A stretch of DNA of 64,000 nt from Hypomesus transpacificus (Eukaryota > Chordata > Actinopteri > Osmeriformes > Osmeridae): contig NC_061072.1 of NCBI RefSeq assembly GCF_021917145.1, positions 12,605,133 to 12,669,132 of the forward strand, written 5' to 3'. The position numbers and the translations under genes are program-made. This document shows positions 1-64,000 of this stretch, piece after piece. Each line of letters begins with the position of its first letter. Position 1 is the stretch's first letter. The notes under the pieces were generated by a model that did no database searches, was not told the DNA's origin, and was given only the letters and a program-made list of their open reading frames with translations.

Positions 1-374
1 TTTTATACCCCCAACTCCGACTCTCCCAAATTCCTAGCTAGTCCTAGCTACTAGCACCCGACCACACTAGCTGGTTTGCAGCAGCAGCAGCGCCAGCAGC
101 AGCAGTGACTTCAAACAGAGCAGCAAAATGGCCGATCGTCAACCCAATGACTTTACAACGCTTCATAGACATTCTTCAGCACATTAGTTGACATTAGCAT
201 ACTTCTTAAGAATTAGTAACTTTAGACGGTGTGTATTTAATTATCCACTCAGGCGTAGCATGTTCCTGTAGCCTCGAATGCCGGAAGAAGCAAATTATTC
301 GCACTGAAGCACTTTACTAGCCGAGCTAGCTAGCTAGCTGACACGCTAGCTCTAATTCATATGTGATTCCTGAG
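1..374 (+). other. tnrc6b: probable 5' non-coding exon of tnrc6b
   Basis: The stretch ends in CCTGAG followed by a consensus donor (gtgagt at 375-380), and the first coding exon of tnrc6b lies 1.6 kb downstream with an acceptor in front of it. This is inferred from the splice site and position; no transcript evidence is available. It contains CAG runs (79-107) and a strong-context ATG at 128-130 opening a 19-codon upstream ORF that stops at 185-187. The window begins inside or just upstream of this exon, so its true 5' end is unknown. Confidence 0.4.
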
Positions 375-2012
375 GTGAGTAACTACTAGTAACGTTAACT
401 AGGCTGCAAAATTGCCACATCAAGCAGTTAAGCAAAGACAAGCAATCTAACTTGCCTAGTTATATATTTTCAATAGGTCGTGTACAATTGCACGTAGTAA
501 TATGCATAGACTTGCTAGTTTACTTGCTAGCTAGCTGTATAACGTTAGCTAGTACTAGCTAGTAGCAGACATTACTTCTCGTCCTGACTTCGTGTTAATG
601 CCTCCTGTCGATGTGTTGTTGGCTAGTTAGCTTGTAAGTAATATTGCTAGCTGTAGCGTGCTTCGCTGACTAGCACGCTGGTTAATAGCGTTATTTCATT
701 TCTGGTTAAAAAAAGACATGTGAATTGTTGCTATATTTCCTATGGTGTGCTGCTAAATAATGATGGCTAGCTAGCTGGTTTGGGACCAAGAGTACGGTGT
801 GGTACTGTCAATGGTAATTGTACTGTAATGTTGGAAACAGCTATCTCAGGCTAGTTAGGCTGAGAAGATTACCTTGCCTCCCGCCGGTTTCCTAGTAAAG
901 TTTAGCTAGCACTACCTAATGAGCTAGCTATTTATCACGCATAAAGTCGGCCAGCTGTATCACTATAGATGAGCAAGGTTTATTGGAGAATCTGAGGTTT
1001 ATTACAGTTCGGTCTAAGATACTTTCTAGCTTGTTAACTAGCTTTTAGATCCATTCGTTGATTGTCAAAGCATCAAATGTTTGGCTTACTATTTTGGCTG
1101 CTGGCTGCTTGAGCATAATATTGTGTGTGACGTTAGCTCAGGTTAAACTAGTTGCTATTTCACAAAGTGCAGCTAAGCAACATTCCAGTACTATTCGGGA
1201 AATGTGATTGGTCAGCTAGCTAGCTACTTAATCACAATTACACTAAGACCATGAATTGTATCAAATGTAAAACCGTTAGCCAACATTGACAATGCGCTTG
1301 TATGGGCGGAGGAACCAGACAGTGACATTGACGCTAGCTACAGGCTCTAGTGAAATGTTGGCCTTTTTGTGTTTCTGCTGGCTAGCTAGCTATTGGCCCA
1401 TGCCAGCCTTTTATAGTCTACCCTCTGTATCGGTTTCTTTTCTGCTCGAGACAAGATCATGAGAAGTATGATTGTAATGTGTTGAATCAATAGTTTCTGG
1501 AATGTACACGGTCTGTCACCTGTCATAACAGTCAGGTTTTGGCAGACAGATTTCACTCAAAATCTTGCACCTGGGTTCAAAGCATTCACCTTTTGTCTTC
1601 TATTGATTATAGGCTACCGCCTACAGGCATTATCCTTAATTCAATAAATACTCTTCAAAATGACTGCTTTGATAAGTATTGGTGGTTTATGCTATATTGT
1701 AATGGGTTTTTGCTCTGTATCAGAACAACAGTTCTGACCATGAATGTCACTACATTCAGGCTAAAAACGAGGTCAAGTCCAAATGCCTAATCACACCAGC
1801 TAAGGAAGGATAACTTGGAAGCTAAGCATGTCCTGCAATCATTATGAGGTTTAGCCCTGTGATTTGATGGTTAATTCATTAGCAAAGTGCACATACAATT
1901 CAGTATGCATACAATTAATGGTGAGAACCATGTATGTGTTGCTGTGTGTTCTTAATGGTTATTTTCCCTGTATGGTAACAGAGAGAAGTTTCAGGAAAGG
2001 GAACAATAGTTC

Positions 2013-5000
2013 ATGGAAGACAAGAAAAGGAAAAAAGAAGACAAACGGAAAAGGGAAACCTCTCAGAAGGTAAGGAGAAGAACACTTCTTTCTCCATCTC
2101 TCTTTCCCTTATTTTAGAGTTAGGATTAGTGCTAAATTAAAAGCAGCGAGATTATGCTTTTGGGTCCTGGTGCCGTTCGTAAACAACACCAGCAATACAG
2201 TCTGTGTAGATTTATGTCACAATATTGGTTTTGACTTGGCATCTCCCTAACTGGCATGCTGTCAACTGATTACCTTTTTTTCTCTTTCAGGTTGCAGAGC
2301 AAAAAAACAAAGGTATGCTGTTTCTCATTCTATTTAGGTGTCTGCTATCCGGTATTTTAACTGGTTGCTAGGTTCAGAGCACTACCCTCTTTCTGCCTAA
2401 TTACCACTGTTTCCGTTAAACTATTTGTTAGTTTTTGTACGTAGTCAATCTTTCCCCCAAATTGTGTCCCTCTGCTACCCTTTGGCATCCTTTATCTCTT
2501 CAACGTCTCTGACGTCCGTCTTCTCTTCTACCAATGCTAGAATTTGCCAAGCCCTTGTCTGGCCAGTCTTCTGCCACTCTGCCCAGCAGCAGCTCTGCAT
2601 CCTCCAGCCCTGGACCCCCCTCCTCGGCCTCCCCCTCCCCTGCCACCGCCACCTCTCACGGAGGAGGGAACAATGCCAAGCGGGTGGCGGTGGCCAACGG
2701 ACAGCCCCTTACCAGCCAAGGCCCTGGTGCCCCCCAGCCCCCCCAGCAGCAGCGCTACATGCCCCGTGAAGTGCCCCCTCGATTCCGCTGCCAGCAGGAC
2801 CAAAAAGTGCTACTGAAGAGGGGCCAGCCCCCGCTGTCCTCCATGCTCCTTGGGGGTGGCACTGCTGGAGGGGGTGCAGGGGGTGATGGGGGGCCCAATG
2901 CAAACATGGCTGCCACCTCAGGTCAGTGTCAGACCACGAGAAAAACATTTAGAAACCATGTCGTATTTAAAAACCATGTATCTGAGTATATTGACCTTTT
3001 TTCCCCCCTCTTATTATTGTTCTCTCATACCCGTCCCCTTGTAGATTCCACTCCAGGCTATGTGGGTCCAGGCTCCTCTTCACTGCCCCTCACCTCATCA
3101 TCAATCGCTGCTGCTTCTTCTATTACTAGTTCAAATTATGCAAATTCCACGTGGGGGGTCGGCTCTGGTAGTCACGCCTCCTCTCATGGCAGGGAGAAAG
3201 TGATTGTGGATGGCTCTGACCTGGAGGAGTGGCCTAGCATTGCTGGGGGTGACGGAGGCGGGGCTTCTTCTAGAGGGGGCGGGTGCTCGTCAGCAACAGG
3301 GGAGGGCTGTGGGTTAGCCAATAGCAGCAGTATTGCCTCCAGTGGCGACCAATCATCCCTTACTTCCGCCTTCCCTTTACCCAATGAATGTATGCAGTCG
3401 GGCAGTGTTGTGTGGGGTTCTGCCTCTCAGCAAGGTCCTACAGGTGGGGTCGTGGCTGTTGTAGCTGGGTCAATGTTACCTCCCTCCCTTTCCAAAGCCC
3501 CTGCTCTTATAGGGAACCAGGATGGCTTCCTTGGTGGCAGCGGAGGAGGGACCACTGGTGCCAACTTCAACCCAAATGCCAACCCTTCAGCCTGGCCTGC
3601 TCTGGTGCAGCAGGATGGAACTCCAGGGGCAGCTTCCTCAGACAGTGGCCCAGCCACTCTGCATGGCCCTGGGCCCGTGGGGGCCGGGCCTCTGCCTGCC
3701 AACAGTCCCCTCCTCCAGAACCCACCTTTATCTGTGAATCAATCAAATGCTCATCAGCACCAACTACTTCACCAAATGCAATCCAGAGACAGAGAGCACT
3801 CAGCAGCCATGATGACAGGAGGAGGGGCGGATTGGGGGGGAGGAAAAGGAGTGACTTCGCAAGATACTGGAGCGGGACCAAAAACGCTGATGGGGGAGGC
3901 GGGAGGGACAGACTCTGGGGTAGGTAACGGAGGAGACAAATTCCTCCCCCAAACCTCCCAGACCTCCTCATCCTCTTCTTGGGGAAGTCAGCCTTACCCA
4001 GCTGCTAACTCCAAAACGGGTGCCTCTAGGACTGATGACTGGGAGGGAGCAGGACGAGGAGCTGCTGAGGGTGGGGGAGATGGAACCTCTGGGTGGGGAG
4101 GGTACACAGGCCAGGGGGGGAGTACAAAATGGGGCGCTGGAAGTGGGGGCAATGAACCACCCGTGGTATCTCAGGGAGGGTGGGGAGGAGGAGGGGAATG
4201 GGGGGGTAGTGGTGGAAGTGGGGGAAGTGGGGGTGGAGGGTGCAATCCAGTAGCGGAGGCAGGTGAAGGAGGTGGCTGCAACAGTAACAGCAGCAGCAGT
4301 GGGGTAAGCAACCCCACTCCCTCCTTCACAACCTCCACAACTACAACAAAGGCTTGGGACAATCAGAAGAGGGAGGTAGGGGGGGACGAGACAGCTGAGT
4401 GGGGGGGCGGCCAGGGCGGTGGCCGGGGAGGTGGGGGGGATACATCATCATCCAGCGGAGGGGGGAACTCCAGACCCCAGCGCTTCCAGCACCATGCAGG
4501 AGCCAATGCTGAGGAGGCCTTACAGACCCTTCTGAGTAGACCTGACCTGGACCCCCGCGTCCTCTCTAACACCGGCTGGGGTCAGACCCAGATCAAGCAG
4601 AATGTGGCTTGGGACTTTGAAGCTCCAGGAGGAGGAAGTGGTTCATCCTCTCAATCCAAAAACATACAGTCACCCTCCATGGCTCCTCAGTACTCTGGTG
4701 CTGCTACTGAATCTTTGGGTGGAGCGTCCTCCTTTGCAGGCCCAGGGCAGACCTCCAACCCAGGAGTACCTCCCCTGGCTGCCTCGTCTGGGGAGGGCTG
4801 GGAGAGCAGCAGCACCAGCAGCAGCTCCGGAGTCTCTTTGCCAAGCAGAGGACATCCGTCCTCAGGCCCCAATGCCAGAAATCTGGGCATCTCACAACCT
4901 GGAGCTCTGTCCACTGGTCCAGGAATGGGAGGACCAGGTATTGGACCAGGACAAGGGAAGACCTCAGGTGGCTGGGGAGGAATGGGTCCCAGTGAGGGAC

Positions 5001-8000
5001 AGGGAAAAGGATGGGGTAACGAAGAAGGGTGGGGTGAGTTTAGACAACAGCCGGCAGGTGGTGGTGGTGGAGGCTGGGGAGGTAATCAGGAGGAGAAAGG
5101 GAAAGTAGGATGGAAAGAGATGGGGAGAGATGGGGGATGGGGTAGCCGTGGGGGTGGGGAGGACCGGGGAAAGCGCGAGTCCAAATCAAATAGTGGAGGA
5201 GGAGGAGGAGGATGGGGGGATGAGACAAGAGGGGGAAGAGGAAACCCAGGTGGAGACTCTGAGGTTGGCACTTGGGGTAGCTGGGAGGAAGGAGCACCGA
5301 GGAGATCCTGGGGGGGTGATGGTAATGGAGGAGGAGGAGACAAACCGCATCAAGGTTGGGGAGGAGGTGGAGCTGGTGGAAAGATGCACCCGTCACAGAT
5401 GTCAAACACCCAGACAACCTCGATCAAAGGCCCTCAGGCACCACCTCAGCTACAATCACAGCCCCAGCCTCCCCCGCAGGACCAAGGGGCTTTGCAAGGA
5501 GGTTGGGGTGGTCGCCAACCACCTCCCCCAGCCCAGAACCAGAACCAAAGCTCAGGCTGGACCACGGGACCCATTCCCAGTGGTCCTGGAGGAGGAGCAG
5601 CAGAACCCAGTGGCTGGGAGGAACCTAGCCCTCAGACAGTTAGTAGGAAGATGGAGATTGATGACGGGACCTCAGCGTGGGGGGACCCCAACCACTACAA
5701 CTTCAAGCCGGTCAACCTGTGGGACAAGAGCAGCGGCGATGGTGGTGCCCACTCTGGCAAGCGGCCCCCTCTGCATGGCCAGGGACAGCCCCCACAGCAG
5801 CAGGGGCCTCCAGTGATGCAGCAGTCTGGGCGGCAGCCTCCGGGAGTCGGGGGAGGCAGGGATGTCAACCCTGGACTTGGACCTGGTAAAGCTCCTGGGA
5901 TGGGTTAGACAATATGTATTTCTTCAACAATTTAAATGTAAACTTACTTGTTACTTTCTGTACACCCACAGTGAATCCCTTTCTTACAATCGTCTCCCTT
6001 CCCTGTTTGTCCAGCTCAGTCAGGGTGGGGTGGGGGCTCCCCCTCCAGTCCATCAGTAGATGACAGCACAGCGGCCTGGGGCAAGCCCAGCGACACCCCC
6101 ACATTCTGGGGCGACCCTGCAGAGGCTGGGAAGCCCTCTGGCTGGGGGAACCCCTCTCCCAACCCCATTAAACCTGGTGAGCCAGAGTTCGAACTTTGAT
6201 TGGGACAGGGCTACATATGTCTATAGGGAAGTGTGTCTGTACAAGGCACAGTGATGTGGAGCTGACTGACTGACTGCTCGTCTCTCCTCAGCAGGTTCCA
6301 AGTCTATGCAAGATGGCGGCTGGGGCGAGGGGGATGGGTCTGTGGTGGCGTCGCGTCATTCCAGCTGCGAGGAGGAGGAGGAGGGAGCTGGAAGCGTGTG
6401 GAGCAGCGCTGGGTCACAGGGCAGTAGTTCCTCCTACAACAGCGGGGGCTGGGGCCAGGGCCATGGAGGAGTCAAGAAGACCTGCAACAAGGTAGCTTGT
6501 TGGGCTTAGATGGGATCTTGAGGGAAGATCTCTTATCCTCTCATGTGGCTCTGAACCGTGAGCTTGTAAGAATGTCTGATGGTTGTGCCGTGTGTCTACC
6601 TGCGTATGTCTTCTTCAGGGTCCTCTAAAGTCAGGAGACTCCTGGATGAACCCCATGACCAGACAGTTCTCTAACATGGGGCTCCTCGTAAGTCAAGGTC
6701 TTCCTAATGTCTTGGAGTAGATACTGCTACGACAGACACTGTATTATGGGTATTCATGTCGGTAGTAACTTGATGGATGTGACTGCAGTAGAGGTTGTGC
6801 TGGTGGGGATGAGGATGATGAAATGATCTGCATCCTTGCTGGTTCTCAGGGAGATGAGCCCAGCGGTCGACCCCTAGATCTGGCCCCATGCCCTCAGGAG
6901 AAGAAGATGGATGGAGAGAAGCGAGGGATGGGGCTAAATGACTACAATGGGGAGATGAGGAAAGGAGGTAGGGGAGGAGGAGGAATGGTCTTCCGTTCTC
7001 CTGGTTCCAAAGACATGGGGGCTGGAGACCCTGGGCCTTACTATGACAAGGTAAAGCACACATATGTAGTACTGCTGATGGCAGTTTTCTAGCTGACTCC
7101 CTCTTGTCTCGTTAACTCTCTTTTCTCTATTCTTTTTCTTTTGCATATTTCTTTTCTTTTTCCTTTCTTGACTCCCCCTCCCAAAATTGGGCAACTCCCA
7201 TTGGGTGTTGCTGCATTCCGCAGACCTTGCCTTTCACCAATCAGGATGGGTGCCTTGTGGAGGAGGGGCCTTGCTCTCCCTACTCTCCACCCACTGTCTG
7301 CAAGCCCTACCCCCTCTACAGCCACACTATACCCCCTAGACAAGTAAGGTCACGTCCCCTCATATCACAATAGCCTCCTCTAAACAGGAAGTTCGATGTT
7401 AAATTTAAAAGCATCCCAAAACATCACCCCTCCTCCATCTGCCCTCATCCTCTGTCTGTTTATTATATGTGATCTTTTTGTTTATGTGAGTGATCCTGCC
7501 AGTTCTAACTTTTCACTTTCTTCTTGTTTGCTCTGTGTCACGTGTTTCATCCAAGTCACAAAGCAGATGAAGCTAGTGTGCAGTAAACAAGACCTGTGCA
7601 CAGGTCACATGTTAATGTCAAGAGGCCTTGTAAAACACAGGGTTATATCACCTTATGACCCGCTTAGCAAATATAGGTCAGGAGAATAAGTGTTGTTGGC
7701 CAAATAATAAGTCCTAAGTCTTCTATAACTCACTGCCCCCTCACACTCTGTCTGTCACAGGGTGGTCATCACATGTATGGTGGTGGGATGGGCCAGTCCA
7801 GACACCAGCCCGGTGTGCCACCTATAAACTCGTCCCCAGGGATACGGGCTCAAGTACCTCAACAGTTCCTGTCACCTCAGGTAACTCAAGCCATATTTGA
7901 TGTACAGAATGTGATGGTCATATCAGATCCCCAAGCCCTACATGCTCTAGCAATAAACTCTTTCAACCTCCAAACCATTGGTGCACACAGCATGTTAAAC

Positions 8001-11000
8001 AGAAAATGTATTTATTTTTGGCACAACCGTGTCATCTGTTATAGATGATTATAGACCATTACAATAAGACCCGACTGTTATTAGCCCTTTGTGGTCCCCT
8101 CTATTGATCCTGTCTTCAATGGCAGTTCTGTGAAAGGCTAGTGGCTTCCCCAGGATGTGAGCTCTCAGACCACAGGTAAACCCCAGCTAACAAGCACACA
8201 GTGGAAGAAAAGGAGAGAACAAGATCTCAGAAGGAGATGTGGCTTGTTGCACATGCTCAATGCAGAATATTCAGACCTTGCTGTTCCCATGGTGACTCAT
8301 GTGTTTTCCAGGTGCCAGGTTCCGTCCTGAAGCAGATGCCCCCTCCCAGCGGCAGCGTGGGGGGTGTCGGAGGCGTGGGCGGTGTCGGAGGGGGGGTCTT
8401 CCCCCCCCAGCTGTCACCCCAGCACATCGCCATGCTCAGCAGTATCTACCCCCCTCAGCTACAGTTCCAGCTGGTGAGTTGAAACCAACCCGACCTGCCA
8501 GCTTCTTGGGTGCTAGCTTACCGTACCAGATCTTAAATCATCTATAGGCTTCCATCCTCCTTCCTAGTATCTTATTCAGGTCCAGTTATAAACAGGCTTG
8601 ACTGACCCCCCCCCTCACTCTTCCAGGCCTGTCAGCTCCTCCTCCAGCAGCAGCAGCCTCAGCAGCATCAGCTCTTGCAGAACCAGAGGAAGTTCCCCCA
8701 GAACGTCCGCCAGCAGGCCGACCCTCAGCAGGTACCCAGACCACACGTGTGCACACGCTCTTCATCTAGAAGGCGCATGGGTATGGGCATCACAGACAGA
8801 CAATGTGTCTTCATCTGTCCCTTCTCCTCCTCCTCCTCCTCCTCCTCCTCAGTTGGCCAGGATCATGGCTGTTCTCCAGCAGCAGAGGCAGCAGCAGGCC
8901 GGGGGGGCTGGAGCGGGGGGGAAGCTCTCCCCCTCCCACCTGGGAGGGGGGGGCCTCAAACTCCCTGACTCCCTGGTCCATCCCGGCCTGGGGGGCTCTG
9001 GGGTAGACCTGCAGCAGAGGACACATGGGGGCTACTCGGGTGAGGAATCACACCGTTCACACAGGGAAAGAGCACCAAGAAAGCTGCTCTCTCAAACACC
9101 TTACTTGGGACGATGGCTTTCGTTTCACTTCTCAGTTTATTCACACAAGTCAAAGTGTACGAGCTGTTGGCTTGTGGCTTTTGCTTGTGGCATGGTGAGG
9201 CTTGACATGTCTCAACCCTGTCTTCTCTGCCCCCCTCAGGGTATGGCTCGGGGATGAGCCTGTCTGGTCTGGAGCTGGGGGGGTCGGCGGTTGGGGGGCC
9301 AGGGGGCATGAAGGACATGGGGGGGCAGCAGTCCCGCTTCAAGTGGATGATGGAGGGCCACTCCCCCATCCCCTCCCCCCCAGAGAGCACCCTCCACAAA
9401 AATGGTAATGCTCAACTCTCAAACCTTCCATGACATTGGAAAAATATCTTTTGTCATTCGATTCTCTGACTTCTCAACCATCTCTTTTTCCCCCTCCTAT
9501 TTTGTTTGCATTCTTCACTCTTTTACTTCTTCTCATTCATTTTCTCATTTTGGTCTCAATTCCCCACCCCTTTTCGTCCAGGTCCTATCCCTCCCATGAA
9601 GATGCGGGGGGGCTCACCGTATGCCCAGTATGACATGATGGGTGGGGACGGCCTGCCCCCCCAGGGGGACCACTGGCACCGCACCCCCGGGAACAAGATG
9701 AGCTCCAAACCCAGCACCTCCAGCTGGCCCCCGGGTGAGTGAGGGACCTGTCTGCTGTCTGCCTTCCAGAGAAACGGCCCCAAACGGAGTTTCCTTGTGG
9801 AAGGCTGAAATCACCTGTTGTTCTGGGGTTTGGCGTTTCCAACATTGAGACGCGAGTGTCTTATTTAGGTGATCCTTGTGTCATGTAACGGAGCACACGT
9901 CCCTTGGGAGAGACTGCTGTAGAGGTCTAGATTGTGATGGGGTTCTGTGTTTGTAGTTGATTCAGGGTTGTGATGTGTCGACAAGCAGATTTGTTGACAA
10001 GCAGTCGTCCTGTCTCTCCCTTTGACGTCAGAGTTCCAACCAGGCGTGCCCTGGAAGGGAATCCCCAGCGTCGACCCGGAGTCTGACCCCTACATGACTC
10101 CAGGGAGCATGATGGGAAACTCTGGACCGTGTAGCCTCAATGACAGTGAGCACCAGTTGCTAAGAGACAACACTGGTAGGAACACACGCTAAATAATTCC
10201 ATGTGGTTGTTTGGAAATGTGCATTTGAGAATATAGTTTGATTGTGTGTGTGTGTGTGTAGATTCCACCCCACCCCTCAACACCTTGCTGCCTTCACATG
10301 GTGCCTGGCCTTACAGTGCCTCAGACAGCCCCATTAGCAACGCACACAACTCAGGTAACCCTCCTCCTGACTCTCCTTCCCTCTCTCTGGTTGGGATGTT
10401 GTTTTACCAACTCTGTGAGTGTTAATAGACCAGCAGCGTGAGGGTTCCACCCAGTATATTGTTCTCATTCCCTGTTTCCTCTTCATCAGCAAAGTACACA
10501 GAGTATAAGACCAGCTGGCCCCCTGAGCCTATTGGACACAACAAGATGTGGAAGGCCAATCGCAACAGCCACATGTCTCAACTGCCCCGCCCTCCCCCAG
10601 GACTCGCTAATCAGAAGCAGCCGTCGCCTTCACCCTGGTCGGGCGGAGCCCCGCGATCGGCTACAGCGAGAGGCTGGGGTGGCGCCGGCGGGAGCCAGGA
10701 AACGCGATATGGACCTGGTAATGTCACAACCTGGTGCTGTGTTGAAACCGATGTCCATTACATTGTACTGACCTGCCTGGCAGACCCGAGTCATGCATAG
10801 GCCAAATACGAAGGGTTTCAGATGACTGGATTCAAAGTAGTGACAATATGTTGTGGACCTGTTCCCTGCTGTCCTTGTACTGAGGACAGCTGGATTATTG
10901 GACCAGGCCATCTGCTCTCTCCAACCTGTAGCAGACCTGAATGTACCGTACCTGAGATAGGAAGCCTGTCTGCTTCTGTTGCCCTGGTTACCACATCCTC

Positions 11001-12197
11001 AGTGTGCCAGGACACAGAGGCCATTCATGCAGGAGCCTGGTGAGCTGCCAGGCAGAGGGCAGGCAGCATTCCTCTGCTGTGGGACTGGAGAGGCTGCCGT
11101 CCAGCACCCAGCCGGGTCACTCCGGGGGCACAGAGTCCTCAACTGGGTTCTGGATTATATGTGTGCGTTTGTTTCTGCAGGCGCTGCTTGGAGCGACGGG
11201 GGGACCTCTAGAGGAAGCTGTTGGCTGGTGCTTAGCAATCTCACTCCACAGGTACACAAGTGTGCATATACACACGCACACACACACTCACACACGACTG
11301 ATCGCTACATGACTGACACCTGTCTCTTTAGATCGACGGCTCGACCCTGAGGACCATCTGTATGCAGCACGGTCCCCTCCTGACCTTTCACCTCGGCCTG
11401 ACCCAGGGCAGTGCTCTGATTCGCTACAGCTCCAGGCAGGAAGCAGCCAAAGCCCAGAGTGCCCTACACATGTGAGACCCAACCCTTACCATGGCTCGTC
11501 ATCCCCCCCATCTCAATACACAATACCTGCATTTGAAATATAGGACCCAGTTTCAACCCCTATTTGTAATTATTATCTCTTTCTTTCTCCCTCTGTTTCC
11601 AGGTGTGTGCTAGGCAACACCACCATCTTAGCGGAGTTTGTGAGCGAGGAGGAAGTGGCTCGCTATTTTGCACATTCCCAGGCAGTAGGAGGAGGAACAG
11701 CAGGCGGAGGTGTGGCCGGAGCCCCAGGGGGAGCTGGGAGCCAGGGAGCCCCTGGGACGGGGCCTGCTATGGGGGCCAACAGCAGCAGAGGGGGTAACCT
11801 CCCCGGAGGGGAGAGAGACCGCGACAGACCCCGAGGTGTAGGAGAGGGCGGCTCGGCTCCTGGAGGGAACGGCAACGGTGGAGGAGGCATGTCAGGCACC
11901 TCTGGCTCAGGCTGGCAGAGTCTGGACGGCACGGCTGGCTCTCCAGAGCCCAGCTCCAGCCAGGGGCAGGGCCTGGGGGTGTTTGCCCAATGGAGCAGTA
12001 ATGGGGCCGAGGGAGCTGGGGTGGGAGTTGGGGCTGGGGGGGTGGAGACCGGGAGGCAAGGTCTGTGGGGGGGGATGGGGGGCGGGGGGTACCCAGGTAG
12101 CAGTTTGTGGGGATCCACTGGCCTGGATGAGAGACACCAAATGGGTAGTCCTGCTGCTCTCTTGCCTGGAGACCTGCTGGGAGGAGGGACTGACTGA
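2013..12197 (+). CDS. tnrc6b: trinucleotide repeat-containing 6B, GW182-family miRNA silencing scaffold
   Basis: Twenty-one coding exons: 2013-2069, 2291-2312, 2541-2921, 3045-5885, 6015-6176, 6292-6491, 6619-6687, 6850-7050, 7224-7343, 7761-7880, 8312-8473, 8627-8731, 8853-9039, 9240-9404, 9582-9734, 10032-10175, 10262-10354, 10490-10717, 11181-11251, 11332-11471, 11603-12197; about 2071 aa (human TNRC6B about 1830). GW182 proteins bind Argonaute and recruit PABP and CCR4-NOT/PAN2-PAN3 deadenylases in the cytoplasm. Visible in order: [15 protein letters not shown] near residue 100; a Gly/Trp-rich Argonaute-binding region with many GW/WG pairs, mostly in the 2.8-kb exon; the [10 protein letters not shown] motif near 1025; a weak UBA-like segment ([14 protein letters not shown]); a Gln-rich stretch (CQLLLQQQQ); a PAM2 motif ([14 protein letters not shown], about 1730-1746); an RRM ([19 protein letters not shown], about 1804-1900); and the C-terminal [15 protein letters not shown]. 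The PAM2, RRM and C-terminus distinguish TNRC6B from 6A and 6C. The ATG at 2013 is used because TAG lies in frame at 2007. Confidence 0.95.
8824..8850. repeat. CTC trinucleotide repeat forming an acceptor polypyrimidine tract
   Basis: A run of nine CTC/TCC units ends directly in the AG acceptor of the tnrc6b exon that starts at 8853. Length variation here would change the polypyrimidine tract itself. Confidence 0.85.
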
Positions 12198-12208
12198 TGC
12201 ACTTGTGC

Positions 12209-12276
12209 GCACACACACACACACACACATACATACATACATACATACATACATACATACATACATACATACACAC
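12209..12276. repeat. compound (CA)n/(CATA)n microsatellite in tnrc6b 3' UTR
   Basis: About ten CA units pass into about twelve CATA units, beginning roughly 11 nt after the tnrc6b stop codon. It is pure enough to be length-polymorphic. Confidence 0.95.
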
Positions 12277-13841
12277 AAATACACATAGGATCAGAATATA
12301 CTGGTCACTACCATTCACCAATGGCACAAACACACACACCTGTCTGCAAACATGCTTACAATCACTTAAACTTATAAACATACAATCACACCTTGTACCC
12401 TTAAATGAAGACTTGAAATCCATTGGACTTACTTAACTGGATCTCTCCCACTCCTTCAACCTGGAGAATAAACCGGTCTTACACACAACTTATACACTCT
12501 CGTTGTGAGGTCAGTATCTCTCAGGCATGCTCACCTGGGAAACCCAACGTTAATATGGTCCTGTGTGGTGTGGAACAACCAACACACGCTTACAAAGCAG
12601 AGCACACACTTCTATAGAACCTTTCAAACACCTACAGACGGCAGCGTGCCCTCACAGAACAGAATAGTACATTTGACCATACAGGGCCAAACAGAACGCA
12701 ATCCAACCAGTCAGAAACCTACTCAGAACCAAACACACACTTTTAACATAACACAGACCTCTACCAGACAGTGAACTACTTGCAGAACTCTCATTTAGTA
12801 TACATAATTGTCATCTAGTATACAGAACTCTAATTTCTACAGGTAGACAGATGACAAACACACAGGTCAACGTGTCATGTGACCACGTCACTGGACCCAT
12901 CCACCCCAATTCACAGGCCAACCTACAGGCTAACCAATCAACCCCTAGTGAAAATCACAAACGTCCTTCACATCCTCCAGTTCCACACTGCTGAATTGTA
13001 TCCTCTTGTGTGTCCAGCTTTTCGGTTTTGAAGAAGGAAAAAAAATGTTTTGTGCAACTGTGGGATCCAGAAATATCCTTCTATTTAGTTTTCCTTGAAA
13101 TGCTGACCCTATGTATTTTTTCATATTCAATCAAGTTCCTTATTGTATCATTGTCAAGATGATGATTATGATGATGATGGTAATGACTTATATTTACTAC
13201 TAGCTGTACTCCTTGTGCATGACAGTGACAGTAGGATGTATGGAGAAGGATATCACAATGATGTCTCGAGTGTTTGTGTTGCAATCGTGGTGAATGTTTT
13301 GGTCCATGAGAGATTCATGAGTAACACGTACATGTGTGAGAGTGATGTATGTGTGCGTGTGCACATATATCCAAATGCTTATCTGTCCAAGTCAGGGAGG
13401 TGAATACTTGTTCATTTGACCGCTTCTTTCAGGTGAGTGTGTTTGTGTGCGCGTGTGTCAAGTGAGAGGGATATTTTGTTTCAACGGAACGTTAATGAAC
13501 ATTGGCACTAATGCATATTTCTCTTAAGTTGTTGTTTTTAGCAGCATTCTTTTGTTTTGTATTTTTGTCTACATTGCAATAAGAAATGACTTTTTTTTTT
13601 TTTTTTAAAGAGAAGCAACCAACTTATGGCATTTGTATGATATAATGCCCAAACCTACTACCACACCAAGCTCAGCTGGAGAAGTGTTTTACAGGCACGT
13701 TAAAAGTTACCAATTGTTGTTTCGTTTCTTTGTTTGTGTATACATTTAAATTAAGGCGGTATATCACTCCTGTTCAGGTTATTTTTGTTTGTTATCAGAT
13801 GATATGGAGAGAGAATGATTTAAAGCAGAAAAGAACAAGAC

Positions 13842-13847
13842 AATAAA
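13842..13847 (+). terminator. tnrc6b: polyadenylation signal of tnrc6b
   Basis: AATAAA lies in the first strong position after the stop codon, followed by a GT-rich stretch (gtgtggttgtag near 13860), which is the expected downstream element. Confidence 0.65.
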
Positions 13848-13870
13848 GGTTGAATTAAACGTGTGGTTGT

Positions 13871-15755
13871 AGTTTTTGTGGTGCGTTGACAAAAAGGTCC
13901 CCAGAAAACCTCCAATTACATACGTATACCTGAACGTAACAAGTTAATTATAAAGGATCAGATTTACATATCGGATCGCAAAGAGGGAATTTCATAACAG
14001 CCGTATACTTAAACTGTTGTGAGGGTCTTAAGATGCATCAGACGACGTTTGTTAAGGCCTATGCTATGCATCAAACTAACCTTCAAGTTGCTAGTGCAGA
14101 GCAAAAAGCAGCGCTCACTTGCCTACCACTGTTACTAAAGGCTTCAAATAAGTATCCAGTTTACAATAAATGGACAAACAATTCAAACCACCTCTTAACA
14201 CTTCAGGGATAGGATCACAGCGCAGACACAATAACGACATCATTTAACCACAACTCTCAGTGGCCTGTATCATTCCATCACCGCAGCTGCGCGTTGTCTT
14301 TAAGGCAATCCGGGCACTTCGATCGTCTGTGGATGACATCATTGATATTGTCAATGGTGTAGCAGAGACGGGAGAGAGGGAGATTTCTGAGTACTTCTCC
14401 AGAAAAAAATAATTCGCAGTGCAGCAGACTTTGCAGCAAGAGTGGCTTTTTATTAGGGTCAACTGGAGATAAAGTGATGAGCCGTCAAAAGCCGCGTCCG
14501 TCTTTCGCTGTCCATGGTCCTGTTTGAGTAGCGACGACCCCTTTCAACATCACCGTAGCCGCGTCCCCGAGGATCTTGGCATTATCGGGTGAGGAGGGAA
14601 TTGTGTGTCTGAGATGGGGGTCGTATAGGTTTGGTGATTGCAGCTGGCTGGTGAAGGAATTAAACTGATTCTGAATGGGGCAGTCATAAATTCTCCTAAG
14701 GGTCCCAACTCAGGGGTGCGGTTACTCTGCAAATTCTGACAACAGACAAGCAGCTTGATCGTCATAATCTTTGTGTTTTTTTTTTCATTAGCTTACATAG
14801 CTTGTATTTCGTAATCTGCCCTTTTCTCGATCAAACATATCCCTTCTGCCCCAAAGCTCTTCTATGAAAGGTGACGTTGTGCCTAGCATGATAATCAAAC
14901 CTGGCAACAATAGTGGGACTCGATTTTATAACAGCAGCCTGATTCCTGTAGTAGGCTGTGTGACCTAGCCTGGACGGCCAGTCACGAGCTCTGTCCTAAT
15001 CATGACAATACATAAGGGTTTAGAAACACTGGTAGGGCTATTATACACTCATGAGCATTCAAGTGTATATTCACACAGGACAGGTATATAGCTCCATATA
15101 TTTGGAAATATCTCGTTATATGACTCATTTTACCTTAAAACATTTTCATACGGAGAGAATGTAAATTAGTCTGATCTCACATTACAGAATCTTTTTCTGA
15201 AAACTACCTTTTTCATCATTGATTGGATGAAAACTTTCAGAGAATTAAACACGATGTGTTTCATGTCACCAGGGACATTTGAATTGTGAGACTATGCAGA
15301 TTGTTTGTATATTTACTTGTTTGCTTTGATGTGGGAGGGAGCGTGATAAATGTGGATCGGTTCAAAGTGGTGAATAAATTATTCCAGATTTATACCGTTT
15401 TCCCCTGCTCTAGTCATCTCCCTGTGCAGCTAATGTAGTTTATTGGTGGGGAAATCCATCTAGATTTCAAGTAAAGTTGAACTGAAACTCGTGTTCACAT
15501 TTCCTCCTCACATTTGATCACACTGAGTCCCCCTGGTTACTTCTTCTCTTTTAATCCCCCCCCCCCCCATCCTCCCTTTTAGCTATAACTCCATCTTTTC
15601 TTTTGTCAGCTGCCTTGTGGATCACCCTCCCTTCGTCTCAGCTGGTAGTTCAGCCTGTTCTTCTGCTCCGTTGATTGCTGGTGTGATTGATGAAAGTTGT
15701 GTTTGTATGTGTGTTTGTTTCTTGACCCACCCAGTGGGTTGTGAAATCAGAAGCC
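13871..15755. other. intergenic region plus 5' flank of csnk1e
   Basis: No coding exon is supportable on either strand. The csnk1e ATG is preceded by possible acceptors (cccag ending at 15734 and atcag ending at 15750), so at least one upstream non-coding exon and the promoter should lie in this interval, but I could not place them. A C10 tract lies near 15560. Confidence 0.4.
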
Positions 15756-16545
15756 ATGGAGTTGAGGGTCGGGAACAAGTATCGTCTTGGGAGGAAGATA
15801 GGCAGCGGGTCCTTTGGAGATATATACCTGGGTAAGACTTCTTTTAGATGCTTTTGCTGTTGTTGTTTTGGATTACTAATGTGCCGTTTCTCACACATCA
15901 CTGTAGTGAGTGGAGGTGTGTCCAGTAGTACCTGTGCAATAGATTTGTGAATATACCATATATTCCATAGGGATATATCAATGAGAGAATCCAATTAAAT
16001 TGAACAATCATATTAAAGGGAACTGAATTGTATTGATGACAGGACATGGTGTTTCATGTGTGTCTGCCCGCCAGGTGCCAACATTGCCACCGGGGAGGAG
16101 GTAGCAATCAAGCTGGAGTGTGTGAAGACCAAGCACCCCCAGCTTCACATCGAGAGCAAGTTCTACAAGATGATGCAGGGAGGAGGTGAGGAGCAAGCAT
16201 GTCATCCCCCTCCCTCCGCCTTCCTACCTGTCCTTCCTCTACCCGATCCTCCTTTCTTTCTCTCCTCTACCTGGTTCCCCCCCTCTTCTTTAGTTGGCAT
16301 CCAATATGGTGAGGTGGAAGGAGAATACTTTAAAACAACCTGTATGTGTGTATATTTATGTATGTTTGTGTGTGTGTGTGAGCAGTGGGCATCCCTACCA
16401 TCAAGTGGTGTGGAGCGGAGGGGGACTACAACGTGATGGTGATGGAGCTGCTGGGGCCCAGTCTGGAGGACCTCTTCAACTTCTGCTCCCGCAAGTTCAG
16501 CCTCAAGACCGTCCTGCTGCTGGCTGACCAGATGGTACGCAGACT

Positions 16546-16580
<35 letters not shown>

Positions 16581-18567
16581 ACATGCTTCTGTTGAGCTTT
16601 GACATCACTGTTGATAACTGTGACATCATCTCTGAAGCTCTCTTCCTCTTCCTCCACCCCACCAGATCAGCAGGATTGAGTACATTCACTCCAAGAACTT
16701 CATCCACCGTGATGTGAAGCCGGACAACTTCCTGATGGGGCTGGGCAAGAAGGGCAACCTGGTCTACATCATCGACTTTGGCCTGGCCAAGAAGTACCGC
16801 GACGCCCGCACACACCAGCACATCCCCTACCGGGAGAACAAGAACCTGACCGGCACCGCCCGCTACGCCTCCATCAACACACACCTGGGCATTGGTAAAA
16901 CTCATTGTCTGTGTGTGTGTTTGTGTGTTGTTCAACCCTTTCATTGGTAGTTGTGTCTTCACCAAGAGACATAGTCAATAGGTTGTATGTGATTGTGTAT
17001 GTTGATCAGGACTTGATCCCCAGAAGGACTGCAGTAGTCCTCACACTAGTACTGACCCTCATCTCTCCTCCTCTCCTCTCCTCTGGTCTGCCCTCCTCTC
17101 CTTCTCTAAACTCCTGTCCTCCCTCTTCTACACCCCCTCCCCCCCAACGACCACCTTCCCACATACCCCCTCTGCCCTCCAGAGCAGTCAAGGCGTGACG
17201 ACCTGGAGTCTCTGGGCTACGTCCTCATGTACTTCAACCTGGGCTCTCTGCCCTGGCAGGGCCTCAAGGCCGCCACCAAGAGGCAGAAGTACGAACGCAT
17301 CAGCGAGAAGAAGATGTCCACGCCCATCGAGGTGCTCTGCAAGGGCTACTCCTGTGAGTAAATGGAAGGGAATGAGGGTTATCTTTTAGAAACAAAACTG
17401 AACCTTATTTTGTCCATGACCCACAACTTCTCCAAGTAGTAAGTACAGCACATTGTCTATGTTGAAAGATTGTGTTTGGTTGGTCCACTGCTGGTAGTGT
17501 GTGTCAGAGTATGTGAGTTCTTCCCCAGTTGTGTGACTCTCTATTTGTCTGTCCCCTCTTTCTCTTCCCTCTCTGTCTCTCAGCTGAGTTCTCCACCTAC
17601 CTGAACTTCTGTCGCTCTCTACGGTTTGACGACAAGCCCGACTACTCGTACCTGCGGCAGCTCTTCAGGAACCTGTTCCACAGGCAGGGCTTCTCCTACG
17701 ACTACGTCTTCGACTGGAACATGCTCAAGTTTGTGAGTCTTCCTTTTGAAGTTCTTGTTTATTCATCCCCCCAAATTGCTCGCTATAATCACATTAAGAT
17801 CACCTTGGAAGTCTGGAATCCATGTTAATGTTTCTCTCTGCTTCAGGGGGCCAGTAGGACAGCCGAAGAAGGAGAGAGAGAGCGGAGGGAGGGAAAGGAG
17901 GGGGATGAGAGGATTGGAGGGGGCGGTCAGAGAGGGGGTGCAGCCCGAGCCCTGCCCCCAGGACCCAACCCCCCCGCAGCCAACAGAGTGAGGAACGGCC
18001 CAGAAGCTGCCGCCTCTAACCCCGCCTCCAGAGTGCAACAGTCAGGTGAGTCTTACAGAACAGGAAGGGACTGTTTTGGGGTTTTTCCGGAAGTCCTGGG
18101 GTTTGTTTGAATAAGACCCTTTCATTGACGATTTGACAACTGAGCATTCACAAGGTTGTGTGTGTACCCCGCCTGCACGTGTGTTTGTGTGTGTGTGTGT
18201 GTGTGTGTAGGTAACAGGTCCCCGCAGGCTGTGTCTCGTGCAGAACGAGAGAGGAAGGTGGCCATGAGGCTCCATCGTGGTGCCCCTGCCAATGTCTCCT
18301 CCTCTGATATCACTGCCCGCCTTGACCAGTCACGTATCGCCACATCACAGGTGGTCAGACTTGCTTAATAAACCATCCAAAACAACTATGACCACGATCT
18401 ACTTCTTACACACAATGTTTGCTGATGCCTGTGTTCTTGCATTCCCCCCTCTCCCCCACCCCCTCTCCCCCCCCTTTACCTACTTTTTTTCAACCCCTCA
18501 CCCACCTCCTCTTCCACTCCCTCCTCCTTTGCAGGTCAGTGTGCCATTTGAACACCTGGGGAAGTGA
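15756..18567 (+). CDS. csnk1e: casein kinase 1 epsilon
   Basis: Nine coding exons: 15756-15831, 16075-16185, 16386-16534, 16666-16894, 17183-17353, 17584-17732, 17847-18045, 18211-18350, 18535-18567; 418 aa against 416 in human. It is a Ser/Thr kinase that phosphorylates PER proteins in the circadian clock and Dishevelled in Wnt signalling. The kinase domain is essentially identical to vertebrate CK1 delta/epsilon: glycine loop [11 protein letters not shown] (16-26), catalytic Lys38 in [13 protein letters not shown] with Asp128, and DFG at 149-151. The C-terminal tail has the CK1 delta/epsilon element SMRLHRG-like ([16 protein letters not shown]) and ends SVPFEHLGK, matching epsilon rather than delta. 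The neighbour tmem184b supports the epsilon assignment. Confidence 0.97.
16548..16580. repeat. (GT)n microsatellite in csnk1e intron 3
   Basis: Uninterrupted TG dinucleotides lie just downstream of the exon 3 donor. Confidence 0.9.
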
Positions 18568-18665
18568 GCCTGTCCTGTCTGCTCTGCTGGATGCTCCTCA
18601 CAGGTATGGACACACCTGAACACCACCCACACCACTCTGCACTTGCAAACCAACTCATGTCATAA

Positions 18666-18858
18666 GGGAGTCAGATGGCTGAGCGGTGAGGGAGTCGGGC
18701 TAGTAATCGGAAGGTTGCCGGATCGATTCCCCGCCCCGCCAAATGACGTTGTGTCCTTGGGCAAGGCACTTCACCCTACTTGCCTCGGGGGGAATGTCCC
18801 TGTACTTACTGTAAGTCGCTCTGGATAAGAGCGTCTGCTAAATGACTAAATGTAAATG
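18666..18858 (+). mobile_element. tRNA-derived SINE, full-length copy
   Basis: The head resembles a tRNA-Leu/Ser gene with an A-box-like TGGCTGAGCGG and a B-box-like GGATCGATTCC. A conserved body (tccttgggcaaggcacttca) and the tail ataagagcgtctgctaaatg, followed by a short (TAAATG)-like end, complete the element. A second copy of the same family is at 61906-62096. The family has the architecture of teleost SINEs; I do not assign a subfamily name. Confidence 0.85.
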
Positions 18859-19587
18859 TCTGCACATCTCTATGCCGTAGTACAGACATGTATCTGTGGT
18901 TAGTGACGTGGTGACACTGCAGTTTGTTTGTGTGCGAAAGATGTATAACAGATACACGTCTTTTTGTTTCAAATTTTCTTTCTAATCTGTTTTGTTTCGC
19001 AGCCTCTGCAGGGTATCCAATGAACCCTCAAGAACTTGAAACACTTGGATCGAAACATACAACGTGATTGAATGAAAGAGAAAGATACTAGAAGGAACAA
19101 AAGGGTTAGATGAAAGAAAGGAGTGAAAGTGTGAACGAGTGTGCCTGTCCAGTATCCTGTGTGTCCATTGCTATCCAGGGAGGGGTTAAAGAAAGGAAGA
19201 GAGGGAAAACTGAAGACTGAAGGACATACTCAAGTCAGAGCTTTGACCAGGCTTCTACTAATCACAGGCCACCACAAGGGCATGTGACTCCTTCTGACCG
19301 TGCCCTCCTTCACTCTCATTGACTGGTTACATGGTTGGTTTGACTAGCCAAGCTCTATCTATTATGAAGCTCAACAAACGTGCAAAAACAGCACCTGTAA
19401 GTGCAAAAAGGACTAAACTTTGATTATTCGAGCTGTTTACATAGCGGAGGTGTTGTTATTTTAGGCACATGTGTTGGTTTAAAGACGTGTCAGATGACTT
19501 TACAGAATCTGGGAGCTACTGTACTTAAAGTTAATGGTGATAGACTCTGTTTATTTTAAGCCAATAAGTAAAAATGTATAATGTATA

Positions 19588-19618
19588 ATGATGATTCTGT
19601 ACTAAACAGAATCATCAT
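19588..19618 (+). other. perfect 13-bp hairpin in csnk1e 3' UTR
   Basis: ATGATGATTCTGT at 19588-19600 pairs perfectly with ACAGAATCATCAT at 19606-19618 across a five-base loop (ACTAA). The function is unknown. Confidence 0.75.
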
Positions 19619-20489
19619 CAGTAGATACAGAGTTATTTCAAGTTGCAGTTGAGAATAATAGGTGTAGGACAAATGGAAAATGAGAAAAAAGGTGTGTGAA
19701 AAGGGGTAGAAGAAAAGTAAAGGTGGAGTTAAGTTATGGAAATGAAGTGACTGAATGTGAAAGACTTTATTCAACCAACCTGCCTGGCAGGGTGAGGTGG
19801 GGTTGTATCAGTGTCTTGTTATCTTGTCCTTAGTTTGTCATTCACTTGGTTTAAGTCACAGACTGGTGAATGTAAATTTTCCTAGTATTCTACATACTGA
19901 TCAATGCTGTGCTGTAGTGGCCCAGATCATTTCTTCTCATAGTATCCGTCCTGTCCAATGTAGCTCCAGCTATTAGTGAAAGCAGAACCAAGTCTGGCCC
20001 TGTACAACTCAGTTTAGTTTGGCAGGGTTCAGTTCTGTGAAAGAAGCATGAGTCAACAAAGAACTACAACAGCAGGAAACTAAAGGATATAGAGAGATGG
20101 GCTATCACCCATACTCTCTCTTTCAGTGTTTGCTATTTTGCCTTTACTGGCAAAGTGACCAAGCCTTATCGTCCTTATTTAACACTATGGAAGATATAGC
20201 AGTGAGAAGCAGATGCAGAGTGGTTTGAGTTAAACAAGTTGAACACCAAAACAGTTTTACAAATATGGTGTAAATATAGAATGCATTTGTGTTGAAAGCC
20301 AACCTGTACTAGGTCCATGATGTGGGTGTTAGGGGTGCTGTGTAAGCCTCTGGAGGTTTAGTGGTGGAGCTGGTTTATGGGTAGATTGTTATATATGGAT
20401 CTAATTGGTGGGATATGGCTGTGTACTGTATGCACTTGTATATTTCTTTACCATGCTTCGAAAGGATACTTGTGTATATTTTATGAATC

Positions 20490-20495
20490 AATAAA
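20490..20495 (+). terminator. csnk1e: polyadenylation signal of csnk1e
   Basis: AATAAA followed about 25 nt later by a TG-rich tract (cattgttgtgttgagagtgtgtgt). Confidence 0.7.
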
Positions 20496-20604
20496 AATAT
20501 GCACAACTTATAATGTCCCATTGTTGTGTTGAGAGTGTGTGTACGAAATTACGTTTATTGAGAAATAGTGAGATTGTGATGGAAAAAGGTGAACTTTCTC
20601 ATCA

Positions 20605-20614
20605 GGCATGCGCA
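20605..20614. promoter_or_regulatory. NRF1-like site in the presumed tmem184b promoter
   Basis: GGCATGCGCA matches the core of the NRF1 motif. It lies about 500 bp upstream of the inferred 5' non-coding exon of tmem184b. This is a motif match only. Confidence 0.3.
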
Positions 20615-20899
20615 CTGTACGGTCCCTTATACTTCCTGGTCGTCAGTGCTCCTTGCCTGCGATTGGTGGAAACAACACTAGGCTACATGTCATTCGGCTA
20701 AAACCACGAAATGGCCCGAGCGAGTTGAGCTACTGTAATCCGAGGGGATTGCGTTTGTGTGGCAATTGGCAAAGAGCCGACACACGGAGGGGAGAGAAAG
20801 GAATGACATTTTGCTCTCCTTTGAAAAACAGATATTTTATATGTATGGGTTGATAAAACTGTTCATAATGGAATGGAAAAGACACATCAATCCAAAAAA

Positions 20900-21115
20900 T
20901 GATATTCAAACTTTCGAAGTGAGATTTGTTTAACGGGATTGAACTCCTGAATTCAGGCGCAGAGATTTCCAGTCAAACCGACGCACTGGGAGTTAAACAT
21001 GGATGGTCGTGAACCAACGGCAGTTTTGAGGAATTAAGGCCGTTTCTGTTTTATTTGTGGTGTTGGATTGCTCTATCCAACGTAGGTGTGTTTTGGACAC
21101 ATCGACAGATTCAAG
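20900..21115 (+). other. tmem184b: possible 5' non-coding exon of tmem184b
   Basis: The sequence GATTCAAG followed by gtgaga at 21116 is a consensus donor, and the first coding exon of tmem184b begins with its ATG directly after an acceptor, so an upstream non-coding exon is required. The 5' boundary is a guess. Confidence 0.35.
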
Positions 21116-22021
21116 GTGAGAGGATCAAAAAGTGCGCATGAGTGAACAACTGTGTGGACAGTGGGCACTTCAAATGAGCCAGCAACACACTAGAAGTACT
21201 ATCTAAATGATATATCAGAAAATAGCCATGTCACAATTTTATTTGAAACATTTTCTAACAGTCCATTTATTTACGTAATTTCTGTTTTCTAGATATCTCT
21301 CTGATTCCAGTTTACTTGACCTATCAACATCAAGGTAAATTAAATTGTTGTTATCGTTTGGAATCAGAGTCTCTATCATGCTCTAGAGATATAACACTCA
21401 TAATGGTAATTGTGTTATAGGTGGATGAACTTCCATATCATGATATGAGTTTTGCCAACCATATAAACTCATCTCTGCTGGCTACACATCACTTTATAAT
21501 GATGACCAACACATACTGCCTTTTTTTTTCCTCAACTGCTGCTTTACATGGCCCCTCCCCTTTTACACACACCTTTTATTCTGCAGCCACATCATTCCAG
21601 AGTGTGTGTGCATGTATGTCTGTGTGTGTGTTACATACTGCCCTTTTGCCTTTTTATGAAACATGTTTATGTGTGTATGTGCGTGTTTGTGTATGTCAAC
21701 ACCCTGATGCATTCAGTCCTATTCTGCATGTCATTGTACTGATCACCTGCAAACTAATATACACGTAACCCCTGTCAGACACAGGTATTACTGGCATCTA
21801 ATAAAAGAGATTATATTACACAGTCCACACAGTCTGTAGAAAACAGCATCCATTCAAATAATTCCATCCATCACCAAATCATTTAATTGGATGTGTGTTG
21901 TGCATGTTTGTGTGTTTTAATTATTTCTGCCAGCCTAGTCTGAGCTATCTGTGCGATGTGTTAATATGACTTATGGTTGCTACGCAGAGGCAGCTGAGCC
22001 ATAACAGGTCAATGTGAGCTT

Positions 22022-22026
<5 letters not shown>

Positions 22027-22058
<32 letters not shown>
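22027..22058. repeat. (CT)n microsatellite
   Basis: A run of CT dinucleotides in the tmem184b 5' intron. Confidence 0.9.
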
Positions 22059-22062
<4 letters not shown>

Positions 22063-22540
22063 GTCTTTGTCTCCCTCTCTTTTTCTTTCTCTTTCTATCT
22101 CATACTCTATAATTTTATTTTATAACAAATGGTACAATGAATCAAAGCAAGTTAATTATAGCAGATGAATCTGTGTGTGTGTGTGTGCTGTTATTTTCCC
22201 AGTCTCCTTCAGTAATGTCAAGGGCTCTTCTGAGCTCTTTCTGGCTTCATGTAGGTCTGTCAACAACAACAATCATCCCTCCTGCAGTATGGCATTCTAA
22301 CTGATCCCACCGTGACACGACTAGCATTACAGAAACGTGCTGTTCTTTCTCCTTTGCTCTGCTTATTTGTCTTTGAATAGAGTATGACATGTATATGAAG
22401 TCAGGGAAATAAGCAATGGAAGAGGGACCTACATATGCGGACAGACATATACAAAGACATATTTCTCTTATCTATGCGCTCATACAGCACAGATTAGATG
22501 ATCAGTATATATGGTGGATGATTTACTGTTGAGTCCTCTT

Positions 22541-27757
<5,217 letters not shown>

Positions 27758-29610
27758 AGAGCACTAGACACATGTTACCGCTCTCATTCATCCATAAATA
27801 CACACAGAAGTGCACAAACATACGCACCCAGGTATGCACACAAGTACACACAAATACATATATACACTTGTCAACATGCATAATGTTTACACTTGTCTAG
27901 GAACTCATGAGAACTTGTGCTTGCTGTCTAGTTTGAGGCCATAGTCATAGGGACTTTTCATAGGGATTTTCTGAGGTGGAACTCTACATTTTCAGGTCTT
28001 GAGAGCATTTCTGCTATCATCCCCAGGAAAATATATTTTTTAAATCCTAAATAAATAAAGTCCTTCTGTATCTCAGGATGGTATTTAATCTCAAATTCAA
28101 GTTTGCAGCTTGTCTGACGCTTGCCTAACCCCCTTCAGATTTCCATGGCAGCAGTGTTTACAGTTTGAAGCAAAGGGACGATATGAAGGAGAAGTAGGAA
28201 GAGAGAGATGCAAAAGGGAGGAGGAGAAAGAGGGAATGAGTGGTTCAGTAGGGCGAGGCACTAGTAGAGCATCTGCGTGGATGGTGTTGTTGTTGTTGTC
28301 TGTGATTCATCGAGGGCAACTGAAGGCTGGGTGGGGGAGGGGAGGGCGGGTTTATGAGTGGAGTGGTGGATAGACCGCACTTGATCAGATTATAGATTAA
28401 GAGAAATCTGCCCATAGGGTGCAAGTGGGAGGGCGAGCAACACAGTAGTCTGGATTATGCCAGTGTAATTGGGGCATCATTTGTATGGTAGGGTTTAGAA
28501 CTAGCTCCGGAGTTTGTCTCTCTTTGTGGAGCAAACCTCCACTGGAGGACTATTGAGGTTAGCTATAGAGGGGACAAGACCCTAGTCCTCTATGAACACA
28601 GCTCCTTCTAGAAAGGAATATAGGTCTCTTCTGTTTTGGATACATTTGGTCTGGAGGAAACTGTAGTTTGAAACAAGTTTATTTCTGGTATATTTCACAA
28701 TCACTCAGGTTATGCCTGGGATTATATCATAGATAACACGTTTTTTGGGGGAGTAACATGCTATGTAATGGCTCCAGAGATTCAGTCTTGACTAAATTAG
28801 GAGAACTAGTTAATGTGTGGATAGCTTCGATTTTAAGTCATTTATGTGAGTCAATCTGTCCTTACACTGCAACGGTGAGTCATTGCATGCCACGCTCTAT
28901 CCCACCACCAGAGAGCAACCATGAACGTCAGCCAGGATTTGAACACACCCACACACACAGTTGTCTTTATCAAACCAGACATGCTTGTACCAAGTCTGTA
29001 GATGGAATGCATTGTCTCAACACAGTCTTTACTCCCATCCTTCTAGATGTTTCCTGTACAGTACAGAGGCTGCTTGAGTTAAAGCCTGTCTTCACCTTAT
29101 TCAGTCAGAGCAAATCAGCTGCTTTTACACATATATTCTGGGTGCTTCATTAAGACCTCAACACTTTTCCACTCCAGCATATAGCTGTTCTCTCTCATCC
29201 TGAATCATAGTCTGGGATGTTGCTTCAAGATTCTCTGAGTTTCATTATGAGGTCACAGTGCTAAAAACCTTTGGATTTTGTGGTCTTCTCCTTTGTTCAC
29301 TCTCTTCAGGATGTACATTTATTTTATTACTAGATGTACATGTCCACTAAGGACTGAGAAAGTTGTAAATATGGTTTTACATCATACAGACATCTTAAGT
29401 AATATTGATATAATTGAACTGATGCAATACGGCTTAGTTTTGTACTGCAGTTCAATGAAAACTGTATTTTTTTATTTTGACAAAGTTCTTTGTTCCAGCT
29501 CAATGTATTTTGTTATAAAGCTTCTCTCATTATGCTTCTATTTGACTTCAAAATGATGTTCAAACAAATACATATACAGATGAAGAAAATAAATACATTT
29601 AGTTTTGTTC
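27758..29610 (+). other. tmem184b: tmem184b 3' UTR
   Basis: AT-rich sequence without supportable coding exons. A proximal pair of overlapping AATAAA signals lies at 28050-28059 and a distal AATAAA at 29588, so a short and a long 3' UTR are both possible. The gene converges on maff, which is transcribed from the other strand. Confidence 0.55.
29588..29593 (+). terminator. tmem184b: distal polyadenylation signal of tmem184b
   Basis: AATAAA followed within 40 nt by T/GT-rich sequence (tttgttctgatgttgtc). Another AATAAA occurs near 29719. Confidence 0.5.
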
Positions 29611-30039
29611 TGATGTTGTCTCCCTTCATTGTTTTCAGGTTATTGTGGGGGGTTTAGGGAACTACATTTTATTGTGGCCTTATGACCAGTGTTACTGCTG
29701 CACCAGTAAAACTAGGAAAATAAATTGATAGGGAGGAAAAACTGAGCTGGGTTTCTAGTCTGCTGACTAACAATGCATTTACTGATTTACTGTACATGAA
29801 CATGTTGCCTATTTTTTTACCTATACATTCAATCTTTGTTTATGTTCCAACACACACACAGTTTTGGTTCCCTGTTCTACTTCCTTATAATATAAACCCC
29901 CAAACTAGGAAGGCCTGTTTTAGCAAGGACTGTCATCCAAACTCTACATCTACCTTCCAAATGGATTCCAACAGAATTCTCTGTGCGCAAGTTTAAGTGG
30001 CCAATATTTTATAAATGCATGCATGAAAACCACACCATT

Positions 30040-32094
30040 TTATGTACAATATATACAACATTTAATCATTTATTCATTAATATATAAAATAGACAATGTA
30101 CTTAATTTTTCACCATAGAAAAAATACATGTAATAAATACAAAGACCATTTTCGTTTTGCAGAATTACAAAACATCCAGCACAATTTGACATAAATCTGA
30201 GACATTAGATATTACTGGGGGATAAATGCTATGCAACATTGATACCAATAGCTAAACATTACCTTACGGTTACGGGAGTATTCATCAACACAATATAATG
30301 TGTTATTTTATTGACAGATAAAATCATATTGCTATTTCTATCAATGGTCTAGTTCCCCTTTTTAGATGTTCTATCGGAGTTAGGGGGTACTTAAATATAA
30401 CATATTACAAGGCTTTCAAGTGAATTAAGCACTGCCTTCTACCCTACTGTCTTTCGTCACAATTCACGTGTTCCTCATTCACTTCCTAATCCCCTCATGT
30501 CCTCAAACCATCACCACCCTCTCATCTCCATCCCTGTCTCTTTCTTTTACCATTCCGTTCTTTCTTCCCATAGTTACTCTCACACTCTCATCATTACAGA
30601 AGGGAACTTAATATATTTATCATAAATAACAATAATACAATACCATCATCATTATCATCACCTTGGTACTTCATAGAAAAATAATATCCCTACAACAAGC
30701 CACACTATGAAATTAGTACAAATATGGCGTACACGCATACATAAGTCATCTTACAGCGACACGGCCATTGGCTTTTAGCATAACTAAACAGCTCATCACA
30801 ACAGTTAAACATTTTCCAAAAAATTATAATCGTCGTCACACTCAGTACAATAATCAGACATGAGAAAATGGTTTCCCCCCCCAAACTAGTCATAACAACG
30901 CAGGTATCTGAAACATACATTACATCACAGCACTCGTTAGCTTTTTCGTAATATCTATCCTTAAATACAAATAAAATATAGAATACCTCTGATAAATGTC
31001 GCTCAACATTTTCGTCTCTTGTACAAACATTACAAAAAAACAACAGATAGAGGAATGTATCATTAGAACTTGCATTGACATAGCATTCTACGAGATGTGG
31101 GGAGGGGTTAGTCACCCCCAACAATGTTCCAGCTATGACCGACATCTACAGTTAGAGGAGCCAGAGCTTTGATACATACCCATGGAACCACGACAGACTG
31201 CAACACAGCAAAGCACAACATTGGACACGTCAGAGGAAGGGGAGAGCACAGTGATGCTTCAGGAATACACTGATGCTAGCTGTAATGTTGTCCTAGGGAC
31301 TAGGCCAGCCTCTGCCCTTCTCCCTGGCAAGGTCTGGGTGTTCACAACCCCCTTAGCATTCGAAAGCACTAGGTTGGTGTACAAGAAGGCAATGGCATTA
31401 GACTTTTTTAGAATTTTTTATAGTCTTGAAGTAGCACCACTCGCCTTATTCCTTGGACCAATCCATTGCTTTTTATGCAAAGTGGAAATGAATGCGCAAT
31501 ACAAATGAACGAATGGATTAATACATCCATATTACAGGGAGGAGGGTAGAGCGTGAGGTGGTTGCGTAGCATTGAAAGAAACTGAGGAAGAGTCCGAAAG
31601 TGGAGCGGTCCACCTTGGTGGTGTGTGTTATGGACCAGAGACCAGGCTGGAGCTGGAGAGAAGACAGCACTGGTGTGGACTGGAGTCACAGGATCAGGGC
31701 ACCAGTAGCAGCACTGGCTTTGTCTTGGGATCAATGTGTGTGTGTGTGTGTGTGTGTGTGCATGCGTGTGTGCATTGTTCTGTTTGGTCTGTCCATGCTT
31801 TAGTCAAGATCCATCAGGGGTTACTGTTTTACAGTCCGTCTGGGTGTGTGTGTGAGAAAAATAGCCAGGCTTTCAAATCCGTATGTGACAGACTATCCCT
31901 ATTTTCAGGATGCCTCAATATTGTACATGCATGAGCGCTGAACTTTTAATAAGTGCCATGATGGTTTGTGTTCCTCTAATTCTCCTGTGAATAAGTGTAT
32001 GTATAGGAGCACATATCTCTACGTGTATGAGTGTGTGTGTGTGTGTGTCTGTCAGTGAGCAGGAGTCCTCCTCCTCATCCACCAATAGTTCCTC
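30040..32094 (-). other. maff: maff 3' UTR
   Basis: About 2 kb downstream of the maff stop on the minus strand, rich in A/T and containing a (GT)n run at 31736-31760 (plus-strand reading). AATAAA on the minus strand (TTTATT at 30069-30074) is the likely end. Open frames within it (for example minus 30705-31145) show no family resemblance and are not called. Confidence 0.5.
30069..30074 (-). terminator. maff: candidate polyadenylation signal of maff
   Basis: TTTATT on the plus strand reads AATAAA on the minus strand. Other candidates exist (for example near 30308), so the exact end is uncertain. Confidence 0.4.
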
Positions 32095-32798
32095 CTAGGA
32101 CCCTCCTTGCTCTCTCTGAGTGTGGGCCTGTGGGGGGGTCTTGACGATGGTGATGACTGAGGCCGTGTTGAGGCGAGGGGCCGTGGCCAGGAGGTTGCCC
32201 CCCCCTGACTCCAGACCCCGGGCAAATCTCTGCAGTGCGGCCAGGCGAGCCCCAAGCCCCTCCAGCTCCCTCCTCATGCCGGCGTTCTCCGCCCCCAGCC
32301 TCTCCACCTCCCTCTGCAGCTCCTTCTTCTGCTGCTCCAGGGCCTCCCTCTGGGACACTCGCTTCACCCGGCAGCTGGCCGCGTAGCCGCGGTTCTTCAG
32401 GGTGCGGCGCCGCTGCTTCAGCTTCTGGACCTCCTCGCGGGAGAGGCCGCGCAGGTGCAGGTTCAGCTCCCGCACCGACAGAGACATGAGCTCGCTGTCC
32501 GACAACACGGGGACGTTCTCCCCACACTCCCTCTTCACCTGGGACGAGGACAAGGAGGCAGGAGAGTGAAATGGAGACAGGAGGGAGTGAAAGGAATTAG
32601 AGAGATGTATGGAGAACATTAAAATGAAATGATGGAACAGAGACGAGAAATGGACATATAAAAAGGGAGAGAGATTGTGAATGTCAGCACAATGCAATAT
32701 GTCTTATAGAAATCGGAGGTTGTTATCATGTGTCATTATTAGGGTCGGGACTTCCCCAGTCTTACCTTGAGGGCTTTGCTGGATCTCTCTGACGTCAT
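32095..32798 (-). CDS. maff: small Maf bZIP transcription factor MafF
   Basis: Two coding exons on the minus strand, 32798-32766 and 32538-32095, giving 158 aa. Small Maf proteins lack a transactivation domain, dimerise with CNC factors such as NRF2 or with each other, and bind MARE/ARE sites in the nucleus. The extended homology region ([20 protein letters not shown], about residues 23-42) precedes the basic region [20 protein letters not shown], then a leucine zipper and a tail with the small-Maf signature [11 protein letters not shown]. MafF rather than MafG or MafK is chosen mainly because the gene sits beside tmem184b and csnk1e as MAFF does in human. The short tail and missing activation domain exclude the large Mafs. 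An acceptor at 32842-32843 (minus) shows that a non-coding 5' exon exists. Confidence 0.9.
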
Positions 32799-34213
32799 GT
32801 TCTGGGTTTATCTGACACCAGTCAACACAGATCTATACAGTCTGGAAGAAAAGAGAAAGGATCAGCACACATGGACAAAGACCTTTTGATGGTTTGATTC
32901 CTGATCGTAGAGGATGGATTGGATAGCAGCTAAATCATAATTAGTTCTACAATCTGTCAGGAACTGTAAAGGGAAGTCTGGTCTTACTGTGAGTCCACAT
33001 CACCCTGTTGCTCAAAGCAGGTGTTCCCCCTGTGTGGCCTACCACAACTTCTGCACTGACACAGGCCTAACTTCTCCTATCCTCCTTCACTTCTGTACTC
33101 TGAAGATCTCTCTTCTTAAATACATATCCTGTATTCCTTGTGTTGCTATCTGGAGGCCTAATTATTCCAACTCAATACAATTTGGCCTACTTACACTAAT
33201 TCAAACAATTTCTTTTGTCTCACAGACTATTTGTTTTGAGATAAGAAAACTGTCCAGGCCTAAAGAAGCAGCAACACGTGTACAGAAAATGCTACTAAAA
33301 AGGATCACATTCATACAGCGTACCCATAGGCCGTACTAGCTATTATTCTTCCTCAGTGTAGCCATATGACCTTAAACTGCGCTTCCCGAAATGTGTGGGC
33401 GGTTACAGTACAGGCAACAACTGCTGCCCAACCACGAGGCGCCGTTGTAAACCGATATGACCATTCCATAACGCTAGTCATAGTGATTCAGCAATACCGC
33501 TGTCACAAACTAGCGTCCCTGTCGGGCGACCAAATAAACTACTGACTTCTTCCTCAAAATCGCTAACCTATGAAACCCTAACAAAACAATGTATCCACGT
33601 TAACCATTGTGGTAAATAAGTGACTATTTTGGTCAACACAAACCTGGCAAGTACAATTTAGATTGATACGTCTATTAGCACTACATTGATTACACTGTTG
33701 ATCACCTTGGAACGAGGAAACGTATTGAGACAAGATACATCACATTGCCAGAACCGACATTCACCTGATCAGATATTCACCATATAATATATATATGAAA
33801 TAAATGCTCTGAAAAACAATTCGCCCATTTCCTTATACGGACTGGAACTGGCGAGCAAGCTAGGTGTGTAGCCTGCTAGAGATAGTAAACAGACAGCCAT
33901 CACAACTGCGCAGATCGCCATCCATTTTAGCTAGGGTTTAAATAATACCATTAAATTCTTGTAAAATATGTTGACTTCCAAATTTGTTTGCAAAAATACA
34001 TGTTTTTAATGCAATGGGTGGTGAGCATCTGTTGCTGGTAAATGTGATAATATGTGTCGCTAGGTACTCATGTAACTGACGTATTTAGACAGAACCCGCT
34101 AGCTAGACTACATTAACGTTAGCTAGCATTAGCTACCATTACCCAACAACATGGATTACATTACAAGCCAGCCTGCTGCTAACCGTCAAAAAGCAAATTA
34201 GCTGCCTACTCAC

Positions 34214-34395
34214 TTGTCCTTGGCCAATTCGTTGCTGTACACCAGTTCCCAATCCTTGAGCTGGTGATAGAATATAAAATGTAACGTTGAAGAATTCGGT
34301 TGAAGCGAGGCAAGCGACAAAATGTCAGTCCGCCTTTTCCCGGAATTACTCTGTTCGCTCGAGGTTGGATTCTTTCATTCACAAAAAACACAGTA
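34214..34395 (-). other. maff: probable 5' non-coding exon of maff
   Basis: On the minus strand a good donor (GACAA/gtgagt) lies at 34214/34213, and the next acceptor upstream of the coding start is at 32842. The 5' boundary is inferred from the nearby CRE-like site and is approximate. Confidence 0.4.
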
Positions 34396-34399
34396 ACAA

Positions 34400-34407
34400 T
34401 GACGTAA
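34400..34407. promoter_or_regulatory. CRE/ATF-like site between maff and tomm22
   Basis: TGACGTAA lies just upstream of the inferred maff exon, in the head-to-head interval between maff (-) and tomm22 (+). Maff being stress-inducible makes a CREB/ATF site plausible, but this is a motif match only. Confidence 0.35.
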
Positions 34408-35189
34408 GATTGAAAGAATGAGGGCGGTTTCTTCCCGCCCCCACGGCGTACTAGCTAGAAGGATGTAAACAAGGAATCCCTGCCTCCCAAACTTTTCCAT
34501 GTACTTGGACTTTTCTTATTTGCAACTAATAATACCCCGAAAGAGAACATTTATCTAACATCATGAACAAATAAAATATGAGTTGGGTGGTTGTCGGTTT
34601 AAAAGGCTAGTAGGCCTACTACCATTCTCCATTTCTGTTCAACAGAGGGAGAGAATGTAGGTCAATTAATGCATTCACAATATCGGATATTAGTGGGTTT
34701 GACATTTGTGACATGCAATTGTAACTAAATGCGTTTCGTAAAAAAAGTTTTACAAGTCTTACCTGATTGACCTCAGGAGTCAAGAGTTTTGGACAGTTAT
34801 ATTGTCAGATAAGTAGCCAAGAGTGAAAACTGGTATGCCGAGATGTGTGATATGTGCCTTGCATAAACGGAAAAAAATAGACGTCTGTTGACTCAAAAGA
34901 ACATAAAGCTGTTATAAGACATTCTCTGCAATAGGCGGCGCAATTTATTCCAGCTCTCCAAGCTACAGACCCCCTTGTTCCGTGATCCGGCGCACATGTA
35001 GCTAATCGAGTGACCTCAGATTGTCGCAGGACCAATGCACGCCTCTACAGTCGAACATTTATGCAAGCCGGTGAAAAAATATTTATAACACGATTAAATA
35101 CGAACAAAATTACCTGTGCTTTCAGAAGTTCAAGTACACCAAGTTTTGCTTACCGAACCAGCTGTTAAACGGCGCAAAAGCAGTTGTCC
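34408..35189. other. divergent promoter interval maff/tomm22
   Basis: About 780 bp separate the inferred maff first exon from the tomm22 ATG on the opposite strand. No coding exon is visible. The interval could hold two separate promoters or a shared one. Confidence 0.4.
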
Positions 35190-36846
35190 ATGGCTGGAAT
35201 CGAAGAGCTATCCCCGGCTGCGGGCCCAGTCGAAACCCGGCCCCCCGCAGGCGAGATCGAAGGAGATGATGAAGACGAAGAGGTACTTAAGAATTGCAAC
35301 AGGACATAAGTAGACTAGACAGTCTATACCGTAGAAACAGTTTTATCAAAGGGTTTATAGTTATGTGTCCCTTGCATGAGCATTGCCATCTCTTGTCTTT
35401 AGCTTCATAGCTAGCTACACAAGCAGCTTAGTTGGCTAGCTAGTTAGCTTATTGACCGCACTGCAGTTTCGCCAAGCAAACCAGCCAACTTGAGTTTTCT
35501 TATTTGTTATTATATTAGTATTATACTCCTTACAGCGTCAGCTAGCTAGTGGCTCGAGGGAAAACCAAAAATAAGTATAAAGTGTATCGTTATTCTTATT
35601 AGAATTATTGACGTGTTCATTCATGCCCTGTATTTCATTGTCAATGCGTGAACTTTAAGTTGGATTTATTCAGCAGGACAATAACGTCTAACTTGTCTAT
35701 TATTCGTTAGATCTATTCTCTCCACCCTCATTTGTTATTGATTTGTTACATACTTTTCAAATTTCTCCCCTAGCTGGACGAAACTCTGGTGGAGAGGCTT
35801 TGGGGTCTGACTGAGATGTTTCCTGACACACTGCGCTCTGCTGCAGAGGTGTCAGCTGGTTGCTCGGTCTCTGTAGCCAAGAAGCTGTACAGGTAAACTA
35901 GCGACCCATAAAGTTTAGAGGCCAGGTGCCTCTGTGTGTTCAGGACCTCTCTCCACTGTGACATTGACAATGTAGTTTAGGTCATGCTAGATTGATGGCA
36001 TTTGACATGATTATTATTAGGTGAGTATGCATGATAAAACCTAGTATTATGGTTTTGTATTGGCAGAGCAAATGTAATGAATGGTATGTTTAGAGCATTA
36101 AATGGTTTGTAGATTGGGAACATATGCAACATACAACTTTCAGTCATCCTTGGGAATCGTAGAGTACCAACAAAACCTCTTTTTGGAGTTAACCCAATAT
36201 GGTTAACACTCACACACAGCTAATGCTACTCATCAATCCTGATCTTGATTCTGCCAAATCTTTGCAAAAGTATCACTGCTCTTTCAGCCTCATGACAAAT
36301 AGATGAAATTGGGATGTGTGGTTACTTTCATAGACTAGAACTGTTCATGAGCCAAGGCTACTTGGGCTACCCTTTGTCTTATCTATTGTCACAGGTCTGT
36401 TGTGTTTTCAATTGTACACCTGTCTTATCTGTCTATCTTGTTCTATCTCCAGTTTCTCCCGCTCAGCCCTGTGGGTTGGCACTACCTCCTTCATGATCCT
36501 GGTACTTCCTGTAGTGTTTGAGACTGAAAGGCTACAGCTGGAACAGCAGCAGCTACAGCAGCAGAGACAGGTAACTATAGGCCTACAAAGAGAGTTCACT
36601 ACTACTGTTTGCTGTTAGCACCTTTGTAGAACTTGTATTAGTCATTTACTTTTTTTTTTTTTTTTTTTTACTGATGTGCTTTGGCTACTCAAATTAAGTT
36701 GTCATGAAAAGTTGCACGCACTGTCGGTTTTCACAGTTCACTCAATCAATACATGTGTAATTTCCCTTCAGATTCTATTGGGACCCAACACTGGGATGTC
36801 TGGTGGCATGCCAGGAATGATGCCCCCCACTCCAGGGAAAATGTGA
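35190..36846 (+). CDS. tomm22: mitochondrial import receptor subunit TOM22
   Basis: Four coding exons: 35190-35282, 35774-35892, 36453-36570, 36772-36846; 134 aa (human 142). TOM22 is the central receptor and organiser of the outer-membrane TOM complex and accepts presequence proteins on its acidic cytosolic side. The N-terminus is acidic (GEIEGDDEDEELDETLVERL), followed by the conserved LWGLTEMFPDTLRSA block, the single membrane segment SRSALWVGTTSFMILVLPVVFETE (about 80-105) and a short Gln-rich intermembrane tail ending in Met/Pro-rich GGMPGMMPPTPGKM. The start ATG has the context TCCATGG. Confidence 0.96.
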
Positions 36847-38326
36847 TGGAGACTTCCTTCAGCCAGAAACCAATCTAGCAAGGAAGAGTGGAAGCTCAGA
36901 AGGAGAGACAGAGGAGAAAGAAGAAAAAAAGAAGCTGCATTCAGTCAGCACGTGTGTTCATTCCAACATCCAGGATTGATGTTTGAGGGGATAAGGGGTT
37001 AGAGGAGCATAATGATGATGTCACCTCCTGGATGTTGCACTAATGAACGCCTCCCCATTTGCTGTCTCTCTCACTCAACATCCTGCAGAGACTGACTTCT
37101 GAGCACTGACCTTTTACTTATTTTTTATATTTAGCGATATAAATGTGTTCCATAGGGGGAGGTGATTGGATTGGATTATTGAAGAATGATTTACTGAGGT
37201 TAAAAGGGGTTAGTGTGTGTTTATGTTTCTGTGTGTGGTCTGAATGAGTGTTTTCATGTGGGTGTATAACTACATTTTTGGCCTTGGAACGGTTAAATTC
37301 CTGTGTCCCGTTTTTGGATATGAGCTCATACGTCCTCTTTGAAAAATCATGGTAGAGCTGACACTAAAAGCATAAACCTTATCACATAAACCACACAGCT
37401 GTTCCAGGAGGATACCTAGGTCAGCTGTTTTTTGTTGCTCCACCTGGTTTACTTTGTCCCAGAAAACCCAGGTAGAGGTGACCTAGTTGGTTCAATGACC
37501 TACTGTAATGGCTGATGTCTGGACTGAAGCAACAGAGTCCAGCAGGTCATATGGCACTCCCAAGGACTAAGCCATAGGATGTTGATATGTCTGTCATTGT
37601 TAGCTAGTGAGTTATCTACGTTCTCAGTGAGAATGTTTGCACAGGGATACATCAAGCCAACATGCATTGTGGTCCAATAAAATGCAATGGTAAAATGGCG
37701 AGGTTATCCTGTAGCCCACTAGTCTTTCAGTACAAGTTTAAAGAACCGTGAAGTTCCAGCTAATGTTTCAGTCACATGTTGCCATTTAGCACTGTAACAC
37801 GTGGGGTTGACGTTATCGTAGAAACATGCCTCAGAAAATGTTTGCTAAGTTTCTTACAGCAATTTACTAGCTGTTAATTCTGAACTCGATAGCGCACACA
37901 ATCCTGTCAAGCCTGAGTAGATGTTGTCAATTACTTTTGTTGTTGCCCGTTTTGGAACGTATGGTATCGTACCTCTGCTCCTGGAGCAAATCTGTGTTTT
38001 CAACAAGAATCAAGACTGCAAGAATAAAAACATCAAGGAGAAGGAAATCATTGTGCTTTTCGCATCTCTTTTTTTTCAATCACTTGCTGTGGTCGGCCTA
38101 GTCTCTTGGCAACTGTTGATACATTGTTGTCGTTCATTTACTAAGCACAACTGTAGCACGCGATATAAACTACATTTCGCGCGTGATGGGGCAATTAGGT
38201 TTCCCGCCAGCTGTACTGACACTCAACTGCTTCCGTGTTAACCAAGTTGATGTAAAGATTTTAAGAAATTTGTCAAAGTCTGTTACAATTATAAGGTAAA
38301 AAAGTAACTCCACCTGCTATATCACC
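36847..38326. other. tomm22 3' UTR and dmc1 upstream region
   Basis: The tomm22 3' UTR probably ends at AATAAA 37676-37681. The remaining 650 bp up to the dmc1 ATG should contain the dmc1 promoter; I see no defined core element. An open frame at 37921-38241 has no recognisable domain and is not called. Confidence 0.45.
37676..37681 (+). terminator. tomm22: candidate polyadenylation signal of tomm22
   Basis: AATAAA 830 nt after the stop codon. No stronger signal lies between. Confidence 0.45.
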
Positions 38327-38843
38327 ATGAAAGCAGCCGAAGACCAAGTTGTGGAAGATGAAGGCGGCTACCAAGATGAAGAGGTTAGGCTAACCTAACA
38401 GCCAGGATAGGCTAACGGTACCTAACCTAGCCAGGATAGGCTGATTGGGTAGCTATTGTTGTACAGTAGCTAACTCTTACAGTACCCATTAGCTTCTTAT
38501 TAGTAAAACCAGTCACTACCTGATTTGCCACTGATTTTACGTTAGATGGGTAGAGTCAGATTACGCAATTTAATATTGTCAATTGTTAAATGAAAATGTT
38601 CTGTAACATACTTCTTTATCAACAGGACTCATTCTTCCAAGACATTGACCTATTACAGAAACACGGAATTGTGAGTAGTAGTCTACCCAAGCACAGACCA
38701 GTCTGAAACGTTACATTTCTTCCCTGTATTTCCCCCCCTAACCCATCATCATACACACAGTTCCTCTCACATAACTATCTTATCCCCCTCTTATCATCTT
38801 TAATTCTCACACTGCCTGTTTCTAATTTCCTGTTCAACCCCCC

Positions 38844-38874
<31 letters not shown>

Positions 38875-41771
38875 ATTTCCCCACAGAATATGGCAGACAT
38901 AAAGAAGCTCAAATCAGTGGGTATCTGCACAGTGAAGGGGATACAGATGACTACTCGTAGGAACCTATGCAATGTCAAGGGTCTCTCTGAGGCCAAGGTG
39001 GACAAGATCAAAGAGGCTGCTGGGAAAATGCTGGTGAGAGGCCCACCTCACTTTAAGCAAGTTATAAAAGTTGCAAGTTTTAGATCTCATCACACATCTT
39101 TCTTTCCTTACATCTTTGAAGTTGAATCTGATCAAATGTGAAGAAACTAGCCCAGAAGCATGCATAAGCAGTATAAATGTATTTGATCTTTCTTGTTTTA
39201 GACCAATGGATTCCTGACAGCATTTGAGTACAGCGCAAAGAGGAAACAAGTGTTTCACATCACAACTGGGAGTCTGGAGTTTGAGTTATGAGGCTTGACG
39301 TTTTCAGCATGTCTGCTCAGAAACATATTTTAAAAATCACAATTATAAGTTGTGCAGGTGCTCTAATTTCAATACCTGATCTCCCTCTTGATTCTTTGCA
39401 GTAAACTCATGGGTGGAGGTATTGAAAGTATGGCTATCACTGAGGCATTTGGAGGTGAGCTTCAATGTCTGCTTTAGTCCAACAAAATACTGTTACGTGG
39501 ACTTTGATATAGTTTGATCAGATTGAGCCTAGTTCAACTATCCTGCACTGTCACTGTTTTGCACCTTCTCAGAGTTCCGGACAGGCAAAACCCAGCTGTC
39601 TCACACTCTTTGTGGTAAGTCATTACATTGGTGGGTTAATAAGGGGTCGGACCATACTTAGGGATCTATCTACGTATGTATACTTCATCCTTTTTCTCAA
39701 ATCCTCTTTTCTCAAATGCTATTCAACATGAGTCAGCCAGACTGAGAAGTGAAGGTTGGTCTCGCAAGTGTGTTTAGCATGTCTTTGTCTCTCCAGTGAC
39801 CGCCCAGCTACCAGGAGAGGACAGCTACACAGGAGGGAAGGTCATTTTCATCGACACAGAAAACACCTTGTATCCTCCCCACAGCTGTACTCTGGTAGCC
39901 TGATATTGCCAGACCAATTTGCAAGTAGTTTGGAATCTCCCAGTTCATTTTTTATTTCCAAGGGCATTTTCAACGGTTGCCGACCAAAATGCCTCTGGAT
40001 GCAATTGGATAGACCTACAACCAATAAGAGCAACGAAATGTGTAACCTATCCCAAATCTTGTCTGAAGTAGTACAGCAAGTACATCTTTCTTATTAACAA
40101 TTGTATATTGACAAGTTTGTTTAATTGTGGCACAATAGTAGATTCAACAGACATTAATTCCACATTAGCGACAGCCATCTTGATTGTTTACCTGCCCCAT
40201 ATTAGATCAACAGTAATGATTGGCCTGACCTGAACCAGGCCAGCTGGAAATCTGTCTGAACAGACGGGTAGCCAAATGTATGCCAGAGTAAATAAAACAT
40301 GAGCACACCGATTTGACTGGTTCCAAAGGCTACTACACTGGACCTTTCACAGCCAATTGTAGGAGAGTAAAGGGTCTTAGGTGATGATTGGTTACATAAC
40401 ATGGCGTACGTTATCTTGTTTTTCCTAACTGAACTTGACCTGCCAGTCGACCAGACAGACTTAAGGACATAGCAGACAGGTTCAATGTGGACCATGATGC
40501 TGTTCTGGATAACGTTTTGTATGCTCGAGCCTACACCAGTAAGAACCCTCCTAGCTCATAAGCAAAACAACTGAAAACACACACGTGTGTAGTCTGAGTG
40601 TGTGTGTGTTTGTGTGTGTGACATCCATACAGGTGAACACCAGATGGAGCTGTTGGACTTTGTAGCTGCCAAGTTCCATGAGGAGGGGGGTGTCTTCAAA
40701 CTTCTGGTATACACTCTATCACTCAAGCGTATATGTTTGTTCTCCAGTGTTGCTGTCACGTTGGAAGATTTGATACTGGAGTTGTAAAATGCCTCTCTGA
40801 CTCTCCATTCAGTGTGTGGCTCTGGGCCTCTTGTCCTCTCTCTTTTTGTTCACTACCCATGCAGACAAACCATCTCCCATTTTACTAATCATCTCCACCT
40901 CTCCCTCCATTGGTCTCCTCCCAGATCATTGACTCCATCATGGCTCTGTTCAGGGTAGACTTCTCTGGCCGAGGAGAGCTCGCGGAGAGGCAGCAGAAGC
41001 TAGCACAGATGCTCTCGCGCCTACAAAAGATTTCTGAAGGTCTGGACTAGTGGACAGGCAAACTGTCTGAAAATGTTTCAAACCTGTGGGATAGAGTAAA
41101 CTAGATTAGAATAAACGCCTTGCTTTCGTCACACACTACTCAACAGGGACAAATCATCCTTGTGTGGGATTTATGGTTGAGTTTCCATTGGTAGAGACTG
41201 GTTTCCATTAACAATGTCATGTCATCACCCTAGAGTACAACGTGGCAGTGTTTGTGACCAATCAGATGACAGCTGACCCTGGGGCTGGAATGACGTAGGT
41301 GACATTTCCTCACTTAAGAATCAGATGACATAGAGGTTAAATACATAGCTCCACTCATTCTTAATTCCATGTTCACATTTAGCAAATGTTCTAAACATTT
41401 CATAAATAGGAATAGGACAGGTTTTTGTTTTGTCTCATTAGGTTCCAAGCTGATCCCAAGAAGCCAATTGGAGGACACATCTTGGCTCATGCGTCCACCA
41501 CACGTATAAGCTTAAGAAAAGGGCGGGGAGAGATGAGAATCGCTAAGATATTTGACAGGTAATCATTACTGAGCTTGTGGAAGTCACGTTTTGAAACTAT
41601 TGGTGCACTTGTCTCTGTTAAGTACAAAGTGGGGATCAAGGGTAGGCATGAACAGGCTACTTCCACACATGACTGTGCTCCGTTTCCTCCTTGTCCTGCA
41701 GTCCTGATATGCCTGAGAATGAGGCCACCTTTGCCATCACTGCTGGAGGAGTAGCTGATGCTAAAGAGTGA
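38327..41771 (+). CDS. dmc1: meiotic recombinase DMC1
   Basis: Thirteen coding exons: 38327-38383, 38626-38670, 38887-39033, 39202-39284, 39402-39454, 39573-39614, 39797-39869, 40447-40538, 40633-40706, 40925-41039, 41234-41294, 41442-41558, 41702-41771; 342 aa (human 340). DMC1 is the meiosis-specific RecA/RAD51 recombinase that forms filaments on resected double-strand breaks and invades the homologous chromosome. The N-terminal helix-hairpin-helix domain ([20 protein letters not shown]) precedes the Walker [10 protein letters not shown], the ENTFRPDRL block, Walker [12 protein letters not shown], the L1/L2 DNA-binding loops ([25 protein letters not shown]) and the C-terminal [15 protein letters not shown]. 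The donor after LEF is a weak GA/gttatg; splicing gives DKLMGGG, whereas read-through would stop two codons later. Expression is expected to be gonad-restricted. Confidence 0.97.
38839..38875. repeat. C20 tract plus (CA)n next to an acceptor
   Basis: About twenty consecutive C bases are followed by eight CA units and end about 12 nt before the AG acceptor at 38885-38886 of dmc1 exon 3. Confidence 0.9.
39895..40300. mobile_element. possible interspersed repeat in dmc1 intron 7
   Basis: The intron between 39869 and 40447 contains phrases such as agcctgatattgccagacc and aaccaataagagcaacgaaa that look like pieces of a non-autonomous DNA transposon common in fish. No clear terminal repeats or target-site duplication could be located by eye, so both identity and boundaries are uncertain. 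Confidence 0.25.
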
Positions 41772-41918
41772 GAGGAGGGATAGGATGCACTCGTAGATAC
41801 AAGCTTACACACAAACATATGCTTATACACACATTACACACAGTACACCATCATAACCCTTGACCCTCCATAATTGCTTATTTCACATCTTTTTTCAATT
41901 TGTTTAATTTATTTAAAA

Positions 41919-41994
41919 CCCTTGTGCTGCCTTTCGGGTCATTGTGACAAAAAGTCACATTGTGAAAAAGGTGCACAACAAGGAAGCACAAGGG
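41919..41994. mobile_element. short palindromic MITE-like element
   Basis: The ends CCCTTGTGCT (41919-41928) and AGCACAAGGG (41985-41994) are perfect inverted repeats, and an inner hairpin TGTGAC/GTCACA surrounds an A-rich loop. At 76 bp it fits a miniature inverted-repeat element. It lies in the dmc1 3' UTR, before the poly(A) signal. Confidence 0.55.
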
Positions 41995-42101
41995 ATATTA
42001 TTAAGTAACTGATAATGTTATGCTGTATTAATACGTTTATTGGTATTTATTGACGTTATGAAGATATTGTAATGTTTTCTTAAATATATGCTGATAAGGT
42101 G

Positions 42102-42107
42102 AATAAA
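42102..42107 (+). terminator. dmc1: polyadenylation signal of dmc1
   Basis: AATAAA about 330 nt after the stop codon, within AT-rich sequence. Confidence 0.5.
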
Positions 42108-42629
42108 TCATATGTGTAAGTAATCTAAAACATTGTCATCACCACTGTAGTACTCTGGATTTGTTTCTGATGTTTTATGTCAATACTGTATAGAATTGAG
42201 TTACCAAAACAAAAAAGTAATTATAGACATCGTTAGCTAGAAAGACTGTACTTGGTCCTTTACTGTCTAAGCTAAATAATTGATAACATCAGTATTAATG
42301 GTTTAGTTCAAAACATCATCAATCCGAAGTCCAATAACACCACACATTCCAGAATTATAAGGAGAGAGCGGAGCCTGGCGGACAGTACTGAAACTGACGG
42401 GAATGACACTAAACCACCTCTCCTGCGTTCTGAGCAACCGGCACCGAATGCATGCCAAAACAAGGCTAAACAAAGCGATGGAAACTGCAGTCAACGTGAG
42501 ACCGACAGTCTGAACATAACGCCAAACAAACACACCCAGAGTAAACATCAATCTCGTTGCTTTTGCCACTGCATAGCGAGCTGACAGGCTATCCTATAAA
42601 GCTAGCTAGACGACTACAGGAGATCCGCG

Positions 42630-45600
42630 ATGGACACGAGAGACACAGCCCCTGATTCGTGGGAGCTGGAAGAAGATGCCGAGGCCCCGGCTGCCGCGGA
42701 ACTCCAGTCCGCTTTCGCCGCTCTCAACGTAAATGCCACGCCATTTGTCCCAAATGTGAACGCGGCGGTGTTTGTCCCGACTTTTCCACAAAGCAGTCCT
42801 GCAGAAACATCAGTGTCTGGCGGTGACGGTAAGTTTCCGATTGTAGAAGTCAGCATCGGAATAACAGGATTTGACAGGGGTGACAGCTGGTAGTCTACGA
42901 TGCTAGCCAGTTAGCTACTGTAGCCACCAGCTAGCCAACCAAGTTAGCCAACCAGTTAGCTAACTTGTAAATGTCCGTTCTTTGCTATGTGGCAGCACTG
43001 AATGGAAGTTTATCTTAATATGCCCTAACTAGTTTAGATAAATATGAATGTAACATTCAGAACAGTCTTAACGAACTATGACCGTACAATGTTTGAATAA
43101 TTCAAGTCTAATAATAATACCAAGTTTAACAGTGAGTGACATTGTCTGGTCACACTGGACTTGAGTCATACAACATGCGTGTCAGGTTAGATTTTTCTGG
43201 CATATGCATCTGTATTCACAGGTGCCGCAGATACAATTGCCTGTATGGAGGTGACAGAATCAGTTGGTATGTAGCCTGTCATTTTTGCTTTTTAATGTAC
43301 ATCTAACCATTCCATACAGAAGGTCATTATAGTAGACCATGGAACTGGAGATGTATGGACACTGCTTTGCTTCTCAAAAATCTGCCCAGACATCAGGGCT
43401 TCAACGGATTTCCAGATCTACATTGACTAAATTAGGTTGCCCTTAAACACTGTTTACTTCTCATTTCATCAGTTTGATAAATCTCCCTGCTTAGCTTCAC
43501 TGTGCACTTGAGTGTACAGGGCCTACTCTGAAACACAGGCCAGGCCTTCCAGTCCAAACTGTGAGGTTTGGCAATTGTATGATGCAACACTAAAGGCCCA
43601 GTATCTTAAAATATACCTTTTCCCCTCTCTTCCACATGTGGAATCGGGCATGATATCAAGCTTCAGGTGTGGCAACTCCAAAACTAGAATGTAACTTGTG
43701 GGTTTTTTTCGACTCTGTTCAGGAAGTATTGCAACAGAGTTGTGAGGTGCCATGTTGCAGCGTGCTGCCGGTGTCCAACTGCATATGTGCTGATGTCAGG
43801 TGTTCACATTTTGGCCAGAGTGCTGCTCACATCTACTCAAGTTACAGGCCTGATTTATCAGTCAGCCTGACACCTGCAACTTTAGCTTGCCAGGGAGGAA
43901 CAGGAGAGTGAGACGAGAGACAGAAAATGGATGTGGAAGGAGAGAGAGGAGTGTGAAGGCCTGATTACAAATATGTAATTCTAGTGGTATAATCACCTTA
44001 TTGGTTTAGACATTTAAAAATACACTAGCCAACCTCTTTGTTCTGAGGAATGCATGTTTTTTGACTTGCAAACACACTAAGATTTTAAACAAATGTCAAA
44101 GTTGATCAAGTCATAAAACGTCTATCACCTTTTGGATTGTTGAATTGATAAGGCTACAAATGATTACATATTAATATACCGTGAAATCCAAATCTTTAAT
44201 AGTATTTACAGGTAGTATTTGACCTATGACTAATGTAGACCATCTTCATTGAACTGATGCTGTCTGTCCCTTTAGCTCCTGTGGAAAACGGAGGCACGGA
44301 GACGGAGGTTATGGCAGAGCTTGTGGAGGAGGAGACCTGGGATCAGAAGGAGGAGTCTGGGGACGCTGAGCCTGGAGGGGGTGGAGGAGGTGGAGGTGGA
44401 GGAGGAGGGTCTCAAGGGGCTGTGGAGGAGATACAGGGAAGGGGGGAGGAGGAAGAGGAGGAGGAGGAGGAGGAAGAGGAGATGATGGAGGAGGAAGAGG
44501 AGGAAATGCCCATGCCAAAAGTAGCCCCCTCCCAACCGGACGCCCCCAAGAAAGAGCATGTCAACGTGGTGTTCATCGGTCATGTCGGTGAGTTCCCACT
44601 GCCTGGTCTTTTTTCACCTGTACCTCATCTTTCTGTCTAGGAATTGTTTTCTACGGTGTAAATTGCTGTTGTACTTGTCTTTGAGAGCCAGTCCAGTTAG
44701 AGTCAAAGATAATCATACACAAATGTTTTATTCTTTTAACAACTACCGTCTGTACCAGATGCTGGCAAATCAACAATCGGAGGACAGATCATGTAAGTCA
44801 TTAGGCCTAAATGATATGGTTGGACTTTAATTACTACTTAAATTGAATTTATGGTAGATCTTCACAAACACATTCACATGTCAGTCTGGTATGATGTGTT
44901 GATGCTAGGTACCTGACAGGAATGGTGGAAAAAAGAACCTTAGAGAAGTATGAACGAGAGGCTAAAGAGAAGAACAGAGAGACATGGTGAGCTCGTCTTT
45001 ACTTAAAACAATTTATTTTGAGATGTGTGCTGGTATTTTAAACAGAACATGGAACCCTTATGACATCAGCTGTCTCATCTCCCAGGTACCTGTCGTGGGC
45101 GCTGGATACCAACCAGGAGGAGAGAGACAAGGGCAAGACTGTGGAGGTGGGCAGGGCCTACTTTGAGACGGAGAAAAAGCACTTCACCATCCTGGACGCG
45201 CCCGGTCACAAGAGCTTTGTGCCCAACATGATTGGCGGGGCATCTCAGGCTGACTTGGCAGTCCTGGTGAGGGAGACTCACTTTTTCTATGCTGAGTCAT
45301 TCTGGACTGCAGTAGGGGGATAGCATAGTCCCGCAGGGTATTATCTGTGTAAAGACTGAACACAACACTGTGGCTCTACTAATGACAGTGTGGCAGGTTC
45401 AAACATGACTGATTTTGTATGGGGCTCGTTTTGCCAGAGTCAAATCCATAAACCCGATAAATCTGTAAACCTTTTGTTCATAACTGTTATTTAAATCTTG
45501 TGAATTAAGATGTCCCCCATTAATTAGCAACATTTATATTCAGCCTAGAAAACTGACACCTCTGAAACAACATGAAATATAAATGTTCCCTGGATTCCTG

Positions 45601-48600
45601 TAAATTATTGAAACAACATTAATTTACAGTATGGATGATTGTCTATAGCACTCTTATGCATACCTTCCTTACAGGTTATCTCGGCCAGGAAAGGGGAGTT
45701 TGAGACAGGTTTTGAGAAGGGCGGCCAAACACGGGAGCACGCCATGCTGGCCAAAACAGCCGGAGTTAAACATCTAATCGTGCTTGTCAACAAGATGGAT
45801 GACCCCACTGTCAACTGGAGCCTGGACAGGTGAGGTCAAGTTTAAGTGAAAACATTTAGAATGATTTAGGAAATGAATAGTTACTGAGCAATGCTACAAA
45901 ATGCATACATAATGTGTTATCGTTTTTACTGCAATCTGAGCCAGCCCTCCCTCTGCCTCCTTCCACTAGGTATGAGGAGTGCAAGGAGAAGCTGGTGCCC
46001 TTCCTGAAGAAGGTGGGCTTCAACCCAAAGAAGGACATCCACTTCATGCCCTGTTCTGGGCTTACAGGGGCCAACCTGAAGGACCCAGTGGAGGAGTGCC
46101 CTTGGTATACGTACGTATCTCCAATATGGATGGTTCCTCATTGAATCCTGCATTGAGGCACATTGATATATCATCAGTAGCATCCTGGAACAAAAGTTAC
46201 TGGTTTACTGTATGTCTACTCACTTATACTCGTTATCTTTCTTAAAAATCGGTCCATTGTTCTCAGAAAGATCACACGACTATCAGAAATGAGCATCCCT
46301 GGTCAGACAGTCAGTTAGTTCAGTCTTCATTGTCATAGCAGTCAACCAAACAAATTAGTCTCCTCTGTCATAAAACGGACTGATATTTATGAAGCTGTTC
46401 ACAGTACAGACAGTTATTTCCAACTGCCGCTAAGTAAAGATGATTAGAATCAATTCCAGGAGATTTATTTTGCTTCAGTAAAGGATTATAGAGGATTGTT
46501 TGGATTGATTCTCTCTTTCTCACTCTCCCAAACTCTCCTCCCTTCCCATCTCTCTCACTAGGGGCTTTCCATTCATCGCCCACTTGGACAGCTTGCCAAG
46601 CTTCACCAGACCCATGAACGGACCAATCAGACTCCCCATCGTAGACAAGTATAAGGTGGGGAACCACATCCTAGCACAGTCTCCCAGTTCCATACTACTG
46701 ACAGGCACGATCAGACAGCCCTGATTCCTTTACATGCACAATTCCCATGCCCAGTCACTATATCATTTTAGCATTCATGAAAAAGCATGCATGTACTTAT
46801 AAAACGTATGGGGAATTACATTTTTACTTCCAAACCGTCAAATTCATGGAAACCAAGCTTTCAGAATTGTCGTTCCATGTCCATCCCTCTTCCCTGTCTT
46901 GGTTCTTATCCTCTCAGAAGAGGCCCCACGGTCCTGGGTGTCCCTCCAAGATCCCCACATACATACACGCACACACACACACACACATTCACACTCCTGC
47001 ATCACTCAGCTCTTTGGCAGTAACTTCAGTAGTGTGTGGGCGTAGTTTTGGAGCCGGAGGAGAGATGGCTGGGAGGAGGGAAAGCTATGGAATTAAGATA
47101 TGTTATAGCTTTCTCAGCAGGATTTTCACAGAGCTTAACACACACATACACACAAGCAGATACACGGGTGCAAGTTGTTGTGTAAGGGTGTTATGAAAGC
47201 GAAGATCTCTAACTGGGGCCGATGTTCATTGGAGGTAATGAGATTACTGTGGTCCAGGTAATTGTAGACGCTGGTTAGGAGGATAGGCTGGTTGTTGCTC
47301 AGCCAGTTTCTAACTGCTACACAAGGGGATCAACAGACAAAGATTCTGCACTGCTACAGATATAAATTAAAGATCACGCAACCATATAGTCTGGGTTCTT
47401 AGATTTCTCTGAACCAATTAAGTAGGCTTTAATTTTGTGTTTTTCAGGACATGGGCACAGTGGTCCTGGGCAAGCTGGAGTCAGGCTCAATCAGCAAAGC
47501 TCAGCAGCTTATTATGATGCCTAACAGGGTAAGACTACACACCCACACATTGTCCATGGTGAAGCACTATCTTTTTTTGTGCATGGAAGAGTCAAAAGAC
47601 AAAATACATGCATTTGCATTGACACCATGAACATGCAGTAGTTTTACATATATAGTGTGGCCATGCAATGACAGTAACACATATGATACCTGGAATGATG
47701 TCATGTAGTGGTCTGGTGGATTGGTCTTATTTACATAATGATACGGGGAAACAGAGGACGCCAGTAATGACACCCATTTGTAATGATTGCGCTAGCACAC
47801 CGTGGAGGTGCTCAGTCTGCTGAGTGACGACGTGGAGACGGACGATGCCACCCCCGGGGAGAACCTCAAACTGAGGCTGAAGGGCATCGAGGAGGAGGAG
47901 ATCCTGCCTGGCTTCATCCTCTGCAACGCAGAGAACCTCTGCCACTCCGGACGCACCTTCGATGCCCAGGTAGGAGCGCCGAGCAAGTGGAACAGGATTT
48001 TGTCTACCTCTACTGAGATTAGAGGACATTTTGTCCACCGAGGCCACAGAAAGTGTAGGGTTACCGTTGCTAATGAGGCCTTTGTGATGCCGCTACAGTA
48101 TACATTGGCTTTGTTCTGTTTCATAGCTAGTCCTTAACATACCAACACACACACACACACGTTTAAATGTGTGTTTTGGTATGTATTGTATTATACTATA
48201 TTCTGAGCTGATTTGTCTGTTTTTGTCGTTTTGTTTCTAGATCGTCATCATTGAACACAAGTCCATTATCTGTCCAGGTTACAATGCAGTCTTACACATC
48301 CACACTTGTATTGAAGAAGTACAAATCACAGTAAGTCTCTTAAAGTTTAGCACCACAAAACAGCCCAGACATTAAATACCTTGCCTTGGTGGCCTCTGGT
48401 TATTTAAAAACAAAATACAAAGGACACGGACATGCATTAGTTTGTCTCCATTAACTGGCTTGACTCAAATGCTTCTCAATCTTTAGGCCTTAATCTGTCT
48501 GGTGGACAAGAAGACGGGGGAGAAGAGCAAAATGCGGCCTCGCTTCGTCAAACAGGACCAGGTGTGCATCGCCAGATTACGGGCAGCAGGGACCATCTGC

Positions 48601-48806
48601 TTGGAAACTTTCAAGGACTTCCCTCAGATGGGAAGGTTTACCCTCAGAGACGAAGGTGAGCGGGGTGAAGATGTGCCAGAGAGAGAGAGAGAGAAAGTGA
48701 ATGTGTGTGAGTGCCTGGATGTATTTGCTCACTGCCCTTCTATTTCCTTGCAGGTAAAACCATTGCTATAGGCAAGGTGTTGAAGCTGGTACCAGAGAAG
48801 GACTAA
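42630..48806 (+). CDS. gspt1: eukaryotic peptide chain release factor eRF3a (GSPT1)
   Basis: Fourteen coding exons: 42630-42828, 43222-43266, 44276-44587, 44759-44792, 44909-44986, 45086-45266, 45675-45829, 45970-46110, 46562-46655, 47448-47528, 47796-47969, 48241-48330, 48487-48655, 48754-48806; 601 aa. eRF3 is the GTPase partner of eRF1 in translation termination. The N-terminus carries overlapping PAM2-type PABP-binding motifs ([19 protein letters not shown], about 32-51), then Gly-rich and Glu-rich tracts in the third exon. The GTPase domain has G1 GHVDAGKST, G3 DAPGH, G4 NKMD and switch segment DKGKTVEVG; domains 2 and 3 follow ([31 protein letters not shown] at the C-terminus). EF1A-like families are excluded by the eRF3-specific [20 protein letters not shown] block. 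rsl1d1 follows directly, as on human 16p13.13. Confidence 0.96.
44380..44510 (+). repeat. gspt1: coding GGA/GAG trinucleotide tract in gspt1
   Basis: An in-frame run of GGN codons is followed by GAG/GAA codons, encoding about 13 Gly and two Glu blocks in the disordered N-terminal extension. Confidence 0.9.
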
Positions 48807-49413
48807 AGGACAGTAACTTGGAGATCCTGGAACGGGCGTTTTGATCGAGGAGAAAGCAGCAGACCCAGCTAGCCACTCTCTCTCTCTTACACACCGTTAT
48901 CTATGGAGGGGGGTGAGGAAGAGGAGAACACAAATGTGAAAGAAAAAAAGAAAGACTGAATCAGTTTTTATGAGGAACAATACTAATCGCAAGACCAGTC
49001 CAGTGTGTCAGCTTTCTCATATTGAGACCTCAGCTATGCCACTATTGTAGCTAACTAACACCCTGTTTTCTGGCCAACCTCATGTTTAGCTGGCCCACAT
49101 TTGTTTTGGAATGGATGCAGAGGTGCTTTGTTTGGGAATAGTGGTATTGATCTGATATTGTGTGTGGATCACAGTTAGTCTATAATCATGATTTGCAAGT
49201 AAATCACTACATTGAAGAAAACAATGCCAAATGGACAATGTTTTGGTCATAATTATCCCCAACCAAAATCCTAATCGTGATCGACACGCATTTCAAATAC
49301 TTTATATGGATGCACTATGAAACATGACACTTAGATTGGTCATGCATTCACACACATACAAGACACTCATACGCAAACACACAAACGTGTCATTTTCAGT
49401 GAACAACAATGGA

Positions 49414-49419
49414 AATAAA
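49414..49419 (+). terminator. gspt1: polyadenylation signal of gspt1
   Basis: AATAAA followed within 25 nt by a GT-rich element (ctctgtgtatgttttgtttt). Confidence 0.75.
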
Positions 49420-49590
49420 ATAAATTGATAAAACGACTCTGTGTATGTTTTGTTTTTTTAAACCGTTATAATTATATATTTTGTTCATAGCTAGACGTTC
49501 GTTTTGGGGTAAACGCTGGTCAATTGTGTCATTAGCTTGTTTTTGAATAAAGTTGGGAGAGTTCAAAAGTTTTAATGACGTAGGAACAAG

Positions 49591-49601
49591 TGCGCATGCG
49601 C
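49591..49601. promoter_or_regulatory. rsl1d1: palindromic NRF1 site of the rsl1d1 promoter
   Basis: TGCGCATGCGC is a perfect NRF1 consensus 33 bp before the rsl1d1 ATG, with a CRE-like TGACGTAG at 49576-49583 beside it. NRF1 is a known regulator of housekeeping and ribosome-biogenesis promoters; binding here is inferred from the motif. Confidence 0.6.
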
Positions 49602-49634
49602 CTTTACGGTATACGTACACGTGAAGCAAGAGGC

Positions 49635-52600
49635 ATGGCAGAAAAAGTAGAAGATGTGGTCCTGGACCAGGCGCAGGTAAAAACTTCAATTGAGAAAAAA
49701 TTGAATGTCGTTCTATGTTGCTGAATTTACCAATACAGATTTTATAAGAATGCTTGCGATGTGTTAACATTCCGGTTCATTTTAACTACACTGTGATGTT
49801 GGCTAGCTTCCGCTAGCCTAGTTAGCTAAGGTTAGCTTGACAAATGATCTTGACTAGAACCGCTCGCTTGCAAACTAATAGTTGTCCAGTTGGTTTATCA
49901 GTTGAGTATCTAATTTGCAATGCCACCCAGTAACATTTAGAGCTGTTTCATAAGTCGTGCAAGGTTAACAATTTGATCAAGTATGTCTCACGTGTCATGT
50001 TTTACTGCGTGTCTCGCACAGGTGAAGAAAGCCGTCCAGGCGCTACAGGCGTTCGTGAAAACCACGTCCACCCAGGACACTCTTTTGGAGGAGAGCCATC
50101 AGTTCTCCCTACTCTTCACCCTCTGGAAGATCCCAAAACAGGCCCAATCCATTCGCATGTGAGACCCAGCCTTATCCTCCTAGTCCAAGGCATTGTGTAC
50201 CTAACTCAATGTAGATGACCCACAGAACTGTATGGTTTACGTCATCTGACACTTGTCAAACAATTTTCCAGAATGTATTTGTAATTTTTGTCTCAGTGTG
50301 ACATGGAAGGGATATAACAGTTCATCTTAAAATGACAATTTCAAATATTGTCCATACTCACCCATATGTTGCAATCCTCCAGCCCCCTGCCTCATGGTCT
50401 GCGCTCAGATGTAGATGAAGTGTGCCTGTTCACCCGAGACGAGCCCAAAATGACCTCTGATCAGACCCAGCGGTTCTACAAGAAGCTGCTGGAGGAGAGG
50501 GGTGTCAAGAACATCACAGAGGTACAAGTCCAACACAGCTGGAGTTTCATCTACCCCTGCATGATAAGCCTAAATGCTCCCAGAGCAGTAACATTACAAT
50601 GCAGGATGTATGTTGTATTTCATAAAGTCTGAATCTGTAGTTTGTACTTTCTCACACTACTTGGGGAGATGAAAACGTTGGTATGTATTGATAACGGTAA
50701 CAGCAGCACCCCAGCAAACCCTGTCCTCCAGTGTCAGTGTTGGACACGGGCAATGCCGGTGCCACAGAGACTCAAAGTATATCCAGATGGACCTCCCTCT
50801 TCCAGTGGAGCCTGTCTCTACAACTTTGAAACAAAGCATGTTTATTTGTATTTTTTTTAGTTTTATAAAATGACATACCAGAAAGGATTATAGACGACAT
50901 GTTGTTTTTCCATGTGTCCTGTCCAGGTGATCCCGTATAAAGTGTTGAAGACAGAGTACAAGCCATATGAGGCCAAGCGCAAGCTGCTGGGGAACTTTGA
51001 GATGTTCCTTTCTGATGACCGTATCCGCCGCCTGCTGCCCTCCCACCTTGGCAAACACTTCTATGAAAGGAAGAAGTGAGTCCAACTTCAGCTGTGTTAC
51101 CATGTATGCACCCATGTTAGCGGTTCTTAGAGTGGTAATGTTTGTATATTCTTGCATCCTGTAATCGGGAGACAGATTTGCTCGTGAAAGGAAAGTTGAA
51201 TGATGGGACACAAATTGTTCCTCAGTGGAATACAATGCTCTGTAGAATGACTTGTTTTCTCTAAATAGGGATCCTCTATCAGTGAACCTGCAGAGCAAGC
51301 ATTTGGCCAGAGACATCCAGAGACTGATCCAGGGCTCCACCATGAAGGTGTCCAAGAAGGGCAGCTGCTGGTGAGCCGTCACACTGCTCCTGGTCACTGG
51401 AGACACAACTTGAACACAGACATGAATGTTACCTACACTGTACATCTTACAACAGTTCCATAAGCAGCACCCCAGCAAACCCTGTCCTCCAGTGTCAGTG
51501 TTGGACACGGGCAATGCCGGTGCCACAGAGACTCAAAGTATATCCAGATGGACCTCCCTCTTCCAGTGGAGCCTGTCTCTACAACTTTGAAACACAGTCG
51601 TAATCAGGCAGTTTTGTAACATTAAACTATGGAGGTCTTTTCTCTTGTTTTACCGAACGACAAATTAAAAGTTCTTCTGTTGTGCACTCCTAGCTCAGAT
51701 CATGCAACCAATCTTCTTGTAATGTGTTTTTTTTGTTGTTATTGTAGCATGGCTCGCGTGGCCCACTCGGGGATGACCACGGAGGAGGTGACAGAGAACA
51801 TTGAGGCCACAGTCAGCACAGTCGTCAACAAAATACGCCTGGTGAGTTCCAAGCCAACATTTGCCACGTGAATGGATTTTACCACCCGTCCTAAACGTTT
51901 TGGATGGAGAGTGAACCTGATGATGCCTTTTTTTCCTCAGAAAGGAAAGGTGATCAAGGTCATCCACCTGAAGAGCCAATCCTCTGTGGCTCTGCCCATC
52001 TACACGTCTGATCTTAGTCATCTGACTATAATAGAGGATGCACAGAGGGAGGCCAGGAAGGCCAAGGTGTGTGAGACTAAAATAATCTAGAGCGATGGTG
52101 GATATTGTTGTCTGCGTGTGTGCATAAGGGAGAGACTGTGACTGTAAGTGTTTGAGCCTACCCTATTCTCCTACTGATAACCGTGTGTTTTTCTGTGTGG
52201 CTACAGAAGGCCTCCAGCAAGCTGAAGAGAGCCAGGAAGCAGCAGACGTCCACAGAGAAGACGGAAGCAGAGGAGGAAATTCCAGAGCTGGTTCCCATAG
52301 TAACGCCCAGCAAGAAAGCCAAACTGCAGGTCAGTGTCACTCATCTAAAGTCAGTCTGAAGCTGATTTATATTATTGCACACAAAGAAAACAATGTTACC
52401 GTGTTAAGTACAAAAATGTTAAAGTGCATAAATTGACAGGTTGTTTTACCTACAACTACAATGGTTGAAATCTTTCCTCTCTCCCCCATAGACACCACCC
52501 CAAAAAAAGAAAGTACTGGAGAAGGTACCTAAACCACCAGTAGGGAAGAAAGGACAGAAAGCTAAAGCCAAGCTGGCCAAGAAAAAGGGTACAAGACCCC

Positions 52601-52638
52601 CTTCCCAGAAAATGAAAAGGAAGGTGGTCAAATCCTAA
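49635..52638 (+). CDS. rsl1d1: ribosomal L1 domain-containing protein 1 (nucleolar)
   Basis: Nine coding exons: 49635-49676, 50022-50158, 50383-50521, 50927-51075, 51269-51370, 51748-51841, 51941-52066, 52207-52329, 52492-52638; 352 aa (human about 490, which has a longer Lys-rich tail). RSL1D1 (Cic1/Utp30 family) is a nucleolar factor of pre-rRNA processing, also tied to nucleostemin and senescence. The L1 domain spans about residues 15-270: [29 protein letters not shown], the [20 protein letters not shown] helix, [32 protein letters not shown], and the strand-helix [15 protein letters not shown], followed by a basic tail ([28 protein letters not shown]) likely to be a nucleolar localisation signal. 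Introns 3 and 5 each contain an identical 132-nt segment described separately. Confidence 0.95.
50702..50825 (+). ncRNA. candidate intronic H/ACA-type small RNA, copy 1
   Basis: A 132-nt stretch (50702-50833) in the intron 50522-50926 of rsl1d1 is repeated without a single difference at 51463-51594, although the flanks are unrelated. The 5' half folds: GCACC (50706-50710) pairs with GGTGC (50758-50762), and CCCTGTCC (50719-50726) pairs with GGACACGGG (50742-50750, one bulge), leaving a pocket-like internal loop. A hinge-like AGAGAC (50766) follows, and ACA at 50820-50822 is followed by three bases, as in H/ACA RNAs. The 3' hairpin is weaker and the H box is not canonical ANANNA. Its target and family are unknown. 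Confidence 0.5.
51463..51586 (+). ncRNA. candidate intronic H/ACA-type small RNA, copy 2
   Basis: Second copy of the element, identical over 132 nt (51463-51594), in the intron 51371-51747 of rsl1d1. ACA is at 51581-51583. Intronic location in a nucleolar-protein gene is typical for vertebrate snoRNAs. The alternative is a non-functional local duplication. Confidence 0.5.
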
Positions 52639-52884
52639 TGTTTGTCTCTGTCCCTCTTTCCCTCGCTCATTATGAACTTTGTACCATAAAGATTCAAGTG
52701 ATGTCATGGATGCTGACATTTGTTAAGTAGACTCCCAGGGCTGGTTATAAAGATTAAACATAATGGTGTTGTGTCTAGTCTTTTCAAGGCTCCAGTATCC
52801 ACGAAAGCCACAAATGAAAATCATACAGCTTTGTTGAAACAGAGCAAATAACGAAAGGTCATTTGTGTCCCAACGTTTCTGGTA

Positions 52885-52890
52885 AATAAA
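52885..52890 (+). terminator. rsl1d1: polyadenylation signal of rsl1d1
   Basis: AATAAA about 250 nt after the stop, followed by T-rich sequence. Confidence 0.6.
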
Positions 52891-52899
52891 TAGTTGTTT

Positions 52900-53809
52900 T
52901 TTCAAAACATCTTTTGTATAATTCCAGGTTGTATATTAAAGGATGTTAAAACATTTTTGATGTGTGTTATGTATTCTATATCTTGACTCATAATTTCCAC
53001 CCATTACCAACCACTCATTGTATGCTGTGTAGTGCTACTTTTTTTCCACCCCTACCTATTGAGGCATTGTGTTGTACTACTACGTAGGGCTGCGTTAGCC
53101 TTGAGGTGTGTTTACCCTCGGAGACCAGTCAGCAGAGCCTGGCTGGATCAGATGACTCTATTGTCAGTGAGGATCATAACGTGCCTGTACACCTGCTGTC
53201 TGCCTGTTTCAACAAGGTAGTGTTTGTTTAGAATTTGTATTAATTTAGATTTGTAATTGATATTCTGAAAGCTTTTTATTGAAGTACCACAGCCATAATG
53301 GCTTGCAGAAGTATGACAGACTGTTGAAGTCAGTTTAGTGGTGATACGAGTGTAGGTGGTGTCTATTGTAGATGACTATGATGTTTCTACACCAGTGGTC
53401 ATTTGAGACCAGACACAAGCAGGTGGTCTGTATTCATTGGCCCTATCCTACTCCAGGTCTATGTTGACAGTGAGGCTGGCTGGAATATCCTGGGTTGAAA
53501 GTAAACTGAGGGTAGGTACGATAGAGGTAAACACTGAGCAACTGTCGACCACAGACTCGGCTACAACTATTTTAAACTGCTATCTTGACAACTGGTAGAT
53601 GTGAATATCGATGCGTCAGTAATATATCTAGCCTATGAGCATCAACTGAAGGACAAACAGGATGTAATGAATGCTAACTTGCACTGTACTGGTAGTTTGG
53701 ATGTTGTTTATTTACGTTTGATTATTTTTGGAATAAAATCCGCCCCTCCTGCAGCAAAAGGGGCCAGACAGAAAAGGTGCGGTCCTTCTTCAGAACAGAA
53801 CCTGTCAGG
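52900..53809. other. intergenic region and 5' flank of the pirt-like gene
   Basis: No supportable coding exon. A donor-like caacaag/gtagtg near 53217 could end a non-coding 5' exon of the downstream gene, but no clear acceptor pairs with it. Confidence 0.3.
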
Positions 53810-54154
53810 ATGACTTCAGAAGACACTGCCCTGCACACAGACCTCATCGGATCCCAAGATTCTACTGGCAGAACCGTCTCTCCAACTCCAGAACCTCCCC
53901 GCTGGACCTACTTTCATAAGCCCATCATCGTCATGGTGATGGGGGGCCTGATGTCTGGTGTGGGGGCTGTTCTATTTCTGCTCCACTACCTGGGAGTGAC
54001 GGAGACACCCCACGCCACCGCCCCTGCCTGTCTGTCCATCGGGCTGATGTTTGTGGTGGTGGGGCTGGTCTGGGTTCCCATCCTCAAGGAGAAACTCAGA
54101 CGGACAGGTCTGGGGGGCTGCAGGGCTAGGGAAGGTTCTAATAGCAGTGTGTGA
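53810..54154 (+). CDS. pirt: phosphoinositide-interacting protein (PIRT)-like membrane protein
   Basis: Single coding exon, 114 aa (human PIRT 137). PIRT is a two-pass membrane protein of sensory neurons that binds phosphoinositides and modulates TRPV1/TRPM8. Two hydrophobic segments are visible: KPIIVMVMGGLMSGVGAVLF (about 40-62) and CLSIGLMFVVVGLVWVPIL (about 76-95), followed by a basic stretch KEKLRRTG fitting a lipid-binding C-terminal tail. The junctions KPIIVM.GG and GLVWVPI.K match PIRT. The N-terminus is diverged and the tail is shorter than in mammals. An in-frame ATG at 53777 could add 11 residues; 53810 is preferred because the upstream frame has no family resemblance. Its neighbour, the tmem238-like gene, is also beside PIRT on human 17p. 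Confidence 0.72.
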   Translation: MTSEDTALHTDLIGSQDSTGRTVSPTPEPPRWTYFHKPIIVMVMGGLMSGVGAVLFLLHYLGVTETPHATAPACLSIGLMFVVVGLVWVPILKEKLRRTGLGGCRAREGSNSSV

Positions 54155-54657
54155 CATATAAATACTGGGAGAATTTTCCTGACACAGATGAGCCCTGTTG
54201 GCTAAATATAAATGAAGATTCATTTTAATAAGTATGCTGGAACTACCCTGACACATGGAATCACAAGAGTGGAACGTAGAAGACGTTGTATCAGACCATA
54301 GATAATCCTGATTGTGAAATAATAAGTAGGCTTATGCAAGATCATAAGATTGAGGGTTGATTAATAAAATGCGATCTCACTTATTTTTATCCTTCTGAGA
54401 TTACTTCGGAAAGACGTGTAATAGAATATGATAAACTTTTATGGGCGAAATTTCATACATCTCCCACGAGTTGGTGAACTTTGAACAGTTTTACAATAAT
54501 CTTTTGTACGCGTCTCTGCAAGTGCTCACTCGCGTCTCCGCTCCATGCGCCAGGATTCTGGATCAACAGTTCCCCCTCAGGAATTCGCAATTACCCCTCA
54601 CAACTTTAGGAAATCAAAGGTAACTTCTAAAGAGGTGTTATTCATTAGGCCTACATC

Positions 54658-55176
54658 ATGGTGGGTGTACCGGAGACAGTAATTGAGAGGAGGTTTCGGG
54701 GAGTTGGCCGTTGCAAGTGCGCTTTTTGGTTTGCTGTGGCGCACGACATACTTGGAGCGTTAATACTTCTGACAGGGGTGTTTGCAGGATTCTTCATCCA
54801 CGATTTGTTCATCTACGCCGGTGCAGTTGTCATTTTCCTGAGCCTTATCTGGTGGGTCTTCTGGTACTCGGGGAACATCGAGGTTCCTCCAGAGGAACTT
54901 GAGGACGACGTTGGCATGGTCAAACTAAAGAACCGAGGAATTAGCGGAGTGGTCAGAAAAGTGTCTGACCGCCTCACCAACGGAATAAGAAACTCTTTCA
55001 GAAGAAATGGAAGGGCCAACGGAGAGGGCACCGGGCCCATGACAACGCCACCGCCTTTGAAGGAGAGTAACTCAACCGCTACTCAACAGGATCCAGCAAT
55101 GTCGCTCTCGGTTATATACGAGAACACCAGAGCTGCTCATTCAAATGAATTTGTCAGGGAGACCCTGGCTGTATAA
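54658..55176 (+). CDS. tmem238l: TMEM238-family two-pass membrane protein
   Basis: Single exon, 172 aa. Two membrane segments: WFAVAHDILGALILLTGVFAGFF (about 24-46) and FIYAGAVVIFLSLIWWVFWY (about 51-70), followed by the family signature SGNIEVPPEEL (TMEM238 has YTGNIEIS..EL). The opening GRCKCAFWFAVAHDI also resembles TMEM238. The 100-residue C-terminal tail is hydrophilic and has no recognised domain. The function of the family is unknown. The symbol follows from the position next to the pirt-like gene and is less certain than the family assignment. Confidence 0.75.
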   Translation: MVGVPETVIERRFRGVGRCKCAFWFAVAHDILGALILLTGVFAGFFIHDLFIYAGAVVIFLSLIWWVFWYSGNIEVPPEELEDDVGMVKLKNRGISGVVRKVSDRLTNGIRNSFRRNGRANGEGTGPMTTPPPLKESNSTATQQDPAMSLSVIYENTRAAHSNEFVRETLAV

Positions 55177-56038
55177 TTGGATGTCTTGGCCTGTTCATGG
55201 GACTATACATGAATGGGACTAAACGAGCATGAAATAATGATCAGTGTAGATCATTGTAGATGGACATATAGACATTTGTGACTTTTTATGGTACAGCCTT
55301 CTCTTTAGAATGCCCAATTACACCCAAAAGGGAATATAAGTGTTTGTCTTGTTGGTAATGATTAAGCAACATCAAGGTCTTCTCTGAACAGGATCCATAT
55401 GTCATCTTATCTGATAGATAAACAAGTAGACTTTGCACATGTCACTGATGGTTGAAAATATGATGTAGACTGCAATGTGTAAGATACACGTTAGAGTGTC
55501 ATCTGTTTTCTGAGTGTTTATTAAAATGTAGCATAATAGGCACTCTATGGAAATTGCTTAACTGAACTGAATTACAGCAAATTTGCAATAATTAGTTTAT
55601 TTGTACAATAGTTGTTAATATCACAATTTAAACACATGAAATGTAAGTGCATGTTTTTCATCGACTATTTAAGTAAAACAATGTTAAAAAAAACGTGTTG
55701 TACTTGAAGAATGTAATTTCTCAAGACTGTTCATTTATCCATGAGTGAACTCAAAGTATGTGATGGTTAGTAATATGGATGCACACATAAGGGTCTAGTT
55801 CCTCTCCTTACGAAATATCACCAGTTTCTTTTGGGGCACAGGGACTTCCCCTAAGATATTTACATATTCCTAAATCTGTAATAAAACACCAGGTCTGTCA
55901 GAAAACAAGCCATGAACTGTAAAGTACATCATTACAGTGCCAGATCTAATTTCAGGTGATGGTTCAGATATCATCATTCAGGGTCTATTGTTCAGATGAT
56001 CCTATCATTGTAGTTGTACTGTACAGTGTAGGCCAGTG
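55177..56038. other. tmem238-like 3' UTR and intergenic region
   Basis: AT-rich, no supportable coding sequence. The short first exon of tnfrsf17 with its ATG at 56039 follows; its promoter must lie here. Confidence 0.4.
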
Positions 56039-57516
56039 ATGTCTGAGGGAGAATGTGGCCAGGGTTTCTACTACGACGGCCTGGTTGAGGAGTGTCAGCA
56101 CTGCTTTCACAGATGCACCTCTCCGCCCAGAGTGTGCTCCAAATACTGCTCATTGCGTAAGTACAGTACTCATTTATATTGCTGAAGGTTGATCTGAGAA
56201 AGTATTTAGGGTTAAAAAAAAATCCAGAATGAACTCATCTAATTTCAATTCTCTTTGGCACTCACACATTAACAAATATCTATATATTTTTGTATTTATC
56301 ATTTGTAAAAAAAAACATTTACCAACTGTATTATATCCAGTGATCTATACAGTGATATTTTATACATCCATTATTTATGCATATGCATAAATATGTCCTG
56401 TATTTATTGCCAATATGTATTTCTGCTGGTCCACAGCATCAGAAAGCAAAGCCCCAGAGAGCCTAAACGTGCGGTTAATTCTGGTGTGGCTCTTCGTGTT
56501 CATGTTGGTCTTCTGCACTCTCATTCTCCTCCTGCAAATGCTGAGGAAGAAGTCATGCAGGCTGTTTCATAAAAACAAAGGTAACACAATACATGTGACA
56601 ATAGTCACAGACAAACAGTCCAATATAGAATAGGCAAATCACAATTAAGTGAAAGTTTGAAACCCTTTAAGATATCAATGTGTAATTAATTAAATAATAC
56701 CAACCAGACTGCACTCCACCTCAAGCTAAATATGGGAAACTACATAATAATAAGTTGTTTGTTGACATCTCCCTTCACATGACATCTGCTAAAAATATCT
56801 TATATTAGCCTGACTGACTCAGTATTGCTGTCTCTGATTCCCCCTGTCACTTATGGTATCATGAGTGGTTCAGCCTTGACTACCCATGCAAGAGATATCT
56901 GCATAAAACAATGACACATATTGATGCTGTTGTGAAAGCCTTTTCCCACTAGCATCTTAAAATTATGAATTTGTATTATTATTGGAAGCGTAATCCTGGA
57001 GCGTACAGACCAACTTATGCCAGGTGCTTGCGTTGTCTTGTCTTAAGAATTTCAGTGCCCAGTCTAACCTTGTGTTGTTCTGTGTACCTGACAATAAAAG
57101 ACTTGAACTTGAACTTCCACTTCAAAGAACAGAACTTTAAGAAGATAACACAAAGCATATTGTACATGTTGTGAACTCTTGTAAAACAGCTGATGCTATC
57201 TCTAAGTCCCAGACTGTTATTTCCCTCAGTATCTAAACCAGGGGGAGCTCATCAGTGTTCAGATGTGGACAGCCGCCCTGATAGCGCTGGGCAGAGAAAG
57301 GACGTGGATGGAAACACTGTGAGGAATTGGACGGGAGTAGAAGTCGACAGCCAGACCCAGTGCAACTCTAGCCTGCCTGTCCCATCCACGGAGGAGGGCG
57401 TTACCATACTGGTCACTACCAAGACTGTGCAGAACTTTGATGATTATAGCAGCTACTCAGAGCATGGCACAGATGAGGAGGAGACTGGATGGTGGTGGAG
57501 GGCTGGCGTTGTGTAG
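56039..57516 (+). CDS. tnfrsf17: TNF receptor superfamily member 17 (BCMA)
   Basis: Three coding exons: 56039-56156, 56437-56580, 57230-57516; 182 aa (human 184). BCMA is the plasma-cell receptor for APRIL and BAFF. It is a type III membrane protein without a signal peptide, as here: the protein starts directly with one cysteine-rich BCMA/TALL-1-binding domain, spacing C-GQGFYYDGLVEE-C-QH-C-FHR-C-TSPPRV-C-SKY-C, carrying the ligand-contacting DxL motif (DGL). The membrane segment is LILVWLFVFMLVFCTLILLLQML (about 53-75). The cytoplasmic part contains EEGVTILVTTKT, nearly identical to human BCMA, which separates it from its paralogues TACI and BAFF-R. The C-terminus (DEEETGWWWRAGVV) differs from mammals. 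snx29 follows, as on human 16p13.13. Confidence 0.9.
57036..57118. mobile_element. LINE-tail-like fragment
   Basis: In the second tnfrsf17 intron, a segment ending tgacaataaaagacttgaac with a short tandem tail (TTGAAC repeated) has the appearance of the 3' end of an L2/CR1-type retrotransposon. It is recognised by general appearance only. Confidence 0.35.
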
Positions 57517-57609
57517 CTGGAGATAATGCACGTGTGGTATGTGCATATGAAATGTTAACTGTGCGGGTGCAACCCCCCCTCACACACAAACACACGCACA
57601 CGGCACACG

Positions 57610-57610
<1 letters not shown>

Positions 57611-57690
<80 letters not shown>
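57611..57690. repeat. (CA)n microsatellite
   Basis: About 40 CA units just downstream of the tnfrsf17 stop codon. Confidence 0.97.
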
Positions 57691-57692
<2 letters not shown>

Positions 57693-58255
57693 CACGAACA
57701 CATAAAGCCCCATCCATGTTCCTGAAAAGTTTAACCTCCTTCACACAGGCACACAAACGCAACAGCGACTACAGTGGATCGTAAATGCACTACAGATCCA
57801 TTATCACTCCAACCCAATCATATGACTAAGTCGTGCCTTGTCATGTGACCAACAGCTCCTGTGCTGTTTCGCTTTCTGCTGTGACCGAGAAGTGTCACAT
57901 TTATTTACTATTGTTTCCTGCATTTGCATAGTATAAGTAGAAAATATCGTAAAATGATAGTTCGATAACCCTCATCTTCATCCCGGTTTATTTGCTATAT
58001 GTTTTATCTGCCTATGTTACTGTTAATGACTAGTAGCAGGCCTCAACCATGATAGCAACTGAAGGGTCCCCGCGGATGTGTTTATGAACCGGAGTGTCAT
58101 TGGCTCTTAGTTCGGAATACAGGGTTCGTTACCAAAGTAATGATTTGGGTAAGACATCCGATTACACAAATAATCTAACAGGCACCCTGACGCGTGGTGG
58201 CAAGAAGTCATTAACTAGTTTTGCATGTCAACACAAACGGACTTCGACTGTTATA
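57691..58255. other. intergenic region and snx29 promoter side
   Basis: No coding exon visible. The snx29 first coding exon contributes only seven bases, so its 5' UTR lies immediately upstream of 58256. No clear core promoter element was found. Confidence 0.35.
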
Positions 58256-60654
58256 ATGAACGGTGAGTTGTAGAAACACATGTGTTTGAACTTCGATAAC
58301 AAACTAGATGTTGAATTTTACCAGATTTTCGCTAGCAGTAGGCTACAAGGGCAACGCCTCGTGTGTATTCATCCGTGAATGTCATTTTACACTCTCGCCA
58401 CAGTCTGTAGCGAGAAAGCTGCTGTCTTTTTCCCCAATGCCGATCGAATTATTTCACCACAGTGGAGATAGGGAAGGATCAAGAAATACGTTGTGCAACT
58501 ATCATTAAGAGGCCAGCTGTTGATGTTGTTTTGGAGTGTAAAATGACTTTGTTCCTCATAGTTCTGTCTGACAGTGTATGTGAAATAAAGTCGTATAATC
58601 ATACACTAATAGTTTCTTTGTTGGTACCAAAACACAACACTGCATGAATGTTTACTTGAATGAATAACAAAATGATATCTCTTTATAACCTCTGTGTTTC
58701 AAAAACAGTACCTCCACAACCAGATAGTGACTTAGCCAGGCCAATATCATGTCACATACATCCCCATGGCATTCATATTTTACCTTATGTCAATCTCTTC
58801 TTTAGAAATGACATGTGTACCTTAGTGGTGTGTCTCTTAAATATTGCCTGCTGGCCTCTCCTTCACGTCCATGCTTCTGTGCTTTGTTCTTCAGGCACAC
58901 CTCTTAATGACACCAAGAGACAGCACCTTCTGGAAAGGCTGTTGGATGCTGTTAAACAGGTAGACATATTTTTCTCTAACACACAGATACTGGATGTTGT
59001 TAATGTTATCATACTCTGATATAGATATTCTCATCCCAATTCTTTACTTCACGTACTTTCAGCTCTCGAGGCAGTGAATTTAGGGGAATATATGGATATG
59101 AGTTTGTTGTACTGTAGTTGTATTTCCTAAACATGAGTTAAGATGCTTTAATCATGTTATGAAGCTATAGAAGTAGGTGAAACAGTGAGCCATATTTTAT
59201 GCCATTGTTTTATTAATCACGGTAATACACTATTTCCACAGTGTTGTTTGTTTTCTTGTTGGATGTCGTGCTTACAGTAGACTCACCCCTCTCTCAACTT
59301 GGCAGACTGCTTTGGAGGAAGTGAAATCCTGCTGCTTATTAGTAACCTGTTCTTCATATCTCCGCAGTGTCAAATCCGCTTTGGGGGACGGAAGGAGATT
59401 GCGTCTGATTCAGACAGCAGGTCAGTGCCTGTGCATGCGTGTGGGTGTGTGTTTTGCAAATGGTCAGTGTACCAACACCTCTGTGTGTGTGTGTGTGTGT
59501 GTTTGCAGGGTGATATGTCTGTGTGCCCAGTTTGAGGCAGTGCTCCAGCATGGTCTGAGGAAGAGCAGGGGCCTGGCTCTCACTGCTGCTGCCCTCAAAC
59601 AAGTGGCAGGATTCTCCAGCAAGACTGAAGCAGGTACTGGATAAACACACACGTCCAACAGACAACCATGTATGTGTTGTTTATATATAGTGGTAGTAGA
59701 CTACAACACACGTACATTGTGAGTAGGCTGAGGGGCCGTCGTTGAGCCCATAACTAGCAAGAGTTATATGAGCCATGGACCTTAATGAGAGTCACAGGAA
59801 ACAGGTGCTGGAAGGAGGGGAGGTCAAGTCACAGAGAAACCAGGTGCTATGAAACTAGAAGGTTATGCAACATTTATAGTCAAAAAAGCCACAAAGGAAT
59901 ATCCTCTCTCTTTCTCTGTCAGTTAGGCACCTGCTGTGCTCTTATTATGTGGTGAGTATCTTACTCACTGATTGGTGTGGAGAAGGCACAGTGGTTTGGA
60001 GAGATGGCTCAGTTTCCTAACCAAATATGTTTGTAGTTGTTGACTGCCACTGTTCACTGGGTTTAAAAGGATAATTGAAGTAAATGAATAATACTTTATG
60101 AAACTTTAGAAAGCCTTTGTGTATTCTGGTTCTCAGCCACCATTATGAAGCTAAAACATGCACGCTTCCAGACAAACACAGCTGCATTATTCCGACACAT
60201 TCTTCCCAGACCCCAATGATAATAATATGCTAAACAGCAGACCTCTATGCCACATTTTCTCTCTAATTACAATGGCTTTGCAAACTTTAGTGGAAACAGA
60301 CTTCAACACTGTCTTGCAAGTTGGGTGTGATTGAAAAAAAGTGTATGAACGGAGAGTTGAGGTGTTTAGCTTGTCACTACATGTGGTGAGATGACTTCGT
60401 GTGTGTGTGTGTGTGTAGTTCAATCTATGAGGAAATAAACTTGCAATTAGTCATGACCCATGAGGTGGTGAGGTCTGTGTGAAACTCTCAGGGGAACTGC
60501 TGCCAGATAGTGCCTGCGCCGTTCACACTTCTGCCCTTCAAATGGAAATGTTCTCCACACTAATAATTCTATAACAACACGGTCTACTCTGCTTTCTCAA
60601 CTTTGTTCTAATAGTGTACAATGATGCATAATAATCTCCATCCCCCTCTTCCCC

Positions 60655-60745
<91 letters not shown>

Positions 60746-63224
60746 ACCCTCCCTCCTCCTGTCTTGGTCTGTGCCTCCCACCTCCTCTGCTGCTCCCCTC
60801 GTTCGTCCTTCCCCGTGCCCCTCCTCTTCCAGAATTGACGTTCTGGTTCTATGTGAAGGAGCACCTGAACCGCCACGAGCTGCAGAGGTTCTACTCCCTG
60901 CGCAACATCTCCTCTGAGCTGGGCCGTGGCCGGGCCTGGCTGCGCTGTGCCCTCAACGAGCACTCCCTGGAGAGATACCTGCACACACTGCTCTCTGACA
61001 CAACACGCCTCAGGTTGGGTGCTTGTGTGTCGTGTGTGTGTATGCTTGTGGTGGTTGTGTGATTGCAAAGCCTGTTTTGTCCTCGATTCAGGCAGTGTGA
61101 GCGACACCTTGAACAATGCGTTGGTGTGTTGTTTGAGCTCTGTGTGTGTTATTGCGTCATTTGTCCCATTCACATGTGATGTCCAGCACCTACTATGAAG
61201 ACTGGGCCTTTATCCTGGATGAGGAGCGAGCCAGCATGCTGCCCACGATGGCTGCAGGTCAGTGCTTTCGTTGTGTGTTATTATGAACATGGTGGACCAA
61301 TACCATGGGAGATGAACATTGGCTGGGCGTCATTACTGTTTTAACATCATATCTTAGTCCTCATTTCTTCATAGGTTCTTAGACTTAGTCACAATGCGTC
61401 AGGACCAGTCATCATGTCCCCCTCTCCTCCCTACCCAGGCCTGAACTCTATTCTGTTTGCCATCAACATCGACAACATGGACCTGAACGGGGGGGTGACC
61501 CGGCCCGGGGGCTCCTCCGTGTCCCACCTGCTGAAGGAGTCCACCCAGGGCATAGGGAGCTTGTGGAAGGAGTCTACCCAGGGAGTGAGCTCTCTTCTCA
61601 GGGAGATCAGCACTGCCACGGCCGTGGTGCCCGGCTTCTCCCCGCGCCCCGATGGATCCTCCGACCCACTGCCTGTTCTGCCACGAAGCGCCTCTGCAGG
61701 TAGGGAGGGGAACTGCACCTGAGACAATGGAAGGGGGTGGTGAGGGCAAGCATGCTACCATGTACAACAAGGCTAGAAATTCCAGACTGTTCCTTGACTC
61801 TGATCACCAACTTTCTGATCCTTGGTGTTCTGCTGGACTTTTTCCATGTACAATTTGTATGTTGCCTTGGATAAAAGCGTCTGCTAAATGAAGTAAATGT
61901 AAATGGGGTCAGATGGCTGAGTGGTTAGGGAGTCGGGCTATTAATCAGAAGGTTGTTGGTTTGATTCCCGGCCGTGCAAAATTATGTTGTGTCCTTGGGC
62001 AAGGCACTTCACCCTACTTGCCTCGGGGAGAATGTCCCTGTATTTACTGTAAGTTGCTCTGGATAAGAGCGTCTGCTAAATGACTAAATGTAAATGCTGT
62101 CCTCCATAGACTCTGGCCTGAGGAAGGAGCGGCGGAGGAAGAAGAAGATCACCAACATCATCTCGTTTGATGACGACCTGGACGGAGGGGCTGAGGATGA
62201 GGAGGAAGGGGAGGACGAGGCGGGGAGGATGAGCACGAGAAAGAGTCCCACCGCTCCCCAGGGGAGTGTGGAGGAGGCTGTGGATCCACTGGAGCCTGCC
62301 TTCTCCCTCTTTTCTGCCCACAATGGGCTCTCCGAGCCTGGGATTGTCAGCTGGGCTGGATCCCCCCCTCCCTCCAGAACTCCACTGCCAGACACCAAGA
62401 GTGTTGATAATGAGGAAGAGGAGGAGGAGGAGGAAGTGGAGGTTTACAAGGGCAGAGCAGACACACAACCCATCCCTGAACAGTGAGTCTGTTTTTTTAC
62501 CAATGAGAATGGTCACTTAACCTTCTGATGAATAGTTCAAGTCGTTTGGTCAGTTGATTGGTTGATCTCATACATGGTTGCTGAAGCTCTAGCCTCTTGC
62601 CTTTGGGTTTGTGTGTTCTTCGCTCCACAGAGTGGTGGTGGGCAGCCTATCCAGCGTGTCCACGTGGAGCCCCCTACAGATCATGACTGAACATGACATC
62701 TCGGACATCCTCATCCCAGTCACATCCACTGACACCTACCCTCAACCAGGTGGTCCTCCCCCTCCAGCACTGGACACCACACCAGCCTCTAGCAACCTCA
62801 CACTCCATGTGATTGACTGATTAGTTAATTGAATACTTGTTTCACATTCCATTTGGTTTCAGCCAGCTCTGTGGAGGACACAGTAACACTTCCTGTCAAG
62901 GCCCCGCCCCCAGCCCTACCTGTCTCTAGTGACTGCAGTGTGTCTCAGCTACAGTTCAGGTACCGCACCAGTCCATGGGCTTGACCAATCTGGAAATGGA
63001 TCTTAAATACTAGAAACCAATGTGTTTCACCATTCTAGCTTTCTTCATCACAGTATGTTCATGTTTCTGTTAGTTACAGTGTTGGTTTGTTATTGCTTCT
63101 AACATTGGTTCTGCTATCTATACATTTCCTGGTCTAAACAGTATGGAGTCCAGTCCGCCAACCCATAAAGCCCAGCTCTCCAGTGTGCTGTCCACGCCAG
63201 GTCTGCCAGAGTCTATGACAGTGG
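58256..63224 (+). CDS. snx29: sorting nexin 29, N-terminal part (RUN domain)
   Basis: Eleven coding exons in the window: 58256-58262, 58895-58959, 59368-59420, 59509-59633, 60833-61013, 61187-61257, 61439-61699, 62110-62482, 62631-62749, 62863-62959, 63142-63224; about 478 aa before the gene leaves the window. The start MNGTPLNDTKRQHLLERLLDAVKQ matches SNX29, as do CQIRFGGRKEIASDSDSR and the RUN-domain blocks ALKQVAGFSSKTE, FWFYVKEHLNRHELQRFYSL, GRGRAWLRCALNEHSLERYL and YYEDWAFILDEERASMLPTM. Repeated LLKESTQG segments and a basic RKERRRKKKITNIISFDDD patch follow. The last exon ends GLPESMTV, just before the expected coiled coils and C-terminal PX domain. RUN and PX domains suggest small-GTPase and phosphoinositide binding on endosomes; the precise role is poorly defined. 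Confidence 0.95.
59481..59503. repeat. (GT)n microsatellite at an snx29 acceptor
   Basis: TG dinucleotides end five bases before the AG at 59507-59508 of the fourth snx29 coding exon. Confidence 0.85.
60655..60745. repeat. (CT)n microsatellite in snx29 intron
   Basis: About 90 bp of nearly pure CT, 90 nt upstream of the acceptor of the exon at 60833. Confidence 0.95.
61856..61905 (+). mobile_element. SINE tail fragment
   Basis: gttgccttggataaaagcg and tctgctaaatg followed by taaatgtaaatg matches the 3' tail of the SINE at 61906-62096 and ends exactly where that copy starts. It is either a truncated older copy or the site the second copy landed in. Confidence 0.65.
61906..62096 (+). mobile_element. 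tRNA-derived SINE, full-length copy
   Basis: Same family as 18666-18858, with an A-box-like TGGCTGAGTGG, a B-box-like GGTTTGATTCC, the shared body and the ataagagcgtctgctaaatg tail. It is in sense orientation within the snx29 intron 61700-62109 and ends 13 nt before the exon. Confidence 0.85.
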
Positions 63225-64000
63225 GTAAGTCCCTGCCCTGCCTCTCCCTGCCCTGCCCCGCCCTGCCTCACCCGGCCTGGCCCAGCCTCACCCTACCCTT
63301 TCAGTGTCTCATGGGCCCATATCTTTCTCTGTCAGCGGGAGAGTTGGTATGTACCAAACAACAGTTCTTTATCTGTACACCAGGTGGCACTGTTGGTTCA
63401 GTGTGTTTCAAGCCTGTAGAGTCGACATATTACATCTCTCACTCTGACCAGGGTAGCAGACAGGAGTGTGCTTGGAAAACTATCTATTCTGACTATGTTT
63501 GTCCATGGAAGCACAGACCCTGCAATAGAAACACAGACCCTGCTCTCTCAATATCAGTTGCTAGCTACCCTTTTTCTACTATGCCACATATGTTATATAT
63601 TCTGGGATGTTCTGCTCCCCTTGTTCTTACACCTAGAGTGTGATCTGTTGAATTTCCCTCGGCTTACCAGAAGGTTAGCCTCTCCGCTCACCCTTTGCTA
63701 AAGTGTGTGTGTGTGTGTGTGGGGTAACTAAGCACTGTGTCTTAGCCACACATTTCCGCAGATAAAGGGATTATTTACAGACTCACACAAGACAAGAGGA
63801 GCATAGGTGTGTGTGTGCTTGTGTTTGTCTGTCGTGTACAATGTTGAACCCATAAATGAGCGTGAGTATTATAATTCCCATCTGGACTGGCTTCTGCTTC
63901 AGCTCTTGACCCGTTCTCAAGGTTTTGGAATAATGTTAGAGGACCTTAAAGGGTTTGGGTGAATATTTCTGTAATAATCCCTATTACTTGAGATAACACC
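63225..64000 (+). other. snx29: snx29 intron, continuing past the window
   Basis: A good donor (gtaagt) starts at 63225. The rest contains a CCCTGCC-rich patch (63230-63290) and a (GT)n run at 63704-63720 but no recognisable coding exon. Confidence 0.6.

What the first reader, a model, noticed from the sequence alone, without database searches (positions are those of the whole stretch)
50702..51594. Identical 132-nt twins in two introns of rsl1d1: candidate H/ACA snoRNA pair
The segments 50702-50833 and 51463-51594 are identical at all 132 positions, while the intron sequence on either side is unrelated. Intron DNA normally diverges fast, so the limits and identity suggest either a functional RNA kept by selection or gene conversion, or a very recent copy. 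The 5' half folds into a two-part stem with an internal pocket (GCACC/GGTGC, CCCTGTCC/GGACACGGG), and ACA plus three bases closes the unit. The host encodes a nucleolar ribosome-biogenesis protein, a typical snoRNA host. The weak 3' hairpin and non-canonical H box are arguments against. I do not recognise a known family.
Basis: partly seen in the sequence, partly recalled or inferred. Interest (0 to 1): 0.7.

Follow-up and report, generated by a model that had tools for sequence, protein, structure and literature searches.

The report
Identical SNORA55 snoRNA pair, fish rsl1d1
Two introns of a fish ribosome-building gene each carry the same small RNA gene, a relative of the known human RNA SNORA55 that guides chemical editing of ribosomal RNA; the fish version has lost the pairing that the family uses for one editing site and kept the half that may serve another site, for which one human study lists no known guide.

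Summary
In detail: 50702-50833 and 51463-51594 are identical over 132 nt and the match stops at both ends; in-register flanks are 15/60 and 15/60 identical. The twins sit in introns 3 and 5 of a 9-exon rsl1d1 gene; a DNA search of the 437-Mb genome found these two places only. The H/ACA reading is supported, but the family is known: both match Rfam SNORA55 (RF00431), 52.3 and 51.9 bits, gathering score 45. snoRNA copies within one host gene are usual; chicken has a three-copy relative in PABPC4 introns. Less ordinary: the 5' guide pocket that fits 18S-U36 in the family consensus is replaced (2/9 and 2/7 positions kept) and no longer fits U36. The 3' pocket keeps AUCC 4/4 and CUACAA 6/6; its best rRNA match is 18S-U681, a known human pseudouridine (yeast 632, snR161) whose human guide one 2023 table calls 'Unknown'. 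Pairing energy alone is not significant (53 of 200 shuffles do as well), so U681 is a testable lead, not a result. Expression and other fish were not testable.

The parts
50702..50836 (+). SNORA55-family H/ACA snoRNA, copy 1, in rsl1d1 intron 3 (predicted mature RNA; 50702-50833 identical to copy 2; ACA box 50831-50833 plus 3 nt)
   Evidence: Rfam RF00431 match 50706-50836, 51.9 bits, GA 45; identity; box coordinates
51463..51597 (+). SNORA55-family H/ACA snoRNA, copy 2, in rsl1d1 intron 5 (51463-51594 identical to copy 1; ACA box 51592-51594 plus 3 nt)
   Evidence: Rfam RF00431 match 51467-51597, 52.3 bits, GA 45; identity; box coordinates
50706..50762 (+). 5' hairpin of copy 1: lower stem GCACC/GGTGC as in the consensus; pocket CCAGCAAA (50711-50718) / CAATGCC (50751-50757) replaced relative to the consensus 18S-U36 guide
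50764..50769 (+). H-box position of copy 1, ACAGAG (ANANNA with the last A replaced by G); copy 2 the same at 51525-51530
   Evidence: place from the RF00431 alignment
50772..50829 (+). 3' hairpin of copy 1: open pocket with ATCC (50781-50784) and CTACAA (50818-50823), best rRNA match 18S-U681
49635..52638 (+). host gene rsl1d1, coding part in 9 exons, 352 aa; introns 3 and 5 carry the snoRNAs
   Evidence: exon model made by hand; Pfam Ribosomal_L1 5.9e-45; best PDB match Ribosomal L1 domain-containing protein 1, 8fkp_SL, E 1.6e-68

Best explanation
Both segments are genes for one and the same SNORA55-family box H/ACA snoRNA. The RNA is made from introns 3 and 5 of rsl1d1 pre-mRNA and packed with the H/ACA core proteins (inferred from the family). 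The pair arose by intron-to-intron copying inside the host gene. The identity is kept either because the copy is recent or because gene conversion homogenises the pair; that the identical tract ends where the predicted mature RNA ends is shown, which process did it is not. Its 3' hairpin is the working guide, and its best-supported target is pseudouridylation of 18S rRNA at the human-681 position (inferred; about 0.5 on its own). Its 5' hairpin has lost the 18S-U36 guide of the family consensus (shown at sequence level) and either guides something not found here or is structural only.
For: Rfam gathering-level matches over the full 135-position model for both copies (again over 45000-60000 with permissive filters). 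Two-hairpin fold, ACA box at the end. Introns of a ribosome-assembly gene. 2 genomic places, both here. Flanks unrelated, so the unit is the RNA. Element by element against the consensus: 5' lower stem 5/5 and 5/5, 5' pocket 2/9 and 2/7, 3' pocket right arm 6/6, left arm 5/7 with the stem-proximal AUCC 4/4. The eight 3'-pocket bases that would pair with U681 (AUCC, CUAC) are unpaired at 0.84-0.96 in the ensemble. The best site over recalled 18S, 28S and 5.8S is 18S-U681 for consensus and fish 3' pockets alike, 4+4 pairs (also with five snRNAs added and one mismatch allowed). The consensus 5' pocket in the register of the model returns 18S-U36 as best, the site that a chicken study lists for U69/ACA55. 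U681 is a known human pseudouridine (PsiScore 0.82 in one cell line), its human guide is tabled 'Unknown', and its yeast homologue counts out as U632, a pseudouridine guided by snR161.
Against: H box one base off strict ANANNA. Folding energy only modestly below shuffles (z -1.60, 15 of 200 as good). Pairing to U681 is only 4+4; 53 of 200 shuffled fish pockets and 65 of 200 shuffled consensus pockets do as well somewhere in rRNA (54 and 51 of 200 in the looser scan). The runner-up, 18S-U556, is close (-11.29 against -12.36). The consensus U36 pairing is itself reached by 34 of 200 shuffles (26 of 200), and when I gave its right arm one more G the best site became 28S U1523 (position in my shortened 28S) and U36 was not among the 8 of 13 sites shown: the positive control depends on the register. 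rRNA sequences were typed from recall. No expression data, no other fish.
Confidence: 0.88

Rival explanations
1. A recent copy by retroposition: one snoRNA is functional, the other is a young, still undiverged copy inserted as a mature-RNA-length piece (snoRNA retroposon).
For: 132/132 identity with limits at the RNA ends; introns otherwise unrelated.
Against: No A-rich tail directly after the ACA end of either copy, and the longest shared words of the 25-nt flanks are 6 nt (copy 1) and 5 nt (copy 2); 243 of 5000 random places reach 6 or more and 1521 of 5000 reach 5 or more. Chicken has a related snoRNA in three introns of one gene, and that study saw no trace of snoRNA retroposons in chicken. 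An old insertion could have lost tail and duplication, but then 132/132 identity needs conversion.
Confidence: 0.25
2. The 5' hairpin is not dead but retargeted: CCAGCAAA / CAATGCC guides a pseudouridine in an RNA not scanned here (snRNA variant, mRNA, other non-coding RNA).
For: Its lower stem is kept 10/10 while the pocket is replaced, as expected of a live hairpin with a new guide.
Against: No convincing site in recalled rRNA or U1, U2, U4, U5, U6: strict best -4.15 kcal/mol, reached by 185 of 200 shuffles; looser best in U4 at -16.03, reached by 41 of 200. The pocket pairs with itself (GCA/UGC, unpaired at 0.09 or less). The consensus 5' pocket does so too in the same calculation, so self-pairing is no proof of loss.
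Confidence: 0.3
3. Assembly artefact: the second copy is a mis-join.
For: Perfect identity of a 132-bp piece.
Against: Both copies sit mid-intron with different flanks in one 14.85-Mb contig, with exon order intact.
Confidence: 0.02

Closest known systems
SNORA55 / ACA55 (Rfam RF00431)
   Same: Full-length covariance-model match of both copies above the gathering score; 5' lower stem, 3' guide pocket and ACA kept.
   Different: 5' pocket no longer fits 18S-U36; H box one base off; host is rsl1d1, not PABPC4 (human host PABPC4 is recalled).
Chicken GGgACA4, three copies in PABPC4 introns 6, 7 and 10, listed as functional homologue of U69/ACA55
   Same: Several copies in introns of one host gene.
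   Different: Predicted 18S-36 guide, 7+4 nt in the 5' half; the fish pair lacks it. Its sequence was not seen.
Yeast snR161 (18S pseudouridines 632 and 766)
   Same: The predicted U681 target is the homologue of yeast U632.
   Different: Possible counterpart in function only; no sequence relation was tested.

Membership tests
SNORA55 (RF00431) | Covariance-model score at or above the gathering score of 45 bits | tested here: met
   52.3 and 51.9 bits, model positions 1-135 of 135
SNORA55 (RF00431) | Guide for 18S-U36 in the 5' pocket (reported function; not a criterion of the Rfam family) | tested here: not met
   At U36 the fish pocket forms 2 of 8 and 3 of 7 scattered pairs, none next to the upper stem; U36 is not among the 2 sites of the strict scan nor the 5 best of the looser one. 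So filed as a homologue of SNORA55, not as a U36 guide.
box H/ACA snoRNA | Two hairpins joined by a single-stranded hinge | tested here: met
   MFE and centroid fold of 50702-50833
box H/ACA snoRNA | ACA box three nucleotides before the 3' end | tested here: inconclusive
   ACA at 50831-50833 and 51592-51594 and RF00431 match ending 3 nt later; the real RNA end needs reads
box H/ACA snoRNA | H box ANANNA in the hinge | tested here: inconclusive
   ACAGAG at the aligned place, 2 of the 3 fixed A present
box H/ACA snoRNA | Stable RNA bound by dyskerin, GAR1, NHP2 and NOP10 | not testable with these tools
   no RNA data here
18S-U681 guide | Pocket pairing on both sides of an unpaired UN, about 13-16 nt before the ACA box (distance rule recalled) | tested here: inconclusive
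   4+4 pairs, best of the sites scanned, 13 nt from upper stem to ACA by count, but 53 of 200 shuffles do as well
snoRNA retroposon | A-rich tail and target-site duplication | tested here: not met
   no tail, shared flank words no longer than chance gives

The most novel reading that the evidence does not exclude
SNORA55's conserved half is the missing vertebrate guide for 18S pseudouridine 681 (yeast 632), and in this fish lineage the snoRNA sits in rsl1d1 and has given up its 18S-36 half, leaving a single-site guide kept in two homogenised copies. (Lowered from 0.45 in my draft because, on checking, the U36 positive control depends on the register and the runner-up site is close.)
Probability: 0.4. 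Interest if true: 0.5.

Novelty: new member of a known kind. Interest (0 to 1): 0.33.

Why it matters
As a snoRNA gene pair it is ordinary. It is useful as a natural experiment: one guide pocket of SNORA55 is replaced and the other kept, which singles out the 3' pocket as the conserved function and points at 18S-U681. One 2023 study lists no guide for that site, and the idea can be tested by deleting SNORA55 in human cells.

Tried and rejected
Rejected: unknown family; dispersed repeat; retroposon with tail and target-site duplication; rRNA and snRNA targets for the 5' pocket, including a register with GCA/UGC closed whose best site, in 28S, would need the conserved lower stem to open. A first element-wise comparison carried a typing slip of one base in the 3' half and was redone; use.

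Not done because the genome machine did not answer: RF00431 and RF00265 (SNORA69, recalled as the other U36 guide) over the whole genome, the fish's own 18S, and a look at pabpc4. So whether this fish keeps a further, more diverged SNORA55 with a U36 pocket is open.

Literature, all 10 searches: SNORA55, 52 papers, 30 listed, many on cancer by title; snoRNA+rsl1d1+intron, 7, none on an rsl1d1 snoRNA by title and abstract start; ACA55+snoRNA, 2; SNORA55+pseudouridine+18S+681, 0; snoRNA targets in vertebrates, 23, 20 listed; psi681 or U681 with others, 2; psi681, 3, one of them a fungal 25S site; zebrafish and HydraPsiSeq, 63, 20 listed; psi632 or snR161, 10; snoRNA gene conversion in zebrafish, 0. 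Papers opened gave passages only; PMC8522698, PMC8759569 and PMC12288042 held none of the words asked for. PMC9198423, PMC3349704 and PMC11084827 gave passages with nothing on the U681 question. Only open-licence PMC papers were searched; snoRNABase, snoDB and snoSTRIP, which may already pair SNORA55 with 681, were not seen.

Full report
Observation. The two segments are identical over 132 of 132 bases and the identity stops at the first base outside on each side. In register, the 60 bases before and after match at 15 of 60 each; blastn of the two introns gives the 132-bp match, and the next hit is at E 0.051. Among the 15 longest exact direct repeats of 40 bp or more in the window it is the longest; the next is 43 bp. 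A search of the whole genome (437 Mb, 376 contigs) with the element found 2 places, both these, at 100%. The tool warns that counts of repeats can be lower bounds, and such a search finds near copies only.

Host. A hand-made exon model with 9 coding exons from 49635 to 52638, 8 of 8 introns GT-AG, reads 352 residues without a stop. The protein is Ribosomal_L1 by Pfam, 5.9e-45, and its best match among solved structures is Ribosomal L1 domain-containing protein 1 (8fkp_SL), E 1.6e-68. Copy 1 is in intron 3, copy 2 in intron 5.

Identity. Rfam calls both SNORA55, RF00431, at 51.9 and 52.3 bits against a gathering score of 45, over all 135 model positions (again over 45000-60000 with permissive filters). 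No other snoRNA family reached threshold in the 64 kb. The fold has two hairpins and a free hinge, -39.4 kcal/mol; 15 of 200 shuffles fold as well, z -1.60. The H-box position reads ACAGAG, one base off ANANNA. The RF00431 match ends three nucleotides after ACA.

What changed. Set against the Rfam consensus as aligned, the lower stem of the 5' hairpin is kept 5/5 and 5/5, but its pocket only 2/9 and 2/7. The right arm of the 3' pocket is kept 6/6 and the left arm 5/7, with the four bases next to the upper stem, AUCC, kept 4/4. In a scan of recalled human rRNA the consensus 5' pocket, in the register of the model, returns 18S-U36 as its best site, -15.57 kcal/mol with 7+5 pairs. That is the site which a chicken study lists for U69/ACA55 and its chicken counterpart, three copies in PABPC4 introns 6, 7 and 10 (PMC2653536, passages read). 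A second register that I tried, with one more G in the right arm, gave 28S U1523 (numbered in my shortened 28S) as best, and U36 was not among the 8 of 13 sites shown. The fish 5' pocket finds 2 sites, neither better than -4.15, and 185 of 200 shuffled pockets do as well or better. At U36 itself it forms 2 of 8 and 3 of 7 scattered pairs. A looser scan gives a U4 site reached by 41 of 200 shuffles. So the U36 pairing is gone from this RNA.

What stayed. The 3' pocket of consensus and fish alike has 18S-U681 as best site, 4+4 pairs, -12.36 kcal/mol; the runner-up is 18S-U556 at -11.29. Its eight pairing bases are open in the fold ensemble (0.84-0.96), though the last A of CUACAA is paired (0.10 free). 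This must be read with its control: 65 and 53 of 200 shuffled pockets (consensus, fish) reach as good an energy somewhere in rRNA, and the U36 pairing itself is reached by 34 of 200. Energy cannot decide. What speaks for U681 beyond energy: it is a known human pseudouridine (PMC11541003, passages; PMC9941101, passage). A random U would be one in roughly one case in ten (105 known sites; 1036 U in my recalled rRNAs, whose 28S is shortened). The eight pairing guide bases are kept 8/8 to fish. The yeast homologue of U681 counts out as U632, a pseudouridine guided by snR161 (PMC9045821 and PMC8307265, passages). And the human guide of 681 is given as 'Unknown' in a table of PMC9941101. I could not see the snoRNA databases.

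How the twins arose. Copy limits at the RNA ends, unrelated flanks, no tail and no target-site duplication beyond chance fit cis-duplication with gene conversion, or a recent copy; they do not tell these apart. The chicken study describes intragenic duplication as the way in which almost all its snoRNA paralogues arose (abstract and passages).

Verdict. Its use is the lead to U681 and the clean loss of the U36 pocket. Gaps: no expression, no second fish, no genome-wide family search (machine unreachable), rRNA from recall. On checking the draft I lowered the novel reading from 0.45 to 0.40 and the U681 step from 0.55 to 0.5, because of the register and runner-up facts told above.

Noticed in passing
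18798-18851 and 62036-62089: Two UnaL2 LINE 3' tail elements, 64.9 and 59.6 bits, with a shared exact 43-bp stretch beginning at 18748 and 61986.
   Followed up: no
53810-54154, + strand: A reading frame of 114 codons encoding a PIRT-family (phosphoinositide-interacting) protein lies downstream of rsl1d1 (Pfam PF15099, 1.6e-12; translation).
   Followed up: partly
48754-48806, + strand: The last coding exon of the upstream gene ends [16 protein letters not shown], which I recall as the end of eRF3 (GSPT1); GSPT1 and RSL1D1 are neighbours in human too (recalled, not tested).
   Followed up: no
57527-57645, - strand: A weak mir-297 match, 30.1 bits against a gathering score of 90, on a GT microsatellite; most likely chance.
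   Followed up: no
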